NCBI RefSeq assembly: GCF_034424215.1
Contig: NZ_CP139960.1
Span: 5,394,001-5,458,000, forward strand
DNA length: 64,000 nucleotides
Reading direction: 5' to 3'
From: Niabella yanshanensis
GTDB taxonomy: Bacteria > Bacteroidota > Bacteroidia > Chitinophagales > Chitinophagaceae
A program made the translations under genes and the position numbers. Positions 1 to 64,000 of the stretch are shown in pieces; the stretch's first letter is position 1; the number at the start of each line of letters is the position of its first letter. Under the pieces are notes generated by a model. That model was not told where the DNA came from, ran no database searches, and saw only the letters and a program-made list of their open reading frames with translations.

Positions 1-170
1 CAATAAAATATAGCGTGAAAGGGTAGCTCATAAGTAGAGAAAGGGATGGGTCTTTTGCCATGCTTTACCTGTGTAAAACGTTCCTCCTCAGCCGCAGCTA
101 TCAGCTGCCCGTCTTTTACCAGGCAGGCAGCACTATCGTGAAATGCTGCATTAATTCCTAATGTGTACAT
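1..170 (-). CDS. Carbamoyltransferase (NodU/CmcH family), N-terminal fragment cut by window edge
   Basis: The minus strand opens at an ATG (168-170) and reads without a stop to the window edge, giving 56 residues. The start, [20 protein letters not shown], followed by [15 protein letters not shown], matches the N-terminal block of NodU/CmcH-type carbamoyltransferases, with the conserved LGIN, HDSAACL and EEERF motifs. These enzymes transfer a carbamoyl group from carbamoyl phosphate to a hydroxyl group on a sugar, antibiotic or similar acceptor. The acceptor cannot be inferred because the rest of the gene lies outside the window. It is divergent from the MscS gene. Confidence 0.85.
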
Positions 171-610
171 ATTTTAAAGGGTTAAAGGTTACCAGCCATG
201 CATCAAATAACCCGCCAACACGAGCCATTGCAGAACGATAGTCAGAATCGGATAACAATGAGAAAAATATTTCATTTACTGTGGAAGTATTTTCAGAACC
301 GGCGGCAACCCTCGTCCGGTTCCTTGTTTTGCTGGTATTTTCTTTCAAAAGAATATCCTACATAAGAGCAGGGGTGTATTGGAACGGTTTTTGAATTTAG
401 TTTGATGTCAATTTTCACACAAGCAGTTAGTTTTGATTGCGACCCCTGTTTCTACAGGGGTCTTGTCATTACAAATAATATAGCCTAAAGCTCGCCCCCT
501 CAAGGATTTCAATATTTTAACGTATAAACACCTGCCCGGAACGATAATTGTTGAAGCTCGCTATAAACATTAGGGAAGCGATAAATGGGCTACAATGTTA
601 AATATGGGTT
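171..610. other. Intergenic region between divergent carbamoyltransferase and mscS
   Basis: This 440-base gap separates two divergent genes and must hold both promoters, but I could not identify either with confidence. Its one clear structure is a 9-bp hairpin at 441-462. A minus-strand reading frame at 151-348 overlaps the carbamoyltransferase start and has no recognisable content. Confidence 0.5.
441..470 (+). terminator. Hairpin, possible weak intrinsic terminator
   Basis: Arms GACCCCTGT (441-449) and ACAGGGGTC (454-462) pair perfectly around a TTCT loop. The following bases, TTGTCATT, form only a weak T tract. No gene ends just upstream on the plus strand, so it could close a small unannotated transcript or be a structure of another kind. 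Confidence 0.4.
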
Positions 611-1408
611 ATGGCAGAAATAAAAACAGAAGAATGGTTAGATAAATTATCAACATGGGTCGTCGGTAAAGGTCCCGCTATTGTGCTGGCTGTATTGGTT
701 TTGCTAATAGGCTTGTGGCTAATCAAAGTTTTCTCCAACTATTTGGGCAGGGTCATGCAGGGTAAAAAGATCGATCGTTCCCTGAAACCTTTTTTGCGTA
801 GCCTGATCATCGTGTTTTTGAGGGTATTGTTATTATTGGCTGTAATGCAGATAGCAGGAATTGCAATGACACTTTTTGCAGCATTGATCACCTCTTTAGG
901 TGTGGCAGCCGGGCTGGCGTTATCAGGCACATTGCAAAATTTTGCCAGTGGAATTCTGATCCTTTTTTTAAAACCCTTTCGTGTTGGCGATAATATACTC
1001 ACACAGGGGCAGGAAGGCACCGTTGCCGAGATCAGGATATTTTACACCATCATTACTACTTACGATAACCGGATGGTAGTAGTGCCTAACAGTAAACTGT
1101 CGAACGAAGTTATCATTAATCTCAGTGGTTCGGGTAACAGGCGACTGGATATAGAAATGAAGTTTGGAAATGCTATCGATTATGAGCAGGTGAAATCAGT
1201 GATCGACCAGGCAATCGCAGATGCAGGCAATATCCTGGAGGATCCACCCCGCAGGGTAGGTATTTCCTCCCTGGAGGCAGACGGGTATAAAGTGATGCTT
1301 AATCTCTGGATTGATGCACATGGTTTTGTTGATACCAAAATAAGATTTCAGGAAATGTTGCTGCAAAGGCTAAAGAGTTCGGGCCTTAAGTTGCCTGGTA
1401 TGGCATAG
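611..1408 (+). CDS. MscS-family small-conductance mechanosensitive channel
   Basis: This 265-residue inner-membrane protein has the MscS layout. An N-terminal hydrophobic helix covers residues ~18-40, two more cover ~62-105, and the pore-type stretch ALITSLGVAAGLALSGTLQN is rich in Gly and Ala as in TM3 of MscS. The beta domain follows (RVGDNILTQGQEGTVAEI, then VVVPNSKLSNEVIINLS), and then a short alpha/beta C-terminal domain. Channels of this family open under membrane tension and release solutes during osmotic downshift. The length is typical of the minimal MscS type. The gene lies 27 bases upstream of the DUF72 gene, so the two may be cotranscribed. Confidence 0.92.
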   Translation: MAEIKTEEWLDKLSTWVVGKGPAIVLAVLVLLIGLWLIKVFSNYLGRVMQGKKIDRSLKPFLRSLIIVFLRVLLLLAVMQIAGIAMTLFAALITSLGVAAGLALSGTLQNFASGILILFLKPFRVGDNILTQGQEGTVAEIRIFYTIITTYDNRMVVVPNSKLSNEVIINLSGSGNRRLDIEMKFGNAIDYEQVKSVIDQAIADAGNILEDPPRRVGISSLEADGYKVMLNLWIDAHGFVDTKIRFQEMLLQRLKSSGLKLPGMA

Positions 1409-1435
1409 GCTTTGAATATATGTTGCCGGTAAATA

Positions 1436-2188
1436 ATGAGTGCAGAAAAATTATATATAGGAACCAGTGGAATTGTACTGCCCTATAAGAACCAGTTGGC
1501 TTATCCCGAAGCATTAAAAGGATTAAGCCGGTTGAGTGTATATAGCACTATTTTTAATTCACTCGAAGTGAATTCCATTTTTTATAAATTGCCCCGCCCC
1601 GCCACCATAGCCCAATGGAGCGAATCGGTAGGCGAAGCATTTCGTTTCACATTTAAATTATGGAAGCAGATAACACACCGTCCCCAGCTTGATTTTGACA
1701 AAGCAGACCTGGTAAAATATTTTGAAGTGATTGCTCCGGCAGGAGAAAAAGCCGGATGCTTATTAGTCCAGTTTCCGGCGTCTGTTAAATGTGGGTTTAT
1801 TAAAAAATTGGGAGCCCTGCTTTCCGGTATACAACAATTAAATGATGGTGTATGGCCGGTAGCGGTTGAATTCAGAAGCTCCTGCTGGTATACGGATGAA
1901 ACTTATGAACTGCTGAATCAGTATAATGCAGCAATGGTTTATCATGACAAGTGGGGCAGCGAATCGCCACAACCCAATCTTGATGCAGATCATATTTACC
2001 TCCGCTTTCATGGACCGCGGGGAGATTATAGGGATAGTTATGATCCGGGGTTGTTATATGAGTATGCGGAATATGTGATTGACTGGATGGATGCAGGCAA
2101 AACTGTATATATTTATTTCAATAACACTATGGGTGATGCTTTAAATAATGCACAGGTTTTGAGAAAATTTATAAAGGAAAGAATTTAA
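1436..2188 (+). CDS. DUF72 (YecE-like) family protein
   Basis: This 250-residue soluble protein begins YIGTSGIVLPYKNQLAYP and continues with FNSLEVNSIFYKLPRP, FRFTFKLWKQITH, LLVQFPASV, VAVEFRSSCWY and YLRFHGPRGDY. These are the successive conserved blocks of DUF72, a TIM-barrel family of unknown reaction. The C-terminal VYIYFNNTMGDALNNAQ matches the usual family ending, in which Asn and Gly/Ala residues line the barrel mouth. The length fits an intact member. It follows mscS closely on the same strand. Confidence 0.88.
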   Translation: MSAEKLYIGTSGIVLPYKNQLAYPEALKGLSRLSVYSTIFNSLEVNSIFYKLPRPATIAQWSESVGEAFRFTFKLWKQITHRPQLDFDKADLVKYFEVIAPAGEKAGCLLVQFPASVKCGFIKKLGALLSGIQQLNDGVWPVAVEFRSSCWYTDETYELLNQYNAAMVYHDKWGSESPQPNLDADHIYLRFHGPRGDYRDSYDPGLLYEYAEYVIDWMDAGKTVYIYFNNTMGDALNNAQVLRKFIKERI

Positions 2189-2407
2189 AGTATCGTTTTT
2201 GCTGATGATGAGCGCCTTGCCGGATTTATTAATAAGAGTAAGCGAATCCACAAAAACAACGGGTTGTAGCATATTTTCTACTAATTATGGGGCTCTGAAT
2301 GAGCCGATGAATTTTCAAGGTATTCATAATCAGTTGCTTTCAATTGAATAAATTGCCAGGTAACAGAAGGCATTAAAGTTGCTGTTTTAGCTTATATTGA
2401 TTTTAGC

Positions 2408-2602
2408 ATGAAAAATAACAGGGATAGCAGAAAAGGAATCGTACAGCCCGACCTGGGGCCGCGCAATTGGGTAGCAGGAAAAAGCCTCAATGACTCGGGA
2501 ACTATTGGTTTTCCCGGAGAAAAGTTGAGTTCCTATCTTCAGAAATTGACCGATAATAACTCCAAAGGGAAGGAGGACAATAATCTTTTTCCTAAAGGAT
2601 AA
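2408..2602 (+). CDS. Small basic hypothetical protein
   Basis: A 64-residue frame starts at ATG and ends 48 bases before a clear terminator hairpin, which supports a real transcript. The product is rich in Lys, Asn, Gly and Ser (for example LTDNNSKGKEDNNLFPKG), has no hydrophobic segment and is probably disordered. I recognise no family. There is no strong ribosome-binding site, which is normal for this phylum. It could be a chance frame. Confidence 0.4.
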   Translation: MKNNRDSRKGIVQPDLGPRNWVAGKSLNDSGTIGFPGEKLSSYLQKLTDNNSKGKEDNNLFPKG

Positions 2603-2650
2603 TCATTAACAAACATTTTGGCTAGTTTTTCTTAATAGTTTTCGCATACG

Positions 2651-2678
2651 CCTCGTGTTTCTACATGAGGTTTTTTTT
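2651..2678 (+). terminator. Intrinsic terminator
   Basis: Arms CCTCGTGT (2651-2658) and ACATGAGG (2663-2670) pair with one G-T wobble around a TTCT loop, followed by eight T. It closes the transcript carrying the small frame at 2408 and possibly mscS-DUF72. Confidence 0.75.
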
Positions 2679-3077
2679 AATACGAAGCGTATATCACCTC
2701 GTAGATAGGATACAGTAAAAATAATATACAGCAGTCAGGCCTCGGCCAGGTAATTGGGAGTAAAAATTGCTATAAAATTTATTATGATTTCTTCGTAACG
2801 GATCTTTATAGGGTCCCCGCTTTAAAAGTGATTTATTTTTTTGAAAGTATTTTATAGGAATTCAACTACCGGCAGAAATGAGGATACTGGTCAGAAAATG
2901 ACATAGAACGGTTTTAAAGTGCATTTGTACGGCATTAAATGGTGACACATAGTTCATATCTCATGCAAATGCCTCCCGATATTCCAGCAATAGCGTCTGG
3001 TCAATGAAATATTGGGTAGTTCGTTGTAAATCAGGACTAGTAGGCGGTGTTAATTGTTTTTTAGTTAGTTTTACCTT
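2679..3077. other. Intergenic region upstream of the PAS kinase
   Basis: About 400 A+T-rich bases without a reading frame I can support. It should contain the kinase promoter, but no convincing TAnnTTTG box with a partner element was found. Confidence 0.4.
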
Positions 3078-4559
3078 ATGAATGAATCGATGCCTTTATG
3101 GGTTGCGGAAGAGCGGCAGGCGCTATTGGCTGCAATAGTTGATTATTCAGAAGATGCTATTATTAGCAAAACCCTTGATGGTACAATAACCAGTTGGAAC
3201 CTCGCTGCAACTGTTCTTTTCGGATACCATGAATCGGAGGCAGTAGGACAGCATATTTCATTGATCATTCCGGCGGATCGTCTTCACGAAGAAAATTTTA
3301 TTATTAGTGAAATCAGCAATGGAAGGCGAATTCAGCATTTTCAAACGATCCGAAAAGCCAAGTCAGGGCAGGAAATTCCTTTGTCACTGGCCATTTCACC
3401 TATTAAAAACAGTCAGGGTATCATAATCGGCGCTTCAAAAATAGCCCGTGATATCAGCCGCCAGAAAGAAGCCGCTGAAAAGCAGGGAATGCTGGCTGCT
3501 ATCGTAAACAATTCTGATGACGCCATTGTAAGTAAAACACTTGATGGCATCATCACCAGCTGGAACAACGCAGCAGCCCGCATGTTTGGTTATACAGAGA
3601 CCGAAGCGATAGGCCGGCATATTTCTCTTATTATTCCTCATGAGCGTCTTGCCGAAGAAGATTACATTATCGGTGAAATTAAAAAAGGCCATAGCGTTTC
3701 TCATTTCGAAACCATCAGGGTTACTAAGAACGGTGATTTTATTCCCATTTCTCTTACGGTTTCACCTATCCTGAACGAGAGCAAAACAATTATCGGCGCT
3801 TCTAAAATAGCCAGGGACATATCTGAAAAAGTGGCGGCTCATAAAGAGTTAGAGCACTTATATCAACAGGTAAAAACCCTGAGCGATAGAAAGGACGAAT
3901 TCATAGCCATGACGACGCACGAGCTGAAAACACCGGTAACTTCTTTGAAAGGCTTCCTGCAACTACTTCAGATCCATACCGGGGCCGACGGTAAGGGCAG
4001 ACTTTTCGTAGAGCGCAGCATAAGGCAGGTAGAGAAGCTGGCAATGCTTATCAACGACCTGGTAGACTTTTCTAAATTACAGGCAGGGAAATTGGGCATG
4101 CATTTTGAGTCCTTCGATATTAAAGTGCTGGTAGAAGATTGTCTGGAATTATATGCAACCAATAGTAGCCATCCCTTTAGGTTCAACTATAGCGGATCAC
4201 TTGAAGTGCAGGCAGATCGTCTGAGAATTGAGCAGGTGATAGATAATCTGGTTAGTAATGCTGTTAAGTATTCACCACAGGGAGGAAGCATCGATATAAC
4301 GGTGGAAGGAAAAACAGACGCAGTAGAAGTAAAGATAAAAGATGAAGGCATCGGGATTGATGATGCGGTAAAGGGCAAGCTGTTCAGCCAGTTTTTTAGG
4401 GCAGTAGACCCGGGTTATAGTATACCGGGCTTAGGAATGGGTTTATATATTACCAAAGAAATTATAGAGCGTCATGGAGGTTCTATAAGCGTGGAAAGCA
4501 TACTGGGAAAGGGTTCCGTTTTCAGCTTTGTGCTACCCAGGCAATCCTGCAACCAATAA
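3078..4559 (+). CDS. Tandem-PAS sensor histidine kinase (cytoplasmic)
   Basis: This 493-residue protein has two PAS domains (~12-127 and ~138-249) that are near copies of each other; both contain SKTLDG.ITSWN, ISLIIP and IIGASKIARDIS. A HisKA dimerisation domain follows, with phospho-acceptor His281 in MTTHELKTP, then an HATPase domain with N box DNLVSNAVKYSP, G1 box DEGIGI and G2 box GLGMGLYI. No membrane segment or signal peptide is present, so the signal is probably sensed in the cytoplasm through the PAS domains. The single-domain response regulator 21 bases downstream is the likely partner. The similarity of the PAS repeats points to an internal duplication. Confidence 0.93.
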   Translation: MNESMPLWVAEERQALLAAIVDYSEDAIISKTLDGTITSWNLAATVLFGYHESEAVGQHISLIIPADRLHEENFIISEISNGRRIQHFQTIRKAKSGQEIPLSLAISPIKNSQGIIIGASKIARDISRQKEAAEKQGMLAAIVNNSDDAIVSKTLDGIITSWNNAAARMFGYTETEAIGRHISLIIPHERLAEEDYIIGEIKKGHSVSHFETIRVTKNGDFIPISLTVSPILNESKTIIGASKIARDISEKVAAHKELEHLYQQVKTLSDRKDEFIAMTTHELKTPVTSLKGFLQLLQIHTGADGKGRLFVERSIRQVEKLAMLINDLVDFSKLQAGKLGMHFESFDIKVLVEDCLELYATNSSHPFRFNYSGSLEVQADRLRIEQVIDNLVSNAVKYSPQGGSIDITVEGKTDAVEVKIKDEGIGIDDAVKGKLFSQFFRAVDPGYSIPGLGMGLYITKEIIERHGGSISVESILGKGSVFSFVLPRQSCNQ

Positions 4560-4580
4560 AGATATTCGCAAGCTTATAAA

Positions 4581-4934
4581 ATGAAAAAGAAGGAAATTTT
4601 AATTGTAGAAGATAACAACGATATCCGGGAGTTGATTGGTTTTATCTTAACTGAAGACTCTTATGAGTTAAAAATGTGCGCTACTGCCGGTGCGCTCAAT
4701 ACCGAAATGAGTAAGCACCTACCTAATGTTATTGTGCTGGATATTATGTTGCCCGATGGCAATGGGATCGATTTGTGCAGGCATATAAAAAGTGATCCGT
4801 CTACCAGCCATGTGCCTGTTGTGTTGATGTCGGCGCATGAGAATGAATGGCAGAAAGACTCTGGTGCGGATTCCTTTATAGCCAAACCCTTTAATATTGG
4901 CGATTTTAAAACGGTTGTTGAAAGCTACCTGTAG
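4581..4934 (+). CDS. Single-domain response regulator (CheY-like receiver)
   Basis: This 117-residue receiver domain has no output domain. The acidic pair is Glu10/Asp11, the phospho-acceptor is Asp54 in VLDIMLPDG, the switch Ser is Ser84 in LMSAHE, and the conserved Lys is Lys102 in IAKPF. It lies 21 bases after the PAS kinase and is almost certainly phosphorylated by it. With no DNA-binding domain it would act by protein contact or as a phosphorelay intermediate. Confidence 0.93.
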   Translation: MKKKEILIVEDNNDIRELIGFILTEDSYELKMCATAGALNTEMSKHLPNVIVLDIMLPDGNGIDLCRHIKSDPSTSHVPVVLMSAHENEWQKDSGADSFIAKPFNIGDFKTVVESYL

Positions 4935-4980
4935 AAGATGCTACGCTAACCCATACTACAGCTGCATCATAAAAGTATCG

Positions 4981-5511
4981 ATGAACTTAGCCCTATTGTT
5001 TAAAGATAAAACCATCAAAGCCAAAGCTAAAGTGGCCCGGGTAGGTAATTGGATATTGTCTGATGAATTAGGTGTTCATGAATTATTGGCTTTTAGTGAA
5101 ACGCAGAACCCCTCAGATAAAGCAACCTGTATAGAAGCATTGGAATATGTAACCCGAAAAAATCCGGCTGTTGCAGACGAAGGCCTGCTGGATTTTATGA
5201 CCGCCACTTTACAGGAAGATGAACCCCGCATTAAATGGGAAAGTGCCAGGGTGATTGGCAATATAGCAAAGTTATTTCCGACAGCTTTATCTAAAGCTAT
5301 TGATCATTTGCTCATTAACGCCACGCATTCCGGTACAGTAGTCCGTTGGTCCAGCGCTTTTGCATTGGCCGAAATACTAAAACTTAAGACAGCATATAAT
5401 ATAAAATTACTTCCTGCAATAGAGTCCCTAAACTCAAAGGAGACAGATGGCGGTGTTCAGAAGAAATACCAGGACGCTCTGAAAAAAGTACGAAAGGGAA
5501 CAAAGGGATGA
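4981..5511 (+). CDS. HEAT-repeat protein
   Basis: The protein starts at the ATG giving MNLALLFKDKTIKAKAKVAR, 176 residues; the same frame is open further upstream, but that stretch overlaps the response regulator. The sequence is helical, with repeated motifs such as EDEPRIKWESARVIGNIAKLFP and TVVRWSSAFALAEILKL, typical of HEAT/PBS-lyase-like repeats that form protein-binding solenoids. It follows the kinase and receiver genes on the same strand and may be part of that unit. No catalytic motif is visible. Confidence 0.7.
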   Translation: MNLALLFKDKTIKAKAKVARVGNWILSDELGVHELLAFSETQNPSDKATCIEALEYVTRKNPAVADEGLLDFMTATLQEDEPRIKWESARVIGNIAKLFPTALSKAIDHLLINATHSGTVVRWSSAFALAEILKLKTAYNIKLLPAIESLNSKETDGGVQKKYQDALKKVRKGTKG

Positions 5512-5528
5512 TCCTGCTTTGGTCTGCG

Positions 5529-5840
5529 TTAACCTAAGTGTTCTAATTGCTGCAACACCGGAACAAAGAAACGGCCTCGCTCGGTGAGGCAATATTCAAT
5601 ATGTAATGGCTTTGTTTTGATAGTGGTTTTTTCCAATATCCCCATCCCTTCAAGATCTTTGAGCGCAACAGCAAGACTTTGCTTATTAGAGCCGGGTATA
5701 TCACGAAGCAGGCTGCTGAAGCGAAGGGGGCGATCCATCGCAAGGCGAAATATTTCGGGTTTCCATTTGCCCGAAAGCATTTTAAGCAGGGCCTGTGCCG
5801 GACAGGTTTCTTTCTCTTCCATAGCCATTTGAATAGTCAT
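5529..5840 (-). CDS. HxlR-family winged-helix transcriptional regulator
   Basis: From the ATG at 5840 the product is 103 residues. ETCPAQALLKMLSGKWKPEI, with RFSSLLRDIPGSNKQSLAVALKDLEGMGIL and the wing region YCLTERGR, is the HxlR signature, including the early Cys that serves as a redox or electrophile sensor in several members. The frame extends upstream to 5915, but a TAnnTTTG box at 5888-5895 favours the start at 5840; starts at 5828 or 5822 remain possible. It is divergent from a thioredoxin-fold gene and probably controls it as well as itself. Confidence 0.88.
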   Translation of the reverse strand: MTIQMAMEEKETCPAQALLKMLSGKWKPEIFRLAMDRPLRFSSLLRDIPGSNKQSLAVALKDLEGMGILEKTTIKTKPLHIEYCLTERGRFFVPVLQQLEHLG

Positions 5841-5887
5841 AAAAATCTGACTTATTGTACACCCGGTTGATAACTGGCAACTTTGTG

Positions 5888-5895
5888 CAAATTTA
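5888..5895 (-). promoter_or_regulatory. Candidate -7 promoter box for the HxlR gene
   Basis: The minus strand reads TAAATTTG, a match to the Bacteroidota TAnnTTTG consensus, about 48 bases upstream of the ATG at 5840. No clear -33 TTTG partner was found. Confidence 0.4.
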
Positions 5896-6001
5896 TAAAA
5901 AATTGCACAGGGCATTAAGAATAGTGAAACCGGTTTATTTACTTTTAACTATTTTACTTGCATCGGGCAATATGCCTTGCCGCTCTCAAAAAGGAAGAAC
6001 T

Positions 6002-6922
6002 ATGCATCAACAAAACAATCCGCTATTATGCGATCCGGAAACCGGCATCTGCGAAATACCTGGTAGCGCCGCCACTTCAGGCACAACTGGCACTGTTTCG
6101 ACAGTCGAAAAGCCGGTTAAACTCACTTACTTTACCGACCCTATCTGCTCTTCCTGCTGGGGTATCGAGCCTCAATTGAGAAAACTGAAGCTCGAATATG
6201 GTGATAGTATTGAAATCGATTATCGCATGGGTGGTTTATTGCCCGACTGGAGTTACAATAGCGGAGGAATCAGTAAGCCTTCTGATGTGGCGCATCACTG
6301 GGATGAAGTAAGCATTTATTATGGCATGCCCATCGATGGTGACGTATGGCTGGAGGATCCTTTGCCATCTTCTTATCCGCCATCAATCGCTTTTAAAGCA
6401 GCTCAGATGCAGGATCATGCTAAAGCCGTAGCCTTCCTGCGGGTCATCAGGGAAATGGTCTTTTTGCAAAAGAAAAATATTACGCCCTGGGAAAACCTGG
6501 GTCTGGCAGCACAAAGAGTAGGATTGGATACCACCCAACTAAAAAAGGATTATGAGGGAAATGCTCAAATACTTTTCGAGGAAGACCTGAAGCTGGCCCG
6601 TCAATGGGGCGTGAGAGGATTTCCAACCATGTTCTTTACCGATGCTACGGCGCAAAGGCAGGTGGTATATGGTTCTAAACCTTATGGCGCCTACCAGGAT
6701 GCCATCCTGCAGTTATCGCCAGGTCTGACTCCCAGGCCTTATAGTAAAGAATGGTCAGCATTGTTCGGTACCTATCCTTCCCTTACGGCAAAAGAGTTTT
6801 CCGAACTGTCTCAAACAGCCAGGCCTGTTGCTGAAAAACTGCTCGAAGAATTGACCAATGCAGGAGAGTTGAAGAAACTGGCTACGAAGAATGGTTCTTT
6901 GTGGACTCTGAAGGAGCGTTAA
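6002..6922 (+). CDS. SpxH (YjbH)-like DsbA-family thioredoxin-fold protein
   Basis: Starting at ATG 6002, which follows an AAGGAAG ribosome-binding-like stretch, the product is 306 residues. An N-terminal NPLLCDPETGICEIP block (Cys10, Cys17) precedes the thioredoxin-like domain, with active site Cys49-Ser-Ser-Cys52-Trp in TDPICSSCWGIEP. The end of the fold is marked by WGVRGFPTMFF with the cis-Pro. This pattern fits the ClpXP adaptor SpxH/FrnE group of the DsbA superfamily. The upstream open frame contains a hydrophobic stretch that could be a signal segment if translation began earlier (GTG near 5924); I consider that less likely. It is divergent from an HxlR regulator. Confidence 0.8.
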   Translation: MHQQNNPLLCDPETGICEIPGSAATSGTTGTVSTVEKPVKLTYFTDPICSSCWGIEPQLRKLKLEYGDSIEIDYRMGGLLPDWSYNSGGISKPSDVAHHWDEVSIYYGMPIDGDVWLEDPLPSSYPPSIAFKAAQMQDHAKAVAFLRVIREMVFLQKKNITPWENLGLAAQRVGLDTTQLKKDYEGNAQILFEEDLKLARQWGVRGFPTMFFTDATAQRQVVYGSKPYGAYQDAILQLSPGLTPRPYSKEWSALFGTYPSLTAKEFSELSQTARPVAEKLLEELTNAGELKKLATKNGSLWTLKER

Positions 6923-7182
6923 AATAATGGATCTATGTCACCTTGTGGTGAATAAGCTCTATTTTTGATAGTTGTAATCCTGGCAAAGAACGTTTTATTA
7001 GTTATCCCAAATGATCAACCAGTAAGGCGAAAAAGTAAGCGCTGACCAGAGCCGGCTTTTGAATTCCTCGTCAGTACCTGAAACCAAAGAAAATAGTACG
7101 GCCGACATTTCCAGGTCCTATAGATTAGAGAGCGAGGCCTGTTAAGTCGAATGCCTATCCGAAAAAATTAAAATCCGATTAA

Positions 7183-8100
7183 ATGAGATTTTTCGTTGCA
7201 GCTTTATGGTTGCTGCTTTATGGATCTGTAAATGCGCAGGTTATCTATTCAAAAGACTATGGTAACCCGCAAAATCCTGCTGTTATTTTTATACACGGCG
7301 GACCTGGTGGTAACTCCAATCTTTTTGAAGGTACTACAGCACAGGCCCTGGCCGACCGTGGATTTTATGTAGTCGTATACGACAGGCGCGGGGAGGGGCG
7401 CTCAAAGGACGAAGCCGCTACCATGACCTTTGAAGAAAGCTTCCGCGATTTGTTAGATATATATGATCAATATCACTTAAAGAAAGCGGTAATTCTTGCT
7501 CACAGTTTTGGTGGAATCATTGCAACGCTTTTTGTACAGCAGTTCCCCGAAAAAGTCAATGCTTTTATTTTAGCAGGTGCTTTATTTGCACAACAGGAAA
7601 CTTATGATCATATTCTAAAGTGTGCAAGCGAGCATTTTAAAAATGACAAGACCAGGATAGCCGAAGTATTGGCTATATCACGATTAGGCAAGAATACTGC
7701 TGATTACCGGAAGCGATGTTATGAAATAGCCGGTAAAATGAATTTTTTCAATATGCCCGTTCCAACAAAGGAAAGTAAAGACCTTAGAGAAGCGTTTGAA
7801 AAAACGGTATTCTATACAACCAGTGTAAGAAACCAAGAGTCGCCTGTAAAATTTTATAAAAATGAAATAGCCAATAACCTGGATAATCAGCCGGTATTGA
7901 AAAGCATACGTAAAAAAGGCATCCCTGTTTACGCAGTATATGGACAGGATGATGGCATATTCTCAGCTGCTCAACTTTCAAAGTTGAAAGATATAGTTGG
8001 TGAAAATTATTTTCAACTGATTGAGAATTGCTCCCATTATTTGTTTGCCGATCAACGCGAGGCTTTTATACAATTTGTAGCGCAAAAGCCGGGTAACTAA
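7183..8100 (+). CDS. Exported alpha/beta hydrolase
   Basis: The product is 305 residues with a signal peptide (MRFFVAALWLLLYGSVNAQ, cleavage near residue 18). The oxyanion-hole motif HGGPGG is at 38-43, the nucleophile elbow AHSFGG contains Ser108, a candidate acid lies in YGQDDGIF near residue 260, and the catalytic His is in NCSHYLF near 286. HGGPGG is typical of the proline iminopeptidase-like branch, but the substrate is not determined by this. The gene stands alone after 260 bases of non-coding sequence. Confidence 0.85.
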   Translation: MRFFVAALWLLLYGSVNAQVIYSKDYGNPQNPAVIFIHGGPGGNSNLFEGTTAQALADRGFYVVVYDRRGEGRSKDEAATMTFEESFRDLLDIYDQYHLKKAVILAHSFGGIIATLFVQQFPEKVNAFILAGALFAQQETYDHILKCASEHFKNDKTRIAEVLAISRLGKNTADYRKRCYEIAGKMNFFNMPVPTKESKDLREAFEKTVFYTTSVRNQESPVKFYKNEIANNLDNQPVLKSIRKKGIPVYAVYGQDDGIFSAAQLSKLKDIVGENYFQLIENCSHYLFADQREAFIQFVAQKPGN

Positions 8101-8303
8101 CTCGTTTTTTTATAGTGGCCGTAGTGAACGCCGGCAAAGTATGTGGAAGAGATCAATAAGATAAAGTCTGCGGCAGATACTTTCGTATGGAAGGAGCCTG
8201 TAGTAATACAAAACGGATTGTAAATTTTATAACCACATTGCAAACGGCCTTATTAAACTAATGTTACAATAATTATTTTCATTGATATTTATTATATATC
8301 AAA

Positions 8304-8903
8304 ATGACTGTAGAAACTAATAAGAGCCAGGCTTTCCTGGAAAGCGTTAAAAACCTTGCGATCGCGTTAGTGGGCACCGGTATAGCCGGAAAAGGGATTA
8401 CCTATTTTACGCCACATTTCAGCTATGATGTACCCCGTATTTTGTTGCCCGTTTATGAAGTATTTGGCCCTGCCGGCCTTGCCGTTGGTATGGTAGTTTT
8501 AGGTGTGCTACTGGCTGCCTGCAGCTTCTTCAGGTGGGTAGGCAGCAAGCGTAAGCCGCTACAATGGATTTTAATAGTAGGGATACCGGCACTTTTAATA
8601 GTTGCGGCTGTATATGCAACGAGTGCTGAAAAAAAACAGGAACCGTCTAAGGCGAACTCCCGGCAGGAGCTGGCGATATCAGCAAATATTGAAGCAGCAG
8701 CATCGGGTACTGTGATTTTCCCCTCGTCTTTTAGTTGGGAGTCTAAACAACAGTATGATCAGTTAATCAAAAACCTGGACGCAGCGATACAGGAGAAAGA
8801 TCCTTCTAAAAGCTGGGTAACTTACAATAAGCTGAATATATTTATAGCAGGTTTAAAGCCCGATCAGAGCGATCCGGAACAATTGCAGTTTATCATTGCT
8901 TAA
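8304..8903 (+). CDS. Hypothetical membrane protein
   Basis: This 199-residue protein begins at ATG 8304. It has a possible weak hydrophobic stretch near residues 13-32 and two clearer membrane segments around 55-80 (VFGPAGLAVGMVVLGVLLAA) and 90-108 (WILIVGIPALLIVAAVYA). A hydrophilic C-terminal half follows, with two helical stretches (YDQLIKNLDAAIQEK, TYNKLNIFIAGL). I recognise no family. The neighbours give no functional clue. Confidence 0.6.
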   Translation: MTVETNKSQAFLESVKNLAIALVGTGIAGKGITYFTPHFSYDVPRILLPVYEVFGPAGLAVGMVVLGVLLAACSFFRWVGSKRKPLQWILIVGIPALLIVAAVYATSAEKKQEPSKANSRQELAISANIEAAASGTVIFPSSFSWESKQQYDQLIKNLDAAIQEKDPSKSWVTYNKLNIFIAGLKPDQSDPEQLQFIIA

Positions 8904-8993
8904 AGCCAGCGGATGATGATTATAACAATCAGATTAAAAGTTTTGCAGGCGGCAAATAGCCGCCCTGGCGAACAGGTATTAACAACTCGGAAA

Positions 8994-9617
8994 TCATAAA
9001 TTCCGATAGGCCTGTTCGATAACAAAGTTAACAGCCTCCTTCACTTCATTTCTTCCTTCTTCACTTTTCATATCCAGGCCGCAAAATATGCTGCCATTTA
9101 CAGCCTGGTACATATTGAGATAATAGAGGCCTGAAACTAATAACGCAGTAATAGCACGGTAACGGGCTGCATTTTTGCCAAAATGGGGGTCTACAATGGC
9201 CTCGAACAACCGTTCTCCGTTTTCTTCCTGCTTGTCGGTTAATTTTTTTAGTGATCTTCTGCTTTCAGAAAGGCGCCATAAAATAATTCTTTGAAACTCC
9301 TTGTTCTGAAACATATAGTCAAATTGTGATATAAGCATATGTTTGGTGAGCGCTTCTCCGCCATCGCTTATTTCCGCCGGTTCTGCAACTACATTACTCC
9401 AGAAATCATGAGAACGGATATACTCGTCAATCAATTGATCCGTACCTCCAAAATAATTATAGATCAGTTTCTTATCCAGGCCGGCGGTAACCGCTATGTC
9501 ATTTACTTTCAAAGCAGTATATCCTTTTGTTTTTAGCAGTTTCCCCACGGCGTTCAGCAGCTTCTGTTTGCTTTTTTCTTTACTTCTTATAGGACCCTCT
9601 ACAATTTTTCTTTTCAT
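8994..9617 (-). CDS. TetR/AcrR-family transcriptional regulator
   Basis: The product is 207 residues. The N-terminal helix-turn-helix reads LLNAVGKLLKTKGYTALKV, NDIAVTAGLDKKLIYNYFG, the canonical TetR_N pattern ending in the YxYF recognition helix. The C-terminal ligand-binding domain is helical and not assignable. It is convergent with the membrane protein gene at 8304. Its target is unknown; the neighbouring plus-strand gene at 9898 is broken. Confidence 0.9.
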   Translation of the reverse strand: MKRKIVEGPIRSKEKSKQKLLNAVGKLLKTKGYTALKVNDIAVTAGLDKKLIYNYFGGTDQLIDEYIRSHDFWSNVVAEPAEISDGGEALTKHMLISQFDYMFQNKEFQRIILWRLSESRRSLKKLTDKQEENGERLFEAIVDPHFGKNAARYRAITALLVSGLYYLNMYQAVNGSIFCGLDMKSEEGRNEVKEAVNFVIEQAYRNL

Positions 9618-9897
9618 AAAAATATAATTCGGAAAACAAATACTTTTTTAAAGTTAATCAACTTTTATCTGTCACTAATTGGTGAGTTATTGTAAGTTTG
9701 TGATATAAAAAACTATCGTTTGTGTTAGTAAGCATTGATGTCGCCGCCGTAAGTGCAGCGGACAGGCTTTTTTGCTGTGGCATCAGAAAAAGGCAGAATA
9801 TTTTTATCATTGCGGGGGTGGTTATGCGCCATGTTTTATGATTTTACAAAAAATGACCCGGCTTTAACCTTATAGATTCAAAGAAGTGATCAGATAA

Positions 9898-10942
9898 ATG
9901 AAACAGGCTATTTTTTTTCTTATCGGATAGTGCTTTTTATATGGATCATGCTTATGGCAGGTGCAAAGAGCAGGAAAAGGAAGAGCCGGACCTGTGGAAA
10001 AAAGATATGGTTTTAACAGGGGCTCCGTCTGAAAGTAATAGCAATGATGTCAAAGAAAAGAAGGAATCTTTCCCGCATTTTATGGTTTTAATACAGTAGG
10101 CGGTGAACTAATAAAGATTGCAGCTTTTGAACCTTCGGAACACGATCCTTTTTGGGGAGGCTAACTGTTTTGTAGCAACCAAGTACCTCGATGACAGGGT
10201 TATAAAAAAAGATACTTTACTCAAAAATGAATATGTATATGCCAGGATAGACGCGGCCAGTGTACAGCAACAAAAAGCGGGTAATAATCATTACCCGCTG
10301 CTTACAGCCAGGCAAACGTTTAAGGGCCAGGCCATTACCGAAAAGACCATCAATTTTATCTTGCTTGACGTAAACAGCCTGGAACATTTTACGTTGGTGT
10401 ACGAAGGCATATCTTCTATCCGTTGTTATGAGTGTATCGATGGCAATTATCAACCGGCGCCTATTTTAGATGCAAAACAGGGTTTAAAGGCGGTGCTCCT
10501 CGAGTATGCCAATAAAAGTAAATGGGTATACCGGCCTGCCACACAGGCTGAGAAAGATGCAAGGCATTTCTCACCTATGAACAAAAATGGAACGAGGATA
10601 ACAGGGAGGATAATCACCTGGCAAACGGACATTCGGGTATTTCTGAACCTATTTGCAGTACGTATTATAAAGACAACATTTTTAAACTTACAGCGGAGCA
10701 TGACAGTGTTACGGATTCAATAGAAAATGAATATTTTAAAATCCTGTCTTATTTCAGGGGAAATATCCTGGGTTTCGATAAGCAGAAGCAGCTGTATTTT
10801 CCGGTTTATATTGAAAGCTGTTATTACCGGTTGTGATAAAAAGATAAAGTTTGTTTCGCCGCAAACCATTGAAATACTGTATGATGAGTATAATGCAAAA
10901 GAGGTTTACACGGTTGAATTGAGCAAAATCCGGTTTAAGTAG
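9898..10942 (+). pseudogene. Hypothetical gene broken by several frameshifts
   Basis: The coding signal jumps between frames but reads as one protein when pieced together. Pieces in order: 9941-~10072 (MDHAYGRCKEQEKEEPDLW), 10075-10161 (AFYGFNTVGGELIKIAAFEP), 10154-~10560 (GEANCFVATKYLDDR, NNHYPLLTARQTFKG), 10564-10833 (AFLTYEQKWNEDN, NEYFKILSYFRGNILGFDKQ) and 10832-10942 (DKKIKFVSPQTIEILYDEY, ending ELSKIRFK). At least four shifts are needed. A short MKQAIFFLIG at 9898 followed by TAG may be the original signal-peptide start. I recognise no family. Assembly error is possible, but the number of shifts suggests decay. Confidence 0.65.
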
Positions 10943-11179
10943 TGTGAGCAGAAGACGATGTCGGCGATAGGAGATCCTGTAAAATGTGCTAAGGCGCTTT
11001 GCGAATTATAACGCGTTGGTTGCGAATTGTAAATGCAGGCAGCGTAATATGCTTAGGTGGCTTTTTTGTTCCTGATAAATAAGTAGAACAATGTGGCAGA
11101 TGCACGGGCCTCTTTTATCTTCAAAAATCAACCCGGGGTAACACTTATTACATGATGCCGGGATAGGAATTTGCTATAA

Positions 11180-11489
11180 TTCTTATTTAATATACCCGCC
11201 CTCGCAGACTATGAAACTATTCAGGCCGTTGCTATCCCAATTACCCCGGCAAAAGATAAAAGCCGGTATATCATTTAGATCGTTCCTAAAAACTTTAACA
11301 AGGGACAAATAATTGAGTTGATAGCAGATCCGGCTCCGGAAAAGCTGGATCAGTATTATAAGGAGTGCCATATCTGCGGCGCCACGGAGGCAGCTCTGTA
11401 TAGCTACCAGGGAATACTTATTTTAAGATGATGCTACTAACGATGACTACATTTATGCTGTTTGCGAAAAATGTATCGGGTTGAAATAA
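11180..11489 (+). pseudogene. Zinc-ribbon-like gene relic
   Basis: One frame reads NIPALADYETIQAVAIPITP, then a TAG at 11276-11278, then IVPKNFNKGQIIELIADPAP and YYKECHICGATEAALYSYQG. After a frameshift near 11425 it reads DDATNDDYIYAVCEKCIGLK and stops at 11489. Two CxxC pairs (CHIC and CEKC) suggest a metal-binding ribbon protein. No intact start is visible. It sits directly after another disrupted gene. Confidence 0.5.
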
Positions 11490-11577
11490 GGAAGGCATAC
11501 GGGTGGCTTTGCTTGCAAACATTGTGGTAAACGGTATTTTACTTTTCAGTTTACATAATTCGTTGAAATTACAAGCT

Positions 11578-12177
11578 CTATTGAAAGTAATAGGCTTTTT
11601 GATCAACGGTGTCGCACCAAAACCGCTTATGAATATTTTTGCTTTGTATATTGCTGTGCCGGGAGTAGCCGGTTAGTTCATTGATTCTCTTCTTATTCCA
11701 CCAGTCAAAATCATGCTGAAGGCTCTCAGGATTATTGCCGGCTAAACTGTCTTTACTTAGATCCAGTTTTTTGATGATAGCCGCCGCTGTGGTAGTGTCA
11801 CAGTTAAAGGAGAACATGTAGTCCGCATCCTGCCCGATCGCATCATCAAAGCAATAAATATTGGTTATATCTGGTGTAATATCCACTTGAAGAAAATGTC
11901 TGAAATTTTTCCGGTTGGCTTCTGTATCGGGTTGGTCACTGTTAAAAGGAGGGAAGAGCGGATCGATGATCTTTTTAGCCAGGTTAATAGTAACCGCTGT
12001 GCCTCTGTCTACCGTATAGGAAAGCGTGTAGTATCCCGTTCCAATCAGCGCAAAAAAAGCAACTAAAGAAACCAGGAGGGAGCCTTTACTTTTTCTGATA
12101 ATGGCAACAATTAGAAAAACGAGTATGATGAATGCCAGCAGTATCAGGACAGTTAGTAATATCTTCAACTTCAGCAT
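11578..12177 (-). CDS. Hypothetical membrane-anchored protein
   Basis: The product is 199 residues. Two membrane segments lie at the N-terminus (~5-28, ILLTVLILLAFIILVFLIVA, and ~33-52, GSLLVSLVAFFALIGTGYY). An extracytoplasmic domain of ~145 residues follows, containing DITPDITNIYCFDDAIGQDA and FDWWNKKRINELTGYS. No family is recognised. The gene lies about 60 bases after the secreted protein at 12237-13004 on the same strand, and the two may form an operon. Confidence 0.6.
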   Translation of the reverse strand: MLKLKILLTVLILLAFIILVFLIVAIIRKSKGSLLVSLVAFFALIGTGYYTLSYTVDRGTAVTINLAKKIIDPLFPPFNSDQPDTEANRKNFRHFLQVDITPDITNIYCFDDAIGQDADYMFSFNCDTTTAAAIIKKLDLSKDSLAGNNPESLQHDFDWWNKKRINELTGYSRHSNIQSKNIHKRFWCDTVDQKAYYFQ

Positions 12178-12236
12178 ATAGTTTGCTTATATTTACTATA
12201 GTTTTCAAAGGGGGGAGGCGTATATACTGGTTCTCA

Positions 12237-13004
12237 TCAGGCTTCGTCAATGATCCACGAAGGGTATTGGGCTACATAGACCCACCGGCCGTTTTCTTTT
12301 TTGATAAAAATGAAACTCCGGCAAATTTTATTCTCCCCACATAAAAAAGAGAACAGGTAACAGCCTTTCGAGCCTTCCGCGTTGAAAACAGCACGGTAGA
12401 CTTTGTCCGCTTGTATACAGAACTCATTCTGTTCACAATCTGCTGCTTTTTTTTGATATTGATAGTGAGCCAGGTTAAAAGAAGATAACTCCAGTGGAAT
12501 ACTTTCTCCTTTATAATTGATCTGTTGCTTTATCAGCCCGATATAAGATTCGCCGATAATTGTGTCAAAACGGTGGAGGTTGTTTTTTTGAAAATCATCG
12601 AGCAGGTTAGCATAATTGTTCTGCCAGTCTTTTTCGGTCTTTAAGTTACGGCTTCGGGCAACATACTGGTAGGTATATAAGGTATCTGCCAGTTGAACTA
12701 TTATTTTTTTATTTTGAAGTTGTGTTGTAATCGAATCCACATAGTGTTCAAAATTGGCCATTTCTTTATAAATCCCTTTTTGTTTAACAGAGTCTGGCTC
12801 AAAAGCAAGGGCCATTTTAAAAGATTCCCTCATTAATTGATAGCCCTTGTTAGTCTTTAGGAAACTCGCTGCCGAATTAGGATTCGTGTTTAAGTACTGG
12901 CAAAGTGTTTCGCTGATGATCGATCGCTCTGTGGCAAGGTCAACCGACTGAGAAAAAGACAACTGTGCAAAAGATAAAAAAAGCAGGGGTAAGATTAATT
13001 TCAT
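12237..13004 (-). CDS. Secreted hypothetical protein
   Basis: The product is 255 residues and begins with a signal peptide (MKLILPLLFLSFAQLSFSQS, cleavage near residue 19). The rest is soluble and helix-rich, with three Cys near the C-terminus (AADCEQNEFCI, GSKGCYLFSFLCG). No family is recognised. A TAnnTTTG box at 13018-13025 lies just upstream and supports this start. Confidence 0.65.
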   Translation of the reverse strand: MKLILPLLFLSFAQLSFSQSVDLATERSIISETLCQYLNTNPNSAASFLKTNKGYQLMRESFKMALAFEPDSVKQKGIYKEMANFEHYVDSITTQLQNKKIIVQLADTLYTYQYVARSRNLKTEKDWQNNYANLLDDFQKNNLHRFDTIIGESYIGLIKQQINYKGESIPLELSSFNLAHYQYQKKAADCEQNEFCIQADKVYRAVFNAEGSKGCYLFSFLCGENKICRSFIFIKKENGRWVYVAQYPSWIIDEA

Positions 13005-13017
13005 AGTTATGTTGTTA

Positions 13018-13025
13018 CAAATATA
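13018..13025 (-). promoter_or_regulatory. Candidate -7 promoter box
   Basis: The minus strand reads TATATTTG (TAnnTTTG consensus) 14 bases before the ATG at 13004, implying a very short untranslated leader. Confidence 0.4.
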
Positions 13026-13204
13026 GATATACAGGTCTCATTCTCATCAGATTTTTAAGAAAATTTATGTACTGTACATTGCAAGCGTTTGGCGTTAAGC
13101 GTATTAGATGTTGTCGGGAAGTTTAATTTGTTTGGAGTGAAGAATTTACTTGCAAAAGTACAGCCCTTATAGGGTAGTCAAGTTTTCGCAGGATAAACTT
13201 TTAA

Positions 13205-14878
<1,674 letters not shown>

Positions 14879-14890
14879 ACAAATTATAGC

Positions 14891-14920
14891 AGAGGCGGGT
14901 TATCCCGCCTCTTTCTTTAT
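14891..14920 (+). terminator. Intrinsic terminator of the ABC-F gene
   Basis: Arms AGAGGCGGG (14891-14899) and CCCGCCTCT (14904-14912) pair perfectly around TTAT, followed by TTCTTTAT. Confidence 0.85.
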
Positions 14921-15018
14921 ACCTGACCGCTCATCACAATTCTGCACAGATGAATGTTGGTTTTTACTACTTTCATGCGGCTATATGCGAATTTTTCGTT
15001 TTACATTAAGAATACAAT

Positions 15019-16211
15019 ATGACAAAAAAGTTTTTATTAACGATCTCGCTGTCTATGGCAGTAGGAGGTTTGCTGCATGCGCAGGACGATCTTATTAAAA
15101 AGATAAGCGACAATAAGACGCAGGGGAAAGCTGGCTATACTTTTAAAAGAACGATTGACCTGGCAACTACGCCGATTGAGAACCAGGGTTCATCCGGAAC
15201 CTGTTGGAGTTATTCTACCAATTCCTTTTTAGAATCGGAGATGATTAAAGCCGGCAGAACACCAGTGCCGCTTGCAAAGATCTACACGGCAAGATGCTCT
15301 TATATAGATAAGGCAGATAATTTGTAAGAATGAACGGTGCGGTAAGCTGGGGTGATGGGGGCGAGCCGCATGATGTAGTGAATATGTATGCTAAATACGG
15401 TATCCTGCCTTATGATAATTACACGGGCCTGGTAAATGGCGCCACCAAAAATAATTTCAACGCCATGCAAACCGGTTTGAAGGCTATGCTCGATTCGATT
15501 GTAAAGAATCCTACAGGCACTGTGGATCTGACCTGGAAAGCTCGATTTAAAGATTCATTGGATAAGTATCTGGGGGCAGTACCTCAGCAATTCGAGTATA
15601 AGGGTAAGCAGTATACGCCGGTAAGTTTTGCAAAAGAAGTAGTGGGTTTGAATCCTGATGATTATATTGAGTTTATTTCCCAGAACAATACTCCTTATTG
15701 GCAGAAAGCTATGATGATGGTGCCCGATAACTGGGCTTTTCAATGGGACTGGAATATTCCTGCTCAGGAATTCACGAATATTATCGACAATGCGTTGAAA
15801 TTAGGTTATACGGTAGCATGGGGTACCGATGTATCAGAGCCGTTTTTCAGCTGGCCTAACGGGGTGGCTTTTGTTCCTCAAAATCCGGAAAATTATAAAG
15901 GTGGATTAACCGATGAGCAAAAGAAAGAATTATTTAACGGCCCTAAACCAGAACCTGAGATTACCGCCGAATTAAGGCAAAAAGGACTGGAAAACCTGAG
16001 AACGACTGACGATCATGGTATGCATATCGTTGGTATGGCTAAAGATCAGCATGGTAAAGACTACTATCTGGTTAAAAACTCCTGGGGTGAAAGTAATGAC
16101 TTTAAAGGGTTTTTATATGTAACCAAGGCCTATGTACAATACAAGACGACAGGTTTAATGGTGAACAAAAAAGCGCTGCCTGCCAATATTAAGCAGAAGA
16201 TCGGTATCTAA
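15019..16211 (+). pseudogene. C1-family (bleomycin hydrolase/aminopeptidase C-like) peptidase with one frameshift
   Basis: Two adjacent frames make one papain-like peptidase. 15019-15327 carries a signal peptide (MTKKFLLTISLSMAVGGLLHA) and the Cys-nucleophile block QGSSGTCWSYS. From 15330 the other frame carries NGAVSWGDGGEPHDVVNMY, the catalytic His block DDHGMHIVGMA and the Asn block YYLVKNSWGES. The first frame stops at TAA 15325-15327. Adding one T to the TTT run at 15321-15323 would restore a join of the form ADNFVRMNGAV, close to what this family has there. All catalytic residues are present, so this is either a very recent inactivation or a sequence error. A signal peptide indicates export. 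Confidence 0.8.
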
Positions 16212-16238
16212 TATATGGTCTCCCATAGATAATTGATG

Positions 16239-16269
16239 CCTCCTGTTCCTTTTCAGGAGGTTTTTTTTA
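16239..16269 (+). terminator. Intrinsic terminator after the C1 peptidase
   Basis: Arms CCTCCTG (16239-16245) and CAGGAGG (16254-16260) with loop TTCCTTTT are followed by eight T. Confidence 0.85.
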
Positions 16270-16586
16270 TTAAGTAATAAAGCATCAAAGTTTGGCGGTG
16301 CAATTTGGTCCCATGGGGATAAGATACTTGTTGGCAATGGAAGGGAGGGGTTTTGGTACGCAACTCAACCAACATATTAGCAAAACAAGTTGTTTACCGC
16401 CTTTTCGGGAACGTTTGCGTACATTTTCCCAACCGGTTTGACCGGTAAAGAATTTTATTGTGATATATTGAAGCAACATAGCTTTTCCACCTTCTTGTAT
16501 TATTGCCATATTAAGCAGGTAATGTTCGAATTGGAATGTGGCTATGTTGGAAAACTATATTATCTCTAACGTAAAGCTGTCTAAAA
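16270..16586. other. Intergenic region upstream of the Gfo/Idh/MocA gene
   Basis: About 317 bases without a supported gene. It contains two palindromic ACCGGT hexamers at 16432-16437 and 16441-16446, nine bases apart, which might be a regulator site; this is weak evidence. No TAnnTTTG box was found. Confidence 0.35.
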
Positions 16587-17984
16587 ATGGAAAATCATTC
16601 CCGAAGGTCATTCCTTTATTCATTAAGTATGCTGGCTGCGGGCACAGCATTAACCAGTCCGCTGTACGGATTCAGCACGACTAAAAAACTAAAACTGGTA
16701 TTGGTAGGAACCGGTGTGAGAGGTATCTCTTTCTGGGGTAAACGATTGATCGAACAATATCCCGATAAACTGGAATTCGTAGGCCTTTGTGATATCAATC
16801 CCGGCAGGGTAGCGTATGCCAAAAAGTTTATGGGTGCATCCTGTCCCACATTCACCGACTTTGATAAAATGATCAAAGAGCAGAAGCCTGACCTGATTAT
16901 TGTAACAACAAAAGACGCCGTGCATCACGAGTATATCATCAAAGGATTAAAATATGGCTGTGATGTACTAACCGAGAAACCGTTAACTATTGATGAAGAT
17001 AAATGTCAGCAGATTCTGGCTGCAGAGCGTGTATCCAATAAGAAGCTAATTGTTGGATTTAATTATCGCTGGGGACCTTATGTTACGAAAATAAAAGAAC
17101 TGTTGGCTGAGGGCGCCATTGGTGAAGTAACATCAGTTGATTTCAACTGGTATCTCAACACCCACCATGGTGCTTCTTATTTCAGAAGATGGCATGGCCT
17201 GATGAATGGCGGAGGCTCTTTATGGGTACATAAAGCCACGCATCACTTTGACTTGCTCAACTGGTGGCTGGATTCTGACCCCGAAGAAGTATTTGCGTAC
17301 GGAGCGTTGGAGCACTATGGTAAAAACGGGCCTTTCCGTGCCAGGAATTGTCGTACCTGTGATCATAAAAAAGATTGTAAATATTACTGGGATATCACGA
17401 AGAGTGATCACGATATGCGGCTTTATGTTGACAATGAAAAATATGACGGTTATCTCAGGGACGCCTGTCTGTTTCGTAACGAGATCGATATTTATGATAA
17501 GATGTCGGCGCAGATCAGGTATGCCAATAAAGCGGTGGTGAACTATTCTCTGACTACTTATTCACCCTTCGAGGGATGGCGACTGGCATTTAACGGTCAG
17601 AAGGGGCGCATCGAAGCGTGGACTGATATACCGTTTTTCAAAAATGAGAACCTGAGCCAGGCAGAATTACATGCGGCCGAGATGAACCAGAATCTTAAAG
17701 GAGATACAGCTGTGGAACCTGTTATTTTGTTTAAGAACTGGGAGAACTTTAAGACGATTAACGTGACCAGCGAACGAGGCGGACATGGCGGGGGTGACAA
17801 GAGGTTACATGATAAGATCTTTGTTAATCCCAATGCCGCCGATCCTTTAAAACATTCGGCCGGAGTAAGAGATGGTGTGATGTCGGTATTAATAGGAGTG
17901 GCAGCCAGGAAAAGTATACAAACAGGCCAGCCGATCAAAATTGCAAATCTTACAGATCTGAAACCCTCGGCTAACAGGGTATAG
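16587..17984 (+). CDS. Gfo/Idh/MocA-family oxidoreductase with Tat-like signal
   Basis: The product is 465 residues. The N-terminus MENHSRRSFLYSLSMLAAG resembles a twin-arginine signal (SRRSFL), so the enzyme is probably exported folded with its cofactor. The Rossmann motif is VLVGTGVRGISFWG (~38-51), then LCDINPGRV; DVLTEKPLTI is the EKP motif typical of the family. The C-terminal domain contains GGGSLWVHKATHHFDLLNWW and a Cys-rich insert (CRTCDHKKDC) that could bind a metal. Members of this family oxidise or epimerise sugars and related compounds with NAD(P). The substrate is unknown and the gene stands alone. Confidence 0.88.
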   Translation: MENHSRRSFLYSLSMLAAGTALTSPLYGFSTTKKLKLVLVGTGVRGISFWGKRLIEQYPDKLEFVGLCDINPGRVAYAKKFMGASCPTFTDFDKMIKEQKPDLIIVTTKDAVHHEYIIKGLKYGCDVLTEKPLTIDEDKCQQILAAERVSNKKLIVGFNYRWGPYVTKIKELLAEGAIGEVTSVDFNWYLNTHHGASYFRRWHGLMNGGGSLWVHKATHHFDLLNWWLDSDPEEVFAYGALEHYGKNGPFRARNCRTCDHKKDCKYYWDITKSDHDMRLYVDNEKYDGYLRDACLFRNEIDIYDKMSAQIRYANKAVVNYSLTTYSPFEGWRLAFNGQKGRIEAWTDIPFFKNENLSQAELHAAEMNQNLKGDTAVEPVILFKNWENFKTINVTSERGGHGGGDKRLHDKIFVNPNAADPLKHSAGVRDGVMSVLIGVAARKSIQTGQPIKIANLTDLKPSANRV

Positions 17985-18005
17985 AGTAAGGAATATCTTT
18001 ATTGA

Positions 18006-18040
18006 AACTCCGGTTTACTGGTAAGTACACCGGAGTTTTT
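18006..18040 (+). terminator. Intrinsic terminator of the oxidoreductase gene
   Basis: Arms AACTCCGGT (18006-18014) and ACCGGAGTT (18029-18037) pair perfectly and are followed by further T. Confidence 0.85.
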
Positions 18041-18054
18041 AATTGAATAATATT

Positions 18055-18358
18055 CTATATGCTATAATGCGATCTTAATTTTGGGGCTTTTGCAGGATCA
18101 TTAAAGCTGACCATCCAGCAGATCCCCAATTTGTCAATGAATATGCCAAAGTAAGAACCCCCGGAAGGTATCATTCATTGGCATAGTTACCGCCCGTCCG
18201 CAGAAAGTCCATTAAATAGGTGATCTGCCTCCCGCTTTACTATCTGCATTGACGGACACAGAGAAATTGTTGCCTTGCTGATAGCCGGATGCCCATTAGC
18301 CACCGTATCGCTACCGATTAAAGTGGTTTCTCTACTGATCGGCAAACTGATGTGGATG
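18055..18358 (-). pseudogene. PhnB-like VOC (glyoxalase-fold) gene relic
   Basis: The minus strand preserves the second half of a PhnB-type VOC protein in three frames: HISLPISRETTLIGSDT and EADHLFNGLSADG, then VTMPMNDTF, then GGSYFGIFIDKLGICWMVSF ending at the TAG at 18055-18057. The blocks match the family pattern of GSD, LFN.LS.GG, VTMPL.DTFWG and YFGMF.DKFG..WMV in order. The N-terminal half is absent and at least two frameshifts separate the pieces. The intact hisIE terminator directly abuts its 5' end. Confidence 0.7.
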
Positions 18359-18372
18359 ATTCTATTTTTGTC

Positions 18373-18404
18373 TTAAACAAGAAATCCGGGTTAATGGCCC
18401 GGAT
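18373..18404 (-). terminator. Intrinsic terminator of the histidine operon
   Basis: On the minus strand, ATCCGGG and CCCGGAT pair around CCATTAA (plus coordinates 18384-18404), followed by TTCTTGTTT. It lies about 20 bases after the hisIE stop. Confidence 0.75.
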
Positions 18405-18424
18405 AAGCATATGGTTCTTTTATT

Positions 18425-19018
18425 TTATTTTTTATGCCTGGTTTCTAACACCTGTAACACATCGGCCAAAGAGAAACCTTTGGCTTGTAATAATACCAGG
18501 TAATGAAACATCAGGTCGGCTGCCTCTCCCAGAAATAACTCTTTGTTGTCGTCTTTACTTTCGATAACAATTTCAACAGCCTCTTCACCTACTTTCTGAG
18601 CTATTTTGTTAATGCCTTTTGCGAATAACGATGCCGTATAGGACTTTTCGGAAGGGTTGTTCTTCCGGTCAATAATCACTTTTTCCAGTTGCTGCAAAGA
18701 GAATTGATCATTAGCTTCTCCAAAGCAGCTGATATCGCCCGTGTGGCAGGTAGGCCCCTGGGGTTCTGCTTTTATGAGAACGGTATCGTTATCACAATCC
18801 ACCAAAATTTCTTTGACCAGGAGAAAGTTATTGGATGTTTCGCCTTTGGTCCATAAACGTTGTTTACTGCGACTAAAGAAAGTAACTTTCCCCTCCGCCT
18901 GTGTTTTTGCAAAAGCTTCTTCATTCATAAAGCCCAGCATCAGCACTTCCAGCGTAAGTACATCTTGTATAATTACCGGCATCAGGCCGTCGGTATATTT
19001 TGAAAAATCAGGAGCCAT
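18425..19018 (-). CDS. hisIE: Bifunctional phosphoribosyl-AMP cyclohydrolase / phosphoribosyl-ATP pyrophosphatase
   Basis: The product is 197 residues. The HisI half (1-~105) has LGFMNEEAFAKT, FFSRSKQRLWTKGETS and the zinc/active-site block DCDNDTVLI and GPTCHTGDISCF. The HisE half (~110-197) has KSYTASLFAKGINKIAQKVG, EEAVEIVIE and GEAADLMFHYLVLL. Together they carry out steps 2 and 3 of histidine synthesis, removing pyrophosphate from PR-ATP and opening the ring of PR-AMP. The fused form is common. It is the last gene of the operon, 72 bases after hisF. Confidence 0.96.
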   Translation of the reverse strand: MAPDFSKYTDGLMPVIIQDVLTLEVLMLGFMNEEAFAKTQAEGKVTFFSRSKQRLWTKGETSNNFLLVKEILVDCDNDTVLIKAEPQGPTCHTGDISCFGEANDQFSLQQLEKVIIDRKNNPSEKSYTASLFAKGINKIAQKVGEEAVEIVIESKDDNKELFLGEAADLMFHYLVLLQAKGFSLADVLQVLETRHKK

Positions 19019-19090
19019 TTTTTATGATTTTAAGGCCCGTCTTCCGACAGGCAGGTGTATAATTTATTATTTACAATGAACTATCCGCCG

Positions 19091-19846
19091 TTATAACCGC
19101 ACTACAATGTTTTCTTTTTGAAGATATTCTTTTAAATCCTTTATTTCAATTTCTTTAAAATGAAAAATACTGGCCGCCAGCGCTGCATCAGCGTATCCAC
19201 GGGTAAACACTTCCCGGAAATGTTCCATTGAGCCGGCGCCTCCTGATGCAATAACAGGGATGTTTACCGATTGACTGATTTTGGCAGTAATATCAACTGC
19301 GAAACCGGCTTTGGTACCATCATTCTCCATGGAAGTCAGAAGAATTTCTCCGGCTCCCAAATCCCTGCATTGTTTTACCCATTCCGTCGCAAGGAGTGGG
19401 GTAGGCGTGCGCCCCCCATGTGTTACTACTTTCCATATACCATCGAAAAGCTTGATATCTACTGCTACAACCACGCACTGACTTCCGAAATTTTTAGCCA
19501 GTTCGGAAATCAGTTCCGGGCGTTTTACCGCCGATGTATTCACCGAAATTTTATCAGCGCCGTTTTCCAGTAAAACGGAAACGTCATCAACGGTGTTAAT
19601 GCCGCCACCAACAGTGAAAGGTATATTGATATGGGTCGCAATCTTCCTCACCAGATCCGACAGGGTTTTGCGTTTGTCTACGGTAGCGGTAATGTCAAGG
19701 AATACTAATTCATCAGCTCCTTCCTGGCTATAGCGGATGGCCAGTTCTACCGGGTCTCCGGCATCCCTCAACTCCACGAAGTTGGTACCTTTTACGGTTC
19801 GTCCGTCTTTGATATCTAAACAGGGTATAATTCTTTTTGCGAGCAT
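19091..19846 (-). CDS. hisF: Imidazole glycerol phosphate synthase, cyclase subunit
   Basis: The 251-residue TIM barrel begins [20 protein letters not shown], with the catalytic Asp of the CLDIK motif, and has [10 protein letters not shown] and [12 protein letters not shown] phosphate-binding loops and the second catalytic Asp in VVVAVDIK. HisF uses ammonia delivered by HisH to convert PRFAR to IGP and AICAR. HisH is encoded upstream in the same operon, separated by hisA. A 195-base gap with an inverted-repeat element separates it from hisA. Confidence 0.97.
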
Positions 19847-19866
19847 GAAAATTGATATTTATCTTA

Positions 19867-19932
19867 TGTCACCCTGAGCCTGACGAAGGGTGCTTTTAAG
19901 TCCAAACATGGTTCGTGGGGCTCACCATGACA
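19867..19932. repeat. REP-like inverted-repeat element inside the his operon
   Basis: The ends are TGTCACCCTGAGC (19867-19879) and GCTCACCATGACA (19920-19932). The second is the reverse complement of TGTCATGGTGAGC, so the ends form an imperfect 13-bp inverted repeat. The interior contains CTGACGAAGGGTG. The TGTCAnnnTGAGCctgnCGAAGG pattern resembles a short interspersed repeat that I recall from Bacteroidota genomes; copy number here cannot be seen. Confidence 0.55.
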
Positions 19933-20041
19933 TTCGTTGCACGATCTAATTTATTATTCTAAAGACTTAGTTCTTTTTGTTTCGCTTCTGTGCGGTAGTA
20001 GTTGTGAACAATTAATTAGAGATCTCTTAGAAACGAATCCC

Positions 20042-21172
20042 TTAATTGAATTTTTTTAAATCTTCTAATGAGATGCGGTTTTCGTATATCGCCTTCCCTA
20101 CAATCACTCCCGAACATCCCACTTCTTTCAATATTTCAAGATCTTCAATTGAGCTTACACCTCCACTGGCGATCAGGCTAATACCTTCCACGTTGTCCAG
20201 TATCTTTTTGTACAGGTCGTTAGAACTGCCTTGCAGCAAGCCGTCTTTGCTGATGTCGGTGCAAAAGAACTGTAGCACACCTTTGGAGGCATAGTTGCGG
20301 ATGAAGTCGATAATGTTGATGTCTGTAGCAACAGTCCAACCTTTGATCTGTATCTTTTCATCCAGTACATCAGCGCCCAGTATAAATTTTTCAACTCCAT
20401 AAGCTTGGAACCAGTCGGTCAGCAATGCCTCGTTTTTTACGGCTACACTTCCGATAGCCGCATAGGCAGCACCCGAATTAAAAGTTATAGCCAGGCTTTC
20501 GTTAGAGCTGATACCTCCACTAAAGTCGATCTTTAAGCTGGTTTTACCGGCAACCTGTTCCAGTACTTTCCAGTTCCTCACTTCACCCGCTTTCGCTCCA
20601 TCCAGGTCTACCAGGTGTAGTCTTTTTAAACCCGCGTCTTCAAAGCCTTTGGCCACTTCCAACGGGTTTTCATTATATACTGTTTTTTGTGCATAGTCGC
20701 CTTTGCTAAGGCGTACACATTTACCATCTATAATATCTATTGCGGGTATAATTTCCATTTTTTGTTGATTCAGTTTCTTTTCCATTACGATAAAATCTTG
20801 TCCCAATGCCTGCCAGGATTGGGCTACAGCCTGCATGCCCATTTTCTCGTACAAACCGGTAGCAGTTAAGCGGGCATTGCACCACAGCCTTTGTACTTTT
20901 TTTTGCTGCGCCAGTTGGTCTATATAATTTAACAATGAGGTTGCCAGGCCTTTTCCCTGCCAGTCTTTACGGGTGGCCAGTTTGCGAAATTGCATCTCCC
21001 GCCCGTTCTGAAAAACAGATACTACGGATACAAGCTCACCCGTTTTATAAATACCCAGGTGTATACCTAACTCATCATCTTTTAATTTTACCACATCAGC
21101 AGGGTAGTTCGGATACATTACTTCATGTCTCAATAACCACACTTCGGATAAGGGGACTGGTCTTATATCCAT
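20042..21172 (-). CDS. hisA: GNAT acetyltransferase fused to HisA (ProFAR isomerase)
   Basis: One uninterrupted 376-residue frame holds two domains. Residues 1-~136 are a GNAT acetyltransferase with the acetyl-CoA loop RKDWQGKGLATSLL (~69-82) and NARLTATGLYEKMGM. Residues 139-376 are a complete HisA barrel: MEIIPAIDIIDGKCVRLSKG, DLDGAKAGE, FSGGISSNE, CTDISKDGLLQG and IASGGVSSIEDL. HisA converts ProFAR to PRFAR, step 4 of histidine synthesis. The HisA Met139 codon at 20758 could also be an internal start, giving free HisA. The gene begins 1 base after hisH ends. The role of the GNAT domain is unknown. Confidence 0.93.
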   Translation of the reverse strand: MDIRPVPLSEVWLLRHEVMYPNYPADVVKLKDDELGIHLGIYKTGELVSVVSVFQNGREMQFRKLATRKDWQGKGLATSLLNYIDQLAQQKKVQRLWCNARLTATGLYEKMGMQAVAQSWQALGQDFIVMEKKLNQQKMEIIPAIDIIDGKCVRLSKGDYAQKTVYNENPLEVAKGFEDAGLKRLHLVDLDGAKAGEVRNWKVLEQVAGKTSLKIDFSGGISSNESLAITFNSGAAYAAIGSVAVKNEALLTDWFQAYGVEKFILGADVLDEKIQIKGWTVATDINIIDFIRNYASKGVLQFFCTDISKDGLLQGSSNDLYKKILDNVEGISLIASGGVSSIEDLEILKEVGCSGVIVGKAIYENRISLEDLKKFN

Positions 21173-21173
21173 A

Positions 21174-21758
21174 TTAAAGCGCTAAAAAGTTTTTAAGGAT
21201 CTGCTCACCCGTTTCAGCACTTTTCTCCGGGTGGAATTGTACACCGTAAAAATTGTCTCTTGCCAACGCACAGCTAAAATCAATTTCATAATTCGAAGTA
21301 GCAATAGAACTGTTGCTCAGTTCAGCGTAATAGCTATGAACAAAATAACAATAGCTATTGTCGGCAACTCCTTTAAAAAGCGGGTTGTCTTTTACATGTA
21401 TATTATTCCAGCCAATCTGGGGTATTTTTAAAGTATCACTGGTGAATTTTTTGACTTCAACATCAAACAGGCCCAGGCATGGGGTATCGTTTTCTTCGCT
21501 GTGATTGCACAATAATTGCATGCCCAGGCAAATACCCAATAGGGGCTGTGTCGCCGATTGAATCACCTGGTCTAAATTACGCTCTTTCAGGTAACCCATG
21601 GCAGTGCTGGCTTCTCCTACCCCGGGGAAAATAATTTTGTCAGCCGAAAGGATTGATTCCTTGTCATCAGTGACAACTGCTTGCGCCCCTATGCGTTCCA
21701 GTGCAAAAAGCACGGATTGTATATTCCCGGCGTTATATTTTATAATAACCGTTTTCAT
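21174..21758 (-). CDS. hisH: Imidazole glycerol phosphate synthase, glutaminase subunit
   Basis: The 194-residue class I glutamine amidotransferase has the oxyanion region FPGVGEAS, the nucleophile Cys in LLGICLGMQLL and the His-Glu pair in GVQFHPEKSAETG. It supplies ammonia to HisF. Stop and start codons are 1 base from both neighbours (NUDIX upstream, GNAT-hisA downstream), indicating translational coupling. Confidence 0.97.
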   Translation of the reverse strand: MKTVIIKYNAGNIQSVLFALERIGAQAVVTDDKESILSADKIIFPGVGEASTAMGYLKERNLDQVIQSATQPLLGICLGMQLLCNHSEENDTPCLGLFDVEVKKFTSDTLKIPQIGWNNIHVKDNPLFKGVADNSYCYFVHSYYAELSNSSIATSNYEIDFSCALARDNFYGVQFHPEKSAETGEQILKNFLAL

Positions 21759-21759
21759 A

Positions 21760-22200
21760 TTACCTTAAAAATACTTTTTGTTCTTTACTAAGCGCATCCG
21801 AAAGCCAATACGGATTGATTTGGGCCATGTCTACCGGCATATTATCAATGTTGAAGAATTCTAGTGCAGCTGTTTCCTGGTTGAAAAAATCGAGATCTAT
21901 TTTTTCTTCTATTATTGCTTCAAAATAGGAGGTTACATACTGCACGGTCCTGTCGCCATACCGGTAGGTTTGCGAAGCCGGCGATGAATATACTCCAATA
22001 AGGCGGAGGATAATGGCCTTTGAATTGGTCTCTTCTTTAATCTCTCTCTTAATTGCTTCTTCAACTGTTTCCCCAAATTCTACATGGCCAGATATGATAC
22101 CCCACTGGTCAACGTCTCTTCGTTTTTGTAATAGTACTTCTCCTGCGTCATTAAATACAATAGCTGCTACTGCGGGCAATATTTGTAAAGAAGTGTTCAT
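21760..22200 (-). CDS. NUDIX hydrolase inside the his operon
   Basis: The 146-residue protein carries the Nudix box GHVEFGETVEEAIKREIKEE, reaching TNS (consensus Gx5Ex7REUxEExGU, here with a Thr-Asn after EE). It hydrolyses a nucleoside diphosphate-linked compound, substrate undetermined. It is packed between hisB (16 bases) and hisH (1 base), so it is cotranscribed with the pathway. A house-cleaning or PR-ATP-related role is only a guess. Confidence 0.9.
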   Translation of the reverse strand: MNTSLQILPAVAAIVFNDAGEVLLQKRRDVDQWGIISGHVEFGETVEEAIKREIKEETNSKAIILRLIGVYSSPASQTYRYGDRTVQYVTSYFEAIIEEKIDLDFFNQETAALEFFNIDNMPVDMAQINPYWLSDALSKEQKVFLR

Positions 22201-22216
22201 ATACTGTTAAACAATT

Positions 22217-23356
22217 TTATAAAGTTCCTTTTGTTGTGGGTAGCTGCTCATTACCAGGAGTTCTTTTGATCGCCATTTTGATCGCCTTCGCCAGTCCTTT
22301 AAAAATAGCTTCAATTTTATGATGTTCATTCTCTCCTTCAGCTTTAATATTCAGGTTGCATTTCGAACCATCGCTGAAAGATTTAAAAAAGTGATAGAAC
22401 ATTTCTGTAGGCATTTCACCGATTCTTTCTCTTTTGAATTCGGCATCCCACACCAACCAGGGGCGTCCGCCAAAGTCGATCGCTACCTGTGCCAGGCAAT
22501 CATCCATAGGTAATAAGAACCCGTAACGCTCAATGCCGGCCTTGTTCCCCAGCGCAAATTGAAAAGCTTCTCCCAGTGCAATGGCAGTATCTTCTATCGT
22601 GTGATGCTCATCAATATGCAGGTCTCCTTTGGTAATGATTTTCAAGTTGATGCCACTGTGACGGCCCAGCTGATGGAGCATGTGGTCGAAAAAGCCCAAT
22701 CCGGTTTCTATTTCGCAAATACCGGTTCCATCAAGATTGATCTCGATGTCAATTTTAGTTTCGTTGGTATTACGGGTATGTTGAATCACGCGTTCTTTTT
22801 GCTGGAGAAAGCCGTAAATATCTTCCCAGCTTTTTGTCTTCAAAACAATAGTGGTTTCCAGTGCTTTCAAACTGTCGGAGATCTCAGCCGAACCTAAAGA
22901 TTCATCAATATTCAGCCAGATACCTTTACTGCCCAGGTTTTTAGCCAGTTGTATATCAGTAATTCTGTCACCAATTACATAAGAATTATCAAGGTCGTAA
23001 TCAGGGTTGTTCATATACTTCGCAAGTAAACCGGTGCCCGGCTTACGGGTGGGGGCATTGTCTGCCGGATAAGTTTTGTCTATCAAAACTTCATCGAAAA
23101 CAATTCCTTCACTTTCGAGGTTGCGCATTACCAGTTCCTGGTAAGGCCAGAATGTATTTTCCGGAAAGGCATCGCTGCCCAGGCCGTCCTGGTTGGTGAT
23201 CATCACCAGCTCAAAATCCATATCACGCGCTATTTTCCCCATCCAGGTAAACATACCGGGGTAAAATGTTATTTTTTCTATGGAATCCAGCTGGTAGGTA
23301 GGGGGCGCCTCGTTAATTAATGTGCCGTCTCTATCAATAAATAAAACTTTTTTCAT
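22217..23356 (-). CDS. hisB: Bifunctional histidinol-phosphatase / imidazoleglycerol-phosphate dehydratase
   Basis: From the ATG at 23356 the product is 379 residues, beginning [18 protein letters not shown] two codons upstream is less likely as start. The N-terminal HAD phosphatase has the nucleophile motif [15 protein letters not shown] and [14 protein letters not shown]. The C-terminal dehydratase has the metal-binding motifs [27 protein letters not shown] and [10 protein letters not shown]. It catalyses steps 6 and 8, as in the two-domain enzyme of Enterobacteria. It overlaps or abuts the end of hisC. Confidence 0.96.
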
Positions 23357-23358
23357 TG

Positions 23359-24432
23359 TCAAACAGTATAATTTTTTAATGCTTCAATCAATGCCTGGTT
23401 TTCAGCTGCTGTGCCTACGGTAATACGCAGGCAGCCCTCACATCCTTTAGTGGTATTCCGGTTTCTTACAATAATACCTTTGGATTGCAAATAACTAAAA
23501 ACATTATGGGCATCTGTTATTTTCACTAACAGGAAATTGGCGTCTGATGGGAATATCTTTTCAGTGAGTGGAACTTTTGCTAATTCAGTTTCTAACCAGC
23601 TACGTTGTTCAATGGTCGTTTTTGTCCACTGGTTTACCTGCTCTACATGGGTTAAAGCCTGTAACGCCAGCTGCTGGGTTGCTTCGTTAATATTGTAAGG
23701 ATACTTTACATTATTCATCAGGTTGATGATTTCCTTGCTTCCAAAGGCGAGGCCCAGGCGCAAGGCCGCCAATCCCCAGGCTTTGGATAAAGTTTGCATC
23801 ACCACCAGGTTCGGGTAATCCATTAATTGCTGCACAAATGTTTTCTGACGGGCATAGTTGATATAAGCTTCATCAATAACCACGATACCATCAAAGTTAT
23901 TCAGTATAATTTCAATATCCTGGCGGGTAATGCTGTTGCCTGTTGGATTATTAGGAGAGCAGATGAAAATGATCTTGGTAAAATCATCGATGGCGTCTGC
24001 TATAGCCTGTATATCCATCTGGTAATTGTTGTCCAGTGGAACCTCCTTTACTTTGATGTTATTGATCGCAGCGCATACACTGTACATTCCATAAGTAGGG
24101 GGTAGCGTGATAATGTTGTCAACACCCGGTTCGCAAAATATACGCATTAATACATCAATAGCTTCGTCACTGCCATTGCCCGCAAATATGTTTTCAACAG
24201 GCACTCCTTTAATCTCGCTGATGCGTTGTTTAAAACTGAGCTGTAAGGGATCAGGATATCGGTTCAATGACTCATGTAAGTTACCAATATCCAATGTTAC
24301 CGGTGAGCCTAAAGCATTTTCATTGGCATCAAGCATTACACTGGCTTCCCCGGTAAATTCATGCCTTGCAGTAGTATATGGAGCAAGGTTTTTAATATTG
24401 TCTCTTATCAGGTAGTCTAAATTGAATTCCAT
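23359..24432 (-). CDS. hisC: Histidinol-phosphate aminotransferase
   Basis: The 357-residue class I/II PLP aminotransferase has ANENALGSP near the N-terminus, [34 protein letters not shown] and the Schiff-base Lys in [15 protein letters not shown]. The C-terminal Arg region is FLLVKITD and GCLRITVGT. It converts imidazole acetol phosphate to histidinol phosphate. Its stop codon lies just before the hisB start. Confidence 0.96.
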
Positions 24433-24467
24433 TGTTATAAAATTAATCGTTCATATCTTAAGAAGCA

Positions 24468-25736
24468 TTAGAGTCGGATCTTAACCGCGTTACTATGCGC
24501 CTGTAGTCCTTCGGCTTCAGCCATAGTAGTAACTGTTTTGGCTATGTTATGTAAACCGTCTTTAGTTAATTGCTGGAAAGTGATCTTCTTATAAAAGCTA
24601 TCCAGTGATACGCCACTGTAAGCCGTTGCATACCCGTTAGTTGGCAGGGTATGATTGGTGCCGCTGGCATAATCACCCACACTTTCAGGTGAATAGTTGC
24701 CAATAAATACGGAGCCCGCTGTGGTGATCTGTTTTAAAACAGTGTTGCTGGTCTTGCAGGCCAGTATCAGGTGCTCCGGAGCATATAGATTTGAAAATGC
24801 AATAGCATCACTCACGGTATTTAACACTACAAACCTTGCAAATTGCAGGGCCAGCAGTGCTATATCCTTGCGGGGAAGTTCTGCCAGCTGAAGCGCGATG
24901 GCTGCCTGTACCTTCGTTGCAATATCGAGAGTGGTGCAGGCCAGTATTACCTGTGAATCAGGACCGTGTTCTGCCTGGGCTAACAGGTCAGCCGCCACAA
25001 ATTCGGGTACCGATGTTTCGTCTGCAATTACCAAAACCTCCGAAGGGCCCGCAGGCATGTCAATGGCTACTTTGGTTTGAAGAATTTGTTTGGCGGCGGT
25101 CACATACTGGTTGCCCGGACCAAATATCTTAAATACGGAAGGAATCGTTTTAGTTCCGTAAGCCATGGCAGCAATAGCCTGTGCCCCCCCGGTTTTAAAA
25201 ATCTTGCTGATACCGCATACAGAGGCTGCATACAATATAGCATCGTTGATTTTGCCATTTTTATCGGGTGGTGTGCATAAAATAACCTCCTGGCATCCCG
25301 CGATCAAAGCAGGAACGCCCAACATTAAAACCGTGGAGAACAGGGGCGCAGAGCCTCCCGGGATATACAGGCCTACTTTATCAATAGCCCTTGCTTCCCT
25401 CCAGCACAGGATGCCCTTGGTAGTTTCTGTTTTTACCACAGCCTGTTTTTGCGTGGCATGAAATTTCTGGATATTATTTTTGGCCTGCTGTATGGCTTTC
25501 TTAAGCTGGGGGGCAATATTCTTGGTGGCTGCAGCTATTTCCTTTGCCGACACCTGCAGGCTTTTCAGTATTACTCCGTCAAACTTTTCTGCGTAACTTT
25601 TCAGGGCCGCATCACCATTGTTGGCCACATCATAAATAATCGCATTAACAGTGGCCTGTATAGTATTGCTATTCTGCAGGGGCCGCTGGCAAATCGCAGG
25701 CCAGGCTTTAGAAGAGGGATATTTATAGAGTTTCAA
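24468..25736 (-). CDS. hisD: Histidinol dehydrogenase
   Basis: The 422-residue enzyme oxidises histidinol to histidine in two NAD-dependent steps. Visible motifs are GLYIPGGSAPLFSTVLMLG, IFGPGNQYVTAAKQ, DMPAGPSEVLVIAD, LLAQAEHGPDSQ, YAPEHLIL and GSVFIGNYSPESVGDYASGT. No in-frame ATG exists near the conserved N-terminus and an in-frame TAA lies upstream, so translation probably begins at TTG 25736 (MKLYKYPSSKAW). It is separated from hisG by 102 bases. Confidence 0.96.
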   Translation of the reverse strand: MKLYKYPSSKAWPAICQRPLQNSNTIQATVNAIIYDVANNGDAALKSYAEKFDGVILKSLQVSAKEIAAATKNIAPQLKKAIQQAKNNIQKFHATQKQAVVKTETTKGILCWREARAIDKVGLYIPGGSAPLFSTVLMLGVPALIAGCQEVILCTPPDKNGKINDAILYAASVCGISKIFKTGGAQAIAAMAYGTKTIPSVFKIFGPGNQYVTAAKQILQTKVAIDMPAGPSEVLVIADETSVPEFVAADLLAQAEHGPDSQVILACTTLDIATKVQAAIALQLAELPRKDIALLALQFARFVVLNTVSDAIAFSNLYAPEHLILACKTSNTVLKQITTAGSVFIGNYSPESVGDYASGTNHTLPTNGYATAYSGVSLDSFYKKITFQQLTKDGLHNIAKTVTTMAEAEGLQAHSNAVKIRL

Positions 25737-25838
25737 ATTATTGGGGTTTTAATGGTGAGTGGGGATGTTTGAAAGAAGCATTATTGCTTATAGCACATCC
25801 TTTCAACCTGTCAACCTTTAAACTGGTTACCTGGCTAT

Positions 25839-26696
25839 TTACTCGATGATCTTTTCAATGGGTAAGATCAGTATACCCTCTGCACCTGCTGATTTTATTT
25901 TTTCGATGACATTCCAGAAGTCGTTTTCACCAATTACAGAATGAATAGAAGACCAGCCTTCTTTAGCCAAGGGAACAATGGTAGGGCTGTTGATGCCGGG
26001 CAGGTATTTGCAGATTTTTTCAATGCTGCTATTGGGTGCATTCAATAATACATATTTATTATACTTCGCTTTTTTTACCGAACGGATACGGAATAAAAGC
26101 TGTTCTAAGAGTGCTGTTCTTTTTTTGGAAATGTTTTTACCGGAAATAAGAACCGCTTCAGATTTCAGGATAGTTTCGTATTCATACAGCTCATTGCTGA
26201 ATAGTGTGCTGCCACTGCTTACCAAATCGCAGATAGCATCGGCCAAACCTATACGGGGCGCTATTTCCACAGAGCCGCTGATTTCATGGATATCAGCTTT
26301 TAGCTTATTTTTCTTTAACCACCCTTGCAGGATAATCGGATAGCTGGTAGCAATTTTAATCCCATCTAATGCCTGTATATTTTTAGGCTTTTTACCCTTA
26401 GGTAAGGCAATGGATAAACGGCATTTTCCATAACCCAGCCGCTCAACAATTTCTGTTTCTTTATTTTTTTCAAGCACCACGTTCTCTCCAACAAAGCCAA
26501 TATCTGCTACACCGTCCTGTACATACTCCGGGATATCGTCGTCACGCAAAAACAGTATTTCTGCGTCAAAATTCTCAGTACTTATTTTTAACTGGTTATT
26601 TCCCGCAGGTACGCCTATTCCGCATTCTTTCAGCAGCTTAAGGGAGTCTTCACTGAGTCTGCCTGATTTTTGTACCGCGATTCGTAGCTTTTCCAT
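25839..26696 (-). CDS. hisG: ATP phosphoribosyltransferase, long form
   Basis: The 285-residue enzyme catalyses the committed first step, joining ATP and PRPP. It shows LRIAVQKSGRLSEDSLKLL at the N-terminus, IGFVGENVVLEK, the PRPP-binding block GLADAICDLVSSGSTL, and a C-terminal ACT-like regulatory domain (~210-285) typical of the HisG long form that needs no HisZ. It is the first structural gene of the operon and lies directly behind the leader peptide and attenuator. Confidence 0.96.
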   Translation of the reverse strand: MEKLRIAVQKSGRLSEDSLKLLKECGIGVPAGNNQLKISTENFDAEILFLRDDDIPEYVQDGVADIGFVGENVVLEKNKETEIVERLGYGKCRLSIALPKGKKPKNIQALDGIKIATSYPIILQGWLKKNKLKADIHEISGSVEIAPRIGLADAICDLVSSGSTLFSNELYEYETILKSEAVLISGKNISKKRTALLEQLLFRIRSVKKAKYNKYVLLNAPNSSIEKICKYLPGINSPTIVPLAKEGWSSIHSVIGENDFWNVIEKIKSAGAEGILILPIEKIIE

Positions 26697-26730
26697 TTTT
26701 TTGTTTTTATTTTTTGATCACCTGGTTTTT

Positions 26731-26764
26731 GAAAATAAAAAAGGCTTACAAACTGTAAGCCTTT
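26731..26764 (-). terminator. Attenuator terminator of the his operon
   Basis: On the minus strand, AAAGGCTTAC and GTAAGCCTTT pair perfectly (plus 26755-26764 and 26740-26749) around AGTTT, followed by TTTTATTTT. It lies between the leader peptide and hisG. Its 5' arm GGCTTAC is also complementary to GTAAGCC around the leader stop codon, giving a competing antiterminator. Confidence 0.85.
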
Positions 26765-26792
26765 ATATAAGTTGATACATAGCACCACCGGC

Positions 26793-26846
26793 TTACTGCT
26801 GTAAGTTTGTAAAATGATGATGGATATGTATATTGCTAAGTGTCAT
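26793..26846 (-). CDS. hisL: His operon leader peptide
   Basis: An ATG-to-TAA frame encodes 17 residues, MTLSNIHIHHHFTNLQQ, with four His codons within five positions (7, 9, 10, 11). It is immediately followed by hairpin segments. CTTAC-AGCA-GTAAG covers its last codons (segments 1:2), GTAAGCC can instead pair with GGCTTAC downstream (2:3), and the latter forms the terminator with GTAAGCC (3:4). A ribosome stalled on His codons would cover segment 1 and favour antitermination; one reaching the stop codon would cover segment 2 and favour termination. This is the classical layout of histidine attenuation. Confidence 0.88.
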   Translation of the reverse strand: MTLSNIHIHHHFTNLQQ

Positions 26847-26853
26847 TGCGCGG

Positions 26854-26861
26854 CAAATATA
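26854..26861 (-). promoter_or_regulatory. Candidate -7 promoter box of the his operon
   Basis: The minus strand reads TATATTTG, matching TAnnTTTG, only 8 bases before the leader-peptide ATG. If used, the leader would be nearly leaderless. No -33 element is evident. Confidence 0.45.
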
Positions 26862-27021
26862 GAAACTAATTGAATAGAATAGTAGATTTTAGTTGAAAAA
26901 ATGAAAATTATTTATTGACTGCCGCATTTCTCTTGATTTTTAAAGGATGGGTATCTGATCTATAACCCGGTAAGGGTATTATCGGCTATTTATCCGATAC
27001 TATTTATTATTGGCTTCTGAG

Positions 27022-27041
27022 CCGATATTTTGTAATATCGG
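27022..27041. promoter_or_regulatory. Palindromic candidate operator upstream of satD
   Basis: CCGATATT (27022-27029) and AATATCGG (27034-27041) form a perfect 8-bp inverted repeat around TTGT. A further GCGATATT half-site follows at 27050-27057. It lies ~90 bases before satD, whose product has a C-terminal helix-turn-helix-like region, so autoregulation is plausible. Confidence 0.5.
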
Positions 27042-27132
27042 TGATATGAGCGATATTTAGGTAGTGAATGGAAGGGAAACCTCAACGAGGTTGAGGACGT
27101 ATGATCAGATTGGAAGCTAAAATTAAAATGAA

Positions 27133-27732
27133 ATGACGGCGGTAATTACGGGTGATATCGTAAATTCAAGAACTGAAACGGCTACCAAATGGCAGCCGTT
27201 GCTAAAAGCGGTGTTAAACCAGTATGGTAAAGAACCGAAGAGCTGGGAAATTTACAGGGGCGACAGCTTTCAACTGCGCCTGGTGCCCGATAGTGCCTTA
27301 ATAGCGGCAATACATATAAAAAGTACGATCAGGCAACTGGCGAATCTGGATGTGCGTATGGCAATAGGAATAGGCACTATAGATACAGAGGCTAAAAAGG
27401 TAACTGAAGTAACCGGCGAAGCGTTCATCCGCTCGGGAAGCCGTTTTGATGAAATAGGAAAGCAAATGCTGGTGATAGATACCGGGCAACCCGAATTAAA
27501 TGAAACGTTGAATTTAATGATTAGCCTCGCACTGCTGACCCTGAACAGCTGGAGTGAAACCGTTGCAACAGCCATTAAAACCAGCATCGAAAACCCTCAT
27601 AAAAACCAGAGCGAACTGGCTGAAATCCTGCAAAAAACGCAAAGTAGTATCAGCGAGGCTTTAAAAAGAGGGGGATATGATGAAGTTAAGAAACTGAATA
27701 AATACTATCAATCTAAGATCGGGCAGCTATGA
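27133..27732 (+). CDS. SatD family protein
   Basis: The 199-residue protein begins MTAVITGDIVNSRTE, with WEIYRGDSFQLRL and RMAIGIGTIDTE, the pattern of the SatD family. It ends with a winged-helix-like segment (HKNQSELAEILQKTQSSISE, followed by ALKRGG). The N-terminal part resembles a nucleotidyl-cyclase-like fold. The family is poorly characterised; the name comes from the acid-tolerance sat operon of streptococci. Its stop overlaps the start of the next gene (ATGA), so the two are translationally coupled. Confidence 0.8.
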   Translation: MTAVITGDIVNSRTETATKWQPLLKAVLNQYGKEPKSWEIYRGDSFQLRLVPDSALIAAIHIKSTIRQLANLDVRMAIGIGTIDTEAKKVTEVTGEAFIRSGSRFDEIGKQMLVIDTGQPELNETLNLMISLALLTLNSWSETVATAIKTSIENPHKNQSELAEILQKTQSSISEALKRGGYDEVKKLNKYYQSKIGQL

Positions 27733-28448
27733 TGATACTTTTCCTGAAATTACTGTTGGCGCATCTGTTGGGGGACTTTGTCTTTCAGCCTACATCCTGG
27801 GTGATGGATAAAAGAAAACATAAAAACCGGTCTCCCTATTTATATATACACCTGGCGGTCCACGCTGTTCTTTTGGCTATCGTGTTACAATTCGATACCC
27901 AATACTGGCTGGGAGCTTTATGCATTTTGATAAGCCATTACCTGGTAGATTGGGCAAAGCTGGAATTGCAGGGGAAATGGAAGGACGGTTATTTGTTTTT
28001 TGCAGATCAGGCCATTCATATAGCTGTATTATTGGCCGTAGCCATACTCTATGCTAACTCAGGCATCAATTGGGCAGATCTTTTTGCTTCCAAACACCTG
28101 CTGTTACTATGCGCTGTCATTACCGTTACCTATACTGCATCTGTAAGTATGCGGGTTATAATGGACTATTGGAAAGTAAAGGATGATGAAGCGGCCGACT
28201 CTCTGACCAGGGCCGGAAAGTATATAGGTATGATCGAACGGCTACTGGTTTTTTTATTTGTAATTTTAAATCAATGGTCGGCTATTGGCTTTTTAATCGC
28301 CGCCAAGTCTATTTTGCGTTTCAGCGATCTGTCTAAGGCCAAAGACCGGAAACTTACAGAGTATATCATAATCGGCACGCTGTTGAGTATCGCTATTGCA
28401 ATTATTACAGGATTACTGTATAAGTATGTGCTGCAGTTTTTAAATTGA
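27729..28448 (+). CDS. DUF3307 membrane protein
   Basis: The 239-residue protein has several membrane segments (LLLAHLLGDFVFQPTSW at the start, then ~45-70, ~95-115, ~125-145, ~175-200 and ~215-237). LLAHLLGDFVFQ, YLYIHLAVHAVLL and ISHYLVDWAK are DUF3307 hallmarks, with conserved His and Asp in membrane-embedded positions. It overlaps satD by 4 bases; the pairing of these families suggests a joint function that is not defined. Confidence 0.82.
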   Translation: MMILFLKLLLAHLLGDFVFQPTSWVMDKRKHKNRSPYLYIHLAVHAVLLAIVLQFDTQYWLGALCILISHYLVDWAKLELQGKWKDGYLFFADQAIHIAVLLAVAILYANSGINWADLFASKHLLLLCAVITVTYTASVSMRVIMDYWKVKDDEAADSLTRAGKYIGMIERLLVFLFVILNQWSAIGFLIAAKSILRFSDLSKAKDRKLTEYIIIGTLLSIAIAIITGLLYKYVLQFLN

Positions 28449-28572
28449 AGTAATCAAGACCAGCAAGACCAGGTAGAATGCCCAAATACCGGATAAATTT
28501 GGGTTTTGTTTAAAAGGAAAATTCTGATCTTCAGCACAAGTTTCTTTATCTTAGCCGCCTTTAAATATTGTT

Positions 28573-29346
28573 ATGTTACAAATTACCAAGCCTATAGCAT
28601 TTATCGACCTGGAGACTACCGGGGTGAATCTGGGAACCGACAGGATAGTGGAAATAGCTATAGTGAAACTGCTGCCGGATGGTTCTAAAACGGTGAAAAG
28701 AAAGCTGATTAATCCTGAAATGCCGATATCTAAAACTTCTGTAGAGATTCATGGTATTTCTAACGAAATGGTGAAGGATGCGCCCACATTTGCCCAGGCG
28801 GCGCAGGAATTGAAACAGGTATTGGATGATTGTGATCTTGCAGGGTATAACTCTAATCGATTTGATATCCCTTTACTGGTTGAAGAGTTTTTACGCGCAG
28901 GCGTGGATTTTGATATGAAAGGGCGCAGGATGGTAGACGTGCAGAACATTTTTCATAAAATGGAGCAGCGCACCTTATCAGCAGCGTATAAATTTTATTG
29001 TGGAAAAGTATTGGAGTCTGCCCACTCTGCAGAAGCAGATGCTTCTGCCACACATGAAGTGCTGGTAGCTCAAATCGAGCGTTATCCCGAATTGGGCAAT
29101 ACCATCGACTCCATCAATAAATTTATTGGTGAGGAAGTGGTGGTGGATTTTGCACGCAGGTTTGTGATGCAGGACGGTGTAGAGGTGTTCAATTTTGGAA
29201 AATATAAAGGACAATCCATTGCAGAGATATTAACCAAAGAGCCTCAGTATTACGATTGGATGATGAGGGGAGATTTTCCTCAGCAAACTAAACAAAAGCT
29301 GACCGAAATCTTTACCCGTACCAAACTGAAGGGACTAAAGCTCTAA
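28573..29346 (+). CDS. DnaQ-like 3'-5' exonuclease with C-terminal DUF3820-like domain
   Basis: The 257-residue protein has the DEDDh exonuclease fold: FIDLETTG with Asp12 and Glu14, a middle Asp in LAGYNSNRFDIPLL, and the His/Asp motif SAHSAEADA. Residues ~195-250 (VFNFGKYKGQSIAEILTKEP and YYDWMMRGDF) match the small DUF3820 domain that accompanies exonucleases in this phylum. It resembles the polymerase III epsilon subunit but is not necessarily the replicative proofreader. Confidence 0.88.
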   Translation: MLQITKPIAFIDLETTGVNLGTDRIVEIAIVKLLPDGSKTVKRKLINPEMPISKTSVEIHGISNEMVKDAPTFAQAAQELKQVLDDCDLAGYNSNRFDIPLLVEEFLRAGVDFDMKGRRMVDVQNIFHKMEQRTLSAAYKFYCGKVLESAHSAEADASATHEVLVAQIERYPELGNTIDSINKFIGEEVVVDFARRFVMQDGVEVFNFGKYKGQSIAEILTKEPQYYDWMMRGDFPQQTKQKLTEIFTRTKLKGLKL

Positions 29347-29432
29347 AGATTTTAGAAATGGAAGAAACCTGTGCCGGAAGAATGAGCCATAGACACGATA
29401 GATGAACCGTGTTTTTGTTGATTTAATTATGA

Positions 29433-30197
29433 TTGTTCTTGGATAAGATAGTTATCATACCAACCTATAACGAAAAAGAAAATATTGAAAGCATTCTGAA
29501 AGCTGTATTTGAGCTCGAGGGTGGTTTTCATGTATTGATTGTGGATGATGGTTCCCCGGACGGTACTGCCGATATTGTACGCATGTTGCAGCAAACCTAC
29601 GAAGGCCGCCTTTTCCTGGAAGAAAGAAGGGGTAAGCTGGGTTTAGGCACTGCCTATATTCATGGGTTTAAATGGTCTTTAAAAAACGGCTACGGGTTCA
29701 TTTTTGAAATGGATGCCGACTTTTCTCATAATCCCAAAGACCTGATAAGATTATACGATGCCTGTAAAAACCAGGGTGCTGATGTAGCGATTGGTAGCCG
29801 CTATGTAAAAGGTGGCGGTGTTATTAACTGGCCGGCCGATAGGATTGCTTTATCCAAAGGAGGATCGCTTTATACACGTATTATCACCTGGATGCCCATT
29901 AAAGATCCTACAGCCGGTTTTATGTGCTACACTGCCAAAGTGCTGGAGAGCATCGATTTCGACAGTATCACATTTGTTGGCTATGCCTTCCAGATAGAAA
30001 TGAAATTCGCTTCCTGGAAACTGGGCTTTAAAATAAAGGAAGTGCCCATCATTTTCCAGGATAGAACGAAAGGACAATCCAAGATGAATAAGGGAATTGT
30101 TAAGGAAGGTATACTGGGTGTATTAAATCTTCGCTGGCAAAGTCTTTTTAAAAATTACCGAAGGCGAGTGCGAACCAAGGTTGCTGGCAGCGAGTAG
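29433..30197 (+). CDS. Polyprenol monophosphomannose synthase-like glycosyltransferase (GT2)
   Basis: The 254-residue protein starts with KIVIIPTYNEKENIESIL and has VLIVDDGSPDGTAD, GLGTAYIHGFKW, FIFEMDADFSHNP, the DXD-type motif MDAD, and IGSRYVKGGGVINWP. These are the blocks of dolichol/polyprenol phosphate mannose synthases, which move a sugar from a nucleotide donor to a lipid phosphate. No membrane segment is present. The only starts available are TTG codons (29433 or 29439), because an in-frame TGA lies at 29430; the ATG at 29429 is in another frame and ends after four codons. Confidence 0.9.
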   Translation: MFLDKIVIIPTYNEKENIESILKAVFELEGGFHVLIVDDGSPDGTADIVRMLQQTYEGRLFLEERRGKLGLGTAYIHGFKWSLKNGYGFIFEMDADFSHNPKDLIRLYDACKNQGADVAIGSRYVKGGGVINWPADRIALSKGGSLYTRIITWMPIKDPTAGFMCYTAKVLESIDFDSITFVGYAFQIEMKFASWKLGFKIKEVPIIFQDRTKGQSKMNKGIVKEGILGVLNLRWQSLFKNYRRRVRTKVAGSE

Positions 30198-30248
30198 GCG
30201 CTCACTTATTACTATTCCTCTTTCATTACTCATCACTCATTATTCATC

Positions 30249-30704
30249 ATGTACAGCAAATCAGAAGCTTCTAATTTAAAAAAAGAATTCTGGACCACCT
30301 TTGGTATGTACATGAAACCAGTGAAAAACGCCGAACAGCTTACCATTAACTGGGTTAACTATAAAACCGGTATCCGGCATATTTATTTTAGAATGGATGC
30401 TACCAAACGGGAAGCAACTATTGCTATTGAAATCAAACATCCTGATGCAGCCGGCCGGGTATCTGCATATGAACGACTTGAATCTTTAAAAAGCTACCTG
30501 GAGCAATTCCTGGAAGAATCCTGGATCTGGCAACCGGAATTTTATGATGAAGATGGCAGTAGCGCTTCGCGGATCTTTACACAATTAGAAGGCGTGAGTG
30601 TTTTCAATAAAGAACACTGGCCTGTTATCATTTCTTTTTTAAAAGAGCGGATTATTCAACTCGATCTTTTCTGGAATGATGTTAAAACTCAATTCGAGTT
30701 ATAA
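30249..30704 (+). CDS. DUF4268 domain protein
   Basis: The 151-residue soluble protein starts MYSKSEASNLKKEFWTTFGM and continues with WVNYKTGIRHIYFRMDATKR and EATIAIEI, matching DUF4268, a family related to endonuclease-like domains found in Bacteroidota. No catalytic claim can be made. It follows the glycosyltransferase after 51 bases of low-complexity sequence. Confidence 0.78.
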   Translation: MYSKSEASNLKKEFWTTFGMYMKPVKNAEQLTINWVNYKTGIRHIYFRMDATKREATIAIEIKHPDAAGRVSAYERLESLKSYLEQFLEESWIWQPEFYDEDGSSASRIFTQLEGVSVFNKEHWPVIISFLKERIIQLDLFWNDVKTQFEL

Positions 30705-30769
30705 ATTTTCTTACCTTATTTTTATCAGGTTTACTATCTTCATGACCTGCACTTTTAAAAAGATGCCAA

Positions 30770-31675
30770 ATGAAAAAGGGATTTATATTTATCCTGATAT
30801 TAGCTTCGAATATGTTACATGCACAGGAAACAATAAAGCTTTATGATGTTGTTCCTAACAGTAAAAAAACAGATATAGCAGAGAAAAGTGAAACGGCGGC
30901 TGACGGTATTACCCGTGTGAGCCAGGTGGTATCACCCGAACTGATTATGTACCGGCCGGAAAATCCAAATGGTACTGCGGTATTAATATGCCCGGGCGGT
31001 GGTTATCGTATTCTGGCAATCACACACGAAGGCCATGATGTTGCCAAAGCTTTAAATCAGTGGGGTGTAACTGCATTCGTTTTAAAATATCGTTTACCCG
31101 ATGATAAAACTATGATGGATAAGACCATCGGCCCCTTACAGGATGCAGAACGGGGCATTCAATTGATTCGTCAGAATGCCAGGCAATGGGGTATAGACCC
31201 CCGGAAAGTAGGCGTAATGGGCTTTTCGGCGGGAGGACACCTGGCAGCGTCTCTTTCCACAAAATACAACCAGGAGGTAATCGAAAATCATAAGCATATT
31301 TCTCTGCGTCCCGATTTCTCCGTATTAGTATATCCTGTAATTAGCTTTTCCGACAGCCTCGGTCATACGGGTAGCCGCGATAACCTGATTGGTAAAAAAG
31401 CTTCTCCTGATAAGATAAAGAAGTTTTCCAATGAATTATTGGTTAATAAAAAAACGCCTCCCGCCTTTTTGGTACACGCTAAAGACGATGGGGGTGTTCC
31501 CTTCGGTAATAGCATTGCCTATTATGAAGCATTGCAAAAAAATAAAGTACCGGCCGAAATAAAACTGTTTGAAAAAGGAGGACATGGGTTTGGCATGTAC
31601 AACAAAAAAGAGTCGGGCGATTGGATGGCCGAACTCCGGCAGTGGTTAATCAAAGTAAAGTTTTTAAATAAATAA
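30770..31675 (+). CDS. Exported alpha/beta hydrolase, acetyl-xylan-esterase-like
   Basis: The 301-residue protein has a signal peptide (MKKGFIFILILASNMLHAQ). The oxyanion motif CPGGGYRILA (~74-83), nucleophile elbow GFSAGGHLAASLS (Ser ~157), acid in VHAKDDGGVPFGN and His in KGGHGFGMY form the triad of the BD-FAE/carbohydrate-esterase-like group. Such enzymes deacetylate plant polysaccharides, but the substrate is inferred from the family only. Confidence 0.85.
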   Translation: MKKGFIFILILASNMLHAQETIKLYDVVPNSKKTDIAEKSETAADGITRVSQVVSPELIMYRPENPNGTAVLICPGGGYRILAITHEGHDVAKALNQWGVTAFVLKYRLPDDKTMMDKTIGPLQDAERGIQLIRQNARQWGIDPRKVGVMGFSAGGHLAASLSTKYNQEVIENHKHISLRPDFSVLVYPVISFSDSLGHTGSRDNLIGKKASPDKIKKFSNELLVNKKTPPAFLVHAKDDGGVPFGNSIAYYEALQKNKVPAEIKLFEKGGHGFGMYNKKESGDWMAELRQWLIKVKFLNK

Positions 31676-31705
31676 GTATCAACAACGATAAAATAAATAA
31701 ATGCT

Positions 31706-33109
31706 ATGAAAATTGCTTTCCACGGTGCGGCACAAACAGTGACCGGCTCGAAACATTTAATAACTTTAAAAAATGGGAAAAAAATACTCCTGGATTGTGG
31801 TATGTTTCAGGGTATGGGCGATGAAACCGAATTCTTAAATCGCGATTTTGGTTTTGTAAGCAGTGAAGTCGACGCAATGATCTTATCACATGCGCATATA
31901 GATCATTCAGGGTTGATACCAAAACTCGTATCGGAAGGATTCAATGGAAATATTTATTGCTCGCCTGCAACTAAGGAACTTGCTGCTATACTATTAATGG
32001 ATAGCGCCGAGATTCAGGAAAGTGATGCCAGGTTTATGGAGAAAAAGCGGGTGACAGGGTTGCCGGAATTACTAAAACCTTTGTATACGATTGAAGACGC
32101 TAAAAGTACGATTCCTCTTTTTGCGCCCAGGGAATACGGCGAATGGTTTGATGTAATAGAAGGGGTGACCTGTATGTTTACCGACGCCGGACATATCATC
32201 GGAAGTCAATGCGTACATTTGAAAATAAAGGAAGATGGTAAAGAACGCAAGATCACTTTTAGCGGTGATTTGGGCCGGTATCGCGATATTATTTTACGGT
32301 CTCCGGAGGTATTTCCGCAGGCAGACTATATCATTATGGAATCTACCTATGGTAATAGCCTGCATGATAACATAACAGGTACACCCGATCAGCTATTAGA
32401 CTGGATTCAGCGTGTTTGTGTGGATCGTAAGGGGAAACTCATCCTGCCGGCCTTTAGCGTGGGACGTACACAGGAAATCCTTTATTTCTTAAATCAGCTT
32501 GAGCTGGAGAACCGGTTGCCCAGGATCCCGGTCTTTGTGGATAGCCCGTTGAGTATAGAAGCAACTGACATGGTTAAACGTTTTCCTCAATACTTTAATA
32601 AACGTATACAGAACGTGATGAAAAACGATGATGATCCGTTCATGTTCCCGGGGCTTACTTATATCAAAGATGTAAGAGATTCCAAGGCGCTTAACTTTAG
32701 AAGCGGACCAATGGTTATTGTATCCGCCAGTGGTATGGCAGATGCCGGTCGTGTAAAACACCATATATATAACACGGTAGAAAATTCAAGAAATGCGATT
32801 GTATTGACAGGGTATTGCGAACCTAATTCTTTAGGGGCGCGGCTTTTGTCTGGTATGAAAGAAGTAGGCATATTTGGCACCGAAAGACAGGTCAATGCCG
32901 AAATAGGTCAGATACGTAGCATGAGCGCACATGGCGATTATGAAGATATGAGTCAATGGCTGGCCTGCCAGGATCCAAGAGCAGTAAGGAAGCTGTTTCT
33001 GGTGCATGGTGAGCCTGATGTGCAGTTGGATTTTAAAAACCGTTTATTGAAAAAAGGCTTTATGGATGTAGAAATTCCCGAACGTCATTTTGAAATAGGA
33101 TTGGATTAA
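31706..33109 (+). CDS. Beta-CASP metallo-beta-lactamase-fold RNase-like protein
   Basis: The 467-residue protein has the metal motif SHAHIDHSG (His62, His64, Asp66, His67), TDAGHIIGSQ, FSGDLGR, the beta-CASP insert with MESTYGNSLH and LPAFSVGRTQEIL, and the late motifs SASGMADAGRVKHH and SMSAHGDYEDM. It matches the archaeal/bacterial CPSF-like RNA nuclease group. Cytoplasmic; presumed RNA processing or decay enzyme. Confidence 0.9.
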   Translation: MKIAFHGAAQTVTGSKHLITLKNGKKILLDCGMFQGMGDETEFLNRDFGFVSSEVDAMILSHAHIDHSGLIPKLVSEGFNGNIYCSPATKELAAILLMDSAEIQESDARFMEKKRVTGLPELLKPLYTIEDAKSTIPLFAPREYGEWFDVIEGVTCMFTDAGHIIGSQCVHLKIKEDGKERKITFSGDLGRYRDIILRSPEVFPQADYIIMESTYGNSLHDNITGTPDQLLDWIQRVCVDRKGKLILPAFSVGRTQEILYFLNQLELENRLPRIPVFVDSPLSIEATDMVKRFPQYFNKRIQNVMKNDDDPFMFPGLTYIKDVRDSKALNFRSGPMVIVSASGMADAGRVKHHIYNTVENSRNAIVLTGYCEPNSLGARLLSGMKEVGIFGTERQVNAEIGQIRSMSAHGDYEDMSQWLACQDPRAVRKLFLVHGEPDVQLDFKNRLLKKGFMDVEIPERHFEIGLD

Positions 33110-33120
33110 AAAAGTATAGC

Positions 33121-33150
33121 AAACCGCCGTAGTGGCGGTTTTGCTTTTAA
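33121..33150 (+). terminator. Intrinsic terminator of the beta-CASP gene
   Basis: Arms AAACCGCC (33121-33128) and GGCGGTTT (33134-33141) around GTAGT, followed by TGCTTTT. It lies 12 bases after the stop. Confidence 0.8.
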
Positions 33151-33254
33151 ATGGAATCAATAACCTGCTTTTTATTCCGGTGGGCATCGCTACTTCTTGA
33201 TATTTATCAATTCGGGCTATCCCAAAAATGGTTTATCTTTCCTAAAAGATCGAT

Positions 33255-35705
33255 ATGAGACTGCTGCCATTCTGCTTTTCTTTATTGATAACGGTTTTGT
33301 TGATATTTATCCTGGATCAACCAATAGGGACTAAAGTACCCATGCCCCTGGGTAGCTTCCTGAGTCCGCAAACGGGTTTTTGGCAGAATGCCGAAGATAC
33401 TGCTTATAATTATAGCGTCGATATTCAGCAATCCGATCTGAAAGGGAATGCAAAAGTGTACTTTGATGAAAGGCTTGTTCCGCACGTCTTTGCAGAGAAT
33501 GATGAAGATCTTTATTTTATACAGGGTTACCTGCATGCTAAATTCCGCTTGTTTCAAATGGATCTGCAAACCAAAGCAGCAGAAGGCCGGGCCAGTGAAA
33601 TAGCGGGTCCTGTTGCCGTTAACTATGATAAAGAGCAACGCCGGCTGGGAATGAAGTTTGCAGCAGAAAACACCTTACAGGTTGTGGAGCAGAACCCGGA
33701 TGCGCTCGCACGCTACACGTCTTACACGAAAGGAATTAATGCCTACATCAACACATTGACAGAAAGTTCTCTGCCGTTAGAGTACAAAATACTCAACTTT
33801 AAACCTGAGCAGTGGACCAATCTGAGAACAATGTTATTGTTGAAGATGATGGCTAAAATGCTGTCTTCAGGAACAGAACATGATCTGGAAAATACCAGCC
33901 TCCGCGCCATCCTTACTTCTGAGCAGTTCAATCTTTTATATCCGCAGGTACCGGACTCTTTGTTGCCGATAGTACCTAAGGGAACCGTTTTTCCCAAGCC
34001 CATGCATGATTATAAACTACCTGCTAACGTAGACTCCGCCTATTTTCATAACCAAAGAATCGTGGCAGCACAGACCAGATATCGCGAGGATAAAGATAAT
34101 GGAAGTAATAACTGGGTAGTAGCTGGCAGCAAAACAGCGAGCGGGGCGCCTATTCTTTGTAACGACCCGCATTTGGAGCTATCCCTTCCGTCTATATGGT
34201 ACGAGATGCAATTGACAAGCCCCACCTCAAATGTTTATGGCGCCAGCTTGCCCGGCAGCCCTTTTGTGATCATTGGTTTTAATGATTCAATTGCCTGGGG
34301 TGTTACTAATGCCCAGAGAGATGTAAAAGATTATTACACCATCAGGTTTAAAGATGATAGTAAAAAAGAATACTGGTTTAATAACGCCTGGAAGCCCACC
34401 CAACAAAGGATTGAAGAAATTAAAGTAAAGGGGCAGGCTCCTGTTTTTGATACGGTGGCTTACACTTTATTTGGTCCTGTGATTTACGACGGGGCTTACA
34501 CAGATACTATTACCCGCCAGGATGCGCTGGCCGTCAAATGGATGGCACATCATACAGGCGATGATGGCAGCGCTTTTTATAAACTGAACCGCGCGGGAAA
34601 TTATAATGAGTATGTATCCGCTATAAAAGATTTTGAATGTCCTGGTCAAAATTTTGTATTTGCATCCAGGTCGGGAGATATTGCTATCTGGCAACAAGGG
34701 AAGTTTCCTGACAGGTGGCAGGGACAGGGGCAATACATCATGCCCGGGCAAGACAGTAGCTATCTCTGGCAGGGGTATATCCCCCAATCAGAAAATCCAC
34801 ATGCTTTTAATCCGGAGCGTGGGTTTCTGGAAAGTGCCAATCAGCGACCGGTTGATGGAACTTATCCTTACTTTATACCGGGAACCTATATTACACCGCG
34901 AGCTAACGCTATCGAACATTTCCTGAGTCGGATGAACGGAATAAGTGTGCAAAATATGATGGAACTGCAAAATAATAATTACAATATCCTGGCCAGCCAA
35001 ATGATACCCATCTTCCTGCACCACATTAATGAGGCTGCGTTGACGGCAGGAGCACGTACTTATTTAAATACTGTTAAGCAATGGGATTTTGAAGCAGGGC
35101 CTTATTCTGTCGGGCAAACGATCTACCAGTTCTGGTTAGATAGTTTGCAGAGGAATATCTGGTCAGATGAGTTAGGCAAAACAGGCGTTAAAGTGCCTGT
35201 TCCCGAAGAGCAAACGCTGATGGAGCTTTTGATAACAGACTCAACTGCGCTGGGATTCGTGGATAATAAAAACACGCCACAGGTCGAAACATTAAGAGAC
35301 CTGGTGACGGCTTCGCTTAACGGCGCGGCGGTGAAACTGGCTCAGTCAGAAAAAGAAGGCAGGCTGGAATGGGCTAAATTTAAAGAGCCGGCAATTTATC
35401 ACTTACTGAAGGCTAATCTGCCTTCATTTGCCCGCACTCATTTACCGGTGGGCGGAGCCGGAAGCGTAATCAATGCTATCAAAAAAAGCCATGGCCCAAG
35501 CTGGCGAATGATTGTTCAAATGTCCGGCACTATTGAAGCTTATGGGGTGTATCCCGGTGGACAAAGTGGTAATCCCGGTAGCCGGTTTTATGATAATGCA
35601 GTGGATAGCTGGGTGCAGGGTAAATACTACCAGCTTTGGATGATGCAGAAAGGGCAGGAGGGCGATGGCCGTGTTAAATGGACCATGAGCTTCATAAAGG
35701 GCTAA
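33255..35705 (+). CDS. Penicillin acylase family (Ntn-hydrolase S45) amidase
   Basis: The 816-residue precursor has an N-terminal hydrophobic signal or anchor (PFCFSLLITVLLIFIL). The alpha chain contains DERLVPHVFAENDEDLYFIQ and FRLFQMDLQTKAAEGRASE. The autoprocessing site is GSNNW, where Ser284 becomes the N-terminal nucleophile of the beta chain, followed by NDPHLELSLPSIWYEM and the Asn of the oxyanion hole. The C-terminus contains GGQSGNPGSRFYDN, typical of the family. It hydrolyses amide bonds, possibly acyl-homoserine lactones or beta-lactams; the substrate is not deducible. Probably periplasmic. Confidence 0.92.
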   Translation: MRLLPFCFSLLITVLLIFILDQPIGTKVPMPLGSFLSPQTGFWQNAEDTAYNYSVDIQQSDLKGNAKVYFDERLVPHVFAENDEDLYFIQGYLHAKFRLFQMDLQTKAAEGRASEIAGPVAVNYDKEQRRLGMKFAAENTLQVVEQNPDALARYTSYTKGINAYINTLTESSLPLEYKILNFKPEQWTNLRTMLLLKMMAKMLSSGTEHDLENTSLRAILTSEQFNLLYPQVPDSLLPIVPKGTVFPKPMHDYKLPANVDSAYFHNQRIVAAQTRYREDKDNGSNNWVVAGSKTASGAPILCNDPHLELSLPSIWYEMQLTSPTSNVYGASLPGSPFVIIGFNDSIAWGVTNAQRDVKDYYTIRFKDDSKKEYWFNNAWKPTQQRIEEIKVKGQAPVFDTVAYTLFGPVIYDGAYTDTITRQDALAVKWMAHHTGDDGSAFYKLNRAGNYNEYVSAIKDFECPGQNFVFASRSGDIAIWQQGKFPDRWQGQGQYIMPGQDSSYLWQGYIPQSENPHAFNPERGFLESANQRPVDGTYPYFIPGTYITPRANAIEHFLSRMNGISVQNMMELQNNNYNILASQMIPIFLHHINEAALTAGARTYLNTVKQWDFEAGPYSVGQTIYQFWLDSLQRNIWSDELGKTGVKVPVPEEQTLMELLITDSTALGFVDNKNTPQVETLRDLVTASLNGAAVKLAQSEKEGRLEWAKFKEPAIYHLLKANLPSFARTHLPVGGAGSVINAIKKSHGPSWRMIVQMSGTIEAYGVYPGGQSGNPGSRFYDNAVDSWVQGKYYQLWMMQKGQEGDGRVKWTMSFIKG

Positions 35706-35780
35706 AAAACGCTGTACGACGGCTTGCAAGTGGCTATGCTTAATCTTAAACCTTGAATTGTGAACTTTAATCAGGTAATC

Positions 35781-36125
35781 ATGAAATTTTTTATATCCCT
35801 TCTGTCTATAGCAATTTTATCATTTATAGTTGGTTTATATACATCCTGGTGGAGTGTTGCTGTGGTGGCGTTTGTTGTTTCCCTATGCGTTGTGCAAAGT
35901 CCGGGATCTTCTTTTTGGTCAGGGTTTATGGGCGTTTTTCTGCTTTGGCTGATTATTGCCTTATTAATCAATGCAGCCAATGGAGGTATACTCGCTAACA
36001 GGATCGGAGGGATGTTAGGTGTTGGGCAGAGCCCCGTGTTACTGGCTTTTATTACGGCATTAGCGGGAGGTCTTGTTGCCGGGTTTGCTGCTTTAACAGC
36101 TTCGTACATCAGGAAAAAAGTATAA
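35781..36125 (+). CDS. Small hypothetical membrane protein
   Basis: From ATG 35781 the product is 114 residues with four membrane helices (FFISLLSIAILSFIVGLY, then VAVVAFVVSLCVV, VFLLWLIIALLIN, FITALAGGLVAGFAAL). A GTG seven codons upstream is possible. I recognise no family. Confidence 0.6.
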   Translation: MKFFISLLSIAILSFIVGLYTSWWSVAVVAFVVSLCVVQSPGSSFWSGFMGVFLLWLIIALLINAANGGILANRIGGMLGVGQSPVLLAFITALAGGLVAGFAALTASYIRKKV

Positions 36126-36312
36126 ACAAGCCGCTGAATTGCCAATTGCGATAATATCATCTTCTTCCTGATTTCGGGAGCTACAACCTGTTAATGTCGT
36201 TGGGTGATCTACATTTCTCATCGTCTCTGGAGGTAATGCATCGTACTATCCATTTTCTTATGTTTTAAACAATGGCTTAGCTATTCAGCCATCTGAAGTC
36301 GCAAATTACGCG

Positions 36313-36320
36313 TACCTTTG
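36313..36320 (+). promoter_or_regulatory. Candidate -7 promoter box for trhO
   Basis: TACCTTTG followed by CA matches TAnnTTTG and lies about 80 bases before the ATG at 36401. Confidence 0.4.
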
Positions 36321-36400
36321 CACCGCGAAATTTGGTGCAGCCTGCAACTGCCCAATTATTAAATAATTTCCTGCACCGGCAGGATCAAATTTCAAAATTA

Positions 36401-37447
36401 ATGGCTTTACACAATCGGGTTTCCCGCAAGGAGCTGAAGGAGCGTATTTTACAGGATAATACACCTCGCACCACTATATCATTCTATTGTTATTTCAAAA
36501 TAACAGACCCTGTACAGTTTCGAAACCATCTTTACCGCAACTTTTCTGATATGGGCGTGCTCGGCCGCATTTATGTCGCTGAAGAAGGCATCAATGCACA
36601 GATAAGTGTGCCGACCGGCAAATTTGACACATTCAAAGAATTTTTATATCGTTTAGATACCGCGTTGATTAACTTGCGTTTAAATATTGCAGTTGATGAT
36701 GATGGGAAGTCTTTTTATGTACTGGACATTAAGGTTCGTAATAAGATTGTTGCTGACGGAATAGAAGATGCCGGTTTCGATATGGCTAACCGTGGTAAAT
36801 ATGCCGACGCCAAAACATTTAACAAGCTAAGTAATGATCCTGAAACCATCATTATTGACATGCGTAACCACTATGAATTTGAAGTAGGACATTTCGAAAA
36901 TGCAATAGAAATTCCCAGCGATACTTTTCGGGAACAATTACCCATGGCAGTAGAGATGATGCAGGAGCATAAAGACAGGAACATTATCATGTACTGTACC
37001 GGCGGGATACGATGTGAAAAGGCTTCAGCATATATGCTGCATAAAGGTTTCACAAATGTATTTCATTTGGAAGGTGGTATTATCAATTATGTGAATAAAG
37101 TAAAAGAGGAGGGACTTGAAAATAAATTTCATGGAAAGAATTTCGTTTTCGACCAGCGATTAGGGGAACGGATTACGGATGAAATTATTTCAAAATGCCA
37201 CCAATGCGGGAAGCCGGCAGATACACATGTAAATTGCGTCAATGACGCCTGTCATTTGCTTTTTATTCAGTGCGGGGATTGCGCAAATGAATTTGAAGAA
37301 TGTTGCAGCATTGATTGTAAGGAGTTTATACATTTATCGGCTGAGCAACAAAAAGAATTACGTAGCGGGGTGGATTTGGGGCGGAATGTGTTTAATAAAT
37401 CGAAATCCAGGTTAGGGAATCTGACAACCAGGAACAGCACAGACTGA
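36401..37447 (+). CDS. trhO: tRNA uridine(34) hydroxylase (rhodanese-related, TrhO/YceA)
   Basis: Starting at ATG 36401 the product is 348 residues; an in-frame TTG at 36332 gives an unlikely longer form. The N-terminal acylphosphatase-like domain contains [17 protein letters not shown]; the rhodanese domain contains [18 protein letters not shown] and the active loop [15 protein letters not shown]; the C-terminus has a Cys-rich element ([14 protein letters not shown] and [12 protein letters not shown]) that probably binds zinc. TrhO makes 5-hydroxyuridine at tRNA position 34 in E. coli. Confidence 0.93.
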
Positions 37448-37522
37448 AAATAACTTTTTTTTATGAATTGCAGCGTTTGGAATGATGTTTGCGTCTATAG
37501 GAATTGTTAAAGCTAAACTTTT

Positions 37523-37696
37523 ATGAACAGGATATCCAAGATGCTTCTTCTTCTTTTACTGGTAATTTTGCCGGTCGTACTTTTTGTTCTCGACAACAGG
37601 CAGGTTTTAGCCGAAAATGCAAAAGATGCTTTGCCGGTCAAGGAACCTGCAAGATCAGCAGGTCCTGTGTTTTCGGTGTTTAATGGCGCTGAATAA
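37523..37696 (+). CDS. Small single-pass membrane peptide
   Basis: ATG at 37523 opens a 57-residue frame with one strong membrane segment (MLLLLLLVILPVVLFVL, ~7-23), a charged loop and a Ser/Pro/Gly tail ending FSVFNGAE. It ends 4 bases before the end of the convergent DUF1003 gene. No family is recognised. Confidence 0.5.
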   Translation: MNRISKMLLLLLLVILPVVLFVLDNRQVLAENAKDALPVKEPARSAGPVFSVFNGAE

Positions 37697-37700
37697 AAAA

Positions 37701-38213
37701 TCAGCCTTTCTCCGATTTCAACAACTCCACTTCCTGCTGCAAACGTATAATCAGTTCCTGTATCTGTATAATTTTGTCTGTCCGGTTTTGAGCTTCAGTG
37801 TGTTGTGTAGCGGAGGGTAATGTATCATCTTTCGGTTCATCATCCATCTCCTCCTGTAGTTCTTCTACATCTTCCTGTATCTCTTCTACATCTTCCTGAA
37901 TTTCTTCGATATCTTCCTGAATTTCTTCTACATCCTCTTGTATCTCTTCGATGTCTTTACTGTTTTTATTGACTGACATCTGGATAAAAATGGCCAGGTA
38001 GATAGCTTCGAGTGAAACTATCGTGGTGAGTACCAGCAGCATTTTATCGAAGCTTACGATATGTAATGGAGGCAATGCAAAAGCAGTTATAAATAGCAGC
38101 GTATGTACTGCCAGCGACGGAGTAGATCCGATCCATCGTGTAGCTACGTCCGCAATACGCTCCAGTCGCTCCCGGTTGCGCTCTCCTAATGTGTGTGTAT
38201 CTTTTTGTTGCAT
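37701..38213 (-). CDS. DUF1003 membrane protein with heptad-repeat tail
   Basis: From the ATG at 38213 the product is 170 residues. RERLERIADVATRWIGSTPS, SLAVHTLLFITAFALPP and SLEAIYLAIFIQMSVNKNSK are the DUF1003 core, with two membrane segments. The C-terminus is an acidic coiled coil of about five EEIQED[VI] heptads (~95-130), then a helical end. The TAnnTTTG box upstream supports this start over the longer frame to 38279. Function unknown. Confidence 0.8.
   Translation of the reverse strand: MQQKDTHTLGERNRERLERIADVATRWIGSTPSLAVHTLLFITAFALPPLHIVSFDKMLLVLTTIVSLEAIYLAIFIQMSVNKNSKDIEEIQEDVEEIQEDIEEIQEDVEEIQEDVEELQEEMDDEPKDDTLPSATQHTEAQNRTDKIIQIQELIIRLQQEVELLKSEKG
37849..37956 (-). repeat. Tandem 21-bp repeat encoding EEIQED[VI] heptads
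   Basis: Five near-identical 21-bp units lie within the DUF1003 gene. Such repeats can expand or contract without breaking the frame, since each unit is seven codons. Confidence 0.8.
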
Positions 38214-38224
38214 AAATGAGGGCG

Positions 38225-38232
38225 CAAAATTA
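38225..38232 (-). promoter_or_regulatory. Candidate -7 promoter box for the DUF1003 gene
   Basis: The minus strand reads TAATTTTG followed by CGCCC, a TAnnTTTG match 12 bases before the ATG at 38213. Confidence 0.45.
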
Positions 38233-38363
38233 GCTAATCTGACGGTTACATAAATGAAAGCCTGGCTGCCGGTGTACAAACAACTTAATCCGCGGCTAAC
38301 GGCGGTATCAGAAACGCCACAGTATTGTTAGGATGGCACCTGTAACCGTCTGCCGGAAGCTTG

Positions 38364-39056
38364 CTATTGCTCCCACAGTTTTACACCGCCGTCAATACCA
38401 TCTATATTGTTAACCAGGATGATATTATCGTCCAGTTTAAAATCAAGTTTCCTGGACAATCCACCTCCGATGTACAATCGGTCGTAATTGAAAACAGTTT
38501 TGGTTACGGAGAGCACATACTGCATTCTTTTATTCCATTTTTTCTTGCCGATCTCGTTATAAGCCGCTTCCCCGATAAACGCATCATAATCCTGTCCTTT
38601 ATGAATAGGGTGGTGGGCTACTTCCAGATGAGGTAACACTTTCCCCTCCAGGTAGAAGGCCGTACCAAAGCCGGTTCCCAATGTGGTCATCATTTCAAAC
38701 CCTTTGCCGCTTACGCAGCCAAGGCCCAGCAGGTCAGCGTCGTTTACAACCCTTGCAGGCTTTCCCAAGGTAACCATTAGCTCTTCGGCAAGGTTGATCC
38801 CGGCCCAATAGCCTGTGCCGAGATTGGGGGCCGTATGAACAATACCATCTCTTACATATCCCGGGAAACCTGCCGATACGCGATCATATTTAAAGGTCTG
38901 TACCAGTTCTTTTATTGTGGCCAGTACATTTTTAGGATTAGCGGATTGAGGGGTGGGGACTTTCGTATACTCCTGTAATATTTTTCCGCTCTTACTAAGT
39001 GTGCATGCTTTTATTTTCGATCCGCCGATATCAATTGAAAGTGTAATTGCTGCCAT
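38364..39056 (-). CDS. ROK-family sugar kinase (polyphosphate-glucokinase-like)
   Basis: The 230-residue protein starts with the phosphate-binding loop LSIDIGGSKIKACTL, has VSAGFPGYVRDGIV, the catalytic Asp in VVNDADLLGLG, the second phosphate loop TLGTGFGTAFY, and YIGGGLSRKL near the C-terminus. It lacks the CxCGxxGC zinc motif of NagC/Mlc regulators, so a kinase is more likely. Short members of this type use polyphosphate or ATP to phosphorylate glucose; donor not resolvable here. Confidence 0.85.
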   Translation of the reverse strand: MAAITLSIDIGGSKIKACTLSKSGKILQEYTKVPTPQSANPKNVLATIKELVQTFKYDRVSAGFPGYVRDGIVHTAPNLGTGYWAGINLAEELMVTLGKPARVVNDADLLGLGCVSGKGFEMMTTLGTGFGTAFYLEGKVLPHLEVAHHPIHKGQDYDAFIGEAAYNEIGKKKWNKRMQYVLSVTKTVFNYDRLYIGGGLSRKLDFKLDDNIILVNNIDGIDGGVKLWEQ

Positions 39057-39099
39057 TATTGTTGTTTATATGGTAAAGGTTTATATTGTTACTGGTAAA

Positions 39100-40293
39100 C
39101 TATCGTTCAAAAAGCCCAAAGGTTCCGCCGGTCCATGTTTTATCTTTATTATAGCGTACCCCGATCATTTTACCCTTGCTTAGGCGAACGAGATTGTTGG
39201 CAGGAACGGGGCGCGCCGCGTTTTTTGGCCAAAAGTAAAATACCCGGATCTCTGCTTTCGCCGGCTCGTCAGGAGTTTGTATTACGGATGCATAAGTAAC
39301 TTTTTTTTGTAGAATCCAGTTTTGAGGATCTTCTATATTTTGGATATCATCCGGGGTTATATCAATGACAACTCCCTGCCCTGCGAAGGAAAAAAGCGGT
39401 TTTAAAACATAATTCTGCAGGTCTTCCGGTATATGTTCTACCTGGTCAAGGTATTGTGTAGATGGAATATTGGGATGCTGTATCAATGGCAGGGTATATT
39501 TGCTAATCCGATAAAACCAGTTGGGGTGAGGCATCCATTCTACTTCCAGGTCTTCGAACAGTACTTTAGCTTTTTCCTGCACCCAATCTTCCTGTTGCAG
39601 CAATTCATCGAAAATCACCCGGTTGTAAATTCTTTTGATGCGTGTTTCTTTGCCTTCTTTCAAATAAAAAAGTTGCTTTCCTTTTTGGATCAGTTCCGTA
39701 ACACAAAGCGGTATAATGCCGGTATATTCTTGGGTGCAATAAAAATCGATATTGGTTTTTTGCTGGTGGGGAAATATTTCGAGCAGCACAACATGCTCGG
39801 GTTCATGTCCGTTCAGTAAAAGATCTTTTAATAGTTTCAGATACGAATCTCTATCCAGGCCGTTCAGGTAGCTGGAGTAATGGGACGGAGCGCTAAAATG
39901 TTTATAGAAAACATCATCCAACAACACCTCAAAGGCAAAAAGGGTAGGAAATGCCTGCATTTCTATGAGTTGAGGTTCCAGCTTCTGCTGATCATTGATA
40001 CAAACCCCAAAATCGAAAGTAATGCAGGAAGGGTAATCATCTTCATTCAATACCTGTAATTCGCGGGGAATTGCATTTTGTGTAAGCGCTTTAAAATCGG
40101 GCTTCAAAATTACATCCACAATGCTTTCGCAGGCGCTAAGCAGTTGGTTTGTAAAATCCCTGGGGACAAAAACAGGTGTTTCGGCAGACCTGAACTGTAT
40201 TGTGCCATGTTTACTGTTCAGTTCTTTGAGGAAAGCCTCATACTTTTCCGTCGTAAAATTGCTGTTATACTGTGCTCTTAAATCGGGTACCAT
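39100..40293 (-). CDS. Uncharacterised ATP-grasp-like protein
   Basis: The 397-residue protein has no family name I can give with certainty. Its C-terminal half has ATP-grasp features: YVLKPLFSFAGQGVVIDI (~295-312, a Lys and Gly-rich nucleotide loop), WILQKKVTYASVI (~327-339), AEIRVFYFWP (~349-358) and NNLVRLSKGKMIGVRYNKDK (~366-385), ending TGGTFGLFER. The N-terminal half contains ITFDFGVCIND and LIEMQAFPTLFAFEVL. ATP-grasp enzymes join carboxylates to amines or thiols. It lies just upstream of the ROK kinase on the same strand and could share its transcript. Confidence 0.55.
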   Translation of the reverse strand: MVPDLRAQYNSNFTTEKYEAFLKELNSKHGTIQFRSAETPVFVPRDFTNQLLSACESIVDVILKPDFKALTQNAIPRELQVLNEDDYPSCITFDFGVCINDQQKLEPQLIEMQAFPTLFAFEVLLDDVFYKHFSAPSHYSSYLNGLDRDSYLKLLKDLLLNGHEPEHVVLLEIFPHQQKTNIDFYCTQEYTGIIPLCVTELIQKGKQLFYLKEGKETRIKRIYNRVIFDELLQQEDWVQEKAKVLFEDLEVEWMPHPNWFYRISKYTLPLIQHPNIPSTQYLDQVEHIPEDLQNYVLKPLFSFAGQGVVIDITPDDIQNIEDPQNWILQKKVTYASVIQTPDEPAKAEIRVFYFWPKNAARPVPANNLVRLSKGKMIGVRYNKDKTWTGGTFGLFER

Positions 40294-40431
40294 TAAAACA
40301 AAATATAGTTGACAAGATAGTGAATAAGTTTTAGTGATAATAATTAAATGACAAAAAGTTTTTATAAGTTAATATGGGTAGTAAAGATTGATAAATGAGG
40401 AGTTTAACTGCTAAAACCCTACCTTGCATTT

Positions 40432-42264
40432 ATGAGGCATTTAAGAGCTCTGGGAAAATATTTTTGGAAGTACAGGGTAAGATTAGGAGCGGGGATTTTG
40501 TTTGTAGTGTTGTCTAACTACTTTAACGTTTTATCGCCACAGCTCATGAGGTTTATTATCAATTATGTCGACAATGCACTGTCGCTAACCCATAGCCGGG
40601 TGACGGGAACAGATGACGGATATGATTTCCTGGTTAAAAAGGTAATTGGTTGGATTGGTGTGCAAAGCAATGTAGGGCGGGTAGTTATTATAGCCAGTCT
40701 CATTATTTTGCTGCTTGCCTTGCTAAGAAGCTTTTTTATGTTTTTGATGCGGCAGACCATCATTGTAATGAGCCGTCATATAGAGTACGATCAAAAGAAT
40801 GAAGTGTATGCCAAATATCAAAGCCTCGATAACTTGTTCTTTAAACGTCATGCAATTGGTGATTTGATGAACCGTATCGCCGAAGATGTAAGCCGGGTGC
40901 GCATCTTCACGGGCCCTGCGATCATGTACATTGTAAACCTGGTTTCCGTAATAGCATTGAGTGTTTTTTTTATGCTCCAAAGCAGTAAAGAGCTTACTTT
41001 TTACGTATTAATTCCATTGCCTGTACTGGCTATTATTATTTATTTTGTCAATAGTACCATTCACAAAAAAAGCGAACGCATACAGGAAGCCTTGTCGGAT
41101 CTTACTACCAATGCCCAGGAGTCATATTCTGGAATCCGTGTTATTAAATCATTTGTACAGGAGCGTTCTATGCTTGATTTTTTCCAGGTAAATACCGAGC
41201 GGTATAGAAAGAATGCAGTAAGTCTGGCCAAAACAGAAGCTATTTATTTCCCCGCTATCAACCTGCTGATTGGTATTAGTACCTTGTGTACTATTATGAT
41301 CGGGGGGCTTTATTATATCAATCATGAGCACAACATCAGCCTGGGAACTATAGTTGAGTTTATAGTTTATGTAAATATGCTCACCTTCCCGGTAAGTGCC
41401 ATTGGTTTAACCGCGAGTATGGTGCAACGTGCCGCAGCATCTCAAAAACGTTTGAATGAGTTCCTGGACATTGAACCCGAAGTGAAAGACAGCACATCAG
41501 CAAAAGATGCAGTGATTGAGGGCATAGTAGATTTTAACAATGTAACATTTACCTACCCTGATACGGGAATTACGGCGCTCAGGAATTTCAATCTTCATAT
41601 AAAGAAAGGAGAGAAAATTGCTATTACCGGCAGAACGGGCAGTGGTAAATCAACTATAGCCCAGCTCTTGTTACGGATGTATAATGTGGAGGCGGGTAAT
41701 ATTGAGCTTGACAAAACACCGCTGGCAAATCTGCAATTGTCATCGCTGCGCCAGCAGATCAGTTATGTACCCCAGGATGTTTTTTTATTTAGTGATACGG
41801 TAGAGAATAATATTCGTTTTGGTATTCCTAATGCAAAAAAAGAAGCCGTGGTAGAAGCTGCCCGCATTGCGGGTGTGGATAAGGAGATAGAAGGTTTTGC
41901 GAATGGATATGATACCCTGATCGGCGAACGCGGTGTTACTTTAAGCGGCGGACAAAAACAAAGGATATCGATAGCCAGGGCGCTGATCAAAGATCCGGGA
42001 TTAATTATTTTTGACGATTGCCTAAGCGCCGTAGATGCCAAAACAGAAAAAGAGATCATGGGCCGGTTAAACGAATACCTGGCTGATAAAACGGCTATCA
42101 TTATTACCCATCGTGTTTTCTCTTTACTCAATTTTGACCGGATTATTGTACTGGAGGAAGGCCACATTGTTGAAGAGGGTACCCATGAACAGTTAATGCA
42201 GATTCCTGATGGTTTTTATGCCAGGCTTTATGCACGGCAACAGGGACATACCGGTCATCAGTAG
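40432..42264 (+). CDS. ABC exporter half-transporter (permease-ATPase fusion)
   Basis: The 610-residue protein has six N-terminal membrane helices (~15-315, type IV exporter fold) and a C-terminal ATPase. The Walker A is GRTGSGKST (~400), the signature is LSGGQKQR, and Walker B is IIFDDCLSAVD, where Asp529 replaces the usual catalytic Glu, followed by the H loop ITHR. This resembles MdlA/SmdA-like subunits that pair with a partner. No partner gene is in the window. Substrate unknown; probably lipids or drugs. Confidence 0.9.
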   Translation: MRHLRALGKYFWKYRVRLGAGILFVVLSNYFNVLSPQLMRFIINYVDNALSLTHSRVTGTDDGYDFLVKKVIGWIGVQSNVGRVVIIASLIILLLALLRSFFMFLMRQTIIVMSRHIEYDQKNEVYAKYQSLDNLFFKRHAIGDLMNRIAEDVSRVRIFTGPAIMYIVNLVSVIALSVFFMLQSSKELTFYVLIPLPVLAIIIYFVNSTIHKKSERIQEALSDLTTNAQESYSGIRVIKSFVQERSMLDFFQVNTERYRKNAVSLAKTEAIYFPAINLLIGISTLCTIMIGGLYYINHEHNISLGTIVEFIVYVNMLTFPVSAIGLTASMVQRAAASQKRLNEFLDIEPEVKDSTSAKDAVIEGIVDFNNVTFTYPDTGITALRNFNLHIKKGEKIAITGRTGSGKSTIAQLLLRMYNVEAGNIELDKTPLANLQLSSLRQQISYVPQDVFLFSDTVENNIRFGIPNAKKEAVVEAARIAGVDKEIEGFANGYDTLIGERGVTLSGGQKQRISIARALIKDPGLIIFDDCLSAVDAKTEKEIMGRLNEYLADKTAIIITHRVFSLLNFDRIIVLEEGHIVEEGTHEQLMQIPDGFYARLYARQQGHTGHQ

Positions 42265-42319
42265 GCTATCTGCTTCAATTGCAGTGTTATTTTTTCATTT
42301 AAAACTTTATTTTTATAGG

Positions 42320-42967
42320 ATGACATTTACATTTTCCATTACGCTGGTTATTGCAGCCATCACTGTTATCGTTTCGCTTTTAGGTTTTAATAGCCCTAAA
42401 GTAATTGAGAGCCTGGTTTTCTACGGACCAGCTATTTCGAAAAGGCGGCAATATTACAGGTTTATTACCTGTGGGTTTATTCATGCTGATTTTATGCATC
42501 TTGCATTTAACATGCTGGCTTTTTATTCTTTTGGTATTACTTTAGAACAAGGTTTATTTGCGTCACCGGAGATATTTGGAACGGAAGCTCCCTTTTATTA
42601 TGCCATGTTGTATTTCGGCGGGCTAATTATATCCAGTGTGCCGGATTATTTCAAACATAAGGATAATTATTATTTTAGAAGTCTCGGAGCTTCCGGAGCA
42701 GTATCGGCTGTCATATTCTCCTGCATTGTTTTGTATCCAACTATGGGTATCGGATTTATTTTTATCCCCGTTCCTATACCGGGTTGGATATTTGGCTTAC
42801 TTTACCTGGCGATTTCGGCTTATCTCGACAAGCAAGGTAAAGGGAATATCAATCACGGGGCCCATTTGTGGGGAGCCATATTCGGTATAGTCTTTACGGT
42901 CCTTTTCGTTTCTTTAAAAGGTGAGATTAATGTGTGGCAGAATTTTATCAGCAACATTCGCGGATGA
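42320..42967 (+). CDS. Rhomboid-family intramembrane serine protease
   Basis: From ATG 42320 the product is 215 residues (the open frame extends upstream into the ABC gene). Six membrane segments are visible. HADFMHLAFNMLAFYSFG is the rhomboid TM2 motif; the catalytic pair is Ser125 in SLGASGAVSA and His182 in NHGAHLWGAIFG. It cleaves membrane-spanning substrates; none can be named. It starts 55 bases after the ABC gene. Confidence 0.92.
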   Translation: MTFTFSITLVIAAITVIVSLLGFNSPKVIESLVFYGPAISKRRQYYRFITCGFIHADFMHLAFNMLAFYSFGITLEQGLFASPEIFGTEAPFYYAMLYFGGLIISSVPDYFKHKDNYYFRSLGASGAVSAVIFSCIVLYPTMGIGFIFIPVPIPGWIFGLLYLAISAYLDKQGKGNINHGAHLWGAIFGIVFTVLFVSLKGEINVWQNFISNIRG

Positions 42968-43226
42968 TCTTCCGGGCTGCTATTTTATAGCTGTTTCGTT
43001 TCATTATGCATGAACTCCTGCTCAGAAGCCAGTGCAGGAATTTAAAGCATGATTCCATATGATTGTTGTTACTAAGTGCCACTGCTACCAATTATATCTG
43101 TCGTTATGCCCGCTGTGTTGGCATCTTGTTAAAAGGTTATTCGTCGCCTGATCAAATCAGTAAAATAGTCGTTTAAAAGTGCTATTTTAGATAGGTTAAA
43201 CCGATTTATTAATAAAACGTATTGCA

Positions 43227-43493
43227 ATGTCTGAACATCATTTTTCGCGCGGCTTCGACTCCTGGCAAAAAACTCATTTTGAAGTAGTTGAGGCGCTTTG
43301 TTATTTACGGGATCTGCAGGAAGAAAAAGAGAGTAAAAACTTTTCGCAAATGCTCGACAGGAGCGCTACTGAAGATCTGTATCAGCTGGCGATAGAACTT
43401 ACTGATAAGTTTGAGGCAGAAAAAGTAGAAAGGGGAGGAAGCACGTTATTTGATCTGATAGAAGAGTTCGTTTACAAAGAAACCAAACATTAG
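43227..43493 (+). CDS. Small hypothetical soluble protein
   Basis: The 88-residue acidic protein is predicted helical (EVVEALCYLRDLQEEKESKN, DLYQLAIELTDKFEAEKV). No family is recognised. A strong terminator follows it. Confidence 0.6.
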   Translation: MSEHHFSRGFDSWQKTHFEVVEALCYLRDLQEEKESKNFSQMLDRSATEDLYQLAIELTDKFEAEKVERGGSTLFDLIEEFVYKETKH

Positions 43494-43510
43494 GAAACAT
43501 AATAAAACAA

Positions 43511-43549
43511 AAAAACGACGTGTACTTTTAAATACACGTCGTTTTTTTA
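43511..43549. terminator. Bidirectional terminator between the hypothetical gene and tmRNA
   Basis: Arms of 14 bases (43511-43524 and 43533-43546; core ACGACGTGTA / TACACGTCGT) with A and T runs on both sides serve convergent transcripts. Confidence 0.9.
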
Positions 43550-43551
43550 AG

Positions 43552-43934
43552 TGGAGGCGACCGGGATCGAACCGGTGTCCAAACATATCCTCCAAAAGCT
43601 TTCTACATGCTTATTTCTTTATTATTTGTCGGCAATGAACCGGGAAAGAACCAACCAATTCAAAACTTAGCTGCCCCGAAGTTTCGGGGGTCTTTTGCTA
43701 CGCTCACAGCCTTGCGCAGCAGCATTCTGTTTTTGTTTTTAAGTCGGCGGCGGAGCTTGGTAACAGACCAACCTGCTCAAGCGGCCCTAATGACTATCTA
43801 ATCACTGATTAGGCAGCCATGGCATACTGTGTATTGCCATTTGAAGTTTGAGTATTCAGATTAACGGGCTAATTACACAACGCCCGACATGCTTACACTT
43901 TCAAAGACCTACGCTGTCAAAACCAAGCGCCCCC
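43552..43934 (-). ncRNA. ssrA: Transfer-messenger RNA
   Basis: The minus strand ends with the tRNA-like 3' part, GGTTCGATCCCGG T-arm and CGCCTCC acceptor strand plus discriminator A. The 5' end GGGGGCG pairs with CGCCTCC with one G-U. CCA is not encoded. The tag frame at 43838-43809 reads GGC AAT ACA CAG TAT GCC ATG GCT GCC TAA, peptide GNTQYAMAA, the type used in this phylum (starts with Gly, ends AMAA/ALAA). The stop is embedded in a TAATCA-TGATTAG hairpin as usual. The 383-base length fits. tmRNA rescues stalled ribosomes and tags nascent proteins for decay. Confidence 0.93.
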
Positions 43935-43989
43935 CATTTCAACTAAGATTTAAGACTCTCTATTTCACTATTATGCTTAAACCAGCATA

Positions 43990-43997
43990 CAAAGATA
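43990..43997 (-). promoter_or_regulatory. Candidate -7 promoter box of ssrA
   Basis: The minus strand reads TATCTTTG about 55 bases before the mature 5' end of tmRNA, leaving room for a processed precursor leader. Confidence 0.45.
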
Positions 43998-44065
43998 CAG
44001 CTTTTATCTTATTTTTCCGAATTTGTACGAACAGTCACCTGTCAACATCCAACTGCAATCTTTTC

Positions 44066-45451
44066 TTACCGTCCCCATCCGAACCAATCGTTACCGTTGG
44101 CGTACAACATTAAACCTAATAACAGGATCATGCCCACCATTTGCGCATATTCCAAAAACTTCTCATTAGGCTTACGGCCACTTACCATTTCATACAACGT
44201 AAACATTACATGACCACCATCCAATGCCGGGATCGGGAGTAGGTTCATAAATGCCAATACAATAGAAAGGAAGGCTGTAATGTTCCAGAATGCTTCCCAG
44301 CTCCAGAAAGTCGGAAATACAGAACCCATTGCCTTAAAACCTCCTACGCCTTTGTAGGCTTCTGTTTTAGGATTCAGGATCAAAGCAAACTGATCTATAT
44401 AGGCTTTCAGCTTTTCAATTGACTTATTGACACCTGCCGGAAATGCTGCCAGGAAGCCATATTCCCGTTTTTCTATTTTATAAGCGCCCAGGGCTTCGTA
44501 TTCTTTATCTGTTAAAAAAGGAATACCGATTCTACCGTCAGCATCAACCTTTGCAGTTAGTGCAACAGGTTGACCTTTACGTGTTACAGAAAGGGCAACG
44601 GTTTGATTTTTTTTGTTTTTAAGAATAGCGGACATTTCATCGTAAAACTTCACCGGTGTGGAGTCAATAGCCGTGATCAGGTCCATTTTTTGCAAGCCGG
44701 CCTTATAACCACCCAAAGTATCCATTTTGAACTTCTTGTCGTATTCTCCTACATAAGCGGGTACGCGCTCAGTAAACATATATGCTTTCTTTCGCCTGCT
44801 TTCCACCAGCTTACCAATTAAGTTTACCGGCACATTCACTGTCATTTTTTGGCCGTTGCGTTCTACATCGATTGTCTCACTGCCGATCAGGATTTTTGCA
44901 GCCAGGTCTTCAAAATAAGGCACGGGCTGACCATTAACCGCCAGTATTTTATCACCTGAACGTAACCCTATGTCACTCATCAGGCTATCGGTAACGGCTA
45001 CTCCATCCCTTAAAGAGCTCATGGGAGTCTTTTGCTCGCCCCAAACAAATAAGATCATGGCGTAAATAATAAAAGCAACCAGCACATTCATAATAATACC
45101 GGCCAGCATAATGATCAAACGTTGCCAGGCAGGCTTACTTCTGAACTCATAAGACTTTGGTGGTTGTTTCATTTGCTCTTTGTCCATGCTCTCATCAATC
45201 ATTCCGCTAATCTTAACATAGCCACCCAGGGGCAACCATCCAACACCATACTCGGTGTCGCCTACTTTCTTCTTAAACAGGGAAAACCAGGGATCAAAAA
45301 ATAAATAGAATTTTTCAACACGGCAACCAAACCATCTCGCAGTAATATAATGGCCAAATTCGTGTAACAAAACAAGGATTGAAAGGGCCAGAATAAGTTG
45401 AGCAACCTGTACAGCAACACCAGACCAGTTAATAGCTAAAGTATAAAACAT
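44066..45451 (-). CDS. rseP: Site-2 zinc metalloprotease (M50, RseP)
   Basis: From the ATG at 45451 the product is 461 residues. The metal site is HEFGH (30-34) in the first membrane helix, and the third ligand is in LLPIPALDGGHVMF near the C-terminus. Two PDZ-like regions (LRSGDKILAVNGQPVPYFED and GGYKAGLQKMDLITAIDSTP) lie between. RseP-type proteases cut membrane-bound regulators, such as anti-sigma factors, inside the membrane. The upstream frame to 45526 is not needed; a TATCTTTG box at 45486-45493 fits the 45451 start. Confidence 0.93.
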   Translation of the reverse strand: MFYTLAINWSGVAVQVAQLILALSILVLLHEFGHYITARWFGCRVEKFYLFFDPWFSLFKKKVGDTEYGVGWLPLGGYVKISGMIDESMDKEQMKQPPKSYEFRSKPAWQRLIIMLAGIIMNVLVAFIIYAMILFVWGEQKTPMSSLRDGVAVTDSLMSDIGLRSGDKILAVNGQPVPYFEDLAAKILIGSETIDVERNGQKMTVNVPVNLIGKLVESRRKKAYMFTERVPAYVGEYDKKFKMDTLGGYKAGLQKMDLITAIDSTPVKFYDEMSAILKNKKNQTVALSVTRKGQPVALTAKVDADGRIGIPFLTDKEYEALGAYKIEKREYGFLAAFPAGVNKSIEKLKAYIDQFALILNPKTEAYKGVGGFKAMGSVFPTFWSWEAFWNITAFLSIVLAFMNLLPIPALDGGHVMFTLYEMVSGRKPNEKFLEYAQMVGMILLLGLMLYANGNDWFGWGR

Positions 45452-45485
45452 TATGGTATAATAAAATCTATTCTTAAGAATCACG

Positions 45486-45493
45486 CAAAGATA
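45486..45493 (-). promoter_or_regulatory. Candidate -7 promoter box of rseP
   Basis: The minus strand reads TATCTTTG 35 bases before the ATG at 45451 (TAnnTTTG consensus). Confidence 0.45.
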
Positions 45494-45641
45494 CATTGAA
45501 TGGTCATACTGAATTGCTAAAAACACATTTTGAGGGCGCTATATTTTTTGTATGGTCCAGTATATTATTTATTTTAATATCTTGTATTTTATAGTGAAAT
45601 TGCCTATATAGATTAATTTCTTCTATTTAACAAGTATTTTA

Positions 45642-45670
45642 TTGTTTTTTCAAAAACATAGTTATATTTG
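45642..45670 (+). promoter_or_regulatory. Promoter of the PUR-family gene
   Basis: TTG at 45642-45644 and TATATTTG at 45663-45670 are separated by 18 bases, a good match to the Bacteroidota TTTG/TAnnTTTG promoter. The start codon lies 37 bases downstream. Confidence 0.6.
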
Positions 45671-45707
45671 TTAGCTAGTAAACTTCTATAAAGTAAATAA
45701 TACGAAA

Positions 45708-46181
45708 GTGGAGAACGGAAACAACGAAAAAAAACTGGAAGCTATTTATAGCAAAAGGCTTCGTGCCGGAAAAAGAAGAACTTATTTCTTTGATGTGCGG
45801 GCAACCAAAGGAAACGATTATTATTTGACAATTACTGAAAGTCGAAAAAGGTTTGACGATAATGGTTATGACAGGCATAAGGTTTTTCTTTATAAAGAAG
45901 ATTTCAATAAGTTTTTAAAGGCTTTGAATGAAGCGGTTGACTATGTAAAAACTGATTTGATGCCTGATTTTGATTTCGATGCGTTCAATCATGATGATTA
46001 CGATGAAGAGGGAGGCCAGCATCATGCTTATGTTGCGCCCGTTGCAGCTTCCGCTCCTGTTGAGGCACCTGCGCCGGTAGAAGAGCCTACCAACGACGAA
46101 AAGGTGGTAGAAAATGTAGAACCTAAAACAACCGAAACCGGAAATACATCTACTACACATGAAGAAGTAGATAAGTGGTAA
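45708..46181 (+). CDS. PUR-family nucleic-acid-binding protein (DUF3276)
   Basis: The 157-residue protein starts at GTG 45708. Residues ~8-90 (AIYSKRLRAGKRRTYFFDVR, NDYYLTITESRKRF, FLYKEDFNKFLKALNEAVDY) form the PUR-alpha-like repeat typical of DUF3276, which binds single-stranded DNA or RNA. The C-terminal ~65 residues are an acidic, Pro/Ala/Glu-rich disordered tail (APVEAPAPVEEPTNDEKVV). A GTG start and a well-formed promoter lie upstream. Confidence 0.85.
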   Translation: MENGNNEKKLEAIYSKRLRAGKRRTYFFDVRATKGNDYYLTITESRKRFDDNGYDRHKVFLYKEDFNKFLKALNEAVDYVKTDLMPDFDFDAFNHDDYDEEGGQHHAYVAPVAASAPVEAPAPVEEPTNDEKVVENVEPKTTETGNTSTTHEEVDKW

Positions 46182-46217
46182 TAGCCGTTCGCCGGTTGGG
46201 ATAACAATATTAAGAAT

Positions 46218-46254
46218 GAAGCCGCCCTGATGTCAGAGCGGCTTCTTCGCTTTA
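46218..46254. terminator. Terminator between convergent genes
   Basis: GAAGCCGC (46218-46225) pairs with GCGGCTTC (46238-46245) and an inner CTGA-TCAG helix extends it; the plus tail is TTCGCTTT. It serves the PUR gene and possibly the opposing lipoprotein gene. Confidence 0.65.
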
Positions 46255-46269
46255 CAAACTTTTTCTTCA

Positions 46270-47418
46270 TTACTTACAGCATAGATCAGTCAGGCTCCAT
46301 GATGGTATGGTAAGTGATGTTTGGCTGGCTCCATGAGAAAATACACCTTCCGATGTTACAGTAGCTTTGACATTAGCTCCGAATTGCGTGCGGTAATCGC
46401 CCTTGTTGATAATATAATCCTCAACTATGGTGCGGCTGGCATTGCGTTCATGAAACCATAACAGCGGTGCAACGGCTGTAATATTACCCGAAGTAAATCC
46501 TGTGTTATATTCGGCAGTCGAGACGGTAAGATGACCATAGAAGGTAAAGGCATACAGTGAAGCCTGCCACTTGATGGTCTTACGGACTTTCATTTTGTTA
46601 CACCCATTATTAGCCGGCAGCAGGTTGCTCACCAATGTAATGCGACCCAGACCCCGTCCCAGAACCGGCCATGTGTTGGCCCTCGCTGCGATACCATTGG
46701 AGTATACGGTGTATCCGTCAGCATCGGCGCTCAGAAACTTTTCTACGTACCTGCTCTCGGCAATAAGGTTGGGGTAGTATATTTTCCCTTCCACCAACTG
46801 GCATGCAGGAACCGGGGGCTTAGGCGGGGCAGGGGCATCATCATCGTCAAATTCCCAGCGGTCAATATCTTTCATACGCGGAATCCATGTGGTTGACCCT
46901 GGCGGGCGTAAGATATCAAAATAGAAATTCAGGAAGTCGCCATCAAACCTGATCAGTTCGCGGAGGTTAAAGGGTAATAAGCTGGTTATTTTCTTTTGAT
47001 AGGCCACGTTGTCTATGCCTGCTTTAGTCCAGCCCTCCTGCAAAAACGAATAGTACTTGTCCTTCAGTAAAGCAATGTATTTCTCTTTTTCAATATCAGT
47101 ATTTATCAGGCTGGCGGTTTGCAGGTCTTTTTGATAGGATTCATAGAGCCCAGCGTTTAGCTCTCTAAACGTTGCATTTAGTTTTTCCTGTAGTGGCTTT
47201 GTGAGCTCGGCCACTTCATCAAAGAATTTTTGAGGTATGGGAGAGCTTGTAGGGATCGAGTCATTTTCAGCTGTCGCAGCAATTTTTGAAGTTCTCGACC
47301 TGCTGTCTGCGGCCAGGTTGTTGTCTTTAAAAGGATTGGATACTGGCTTGTCCTGTTTGGTGCAATGGCATAAAAAGATCATCAGCGCGAAAAGTAAAAC
47401 GGGGTGCACGTGTTTCAT
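46270..47418 (-). CDS. Probable lipoprotein of unknown function
   Basis: The 382-residue protein begins MKHVHPVLLFALMIFLCHCT, a lipoprotein-like signal with Cys17 and Cys19; the lipobox is not canonical. The mature part has a charged helical region (~60-150), a Pro-rich linker (DDDDAPAPPKPPVPAC) and a C-terminal domain with several Tyr/Trp, ending SLTDLCCK. I recognise no family. It lies about 300 bases downstream of the collagen-like lipoprotein on the same strand. Confidence 0.6.
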   Translation of the reverse strand: MKHVHPVLLFALMIFLCHCTKQDKPVSNPFKDNNLAADSRSRTSKIAATAENDSIPTSSPIPQKFFDEVAELTKPLQEKLNATFRELNAGLYESYQKDLQTASLINTDIEKEKYIALLKDKYYSFLQEGWTKAGIDNVAYQKKITSLLPFNLRELIRFDGDFLNFYFDILRPPGSTTWIPRMKDIDRWEFDDDDAPAPPKPPVPACQLVEGKIYYPNLIAESRYVEKFLSADADGYTVYSNGIAARANTWPVLGRGLGRITLVSNLLPANNGCNKMKVRKTIKWQASLYAFTFYGHLTVSTAEYNTGFTSGNITAVAPLLWFHERNASRTIVEDYIINKGDYRTQFGANVKATVTSEGVFSHGASQTSLTIPSWSLTDLCCK

Positions 47419-47655
47419 GTGTTGGGTTTTTAGAGTTTTAATTTTTAAGTTACCCTTTCTATATAGCTTTATTGAGTGGGGCTATATTGATTGGTTTACG
47501 TTGTAAAACTATTCCACAGAGTACCGCTTTTATTCCCCTAAAAACATGATTTTAGTATAAACCCCATCACTAAAATATGCGATGAAACTCAGTAAGCGCC
47601 GGTGTTCTGCCTTTGTAATTCGCTTTTTATGAGTGATCGGAGATGAGGACCTGAA

Positions 47656-47690
47656 GAAAACCGCCTCATGAATAAGAGACGGTTTTCTTT
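47656..47690 (-). terminator. Terminator of the collagen-like gene
   Basis: GAAAACCGCCTC (47656-47667) and GAGACGGTTTTC (47676-47687) pair with one mismatch around ATGAATAA. It lies 30 bases after the stop on the minus strand; the T tail is short. Confidence 0.55.
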
Positions 47691-47716
47691 TACTTATACC
47701 AGGTGGTGACAGCCCG

Positions 47717-48655
47717 TTATTTTAAATGGAGCAACCTGCCTACCTGTTCGGGATCTTTAAAATTAACGCCTGGATTTTTGGCTGATAGTTGCTGAACCTT
47801 GCCACTCTCAATAAATACAAAACGGAAGTTATATTTAAAGTCTACCGTCGGCTCCAGTTCATAGTCAGTCGGGTTATCGCTTACAAATGTTACACCTATT
47901 TGTCCTCCCCGTACGATGAAATGATAAAGGGTTGCAATAGTGGTGCCACCACCGGCTCTGGCAATAGTAAAGGAATAAGGTAATGGATAGAGCCGGTAAA
48001 ATCCGGGGTTTACCAGCAGCTGCTCTCTTCTCCACATGGCGGCAACGTAGCCGTTATTCAGTTGTTCCTCGCTGATCCCCGGCAGTTCATAAAAGACAGG
48101 CCCTGTGAATGATGAAAAAGGTTGTGTAATGAAGCTTCTTACACCTTGTGTGCCGTCTTTGCCTCTTAGTTCCAGGCCCAGGCCCCAGCCCCCGGCTGTT
48201 TTAGGGCCATAGAGTAGGTAAGTCGCTTTGTTCAGGTAAAAGTCACCCGCGACTCCATCTGCCGGCGTAGGATCTGCAGTGCCGCTTAATATTTTACTCC
48301 CGGCAGTGCCCGCTACACCTTGTTGTCCCTGGCTTCCGGTAGCCCCTGTAGCACCGGTGGGCCCAACCAGGCTAAACGAATTGCCCCAGCCATTGTTTGT
48401 TTTAGGGCCATAAAAATTTCCGTTAGATGTATTGAGATAATAGTCGCCAACATTGCCGGTAGTACTGGAGGGGGGTGTTGCACCGGCATACACAACACTG
48501 CCATCTTTACCCGCCGGGCCTGCTACGCCCTGTTGACCTGTGGGCCCCTGGGGGCCAACCGGACCAGCCGCGCCGGTATCTCCTTTTTTACATGAAATGA
48601 ATAACAGTGCAATGGTCAGGCATAGGATGGGGTACAGGCATAATTGATCTTTCAT
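47717..48655 (-). CDS. Collagen-like repeat lipoprotein
   Basis: The 312-residue protein has a lipoprotein signal (LTIALLFISC, acylated Cys ~22). It then has GXY triplets (GDTGAAGPVGPQGPTGQQGV), a module GDYYLNTSNGNFYGPKTNNG, a second GXY block (GPTGATGATGSQGQQGVAGT), a second module GDFYLNKATYLLYGPKTAGG, a short third GXY and a C-terminal domain of ~130 residues. The alternating duplicated units are typical of surface-exposed collagen-like proteins of this phylum. Function unknown; likely cell-surface. Confidence 0.85.
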   Translation of the reverse strand: MKDQLCLYPILCLTIALLFISCKKGDTGAAGPVGPQGPTGQQGVAGPAGKDGSVVYAGATPPSSTTGNVGDYYLNTSNGNFYGPKTNNGWGNSFSLVGPTGATGATGSQGQQGVAGTAGSKILSGTADPTPADGVAGDFYLNKATYLLYGPKTAGGWGLGLELRGKDGTQGVRSFITQPFSSFTGPVFYELPGISEEQLNNGYVAAMWRREQLLVNPGFYRLYPLPYSFTIARAGGGTTIATLYHFIVRGGQIGVTFVSDNPTDYELEPTVDFKYNFRFVFIESGKVQQLSAKNPGVNFKDPEQVGRLLHLK

Positions 48656-48889
48656 GATTGCGTTTTAAAGTTTTTGAATGCAGGGATTGACAGCACAAAC
48701 CTAGAAAATTAGGTTAAGGCGTCAGTTCGCATAAACAAGCGACGCTCAAATTAGGTATTGGTTTTTTGTTTAAGCGCTACGCTATTAGGTATGCGGTCTA
48801 CGTGCATAGCAACCGTACTCAAAACGGTGAACCATAACTTGTGTACCAAGAATCACAACCTGCTATAAACTATCCTTCGGAAATTGACA

Positions 48890-50572
48890 TTATCTTTTGG
48901 CTGCTCTTGTATCTGCCAGGTATTGCTCAAACTCTGGCAAAGTGAAACTACTAAGGTTGAAATCCCTCGTCAGGCCACCCTTTTGGGCTGCCAGTACTCC
49001 GTACCTGATGTCATAAAGCCCGGCTATAGAATGTGCATCAGGGTTAACAGACAGGGGAACACCCTTTTCCATAGCATAGCTGATCCATTGCCAGTCGAGG
49101 TCAAGCCTATGCGGATTGGCGTTTATTTCGATGGCTACTTTATTAGCGGCACATGCATCTATGATCTTCTGATGGTTGATGGGGTAACCGTTCCGGCTTA
49201 ATAACAAACGTCCTGTAGGGTGTCCGAGTATAGTGGTATATGGATTTTCTATAGCTTTAATAAGACGTTGCATCCCCTTATCTTCCTTCATGTACAGATT
49301 ACTGTGAACAGAGGCGATAACCAGGTCGAAGCTTGCTAATACTTCGTCGCTGTAATCCAGGTTGCCGTCATTTAAAATATCACTTTCTATACTTTTAAAT
49401 ATCTTAAAAGGGGCTAGCTTTTTATTAAGTTCGTCAACCTGCTGATGTTGTTGCAGTATTTTCTCTTCCGACAGGCCATTGGCATACGCTGCCGTTTTGG
49501 AGTGATCGGAAATAACAAAATATTCAAAGCCGTTTTTAATAAGGTCTGTGGCGAGCTCTTCTATGGTATTCACGCCGTCAGACCAGGTGCTATGATTATG
49601 AATAATACCTTTTATATCGCTAACCTCTAAAACCTGAGGTAGTGTCTTGCTGATAGCCTGGTGAACGGCTTCGCTGGTTTCTCTATAGCAGGGAGGGACG
49701 AAATCCGCTCCGGCTTTTTCAAAGATATCTTTCTCCCCCGAAAATACGGCATTATTAAATCGGTCTTTTCCAAAATGCTCCATAAAGGCATTTATGAAGG
49801 ATTCGCCGGAACTATAAAGAAATTGTTTTTTGTAGAAATGATCCGTTCCAAAATAAAGCCGCAGTTTAAGGCCGTTAGTTAACTTATACAAAATGAAAGT
49901 TTCGGTTTCTTCCAGTAACTCAGGCGGGTAGGCCGTTTGAAATTTGGGTTTTATTGCATCGGGCGTTGCAGCAATTATAAATTCGAGTTCTTTGATGATA
50001 AGCATCTGGCGCCTGAAGTCGCCTGCAGGAGCTACTTTATCGGGTCCGAACAAACCGTTCAGGTAGTTTTGTATAGTTGGGTATATTGTAGCAACCTGGG
50101 CATACAGGAAGTGCCCGATATTTTGATTATAGAACTGAATAGCTTCAAGAACGTTAGCCTGTGTTTTGGCGCCAAAACCTTTATATCTTGTCAAGCGATT
50201 TTCAATGCAGGCATATTCCAGTTCACCAATCGACTGTATGTTCATTTCCTGCCATACAGTATGAATTTTCTTCGGCCCCAGTCCTTTAATGTGCAGCATT
50301 TCTCTAACACCCGCAGGCGTGTTTTCGATAATTTCCTGTAAGGCATTCATAGAGCCGGTATCCAGTAGCTCGATAATTTTTGCCGCTACTGACGGTCCTA
50401 AACCTTTTATTGCAGCAATAGCGTTTCTATCCGTTTCCTTAAGCGGATACTCCAGTTTTTCGATATGGAAAGCGGCGATGGAATAAGTTTTGGATTTAAA
50501 CGAGTTTTCACCATTGATATCCATCAGCTTTGAAAGCAGGGAAAAATGTTCGGCTATGTCTGCATTGTTCAT
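48890..50572 (-). CDS. PolX-like protein with PHP domain and degraded polymerase site
   Basis: The 560-residue protein has helix-hairpin-helix repeats (IKGLGPSVAAKIIELL ~55-70, IKGLGPKKIHTVW ~95-107, YKGFGAKTQANVLEA), a PolX-like nucleotidyltransferase region and a PHP domain. The polymerase metal motif is damaged: residues ~184-200 read GDFRRQMLIIKELEFIIA, where active members have GSxRR...DhDhL, so both Asp are lost. The PHP site is intact: HNHSTWSDG (His325, His327), ISDHSKTAAYANGL, ASVHSN, GHPTGRLL and NPDAHSI. It is probably a DNA-binding nuclease or phosphoesterase rather than a polymerase. Confidence 0.88.
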   Translation of the reverse strand: MNNADIAEHFSLLSKLMDINGENSFKSKTYSIAAFHIEKLEYPLKETDRNAIAAIKGLGPSVAAKIIELLDTGSMNALQEIIENTPAGVREMLHIKGLGPKKIHTVWQEMNIQSIGELEYACIENRLTRYKGFGAKTQANVLEAIQFYNQNIGHFLYAQVATIYPTIQNYLNGLFGPDKVAPAGDFRRQMLIIKELEFIIAATPDAIKPKFQTAYPPELLEETETFILYKLTNGLKLRLYFGTDHFYKKQFLYSSGESFINAFMEHFGKDRFNNAVFSGEKDIFEKAGADFVPPCYRETSEAVHQAISKTLPQVLEVSDIKGIIHNHSTWSDGVNTIEELATDLIKNGFEYFVISDHSKTAAYANGLSEEKILQQHQQVDELNKKLAPFKIFKSIESDILNDGNLDYSDEVLASFDLVIASVHSNLYMKEDKGMQRLIKAIENPYTTILGHPTGRLLLSRNGYPINHQKIIDACAANKVAIEINANPHRLDLDWQWISYAMEKGVPLSVNPDAHSIAGLYDIRYGVLAAQKGGLTRDFNLSSFTLPEFEQYLADTRAAKR

Positions 50573-50614
50573 TCATGCAAAATAGCAAACAAAACGGAAT
50601 ATGAGTTTATGGGT

Positions 50615-50646
50615 AGATAAAAAAAACCTCCCGGAAAGGGAGGTTT
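50615..50646 (-). terminator. Terminator of the histone-like gene
   Basis: On the minus strand AAACCTCCC and GGGAGGTTT (plus 50624-50632 and 50638-50646) pair around TTTCC and are followed by eight T. Confidence 0.85.
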
Positions 50647-50668
50647 ATAATTTTTTAAAAATCAGCGC

Positions 50669-50938
50669 TTATTTTTTCTTAGCTGCTGCTTTTTTAGGAG
50701 CTGCTTTCTTAGGAGCTGCTGCTTTTTTAGGAGCTGCTTTCTTAGGAGCTGCTTTTTTAGGAGCCGCTTTCTTAGGAGCTGCTGCTTTTTTAGGAGCCGC
50801 TTTCTTAGGAGCTGCTTTTTTAGGAGCCGCTACTTTTTTAGGGGCTGCTGCTTTTTTAGGAGCCGCTTTTTTTGCTGCTGCTTTCTTAGGAGCTGCCGCT
50901 TTTTTAGGAGCTGCTTTTTTAGCTGCTGCTTTTGCCAT
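50669..50938 (-). CDS. Alanine/lysine-rich histone H1-like protein
   Basis: The 89-residue protein is composed almost only of Ala, Lys and Pro in repeats of AAPKK and AAAPKK, with no other domain. It resembles the Lys-rich tails of histone H1-like (Hc1) proteins that bind DNA by charge. A -7 promoter box and a strong terminator frame it. The plus-strand frame across the same bases is only a shadow of the repeat. Confidence 0.8.
   Translation of the reverse strand: MAKAAAKKAAPKKAAAPKKAAAKKAAPKKAAAPKKVAAPKKAAPKKAAPKKAAAPKKAAPKKAAPKKAAPKKAAAPKKAAPKKAAAKKK
50680..50930. repeat. Low-complexity tandem repeat (about 15 bp units)
   Basis: The DNA encoding the AAPKK units consists of repeated GCTGCTTTTTTAGGA-like 15-mers and variants. 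Such stretches slip readily and may vary in length between strains. Confidence 0.75.
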
Positions 50939-50990
50939 TTGATTTTGAATTTAATTGATTAGTAAATGGGTTATCGACGGTAAAATTATA

Positions 50991-50998
50991 CAAAATTA
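50991..50998 (-). promoter_or_regulatory. Candidate -7 promoter box of the histone-like gene
   Basis: The minus strand reads TAATTTTG (TAnnTTTG) about 53 bases before the ATG at 50938. Confidence 0.45.
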
Positions 50999-51072
50999 GA
51001 ATACCGGCAAATTTTTTTTCCACAATTTATTAAGGCGTAAGGAATAGTTATTCACAAATGGATTATATGCAT

Positions 51073-51099
51073 AAAAAAAATCCCGCTGTTTGCGGGATT
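51073..51099 (-). terminator. Terminator of the rplU-rpmA transcript
   Basis: On the minus strand AATCCCGC and GCGGGATT (plus 51079-51086 and 51092-51099) pair around AAACA, followed by a T run. It lies 27 bases after the rpmA stop. Confidence 0.88.
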
Positions 51100-51125
51100 C
51101 AATAGTATCCAGAAAAAATATATTC

Positions 51126-51389
51126 CTAAGCTTGAGCTGCTTCAGAAACAGAAACGAAAGTTCTGTCTTTCCTCCCTTTTTTGAATTCTACTACACCGTC
51201 AGTTAATGCAAATAAAGTAAAATCTTTACCTACACCTACGTTAGTGCCGGGATGATAAACAGTACCACGCTGCCGAACAATGACGTTACCTGCAATAGCC
51301 GGCTGTCCGCCAAATATTTTAACACCTAATCTTTTGCTTTCCGAATCGCGACCATTTTTTACACTGCCTTCGCCTTTCTTATGTGCCAT
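51126..51389 (-). CDS. rpmA: Large-subunit ribosomal protein L27
   Basis: The 87-residue protein shows the L27 pattern: [49 protein letters not shown]. The basic N-terminus reaches the peptidyl-transferase centre. There is no N-terminal propeptide of the Firmicutes type. It follows rplU by 58 bases. Confidence 0.97.
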
Positions 51390-51447
51390 ATTGAATTATT
51401 TAAAGTTGATATTGATAGAAGTTCTTAAAACAAATGCAAACTGGTAA

Positions 51448-51747
51448 TTAAGCTATGCCAGTTACTTTAATTTTAGTATAAGCGGTACGGTGACCTTTCT
51501 TTTTATGAAAACCTTTTCTTCTTTTGGTTTTGTAAGCAATAACAGTATCGCCTTTGATATGATCAACGATTTCGGCGCTAACTTTTGCTTTATTATCGGC
51601 GCCCACAGACAATTTTCCATCAGCGTGTACAAATAGTACATCTAGGTTAATAGAGTCACCTGCTTTACCTTCGAGGTGAGGAACAAATAATGTCTGATCC
51701 TTTTCAACTTTGTATTGTTGGCCTGCTACCTTAATTACTGCTATCAT
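51448..51747 (-). CDS. rplU: Large-subunit ribosomal protein L21
   Basis: The 99-residue protein starts MIAVIKVAGQQYKVEKDQTL and ends with the conserved basic segment YKTKRRKGFHKKKGHRTAYT, both L21 hallmarks. It is the first gene of the L21-L27 pair, with a well-formed promoter in front. Confidence 0.96.
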   Translation of the reverse strand: MIAVIKVAGQQYKVEKDQTLFVPHLEGKAGDSINLDVLFVHADGKLSVGADNKAKVSAEIVDHIKGDTVIAYKTKRRKGFHKKKGHRTAYTKIKVTGIA

Positions 51748-51765
51748 CTTTTAAAAATTAGGCGG

Positions 51766-51795
51766 CAAAGGTAGTTATTATTTCCGAATAATCAA
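51766..51795 (-). promoter_or_regulatory. Promoter of rplU-rpmA
   Basis: On the minus strand TTG (51795-51793) and TACCTTTG (51773-51766) are separated by 19 bases, a good Bacteroidota -33/-7 pair, 18 bases before the rplU ATG. Confidence 0.65.
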
Positions 51796-51847
51796 TAAGA
51801 AAACCAAACTTTATGTAAATCATTTTCTGTAACTAGATTTCTCCTGT

Positions 51848-51855
51848 TATTTTTG
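51848..51855 (+). promoter_or_regulatory. Candidate -7 promoter box of the GH3 gene
   Basis: TATTTTTG (TAnnTTTG) lies 45 bases before the ATG at 51901; the -33 element is weak. Confidence 0.35.
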
Positions 51856-51900
51856 CTTACATTTGATTGCCTGATACTCCCATTAAAGTTTCGTAAGTTA

Positions 51901-53400
51901 ATGAAAATCAAATCATTTTTAGCAAAACCGTTTGCTTCTATTGTTCATAAAAATATAAAGAAGGGAATGCTGACGGCCGTCGCTGATCAACAGGCAATAT
52001 TTAAAAACCTTATTAAAGTCGGCAAATCTACCCAATTCGGAAGAGATCACAAGCTGGAGGAGGTTTCTGGGTATGAAGAATTTCGGCAGGCTGTTCCGGT
52101 AAGAGACTATGAAGCATTCGCTTCATATGTCAATATGATTAAAGAAGGAAAGCACAACGTTTTGTGGAAAGGGGTGCCTATTTACTTTGCTAAAACATCG
52201 GGTACTACCAGCGGTACCAAATATATACCTATCACCAAAGATTCAATTGGTAATCATATTAACTCGGCACGTAATGCGCTCCTGTGTTATATGGCAGAAA
52301 CAGGGAATCACCATTTTGCTGACGGGAAGATGATCTTTCTAAGCGGATCACCGGAACTGGAGAGAGTAGGAGGCATTCCTACCGGAAGGCTTAGTGGCAT
52401 TGTCAATCACCATGTACCCCGGTATTTGCGTAAAAACCAGTTGCCGGATTACGAAACCAATTGTCTTGAGGATTGGGAAACCAAGCTGAATAAAGTGGTG
52501 GATGAAACGCTGGGTCAAAATATGACATTAATCAGCGGTATCCCACCATGGGTGCAGATGTACTTTGATGAGATCATTAAACGTACGGGCAAGCCGGTTG
52601 GGGAAGTGTTTCCTGATTTTTCGGTTATGGTATATGGAGGCGTGAATTTTGAGCCTTATAAAGCAAAGCTTTTACAAAGCATTGGCCGTAAAATAGACGG
52701 TATAGAAACATTTCCCGCGTCGGAAGGTTTCTTTGCTTTCCAGGATACACAAACAGAGCCCGGCTTGTTATTGAATACCAATAGCGGTATATTTTTCGAG
52801 TTTATACCTGAAGACGAAATATCAAAAGAAAACCCCCAACGGATATCGTTAGAGGATGTACAACCAGGTGTTAACTATGCATTGATCATCAACAGCAATG
52901 CCGGCTTATGGGGATATGATATAGGTGATATGGTGAAATTTGTATCAACCGACCCGTACAGGCTGGTGGTTACAGGCCGAACCAGGCATTTCATTTCGGC
53001 GTTTGGCGAACATGTGATCGGAGAGGAGGTGGAACATAGTTTGATGAAGGCGGCGCGCGAAGAAAATATCCATATTACAGAATTTACTGTGGCTCCTTAT
53101 GTAAATGAAGGAGAGGGCAAAAGCTATCATGAGTGGTTTATAGAGTTTGATACCTTCCCTGAGAATATGCAGGAGTTCTCTGAAAAAGTGGATGTTAACC
53201 TGCGGGAGAAGAATGTTTATTATGACGATCTTATCGCCGGAAATATTTTGCAAACATTAAAGATTACCCCGGTAAGAAAAAACGGGTTTATCGATTACAT
53301 GAAGTCTATAGGAAAACTGGGAGGTCAGAATAAAGTGCCACGTTTAAGTAACGATAGAAATATTGCCAATAGTCTGGCACCCTGGACCGAAAAGAATTAG
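51901..53400 (+). CDS. GH3-family acyl-acid amido synthetase-like protein
   Basis: From ATG 51901 the product is 499 residues. Blocks ILRY-like VPVRDYEAFASYVNMIKEGK, the nucleotide motif FAKTSGTTSGTKYIPITKDS, YGGVNFEPYKAKL, FPASEGFFAFQ and YRLVVTGRTRHFISAFGEHV match the GH3 fold of the ANL superfamily. Plant members join amino acids to auxin or jasmonate; bacterial members are mostly uncharacterised, so the substrate is open. Cytoplasmic, standing alone. Confidence 0.88.
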   Translation: MKIKSFLAKPFASIVHKNIKKGMLTAVADQQAIFKNLIKVGKSTQFGRDHKLEEVSGYEEFRQAVPVRDYEAFASYVNMIKEGKHNVLWKGVPIYFAKTSGTTSGTKYIPITKDSIGNHINSARNALLCYMAETGNHHFADGKMIFLSGSPELERVGGIPTGRLSGIVNHHVPRYLRKNQLPDYETNCLEDWETKLNKVVDETLGQNMTLISGIPPWVQMYFDEIIKRTGKPVGEVFPDFSVMVYGGVNFEPYKAKLLQSIGRKIDGIETFPASEGFFAFQDTQTEPGLLLNTNSGIFFEFIPEDEISKENPQRISLEDVQPGVNYALIINSNAGLWGYDIGDMVKFVSTDPYRLVVTGRTRHFISAFGEHVIGEEVEHSLMKAAREENIHITEFTVAPYVNEGEGKSYHEWFIEFDTFPENMQEFSEKVDVNLREKNVYYDDLIAGNILQTLKITPVRKNGFIDYMKSIGKLGGQNKVPRLSNDRNIANSLAPWTEKN

Positions 53401-53522
53401 TGGATGTTTTATTAGGTCTGTTGAAAATCAAAGAGCAACTTTGTGTTGGTTTTCGCAGTATCGTAATCATTATATGATACAATCGAAATAAAAAATATCA
53501 TCTCAATTTACGCGGAGAAGTT

Positions 53523-54677
53523 ATGGTTAAAAGAATAGGCATTTTTGGTTCAACCGGCTCTGTTGGCAAACAGGCACTTGAGGTTATTAAGCATAACCCG
53601 GATAAGTTCTCTGTAGAAATTCTGACTGCCAACAGCAATTACGAAGAATTGATAGAGCAGGCAATTGTACACGATCCTAATATTGTAGTGATTGGAGATG
53701 ATACTTATTACGAAAAAGTAAAGCAGGCTTTATCCAATACAGATGTAAAGGTATTTGCAGGCGAAAAGGCATTGGAAGAAGTAGCCGCCATGGATTGCTA
53801 TGATATGATGCTGGCAGCTATAGTGGGCTTTGCCGGACTGAAACCCACACTGAAAGCTATTCAAAGCAAGAAAGCTATTGCCCTGGCTAATAAAGAAACG
53901 TTGGTTGTTGCAGGAGATATTGTAATGGATATGGCTGTACAAAACCAGGTACCTATTATCCCTGTGGACTCTGAACATTCTGCTATATTTCAATGCCTGG
54001 TGGGTGAAACCCGCAATAAAATTGAGAAGATTTACCTGACCGCTTCAGGCGGCCCGTTCCTGGGACGGAAGACCAACTTTTTGGTGAATGTAAAAAGGGA
54101 GCACGCTCTGCAACACCCCAACTGGCAAATGGGGGCCAAAATATCAGTGGACTCAGCTACTTTAATGAATAAAGGGCTGGAAATGATCGAGGCAAAATGG
54201 CTTTTTAATTTACAACCCGGGCAGATAGAGGTATTGGTGCATCCGCAAAGTGCCATACATAGCATGGTGCAATTCGAAGACGGCAGCCTGAAGGCGCAGC
54301 TAGGAGAAGCTGACATGCGTTTGCCGATACAGTATGCGTTGGCCTTCCCGCATCGTATACCTAATGAATACCCCAGATTCAGCTTCAGGAAATTCAACAC
54401 ATTTACTTTTGAAGAACCGGATCTCCGTACATTCAGAAACCTGGCCTTATCTATTGAAGCCCTCGAAAAAGGTGGCAATTTACCCTGCGTTATGAATGCC
54501 GCTAATGAAATTGCTGTTTACGCTTTCCTGAAAAATAAAATCGGCTTCCTGGAAATGACTGATATCATTGAAGCCGTAATGGCCAAAGTGCCCTTTATAG
54601 AAAAGCCCTCACTCGATGACTACCTGAACAGCGATGCTGAAGCGAGAACTCTAGCCGCAGATATCATGAGCCTTTAA
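53523..54677 (+). CDS. dxr: 1-deoxy-D-xylulose-5-phosphate reductoisomerase
   Basis: The 384-residue enzyme commits carbon to the MEP isoprenoid pathway. The NADPH motif is GIFGSTGSVGKQALEV, then ALANKETLVVAGDIV, the metal/substrate site PVDSEHSAIFQCL, TASGGPFLG and SVDSATLMNKGLEMIEA, and VHPQSAIHSMVQF. Length and motifs are complete. ATG at 53523. Confidence 0.97.
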   Translation: MVKRIGIFGSTGSVGKQALEVIKHNPDKFSVEILTANSNYEELIEQAIVHDPNIVVIGDDTYYEKVKQALSNTDVKVFAGEKALEEVAAMDCYDMMLAAIVGFAGLKPTLKAIQSKKAIALANKETLVVAGDIVMDMAVQNQVPIIPVDSEHSAIFQCLVGETRNKIEKIYLTASGGPFLGRKTNFLVNVKREHALQHPNWQMGAKISVDSATLMNKGLEMIEAKWLFNLQPGQIEVLVHPQSAIHSMVQFEDGSLKAQLGEADMRLPIQYALAFPHRIPNEYPRFSFRKFNTFTFEEPDLRTFRNLALSIEALEKGGNLPCVMNAANEIAVYAFLKNKIGFLEMTDIIEAVMAKVPFIEKPSLDDYLNSDAEARTLAADIMSL

Positions 54678-54778
54678 GAAAGAAACATAGCCTGAAGACT
54701 ATTTAATGTAAGCTGTATCAACAAGATGCATTTCCATTTTCGGTGTAATGCCCTAAATTCGTGTTCAAACTTTTATCA

Positions 54779-55600
54779 ATGGTGAACTACAAATCAGCTG
54801 TTTGGTTATTGGCATTAACCCTTTTCTGTAATATCGTATCGGCGTCTAAGGTTGATACCGTGCTGACCCGGAGCACAGCAATGAAGAAAGATATTAAGGC
54901 CGTGGTGATTACACCGGATAGTTATAATAAATCGAAACAATACCCGGTAGTATATCTGCTACATGGATATAGCGGCAGTTACGCCAATTGGCCTAAAGCT
55001 GCTGCAGTACGGGAATCGGCCGACCGATTGGACCAGATCATCGTTTGTGCCGACGGAGGCTTTGGTAGCTGGTACTGGGATAGCCCGGTAGATCCTTCCT
55101 TTAAATATGAAACCTATGTTTCACAGGAGCTGGTAGCCTGGGTAGATGCTCAGTATTCAACTATTAAAAACCCCAAAGGAAGGGCCATAGCCGGTTTGAG
55201 CATGGGAGGCCACGGAGCTTTATATTTGGCCATAAAACATCCTGATGTGTTTGGTGCCACCGGCAGCATGAGCGGAGGAGTGGACATCAGGCCATTTCCC
55301 AACAATTGGGATATGGCGAAGCGATTGGGTAAATATGCCGAAGCGCCGGATCTCTGGGAAAAAAATACAGTTATTAATATGCTGCATTTGATTCAGCCTA
55401 AAACTTTAAGCATTATTGTTGACTGCGGAACTGAAGATTTCTTTTATGAAGTCAACCAGGAATTACACAGGCAACTTTCCTATAGAAATATCCCTCACGA
55501 TTACATAACCCGTCCGGGTGGTCATACCTGTCCTTACTGGGAGAATGCTGTTAAATATCAGTTGCTTTTCTTTCATAATTTCTTTTCGGGAAAGAATTGA
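54779..55600 (+). CDS. Exported esterase (feruloyl-esterase/EstD-like)
   Basis: From ATG 54779 the product is 273 residues with a signal peptide (SAVWLLALTLFCNIVSAS). YPVVYLLHGYSGSYANW carries the oxyanion region; the nucleophile elbow is AIAGLSMGGHGALYLA; the acid is in IIVDCGTEDFF; the His is in GGHTCPYW. This is the esterase D/feruloyl-esterase-like fold. A GTG at 54761 is a possible longer start. Confidence 0.86.
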   Translation: MVNYKSAVWLLALTLFCNIVSASKVDTVLTRSTAMKKDIKAVVITPDSYNKSKQYPVVYLLHGYSGSYANWPKAAAVRESADRLDQIIVCADGGFGSWYWDSPVDPSFKYETYVSQELVAWVDAQYSTIKNPKGRAIAGLSMGGHGALYLAIKHPDVFGATGSMSGGVDIRPFPNNWDMAKRLGKYAEAPDLWEKNTVINMLHLIQPKTLSIIVDCGTEDFFYEVNQELHRQLSYRNIPHDYITRPGGHTCPYWENAVKYQLLFFHNFFSGKN

Positions 55601-55761
55601 TTTTAATAGTTTATTGATTTTGAATCAATTGATTTATCAGAATCTAAATTTCAGCACAATATTTGTAATGTTGAGGTTGATGGTTCCCAAAATGTTTCAG
55701 CAGTGGTCGCTTGTGAGACCTTGCATATCAATATTTACTTTTCATAAAACACATAACGCTA

Positions 55762-56559
55762 ATGATTCAAAATACATTTGAGCGATTGGTCACCATAATG
55801 GAAACCCTTCGTGAAAAGTGTCCGTGGGATAAGAAGCAAACCATCCAGTCGTTGCGGCAAATGACACTCGAGGAGACTTACGAGTTAACAGATGCTATTC
55901 TGGATGAAGATTGGACTAACATAAAGGAGGAACTTGGCGACCTGTTATTACATATTGTATTTTATTCGAAAATTGCTGCAGAACAAAAGCATTTTACTAT
56001 AGACGATGTTGTCAATGCGATCAGCGATAAGCTGATCAAAAGACATCCGCATATTTATCCATCAGAAGAGCAAACAGAGGGCTTGTTGGAAGTGAAGAGT
56101 GAAGAGGATGTAAAGCGCAACTGGGAACGTATTAAATTGAAAGAGGGCAAAACTTCGGTTTTAAGTGGTGTGCCTACCTCTTTACCCAGTATCATCAAAG
56201 CCATGCGTTTACAGGAAAAAGCAAAACAGGTTGGATTTGAATGGGAAAAAAAAGAGGAGGTATGGGAAAAGGTTGAAGAAGAGATGGGAGAATTGCAAGA
56301 CGCGGTAAATGGGAAAGAGTCGCAATTACGACAGGAGGAAGAACTGGGTGATCTTTTGTTTTCGATAATCAACTACGCCCGGTTTTTGAATATTGACGCG
56401 GATGCTGCTTTAGAGCATACGAATAAAAAATTTAAAAGCAGGTTTACCCAGATGGAAGCCATAGCTGCCGGCAGCGGGCAAAGCCTCAATAGCATGACAT
56501 TGGCGGAGATGGATGCCATTTGGAACAGCGTTAAAAACGCAAAACCGGACAATGAATAA
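55762..56559 (+). CDS. mazG: Nucleoside triphosphate pyrophosphohydrolase MazG
   Basis: The 265-residue all-alpha NTP pyrophosphatase has two MazG repeats: CPWDKKQTIQSLRQMTLEET with KEELGDLLLHIVFYS, and EKVEEEMGELQDAVNG with EEELGDLLFSIINYAR. The acidic EExxE and ExxD motifs bind magnesium. It removes abnormal NTPs or lowers ppGpp-related pools. It overlaps the next gene by 8 bases. Confidence 0.95.
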   Translation: MIQNTFERLVTIMETLREKCPWDKKQTIQSLRQMTLEETYELTDAILDEDWTNIKEELGDLLLHIVFYSKIAAEQKHFTIDDVVNAISDKLIKRHPHIYPSEEQTEGLLEVKSEEDVKRNWERIKLKEGKTSVLSGVPTSLPSIIKAMRLQEKAKQVGFEWEKKEEVWEKVEEEMGELQDAVNGKESQLRQEEELGDLLFSIINYARFLNIDADAALEHTNKKFKSRFTQMEAIAAGSGQSLNSMTLAEMDAIWNSVKNAKPDNE

Positions 56560-59500
56560 AGTCTATAGAAATAAGAACTTCTGGAGCTACCTGATACTGA
56601 TAGCCTCCCTGGTTTTATTTGCAGGCTCTTTTGTTTTTAAATCTCCCTCGTTAAATGAAACTTCTTTAGAGTATAAGGAAAGAGAACTTCAAAGGGGGAT
56701 TCACAAACAGGAAGACGATGCAGCTACACTACTGAAGGATACTTCTCTTGTACGGAGGCTAAGTGAAAATAAAGAAACGCAGGCCGATATGGATCTGCTA
56801 TATAATAAACCTTATGGTTTATATCTTTATAAGGGAGGGCAGGGTAATCAGCGTTACCTGCATTTCTGGAATACGGCTACCATTATTATACCGGATAGTG
56901 TTTTATACCAGGTAAAAGATGAGAAGCTCGAAAAACTGGCCAACGGCTATTACCTGATCAAGAAGTTTGGTGCAGCAAACTTAAAAGATGTGGCTATTTA
57001 TTCCGCTATCCTGGTTCAATCCACCTACTATTTAAATTCAACTGACTATGCAAAAGAAACATTCCCCTTAAGCCCCGGACTTACTTCAATAGCCGGTGTT
57101 AGTGAAACACCTACACCCTTTGCGATAAAGTCGTTGTCTGGCCAAACCTCTATTTATCTCGAAAAGAAACCTGCAGCCACGTCTAATCCGGACGGACCAA
57201 TACTGGTAGTAATTAGGCTGGTGAGCTTTTTTTTCGCGTTTCTGGCGCTTTATTTCCTACTTTTTAAAAACGTGGTAAGGCAATATAAGTTTGCTGATAT
57301 ACCCTTGTTCCTTTTTTGTTTGCTTATTTTCAGGCTATCATTGTATTTATGCCGCGACTTATTTAAACTGGATAGCCTCGAACTTTTTGGCCAGCAGTTA
57401 TATAATGCTAACGTAATATTGCCCAGCCTGGGAGATCTATTCCTTAACAGTGCTCTTTTTTGCTGGTTTGGCATTTTTATATGGAACAGGATAAAGCCCG
57501 ATGGTACGACACCTGCCGCTGGTAAGGAGGGGCGCCGTATTAAATGGTTGCAGGGTGTTGTTTATATAGTTTTGTTACTACTGCTCACTTTTGTTATAGT
57601 AAATGTGATCCGGAGCATTATCTCTAACTCAAAAGTTTCTTTTGATGTTACTAATTTTTTCGGGCTATCTATTTACACTGCAATCGGATTTATCATCCTG
57701 GCTTTTCTTTCATTTGGCTTTCATTATTTTTCCCGCATACTTTTTTATTATCTCTTTCCTGCATTTAAAAGCAGAACCTACCTGATTTATCTTATTATAG
57801 CGATAGGGGGACTTTCTTATATCGCCGTTGGCGCTTCCGGTTCCGGCTCCCTGTACCTGATTTGTTTATTATGGCTGTTGATCTATACGTTTCTCTTTAA
57901 CAATGAGCGGCCTTTAAATAAACTGATCCGGTTCAATATTTCGGGTACTATAGTCTGGATATTTATTTTTTCTGTGAGTATATCTTTTCTGATGTTGTCG
58001 GAGATTGATAATGCGGAGCTGAAACAGCGGCGGGTTTATATCGAAAAGCTAAATGTGAAGAGCGATTCGGCCACAGAACGTTTGATCGTAATGGCTAATG
58101 TTTACCTGGATAATGATTTTTTCGAAGAAAACTACAATAGGTTTTATGACGAGCAGCAAAATGAGTATTTAAGGGATAGTATTCTTTCTAATAATTATTC
58201 GAGATATATCAGGGATTATACGCCGAGCTTTTACCTTTTTGACAGTTTAAATAGGCCTATGTTCAATACAGGGAATCTCTCTTATGAATCTCTTCAAAAT
58301 ATAATACAAAGACAATCGACTCCAACCAGTTCTCCGGACCTTTATATTTATGAACCATCGTATGAAAAATTCGCCTATATAACGCACCGGCGTATAGTTA
58401 ACGATGACGGTGGCCTGGTTGGAACGGTGTGGATCATATCTAAACCCAATAAGTATTCACCAGAATCCATTCGCCCCGAACTTTTCAGGCAATCCAGAGA
58501 TTCGTCGTCTTTCAATTCTCCTGTATATAATTACGCTGTGTACTCTAAGAACTTATTGGTTACTTCCTCTAAGAAGTATCCTTTTACGTCAACCTTAGTT
58601 ACATCTCAAATTCCGAAGTCGACCTTCGAACTAAGAGAAAATAATGGTTACAGTGAATTATGGTATCGTGCAGGTTATGATAAAATTATTGTAATGACAC
58701 GCAAAAATGAGCGTGTTCTCGAAACAATTACGCTGTTTTCGTATATCTTTTGTGCCTTTCTCTTCCTGGTAGCATTAATACAGCTGGTATCCAATCTGCT
58801 CAATTTTGCTTTGAATAAGGGGCGGCTCAAAAAGCAAATCCGTTTCTCTACCAGCATTCGCGGGCAAATACATAATACATTTATATTAATTACCCTTTTA
58901 TCCTTTTTGGTGATTGGGGTAGCTACTATATCATTTTTTACCAAGCGCTTTGATGATTCCAATTCAGAACACCTGGGTAGAACCATGAGTATTATGCTGA
59001 ATGAGATGCAGTCGCATACTGAGATCGGATCTTTGGTGTATGAGCAGGCAGACTCTTTGAATTCTCAAAGGCTGGAAGAGATTATGAAGCGTGTTGCTGA
59101 TATACACGGCGTAGATGTCAATCTTTATAACTTCAGGGGAAACCTGCTGGCTACCAGTCATCCTGATTTGTACGATAACGGGGTCCTTAGTTCGAAGATA
59201 GACCCGCGTGCCTTTTATTATTTACAAAAATTACGTCATATAGAGCATACACAAAAAGAGAAAATACTCGATCGTAAGTACACCAATATGTATGCTCCTT
59301 TAAGAAATAAAGACGGATCTTTCTATGCTTATCTTAGTATACCGTACTTTATTTCCGAGCAGGTGTTGAATGAAGAAATATCTAGGTTTTTAATTACGTT
59401 AATCAATCTTAACGCGTTCATTTTTTTGATTACAGGATTGGTAGCTTTACTCATTACCAACCGCATCACCCATTCTTTTGCGCTCATAAAGGACAAGCTG

Positions 59501-60304
59501 ATGCAGGTAAACCTGTCCAAGCATAACGAAATGATCATTTGGGAAAAGAATGATGAAATCGGCAGCCTGGTAACAGAATATAATAAGATGGTGACCAAGC
59601 TGCAGGTAAGCGCCGATGCCCTGGCTAAATCGGAAAGACAGGAAGCCTGGCGGGAAATGGCCCGGCAGGTAGCGCACGAGATAAAGAATCCTTTAACTCC
59701 CATGAAGCTAAGTTTGCAGTACCTGCAGCGGGCTATCGATAATGACAGTCCCAATGTACAGCAGCTTACTTTTAATGTATCTAAAACCCTGGTAGAACAG
59801 ATTGATCACCTCTCAAAGATTGCAGCTGATTTTTCGCAGTTCGCCAATATTAACCAGGTTAAAACTGAGATTTTCGACTTGCATGAAGTTATACAACCCT
59901 TAATTGTCATTTACAGCAAGAACCCGGAGGTGGACCTGCTTTGGCAGCCCCTTTCTCAGACCATTAACGTGTTTGCCGATAAAACGCATATGAACAGGGT
60001 ATTTACCAACCTGTTTGGAAATGCCATAGAAGCTGCCCGTGAAGATGTGATCTGCAAAATGACGGTGAAGGAAAGGGTAGAGGGAAGCAGGGTTTATGTA
60101 AGTGTGAGCGACAATGGAGTAGGTATAAAAGATGAGATGCTGGATAAGATATTTACCCCCAATTTCACTACTAAAACTTCAGGTACCGGTCTGGGTTTGG
60201 CTATGTGTAAAACTATTGTTGAGCAAGCTGGTGGCGAAATAACTTTTGAAACAGACGTCAACAAAGGCACCACTTTCCATATCCAGCTTCCCCTGGTGGA
60301 TTAA
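56552..60304 (+). CDS. Large NtrY-like membrane sensor histidine kinase
   Basis: From ATG 56552 the product is 1250 residues. The N-terminus has one membrane segment (FWSYLILIASLVLFAGSFVF), an extracytoplasmic part, a multi-helix membrane block (~220-500), a further extracytoplasmic domain, two membrane segments flanking a sensor domain (~730-990), a HAMP-like linker and HisKA-HATPase. The phospho-acceptor is His1042 in RQVAHEIKNPLTPMKLSLQY, and the ATPase has VFTNLFGNAIEAAR, DNGVGI and GTGLGLAMCKTIVEQ. HEIKNPLTP is the NtrY-type H box. No response regulator is adjacent. Overlap with mazG suggests cotranslation. Confidence 0.9.
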   Translation: MNKVYRNKNFWSYLILIASLVLFAGSFVFKSPSLNETSLEYKERELQRGIHKQEDDAATLLKDTSLVRRLSENKETQADMDLLYNKPYGLYLYKGGQGNQRYLHFWNTATIIIPDSVLYQVKDEKLEKLANGYYLIKKFGAANLKDVAIYSAILVQSTYYLNSTDYAKETFPLSPGLTSIAGVSETPTPFAIKSLSGQTSIYLEKKPAATSNPDGPILVVIRLVSFFFAFLALYFLLFKNVVRQYKFADIPLFLFCLLIFRLSLYLCRDLFKLDSLELFGQQLYNANVILPSLGDLFLNSALFCWFGIFIWNRIKPDGTTPAAGKEGRRIKWLQGVVYIVLLLLLTFVIVNVIRSIISNSKVSFDVTNFFGLSIYTAIGFIILAFLSFGFHYFSRILFYYLFPAFKSRTYLIYLIIAIGGLSYIAVGASGSGSLYLICLLWLLIYTFLFNNERPLNKLIRFNISGTIVWIFIFSVSISFLMLSEIDNAELKQRRVYIEKLNVKSDSATERLIVMANVYLDNDFFEENYNRFYDEQQNEYLRDSILSNNYSRYIRDYTPSFYLFDSLNRPMFNTGNLSYESLQNIIQRQSTPTSSPDLYIYEPSYEKFAYITHRRIVNDDGGLVGTVWIISKPNKYSPESIRPELFRQSRDSSSFNSPVYNYAVYSKNLLVTSSKKYPFTSTLVTSQIPKSTFELRENNGYSELWYRAGYDKIIVMTRKNERVLETITLFSYIFCAFLFLVALIQLVSNLLNFALNKGRLKKQIRFSTSIRGQIHNTFILITLLSFLVIGVATISFFTKRFDDSNSEHLGRTMSIMLNEMQSHTEIGSLVYEQADSLNSQRLEEIMKRVADIHGVDVNLYNFRGNLLATSHPDLYDNGVLSSKIDPRAFYYLQKLRHIEHTQKEKILDRKYTNMYAPLRNKDGSFYAYLSIPYFISEQVLNEEISRFLITLINLNAFIFLITGLVALLITNRITHSFALIKDKLMQVNLSKHNEMIIWEKNDEIGSLVTEYNKMVTKLQVSADALAKSERQEAWREMARQVAHEIKNPLTPMKLSLQYLQRAIDNDSPNVQQLTFNVSKTLVEQIDHLSKIAADFSQFANINQVKTEIFDLHEVIQPLIVIYSKNPEVDLLWQPLSQTINVFADKTHMNRVFTNLFGNAIEAAREDVICKMTVKERVEGSRVYVSVSDNGVGIKDEMLDKIFTPNFTTKTSGTGLGLAMCKTIVEQAGGEITFETDVNKGTTFHIQLPLVD

Positions 60305-60305
60305 T

Positions 60306-60345
60306 GCACAAAAAAGCCGGTTGAAAAAATCAACCGGCCTCTTTA
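60306..60345. terminator. Terminator between the kinase and the small lipoprotein
   Basis: GCCGGTTG (60316-60323) and CAACCGGC (60331-60338) pair around AAAAAAT. The minus-strand side has a six-T tail, the plus side CTCTTTAT, so it can serve both convergent genes. Confidence 0.8.
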
Positions 60346-60368
60346 TAGCTAAATGGTAATTGCTTCAA

Positions 60369-60587
60369 TTAGTGAGCAGCTTTAACTGAATCTACAGTAG
60401 CAGCAGCAGCTGAATCTACAGTGGCAGCAGCTGAATCGATAGAAGATTTAGCTGAATCAGCGATAGCTTCAACCTGTGTGTTTAAAGAATCTGCAGTAGC
60501 TTCAGCAGCATCTTCAGTTTTAGTTTCAGCACTGTTACAAGCTGCGAAAGATACAGCGATCAAAGCAATTGCGAATAATTTTTTCAT
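60369..60587 (-). CDS. Small alanine/serine-rich lipoprotein
   Basis: The 72-residue protein has a lipoprotein signal (LFAIALIAVSFAAC, Cys ~17). The mature part consists of Ala/Asp/Ser/Lys-rich helical repeats (ADSLNTQVEAIADSAKSS, DSAAATVDSAAAATVDS). It is probably a short periplasm-facing or surface coiled coil anchored by lipid. Function unknown. Confidence 0.75.
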   Translation of the reverse strand: MKKLFAIALIAVSFAACNSAETKTEDAAEATADSLNTQVEAIADSAKSSIDSAAATVDSAAAATVDSVKAAH

Positions 60588-60723
60588 GATTGTCTTTTTT
60601 GTTTTAAAATTATAATTTGAAGATTAATACCCAAAAGACAAAGAGGTAACCCAAAAATTGTAAACTTTTTAAAATATTTTTTAATTGATATTTAACAGTT
60701 TAAATATCATAAATATAAAAATA

Positions 60724-61191
60724 TTATCTTTTTTCCAGGAATTCCGGCACCAGGGCGTCAAAAATAGTTTTTGATGCCTCGTTTTCATTTACCAGATCGG
60801 ACAATGTGATGCGTTCGAGGAGATTATTTACCGTCATTTGTATCATTTGCCAAAGCGACCTGGACGAACAATCTACCGAACTGGTACAGAAGCGCATTAC
60901 AGCGCCATTTTCGTCGGTAAACTCCTTATCGAGTGGGGTTCCCAAAGCCTCCAGAACCTGTTTAATAACTATTTTATCAGCAGGTTTGGCTAATACGTAG
61001 CCTCCTTTATTACCTGGTGTACTGCGGATGAAGTTAGACATACGGAGTAGCCGGGTTAATTTTGCTATATAATGCTGGCTTAACTGCTCTGTTTCGCTTA
61101 ACTGGGGTATGCTCATACCATCACGATCTTTGCAAGACCCAATACGAATCAATATTCTTAAACCATATTCTTCCTGTGCAGTAATTTTCAT
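60724..61191 (-). CDS. Rrf2-family regulator of the SUF operon
   Basis: The 155-residue winged-helix protein starts MKITAQEEYGLRILIRIG and has ISMSIPQLSE-like wing MSIPQLSETEQLSQHYIAKL and NKGGYVLAKP. It contains a Cys pair in FCTSSVDCSSRSLWQMI (spacing Cx5C), followed by ERITLSDLV. Compared with IscR, the positions of Cys98 and Cys104 are kept while Cys92 and His107 are not (Gly/Ala and Arg). It is the last gene of the suf cluster, 9 bases after DUF59, and probably senses iron-sulfur status. Confidence 0.9.
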   Translation of the reverse strand: MKITAQEEYGLRILIRIGSCKDRDGMSIPQLSETEQLSQHYIAKLTRLLRMSNFIRSTPGNKGGYVLAKPADKIVIKQVLEALGTPLDKEFTDENGAVMRFCTSSVDCSSRSLWQMIQMTVNNLLERITLSDLVNENEASKTIFDALVPEFLEKR

Positions 61192-61200
61192 ATCGAGTAT

Positions 61201-61512
61201 TTACATAAAGCCAAGTTCTAATTGCGCTACCTCGCTCATCATTGATTTATTCCATGGCGGATCCCAGGTTACAGTAACCAATACATCACTTACGCCTTCA
61301 ACTGCCCTTACCTTTTCATCCACTTCCAACGGCAATGATTGGGCAGCGGGGCAACCGGGTGCTGTAAGTGTCATCAAAACAAAAACATTCCCACCCTCAT
61401 TCACCTCTATTTTATAAATAAGCCCCAGCTCTAAAATATTCACCGGCAATTCGGGGTCGAAGATGGTTTTAATGACCTCTACTACCTTTTCTTTTATTTC
61501 TTCTTCGTTCAT
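61201..61512 (-). CDS. DUF59/MIP18-family iron-sulfur assembly factor (SufT-like)
   Basis: The 103-residue protein has IFDPELPVNILELGLIYKIE and VLMTLTAPGCPAAQSL, with the conserved Cys of the SufT/MIP18 group, and VTVTWDPPWNKSMMSEVA. It assists delivery or maturation of iron-sulfur clusters. It lies between sufE and the Rrf2 gene on the same strand. Confidence 0.92.
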   Translation of the reverse strand: MNEEEIKEKVVEVIKTIFDPELPVNILELGLIYKIEVNEGGNVFVLMTLTAPGCPAAQSLPLEVDEKVRAVEGVSDVLVTVTWDPPWNKSMMSEVAQLELGFM

Positions 61513-61559
61513 TTTTGTTCAAGGTTTAATGTTTAAGATCAGAGGCCCAATGCGGAATA

Positions 61560-61994
61560 CTATGCATCAAACTTTAAACTTTTAAACGCTAAAGCATAGT
61601 TCTTCATTTGTCTTACCATTGCCAACAGCCCGTTAGAACGGGTTTGGGCGAGGTGACTGGTCATGCCAATCTTATTAATAAAGTCCATATCGGCACTTAA
61701 GATCTCATCGGGTGTATGCCCGCTCAATACGCGAATAAGCATGCTGATGAGGCCTTTCACAATAACCGCATCGCTTTCGGCCTGGTAATATACCTTGCCA
61801 TCGCGATAACCTGCAATGAGCCATACGGTAGACTGGCATCCTTTAACTTTATTTTCATCTATTTTATGCTCGTCAGGCAGGGGCGCCAGTTTTTTACCAA
61901 GATCAATAATGTACTCGTATTTATCGTCCCAGCTATCGAAAAGCGAAAAGTCTTCCACTATTTCAGCTTCTGTTTGTTCTATTGTATTTGCCAT
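61560..61994 (-). CDS. sufE: Cysteine desulfuration protein SufE
   Basis: The 144-residue protein has FDSWDDKYEYIIDLGKKLAP, the sulfur-acceptor Cys in VKGCQSTVWLIAG and MTSHLAQTRSNGLLAMVRQM. It receives persulfide sulfur from SufS. It is 9 bases downstream of sufS. Confidence 0.95.
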   Translation of the reverse strand: MANTIEQTEAEIVEDFSLFDSWDDKYEYIIDLGKKLAPLPDEHKIDENKVKGCQSTVWLIAGYRDGKVYYQAESDAVIVKGLISMLIRVLSGHTPDEILSADMDFINKIGMTSHLAQTRSNGLLAMVRQMKNYALAFKSLKFDA

Positions 61995-62003
61995 TCTTTC
62001 TGC

Positions 62004-63251
62004 TTACCTTAAAATCTTAACTGCTTTAATTAATCCTTCTGCTAATTTATCTACCTCTTCGATAGTGTTATACAAGGCAAAAGAAGCCCTGATCGTGCCC
62101 GGAACACAGAACCGGTTCATCAAAGGTTCGGCGCAGTGATGACCCGTTCTGACGGCAATACCTTTATTGTCTAATAGTATGCCTACATCCTGTGGATGCA
62201 CACCACTGATCACAAATGAAAGTACACTTACCTTGTGGTCGTTGTTGCCGATGATCTGCAGGCCATCGATCGCTCTCAGCCTTTCCGTGGCATGATTCAA
62301 CAGCAGGTCTTCGTGCTTGCGGATATTATCCTTGCCAACCTTATTAATATAGTCAATTGCCGGTTTTAAGGCAATCGCATCAGCAATATTGGGTGTGCCG
62401 GCTTCAAACTTGTAAGGCAGTTCATTGTAAGTGGTTTTTTCAAATGTTACTTCTTTGATCATTTCACCACCACCTGCAAATACCGGCATAGCATTCAATA
62501 AATCTTTCTTGCCATATAATATGCCCATACCTGTGGGACCGAGTAACTTATGGGAAGAGAACGCAAAGAAATCACAGTCGAGGTCCTGCACGTCAATATC
62601 CAGGTGCATGGCGCTTTGGGCCCCATCTATTAATACCACCGCGCCTTTATCATGTGCCAGCTGAATGATCTCTTTAACAGGATTTACGGTTCCCATTGCG
62701 TTGGATACATGATTGACTGCAACCAGTTTGGTACGATCGTTTAATAACGCGCTGTACTCATCCATTAGTAACTCCCCCTTGTCGTTAACGGGAATTACTT
62801 TTAGTTTGGCGTTGTTTTGTTCGCATATAATCTGCCAGGGAACAATATTGGAATGGTGCTCCATTCCTGATATGATCACCTCATCTCCCTGCTTCAGGTT
62901 TTGCCTCGCCCAGGTATAAGCTACCAGGTTAATCCCTTCTGTAGTACCACGGGTATAAATGATCTCTTCACGGGAAGCAGCGTTAATGAAATCCTTAACT
63001 GCATCTCTTGTTGCTTCGAAGTCGGCAGTGGCCTCTTCTGCTAAAGAATGAATGCCCCTGTGCACATTGGCATTATTAAAACTGTAATAATGTACCAGCG
63101 CGTCAATAACCGATTGAGGTTTTTGCGAAGTAGCCGCATTGTCGAAGTACACCAGGGGGTGTCCTTTTACTTCCCGGTTAAGAATGGGGAAGTCTTTCCG
63201 GATAGCTGCTACATCATAAGTATGTATAGCATTTATAGTTGCTGTTTCCAT
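62004..63251 (-). CDS. sufS: Cysteine desulfurase SufS
   Basis: The 415-residue PLP enzyme has YFDNAATSQKPQSVIDAL, GTTEGINLVAYTWAR, EHHSNIVPW, DGAQSAMHLDIDVQDLDCDF, the Schiff-base Lys in FSSHKLLGPTGMGILYG and the active Cys in VRTGHHCAEPLMNRF. It takes sulfur from cysteine for cluster assembly. It lies between sufD and sufE. Confidence 0.97.
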   Translation of the reverse strand: METATINAIHTYDVAAIRKDFPILNREVKGHPLVYFDNAATSQKPQSVIDALVHYYSFNNANVHRGIHSLAEEATADFEATRDAVKDFINAASREEIIYTRGTTEGINLVAYTWARQNLKQGDEVIISGMEHHSNIVPWQIICEQNNAKLKVIPVNDKGELLMDEYSALLNDRTKLVAVNHVSNAMGTVNPVKEIIQLAHDKGAVVLIDGAQSAMHLDIDVQDLDCDFFAFSSHKLLGPTGMGILYGKKDLLNAMPVFAGGGEMIKEVTFEKTTYNELPYKFEAGTPNIADAIALKPAIDYINKVGKDNIRKHEDLLLNHATERLRAIDGLQIIGNNDHKVSVLSFVISGVHPQDVGILLDNKGIAVRTGHHCAEPLMNRFCVPGTIRASFALYNTIEEVDKLAEGLIKAVKILR

Positions 63252-63327
63252 AACGACCGATGTTTTTTAATGTCACCCCAACAACCCGGAAATGTTATGA
63301 TACCAGGCCGGATTGCGACGATTAAAT

Positions 63328-64000
63328 TTATAAATCCAGTTTCTTCACAACCAGCTCATCCACGAATGTTCTCACATTTTCGTGCCTGATTTTTTCTATC
63401 ACATCCAATGCAAAACCATGAAGCAGGAGTGAAGTGGCAGTTTTTTCTTCAATGCCGCGTGAACGCATGTAAAAAAGTGCATCTTCATCCAGGCTTCCTA
63501 CAGTACAGCCATGCGAACATTTTACATCATCGGCAAAAATTTCCAGTTGAGGCTTCGTGTTAACGCTGGCATTGTCGGATAATAATATATTCCGATTGCT
63601 TTGGTAAGCATTGGTTTTCTGAGCAATCTGACGTACAAATATCTTGCCGTTGAAAACACCTGTTGAATCACCATTCAACACGCCCTTGTACAATTCGTTG
63701 CTGAGGCAATTAGGCTGGCGGTTATCTACCACCGTGTGGTTGTCAATATGTGTTTGCTGGTCTCCCAGGTACAATCCAAACATGTTCGCCTCGCAATACT
63801 CTGCAGACATGACCATATTCAGGTTATTACGGATCAGGCCTCCATTTAATGAAACGGTAACCACGTTGGCTACACTTTTACCTACCTGGTGTACATGGGT
63901 AGTGCTTACTACCTTCGAATTGGGCTCGTCATTCTGAATTTTATACAAATCCAGGATCGCATCTTTTTCCACCACCAATTCTATTACCTGGTTGGTAAAG
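63328..64000 (-). CDS. sufD: SufD, C-terminal part, cut by the window edge
   Basis: The frame is open at the right edge and gives about 224 C-terminal residues. It contains SVNTKPQLEIFADDVKCSHG, followed by CTVGSLDEDALFYMRSRGI, the SufB/SufD-family signature, and ends HENVRTFVDELVVKKLDL. The ADDVKCSHG block fits SufD rather than SufB. SufD is part of the SufBCD scaffold. The start, and presumably sufB and sufC, lie outside the window. Confidence 0.93.
   Translation of the reverse strand, partial: FTNQVIELVVEKDAILDLYKIQNDEPNSKVVSTTHVHQVGKSVANVVTVSLNGGLIRNNLNMVMSAEYCEANMFGLYLGDQQTHIDNHTVVDNRQPNCLSNELYKGVLNGDSTGVFNGKIFVRQIAQKTNAYQSNRNILLSDNASVNTKPQLEIFADDVKCSHGCTVGSLDEDALFYMRSRGIEEKTATSLLLHGFALDVIEKIRHENVRTFVDELVVKKLDL

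Follow-up and report, generated by a model that had tools for sequence, protein, structure and literature searches.

A predicted ribosome-mediated attenuator with a histidine leader peptide before hisG in Niabella yanshanensis and other Bacteroidota

The leader of the his operon of Niabella yanshanensis is, with a probability that we put at about 0.92, a ribosome-mediated transcription attenuator, a reading that rests on sequence comparison and on predicted RNA folds. The window analysed here is the whole stretch of 64,000 nt from this genome, which is 5.54 Mb long, forms a single contig and belongs to the family Chitinophagaceae. The parts of the element, their conservation, their co-variation and their mutual exclusion were shown by computation. 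The original prediction had placed a leader ORF with four His codons and then a T-tailed intrinsic terminator before hisG, and both were located exactly as claimed (Table 1).

Anatomy and predicted folding of the his leader

The His codons of the leader lie at 26828-26826, 26822-26820, 26819-26817 and 26816-26814 and give the run HIHHH. The pairing claimed for segment 2 at the leader stop with the terminator 5' arm holds at every base. The claim for segment 1 stood in part: its CTTAC can pair with GTAAG, but the main partner within the leader is a helix that protects the His codons and that had been missed, in which ATACATA..CATCATC pairs with GGTGGTG..TATGTAT in the predicted fold of the window. 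In the minimum-energy fold GTAAG has TTTAC (26813-26809) as its alternative partner. A promoter does fit just before the leader, as had been proposed, but it is a Bacteroidota -7 box and not sigma-70-like; a sigma-70 promoter was rejected, the corresponding scan having given 2 sites against 2.3 expected. The terminator scan of an 801-base stretch returned 6 terminator-like sites on both strands against 0.6 expected from shuffles, and the one in the his leader has the longest stem.

Table 1 Features of the his leader and operon. Positions are those of the window.
Feature	Positions	Strand	Basis or remark
Predicted -7 box TATATTTG, Bacteroidota sigma-A type	26854..26861	-	fits T[AT]nnTTTG
Predicted transcription start	26849	-	3-nt 5'UTR (GCA-AUG); from box at -12 to -5
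Leader ORF MTLSNIHIHHHFTNLQQ*	26793..26846	-	four His codons; His run kept in relatives
Protector helix, 5' side, ATACATA..CATCATC, includes His codons	26816..26831	-	predicted fold, swap test
CTTAC, originally proposed segment 1	26801..26805	-	sequence; can pair with GTAAG
Segment 2 GTAAGCC, antiterminator 5' strand	26790..26796	-	spans leader stop TAA
Protector helix, 3' side, GGTGGTGCTATGTAT (GGTGGTG..TATGTAT)	26775..26789	-	predicted fold, swap test
GGCTTAC, common to antiterminator and terminator 5' arm	26755..26761	-	perfect complement of segment 2
Intrinsic terminator hairpin AAAGGCTTACA-GTT-TGTAAGCCTTT, then TTTATTTT	26740..26764	-	terminator scan
hisG, ATP phosphoribosyltransferase, first structural gene	25839..26696	-	NCBIfam TIGR00070 above cut-off; start 26696
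hisD, hisC, hisB (bifunctional), Nudix ORF, hisH, GNAT-hisA fusion, hisF, hisIE	18425..25736	-	

In the proposed mechanism transcription would begin about 3 nt before the leader AUG. With ample His-tRNA the ribosome would pass HIHHH, reach the stop inside GUAAGCC and cover this segment, and GGCUUAC would then pair with the downstream copy of GUAAGCC and transcription would terminate. With scarce His-tRNA the ribosome would stall at the His codons and open their helix with GGUGGUG..UAUGUAU, which would leave GUAAGCC free for the emerging GGCUUAC and let RNA polymerase continue into hisG. If no ribosome loaded, the helix of the His codons would enclose and tie up GUAAGCC, and the terminator would form. 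What we infer in this scheme is the start site, that the leader is translated and that it responds to histidine.

The folds calculated for the leader of the window gave -13.2 kcal/mol for the nascent protector, -13.1 kcal/mol for the antiterminator with a stalled ribosome (from nt 47) and -14.8 kcal/mol for the terminator with the ribosome at the stop. Once the full leader is transcribed, the terminator remains the minimum-energy fold even when segment 2 is free, which means that antitermination can prevail only by timing.

Two peculiarities of the operon itself were observed. At its N-terminus HisA (20042-21172, minus strand) has an additional GNAT acetyltransferase domain (residues 39-134, PF13673), and between hisB and hisH lies a Nudix ORF (21760-22200).

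Spread, co-variation and predicted states

HisG searches were positive in 71 of 119 genomes of relatives, 65 of 149 at the level of the order, 87 of 198 of the class and 171 of 198 of the phylum, in sets that overlap. The 213 distinct hisG upstreams compared here come from part of the HisG-positive genomes; a duplicate (L001), a locus at a contig end (L068), four loci whose HisG start was not alignable (L205-L208) and repeat loci per genome were left out beforehand, and the most divergent HisG lineages (about 28-30% identity) lie outside this set. Of the 213 Bacteroidota upstreams, 154 have a His-run ORF and then an intrinsic terminator, against 1 of 2130 shuffles; the upstreams come from related genomes and so are not independent samples. 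A His leader alone appeared in 23 of 2130 shuffles. Sorted by identity of the aligned HisG segment, leader and terminator were present in 15/15 loci at 80% or more, 25/26 at 65-80%, 55/77 at 60-65%, 35/54 at 55-60%, 15/22 at 50-55%, 9/18 at 40-50% and 0/1 below 40%.

The remaining 59 of the 213 failed this rule, 16 of them carrying a His-run ORF without a terminator that the rule accepts, and the pattern misses some true variants, such as L023 and L104, which resemble elements by eye. His-run ORFs before hisG without an accepted terminator were seen at L182, L183, L187, L188, L200, L202, L203, L133, L136, L139 and L155, loci of more distant families, and in several of them inspection by eye shows a hairpin close to the stop codon or at it; these are possibly a Rho-dependent or translational version. 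The set of 80 loci from named organisms, whose genomes are partly shared with the 213, has the element in 57, for example in Chitinophaga eiseniae, Flavihumibacter fluminis, Winogradskyella bathintestinalis, Brumimicrobium glaciale and a Lutibacter MAG. The rule failed in this named set for four Dyadobacter, two Algoriphagus, three Pontibacter and Marivirga arenosa, and several Cytophagales are among its failures. Three genomes of the same genus as the window (G002, G003 and G012) have hisG frames with internal stops and intact leaders (L069, L005 and L018); the stops may be assembly errors.

A covariance model built from 41 alignment rows was run on 119 genomes, and 51 of these had one match each at E 6.5e-10 or better. 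Adding two weaker matches (G068 and G030) brings the number to 53, all upstream of hisG on the same strand at distances of 6-497 nt. They come from 53 of the 58 Chitinophagaceae genomes in which HisG was matched; in three of the other five HisG is shortened or fragmented. With the limit set at E 0.01, 105 of the 119 genomes had a match, and therefore only strong matches are meaningful. A match in G035 (5.4e-7), as weak as those of G068 and G030, sits upstream of asd. We fetched 14 low-scoring matches, of which 10 lie before asd, one before trpE and one before an aminotransferase gene; low-scoring matches were rejected as further His elements. The leader was not recognisable in two of the 14 (L340 and L347).

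Pooling and de-duplication gave 205 elements, and in these we exchanged arms between elements, with 2000 permutations for the zone of segment 2 against the terminator arm. For the zone that follows the His run and surrounds the leader stop, the mean pairing energy with the terminator 5' arm of the same element is -12.62 kcal/mol, compared with -9.68 for swapped arms (sd 0.17, lowest -10.24; n=205). The same test gave -11.82 vs -8.30 (sd 0.25) in the 94 elements without GGCTTRC-type arms, and a smaller effect, -13.30 vs -12.39 (sd 0.13), in the 111 elements with such arms. Likewise, the region of the His run pairs better with its own post-stop segment than with swapped ones (-14.32 vs -11.59 kcal/mol, sd 0.17, n=205). 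The arm pairs themselves differ by lineage, being GTAAGCC/GGCTTAC in the family of the window, GGCAGGC/GCCTGCC in L041 and TCAAGCG/CGTTTGA in L143.

In a fixed alignment of 41 rows, part of 91 pre-selected for GGCTTAC and the segment-2 motif, the terminator consensus has 10 pairs, 3 of them with compensatory changes on both sides, and the gaps before segment 2 occur in threes by eye. The antiterminator has 97.0% paired cells against 94.8% in shuffles (0 of 500 reach this value) in these rows, which were pre-selected for both motifs; its two measures of two-sided change are not clearly above shuffles in the 41 rows (447 and 53 of 500). For the protector, 73.3% of cells are paired, against a maximum of 44.8% at slid positions; in the same 41 rows it does not stand out clearly from column shuffles, of which 42 in 500 reach the percentage of paired cells and 139 in 500 the number of cells with two-sided change. 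RNAalifold on the family alignment returned the terminator and neither of the alternative helices.

All four states of classical attenuation were predicted in 171 of the 205 elements (83%), against 19% of 1025 middle-shuffled controls. Segment 2 is tied up upstream in 182 of 205 (control 39%), and the stalled state gives the antiterminator in 194 of 205 (control 45%). As the control retains the terminator, the two terminator states carry no information. On average, antiterminator and terminator have the same energy (-16.5 each). The original prediction had proposed that the attenuation logic controls this operon and that the hisG upstreams of related genomes be compared. In this comparison close relatives, and many distant ones too, retain both the His run and the alternative pairings, and the pairing arms co-vary, an outcome that supports the proposed logic.

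Predicted near-leaderless start and the versions before trpE and asd

The TAnnTTTG box of Bacteroidota is located at -12 to -5 according to the text of PMC9723704. Taken with the arrangement TATATTTG-ccgcgca-ATG in the window, this position predicts a 5'UTR of 3 nt. For the other elements we scored the strict form T[AT]nnTTTG, allowing any in-frame leader start and treating shuffles likewise. A box ending 2-12 nt before such a start was found in 113 of 205 elements against 242 of 4100 shuffled upstreams, and one ending 4-10 nt before it, which predicts a 5'UTR of 0-6 nt, in 104 of 205 against 199 of 4100. If one start per leader is counted, the box (2-12 nt) is present at 106 of 205 elements against 83 of 4100 shuffles. 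The comparison sets have it at 16 of 192 hisG starts and at 1 of 47 long ORFs of the window. Elements with GGCTTRC arms have the box more commonly (86/111) than those with other arms (27/94), and for this reason we regard it as a trait of the wider group of the window and not of every element. Leaderless mRNAs make up 5.5% in Flavobacterium psychrophilum in the figures of PMC9723704, and 5'UTRs under 10 nt are given as about 3.7% in B. thetaiotaomicron; a class of leaders with common near-leaderless starts would stand out against this background. Bacteroidota mRNAs are described, in the relevant passages of PMC7366714 and PMC9723704, as being without Shine-Dalgarno signals. The predicted near-leaderless start raises the question of how ribosomes would load fast enough to match the pace of RNA polymerase.

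Similar leaders precede other amino-acid genes. A leader with a Trp run (WWW) and a terminator were found before trpE homologues in 29 of 30 loci, compared with 2 of 600 shuffles for the Trp-run leader; this design was noted at L413 (the same genome as the window, leader MKNKKNLFWWWHANSNGVL*), L383-L412 and L350. The trpE query from this genome is a gene fragment whose best family is trpE, TIGR00564, below the cut-off for full length. A Lys/Thr-rich leader with a terminator stands before asd in 25 of the 30 nearest loci, 17 of them from the same genus (shuffles 0/600), and looks like an attenuator of the aspartate family. The loci with this leader in Chitinophagaceae are L339, L341-L346, L348 and L351-L382, with MTIKKHTKIKKHP and KHTK variants. 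In the genome of the window the leader is MTIKKHTKIKKHP with arms GGAAGG/CCTTCC (L339, G000:C1:3529525-3529643, minus strand), and the asd gene passes families NF011456 and TIGR01296. Only 1 of 18 further loci (8 of the same family and 10 of the same order) passed for the asd leader, and L414 is a variant by eye. The -7 box lies 2-12 nt before the leader start in 19 of 23 asd and in 16 of 29 trpE leaders. Before an aminotransferase-like gene (L349, G017) we observed the leader MTRHKVYKNMKRFTTTR* with the terminator GGCTTACC.

In three operons the codons follow the pathway, with His before hisG, Trp before trpE and Lys/Thr before asd, and this is strong indirect support for a read-out by the ribosome. 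We lean slightly towards the view that Chitinophagaceae use a single near-leaderless attenuation chassis with exchangeable codon runs, that is, His for hisG, Trp for trpE and Lys/Thr with the core KHTK..KK for asd. If this is true, the leader before asd would serve the aspartate-family branch as a Lys/Thr sensor read by the ribosome, and each of the three leaders would require that ribosomes initiate on mRNA essentially without a 5'UTR, which is reportedly rare in the phylum.

Alternative explanations and known systems

The hairpin could be a constitutive partial terminator that lowers his transcription by a fixed factor, the His-rich ORF being incidental or untranslated. The terminator is indeed predicted without a stalled ribosome in 200 of the 205 elements, and in the window it is the minimum-energy fold even with segment 2 free. 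We nevertheless consider this explanation very unlikely, as it does not account for a His run that is kept while the rest of the peptide varies, for the co-variation of both the segment-2 zone and the His-codon region with their partners, or for the Trp runs at the equivalent place in trpE leaders. It is also conceivable that histidine is sensed without ribosome stalling, by a protein or a tRNA that binds the leader RNA or by a leader peptide acting in trans. A trans-acting leader peptide has been reported, as summarised in PMC7298713, and no Rfam family reaches its cut-off on the his leader RNA. This explanation seems highly improbable, given that no T-box was found at gathering score and that the identity of the codons tracks the pathway at hisG, trpE and asd, which a stalling ribosome explains directly.

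Intergenic intrinsic terminators usually mark the ends of genes, and the hairpin might simply be the terminator of another gene. The next gene upstream of the his leader is, however, a divergent SatD-like gene at 27133 on the plus strand, and inspection of the window gave no long minus-strand ORF that ends just upstream. In addition, the 43 nt between hairpin and hisG are free of T[AT]nnTTTG boxes, and the leader co-varies with the hairpin. We give this explanation next to no weight. The divergent neighbour and the box-free gap make hisG appear to depend on read-through of the terminator.

The his operon attenuator of enteric bacteria is hisL, filed in Rfam as His_leader (RF00514). The element described here is like enteric hisL in that a short leader peptide with a His run precedes hisG, with alternative hairpins, an intrinsic terminator and, as predicted here, a read-out by a stalled ribosome. 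Unlike enteric hisL, which is longer and has multiple hairpins, its core consists of protector, antiterminator and terminator, and the 3-nt 5'UTR predicted in the window has no room for a Shine-Dalgarno site. His_leader is not among the 11 Rfam matches to the his leader at E up to 10, and the element is therefore not filed under that model. Sub-threshold matches such as DapZ (28 bits, cut-off 56) and Phe_leader (26.9, cut-off 55) were treated as chance.

The Bacteroid-trp RNA is, as its name says, linked to trp genes. This family (RF01692; PMC2864571) is likewise a candidate cis-regulatory RNA of Bacteroidetes; it was found in 0 of 39 genomes of the order of the window or nearer, though trpE there has WWW leaders. 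The original prediction called such attenuation little described for the phylum, which is right only in part. We found no fuller account of a Bacteroidota his attenuator in the literature searched, mostly outside subscription journals, but PMC9723704 (2021) already proposes leader-peptide attenuation in F. psychrophilum, for which it reports strong clues before amino-acid biosynthesis operons. The same paper describes a structured 5' element before hisG, without an Rfam hit and present in other Flavobacteriaceae, and so in the same phylum and at the same gene as the element here; the peptide, the segments and the start site, which are given here, do not appear in its passages on that element. 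In Streptomyces lividans (PMC8079986) trpL, leuL and ilvL are similar in having a leader peptide without a 5'UTR, several of them followed by competing hairpins and a terminator. Those attenuators belong to Actinobacteria, and none of the eight leader peptides listed there is assigned to His. Earlier predicted regulation, as cited in a passage of PMC4833913, concerns hisG in gamma-proteobacteria, hisZ in Bacillus and Clostridium and lysQ in Lactococcus. What is new here is the explicit anatomy, the co-variation, the spread, the near-leaderless start and the shared design, attenuation itself being already well known. To our knowledge, little has been established about how Bacteroidota regulate amino-acid synthesis, and a His attenuator that recurs in many families would offer this phylum a codon-programmed regulator open to experimental test.

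Two further observations concern the window itself. Several small hairpins lie at 26967-27096, between the his promoter and the divergent SatD-like gene. The Rfam scan of the window at gathering score returned a tmRNA and nothing else; its gene is at 43551-43934 on the minus strand and has the tag GNTQYAMAA.
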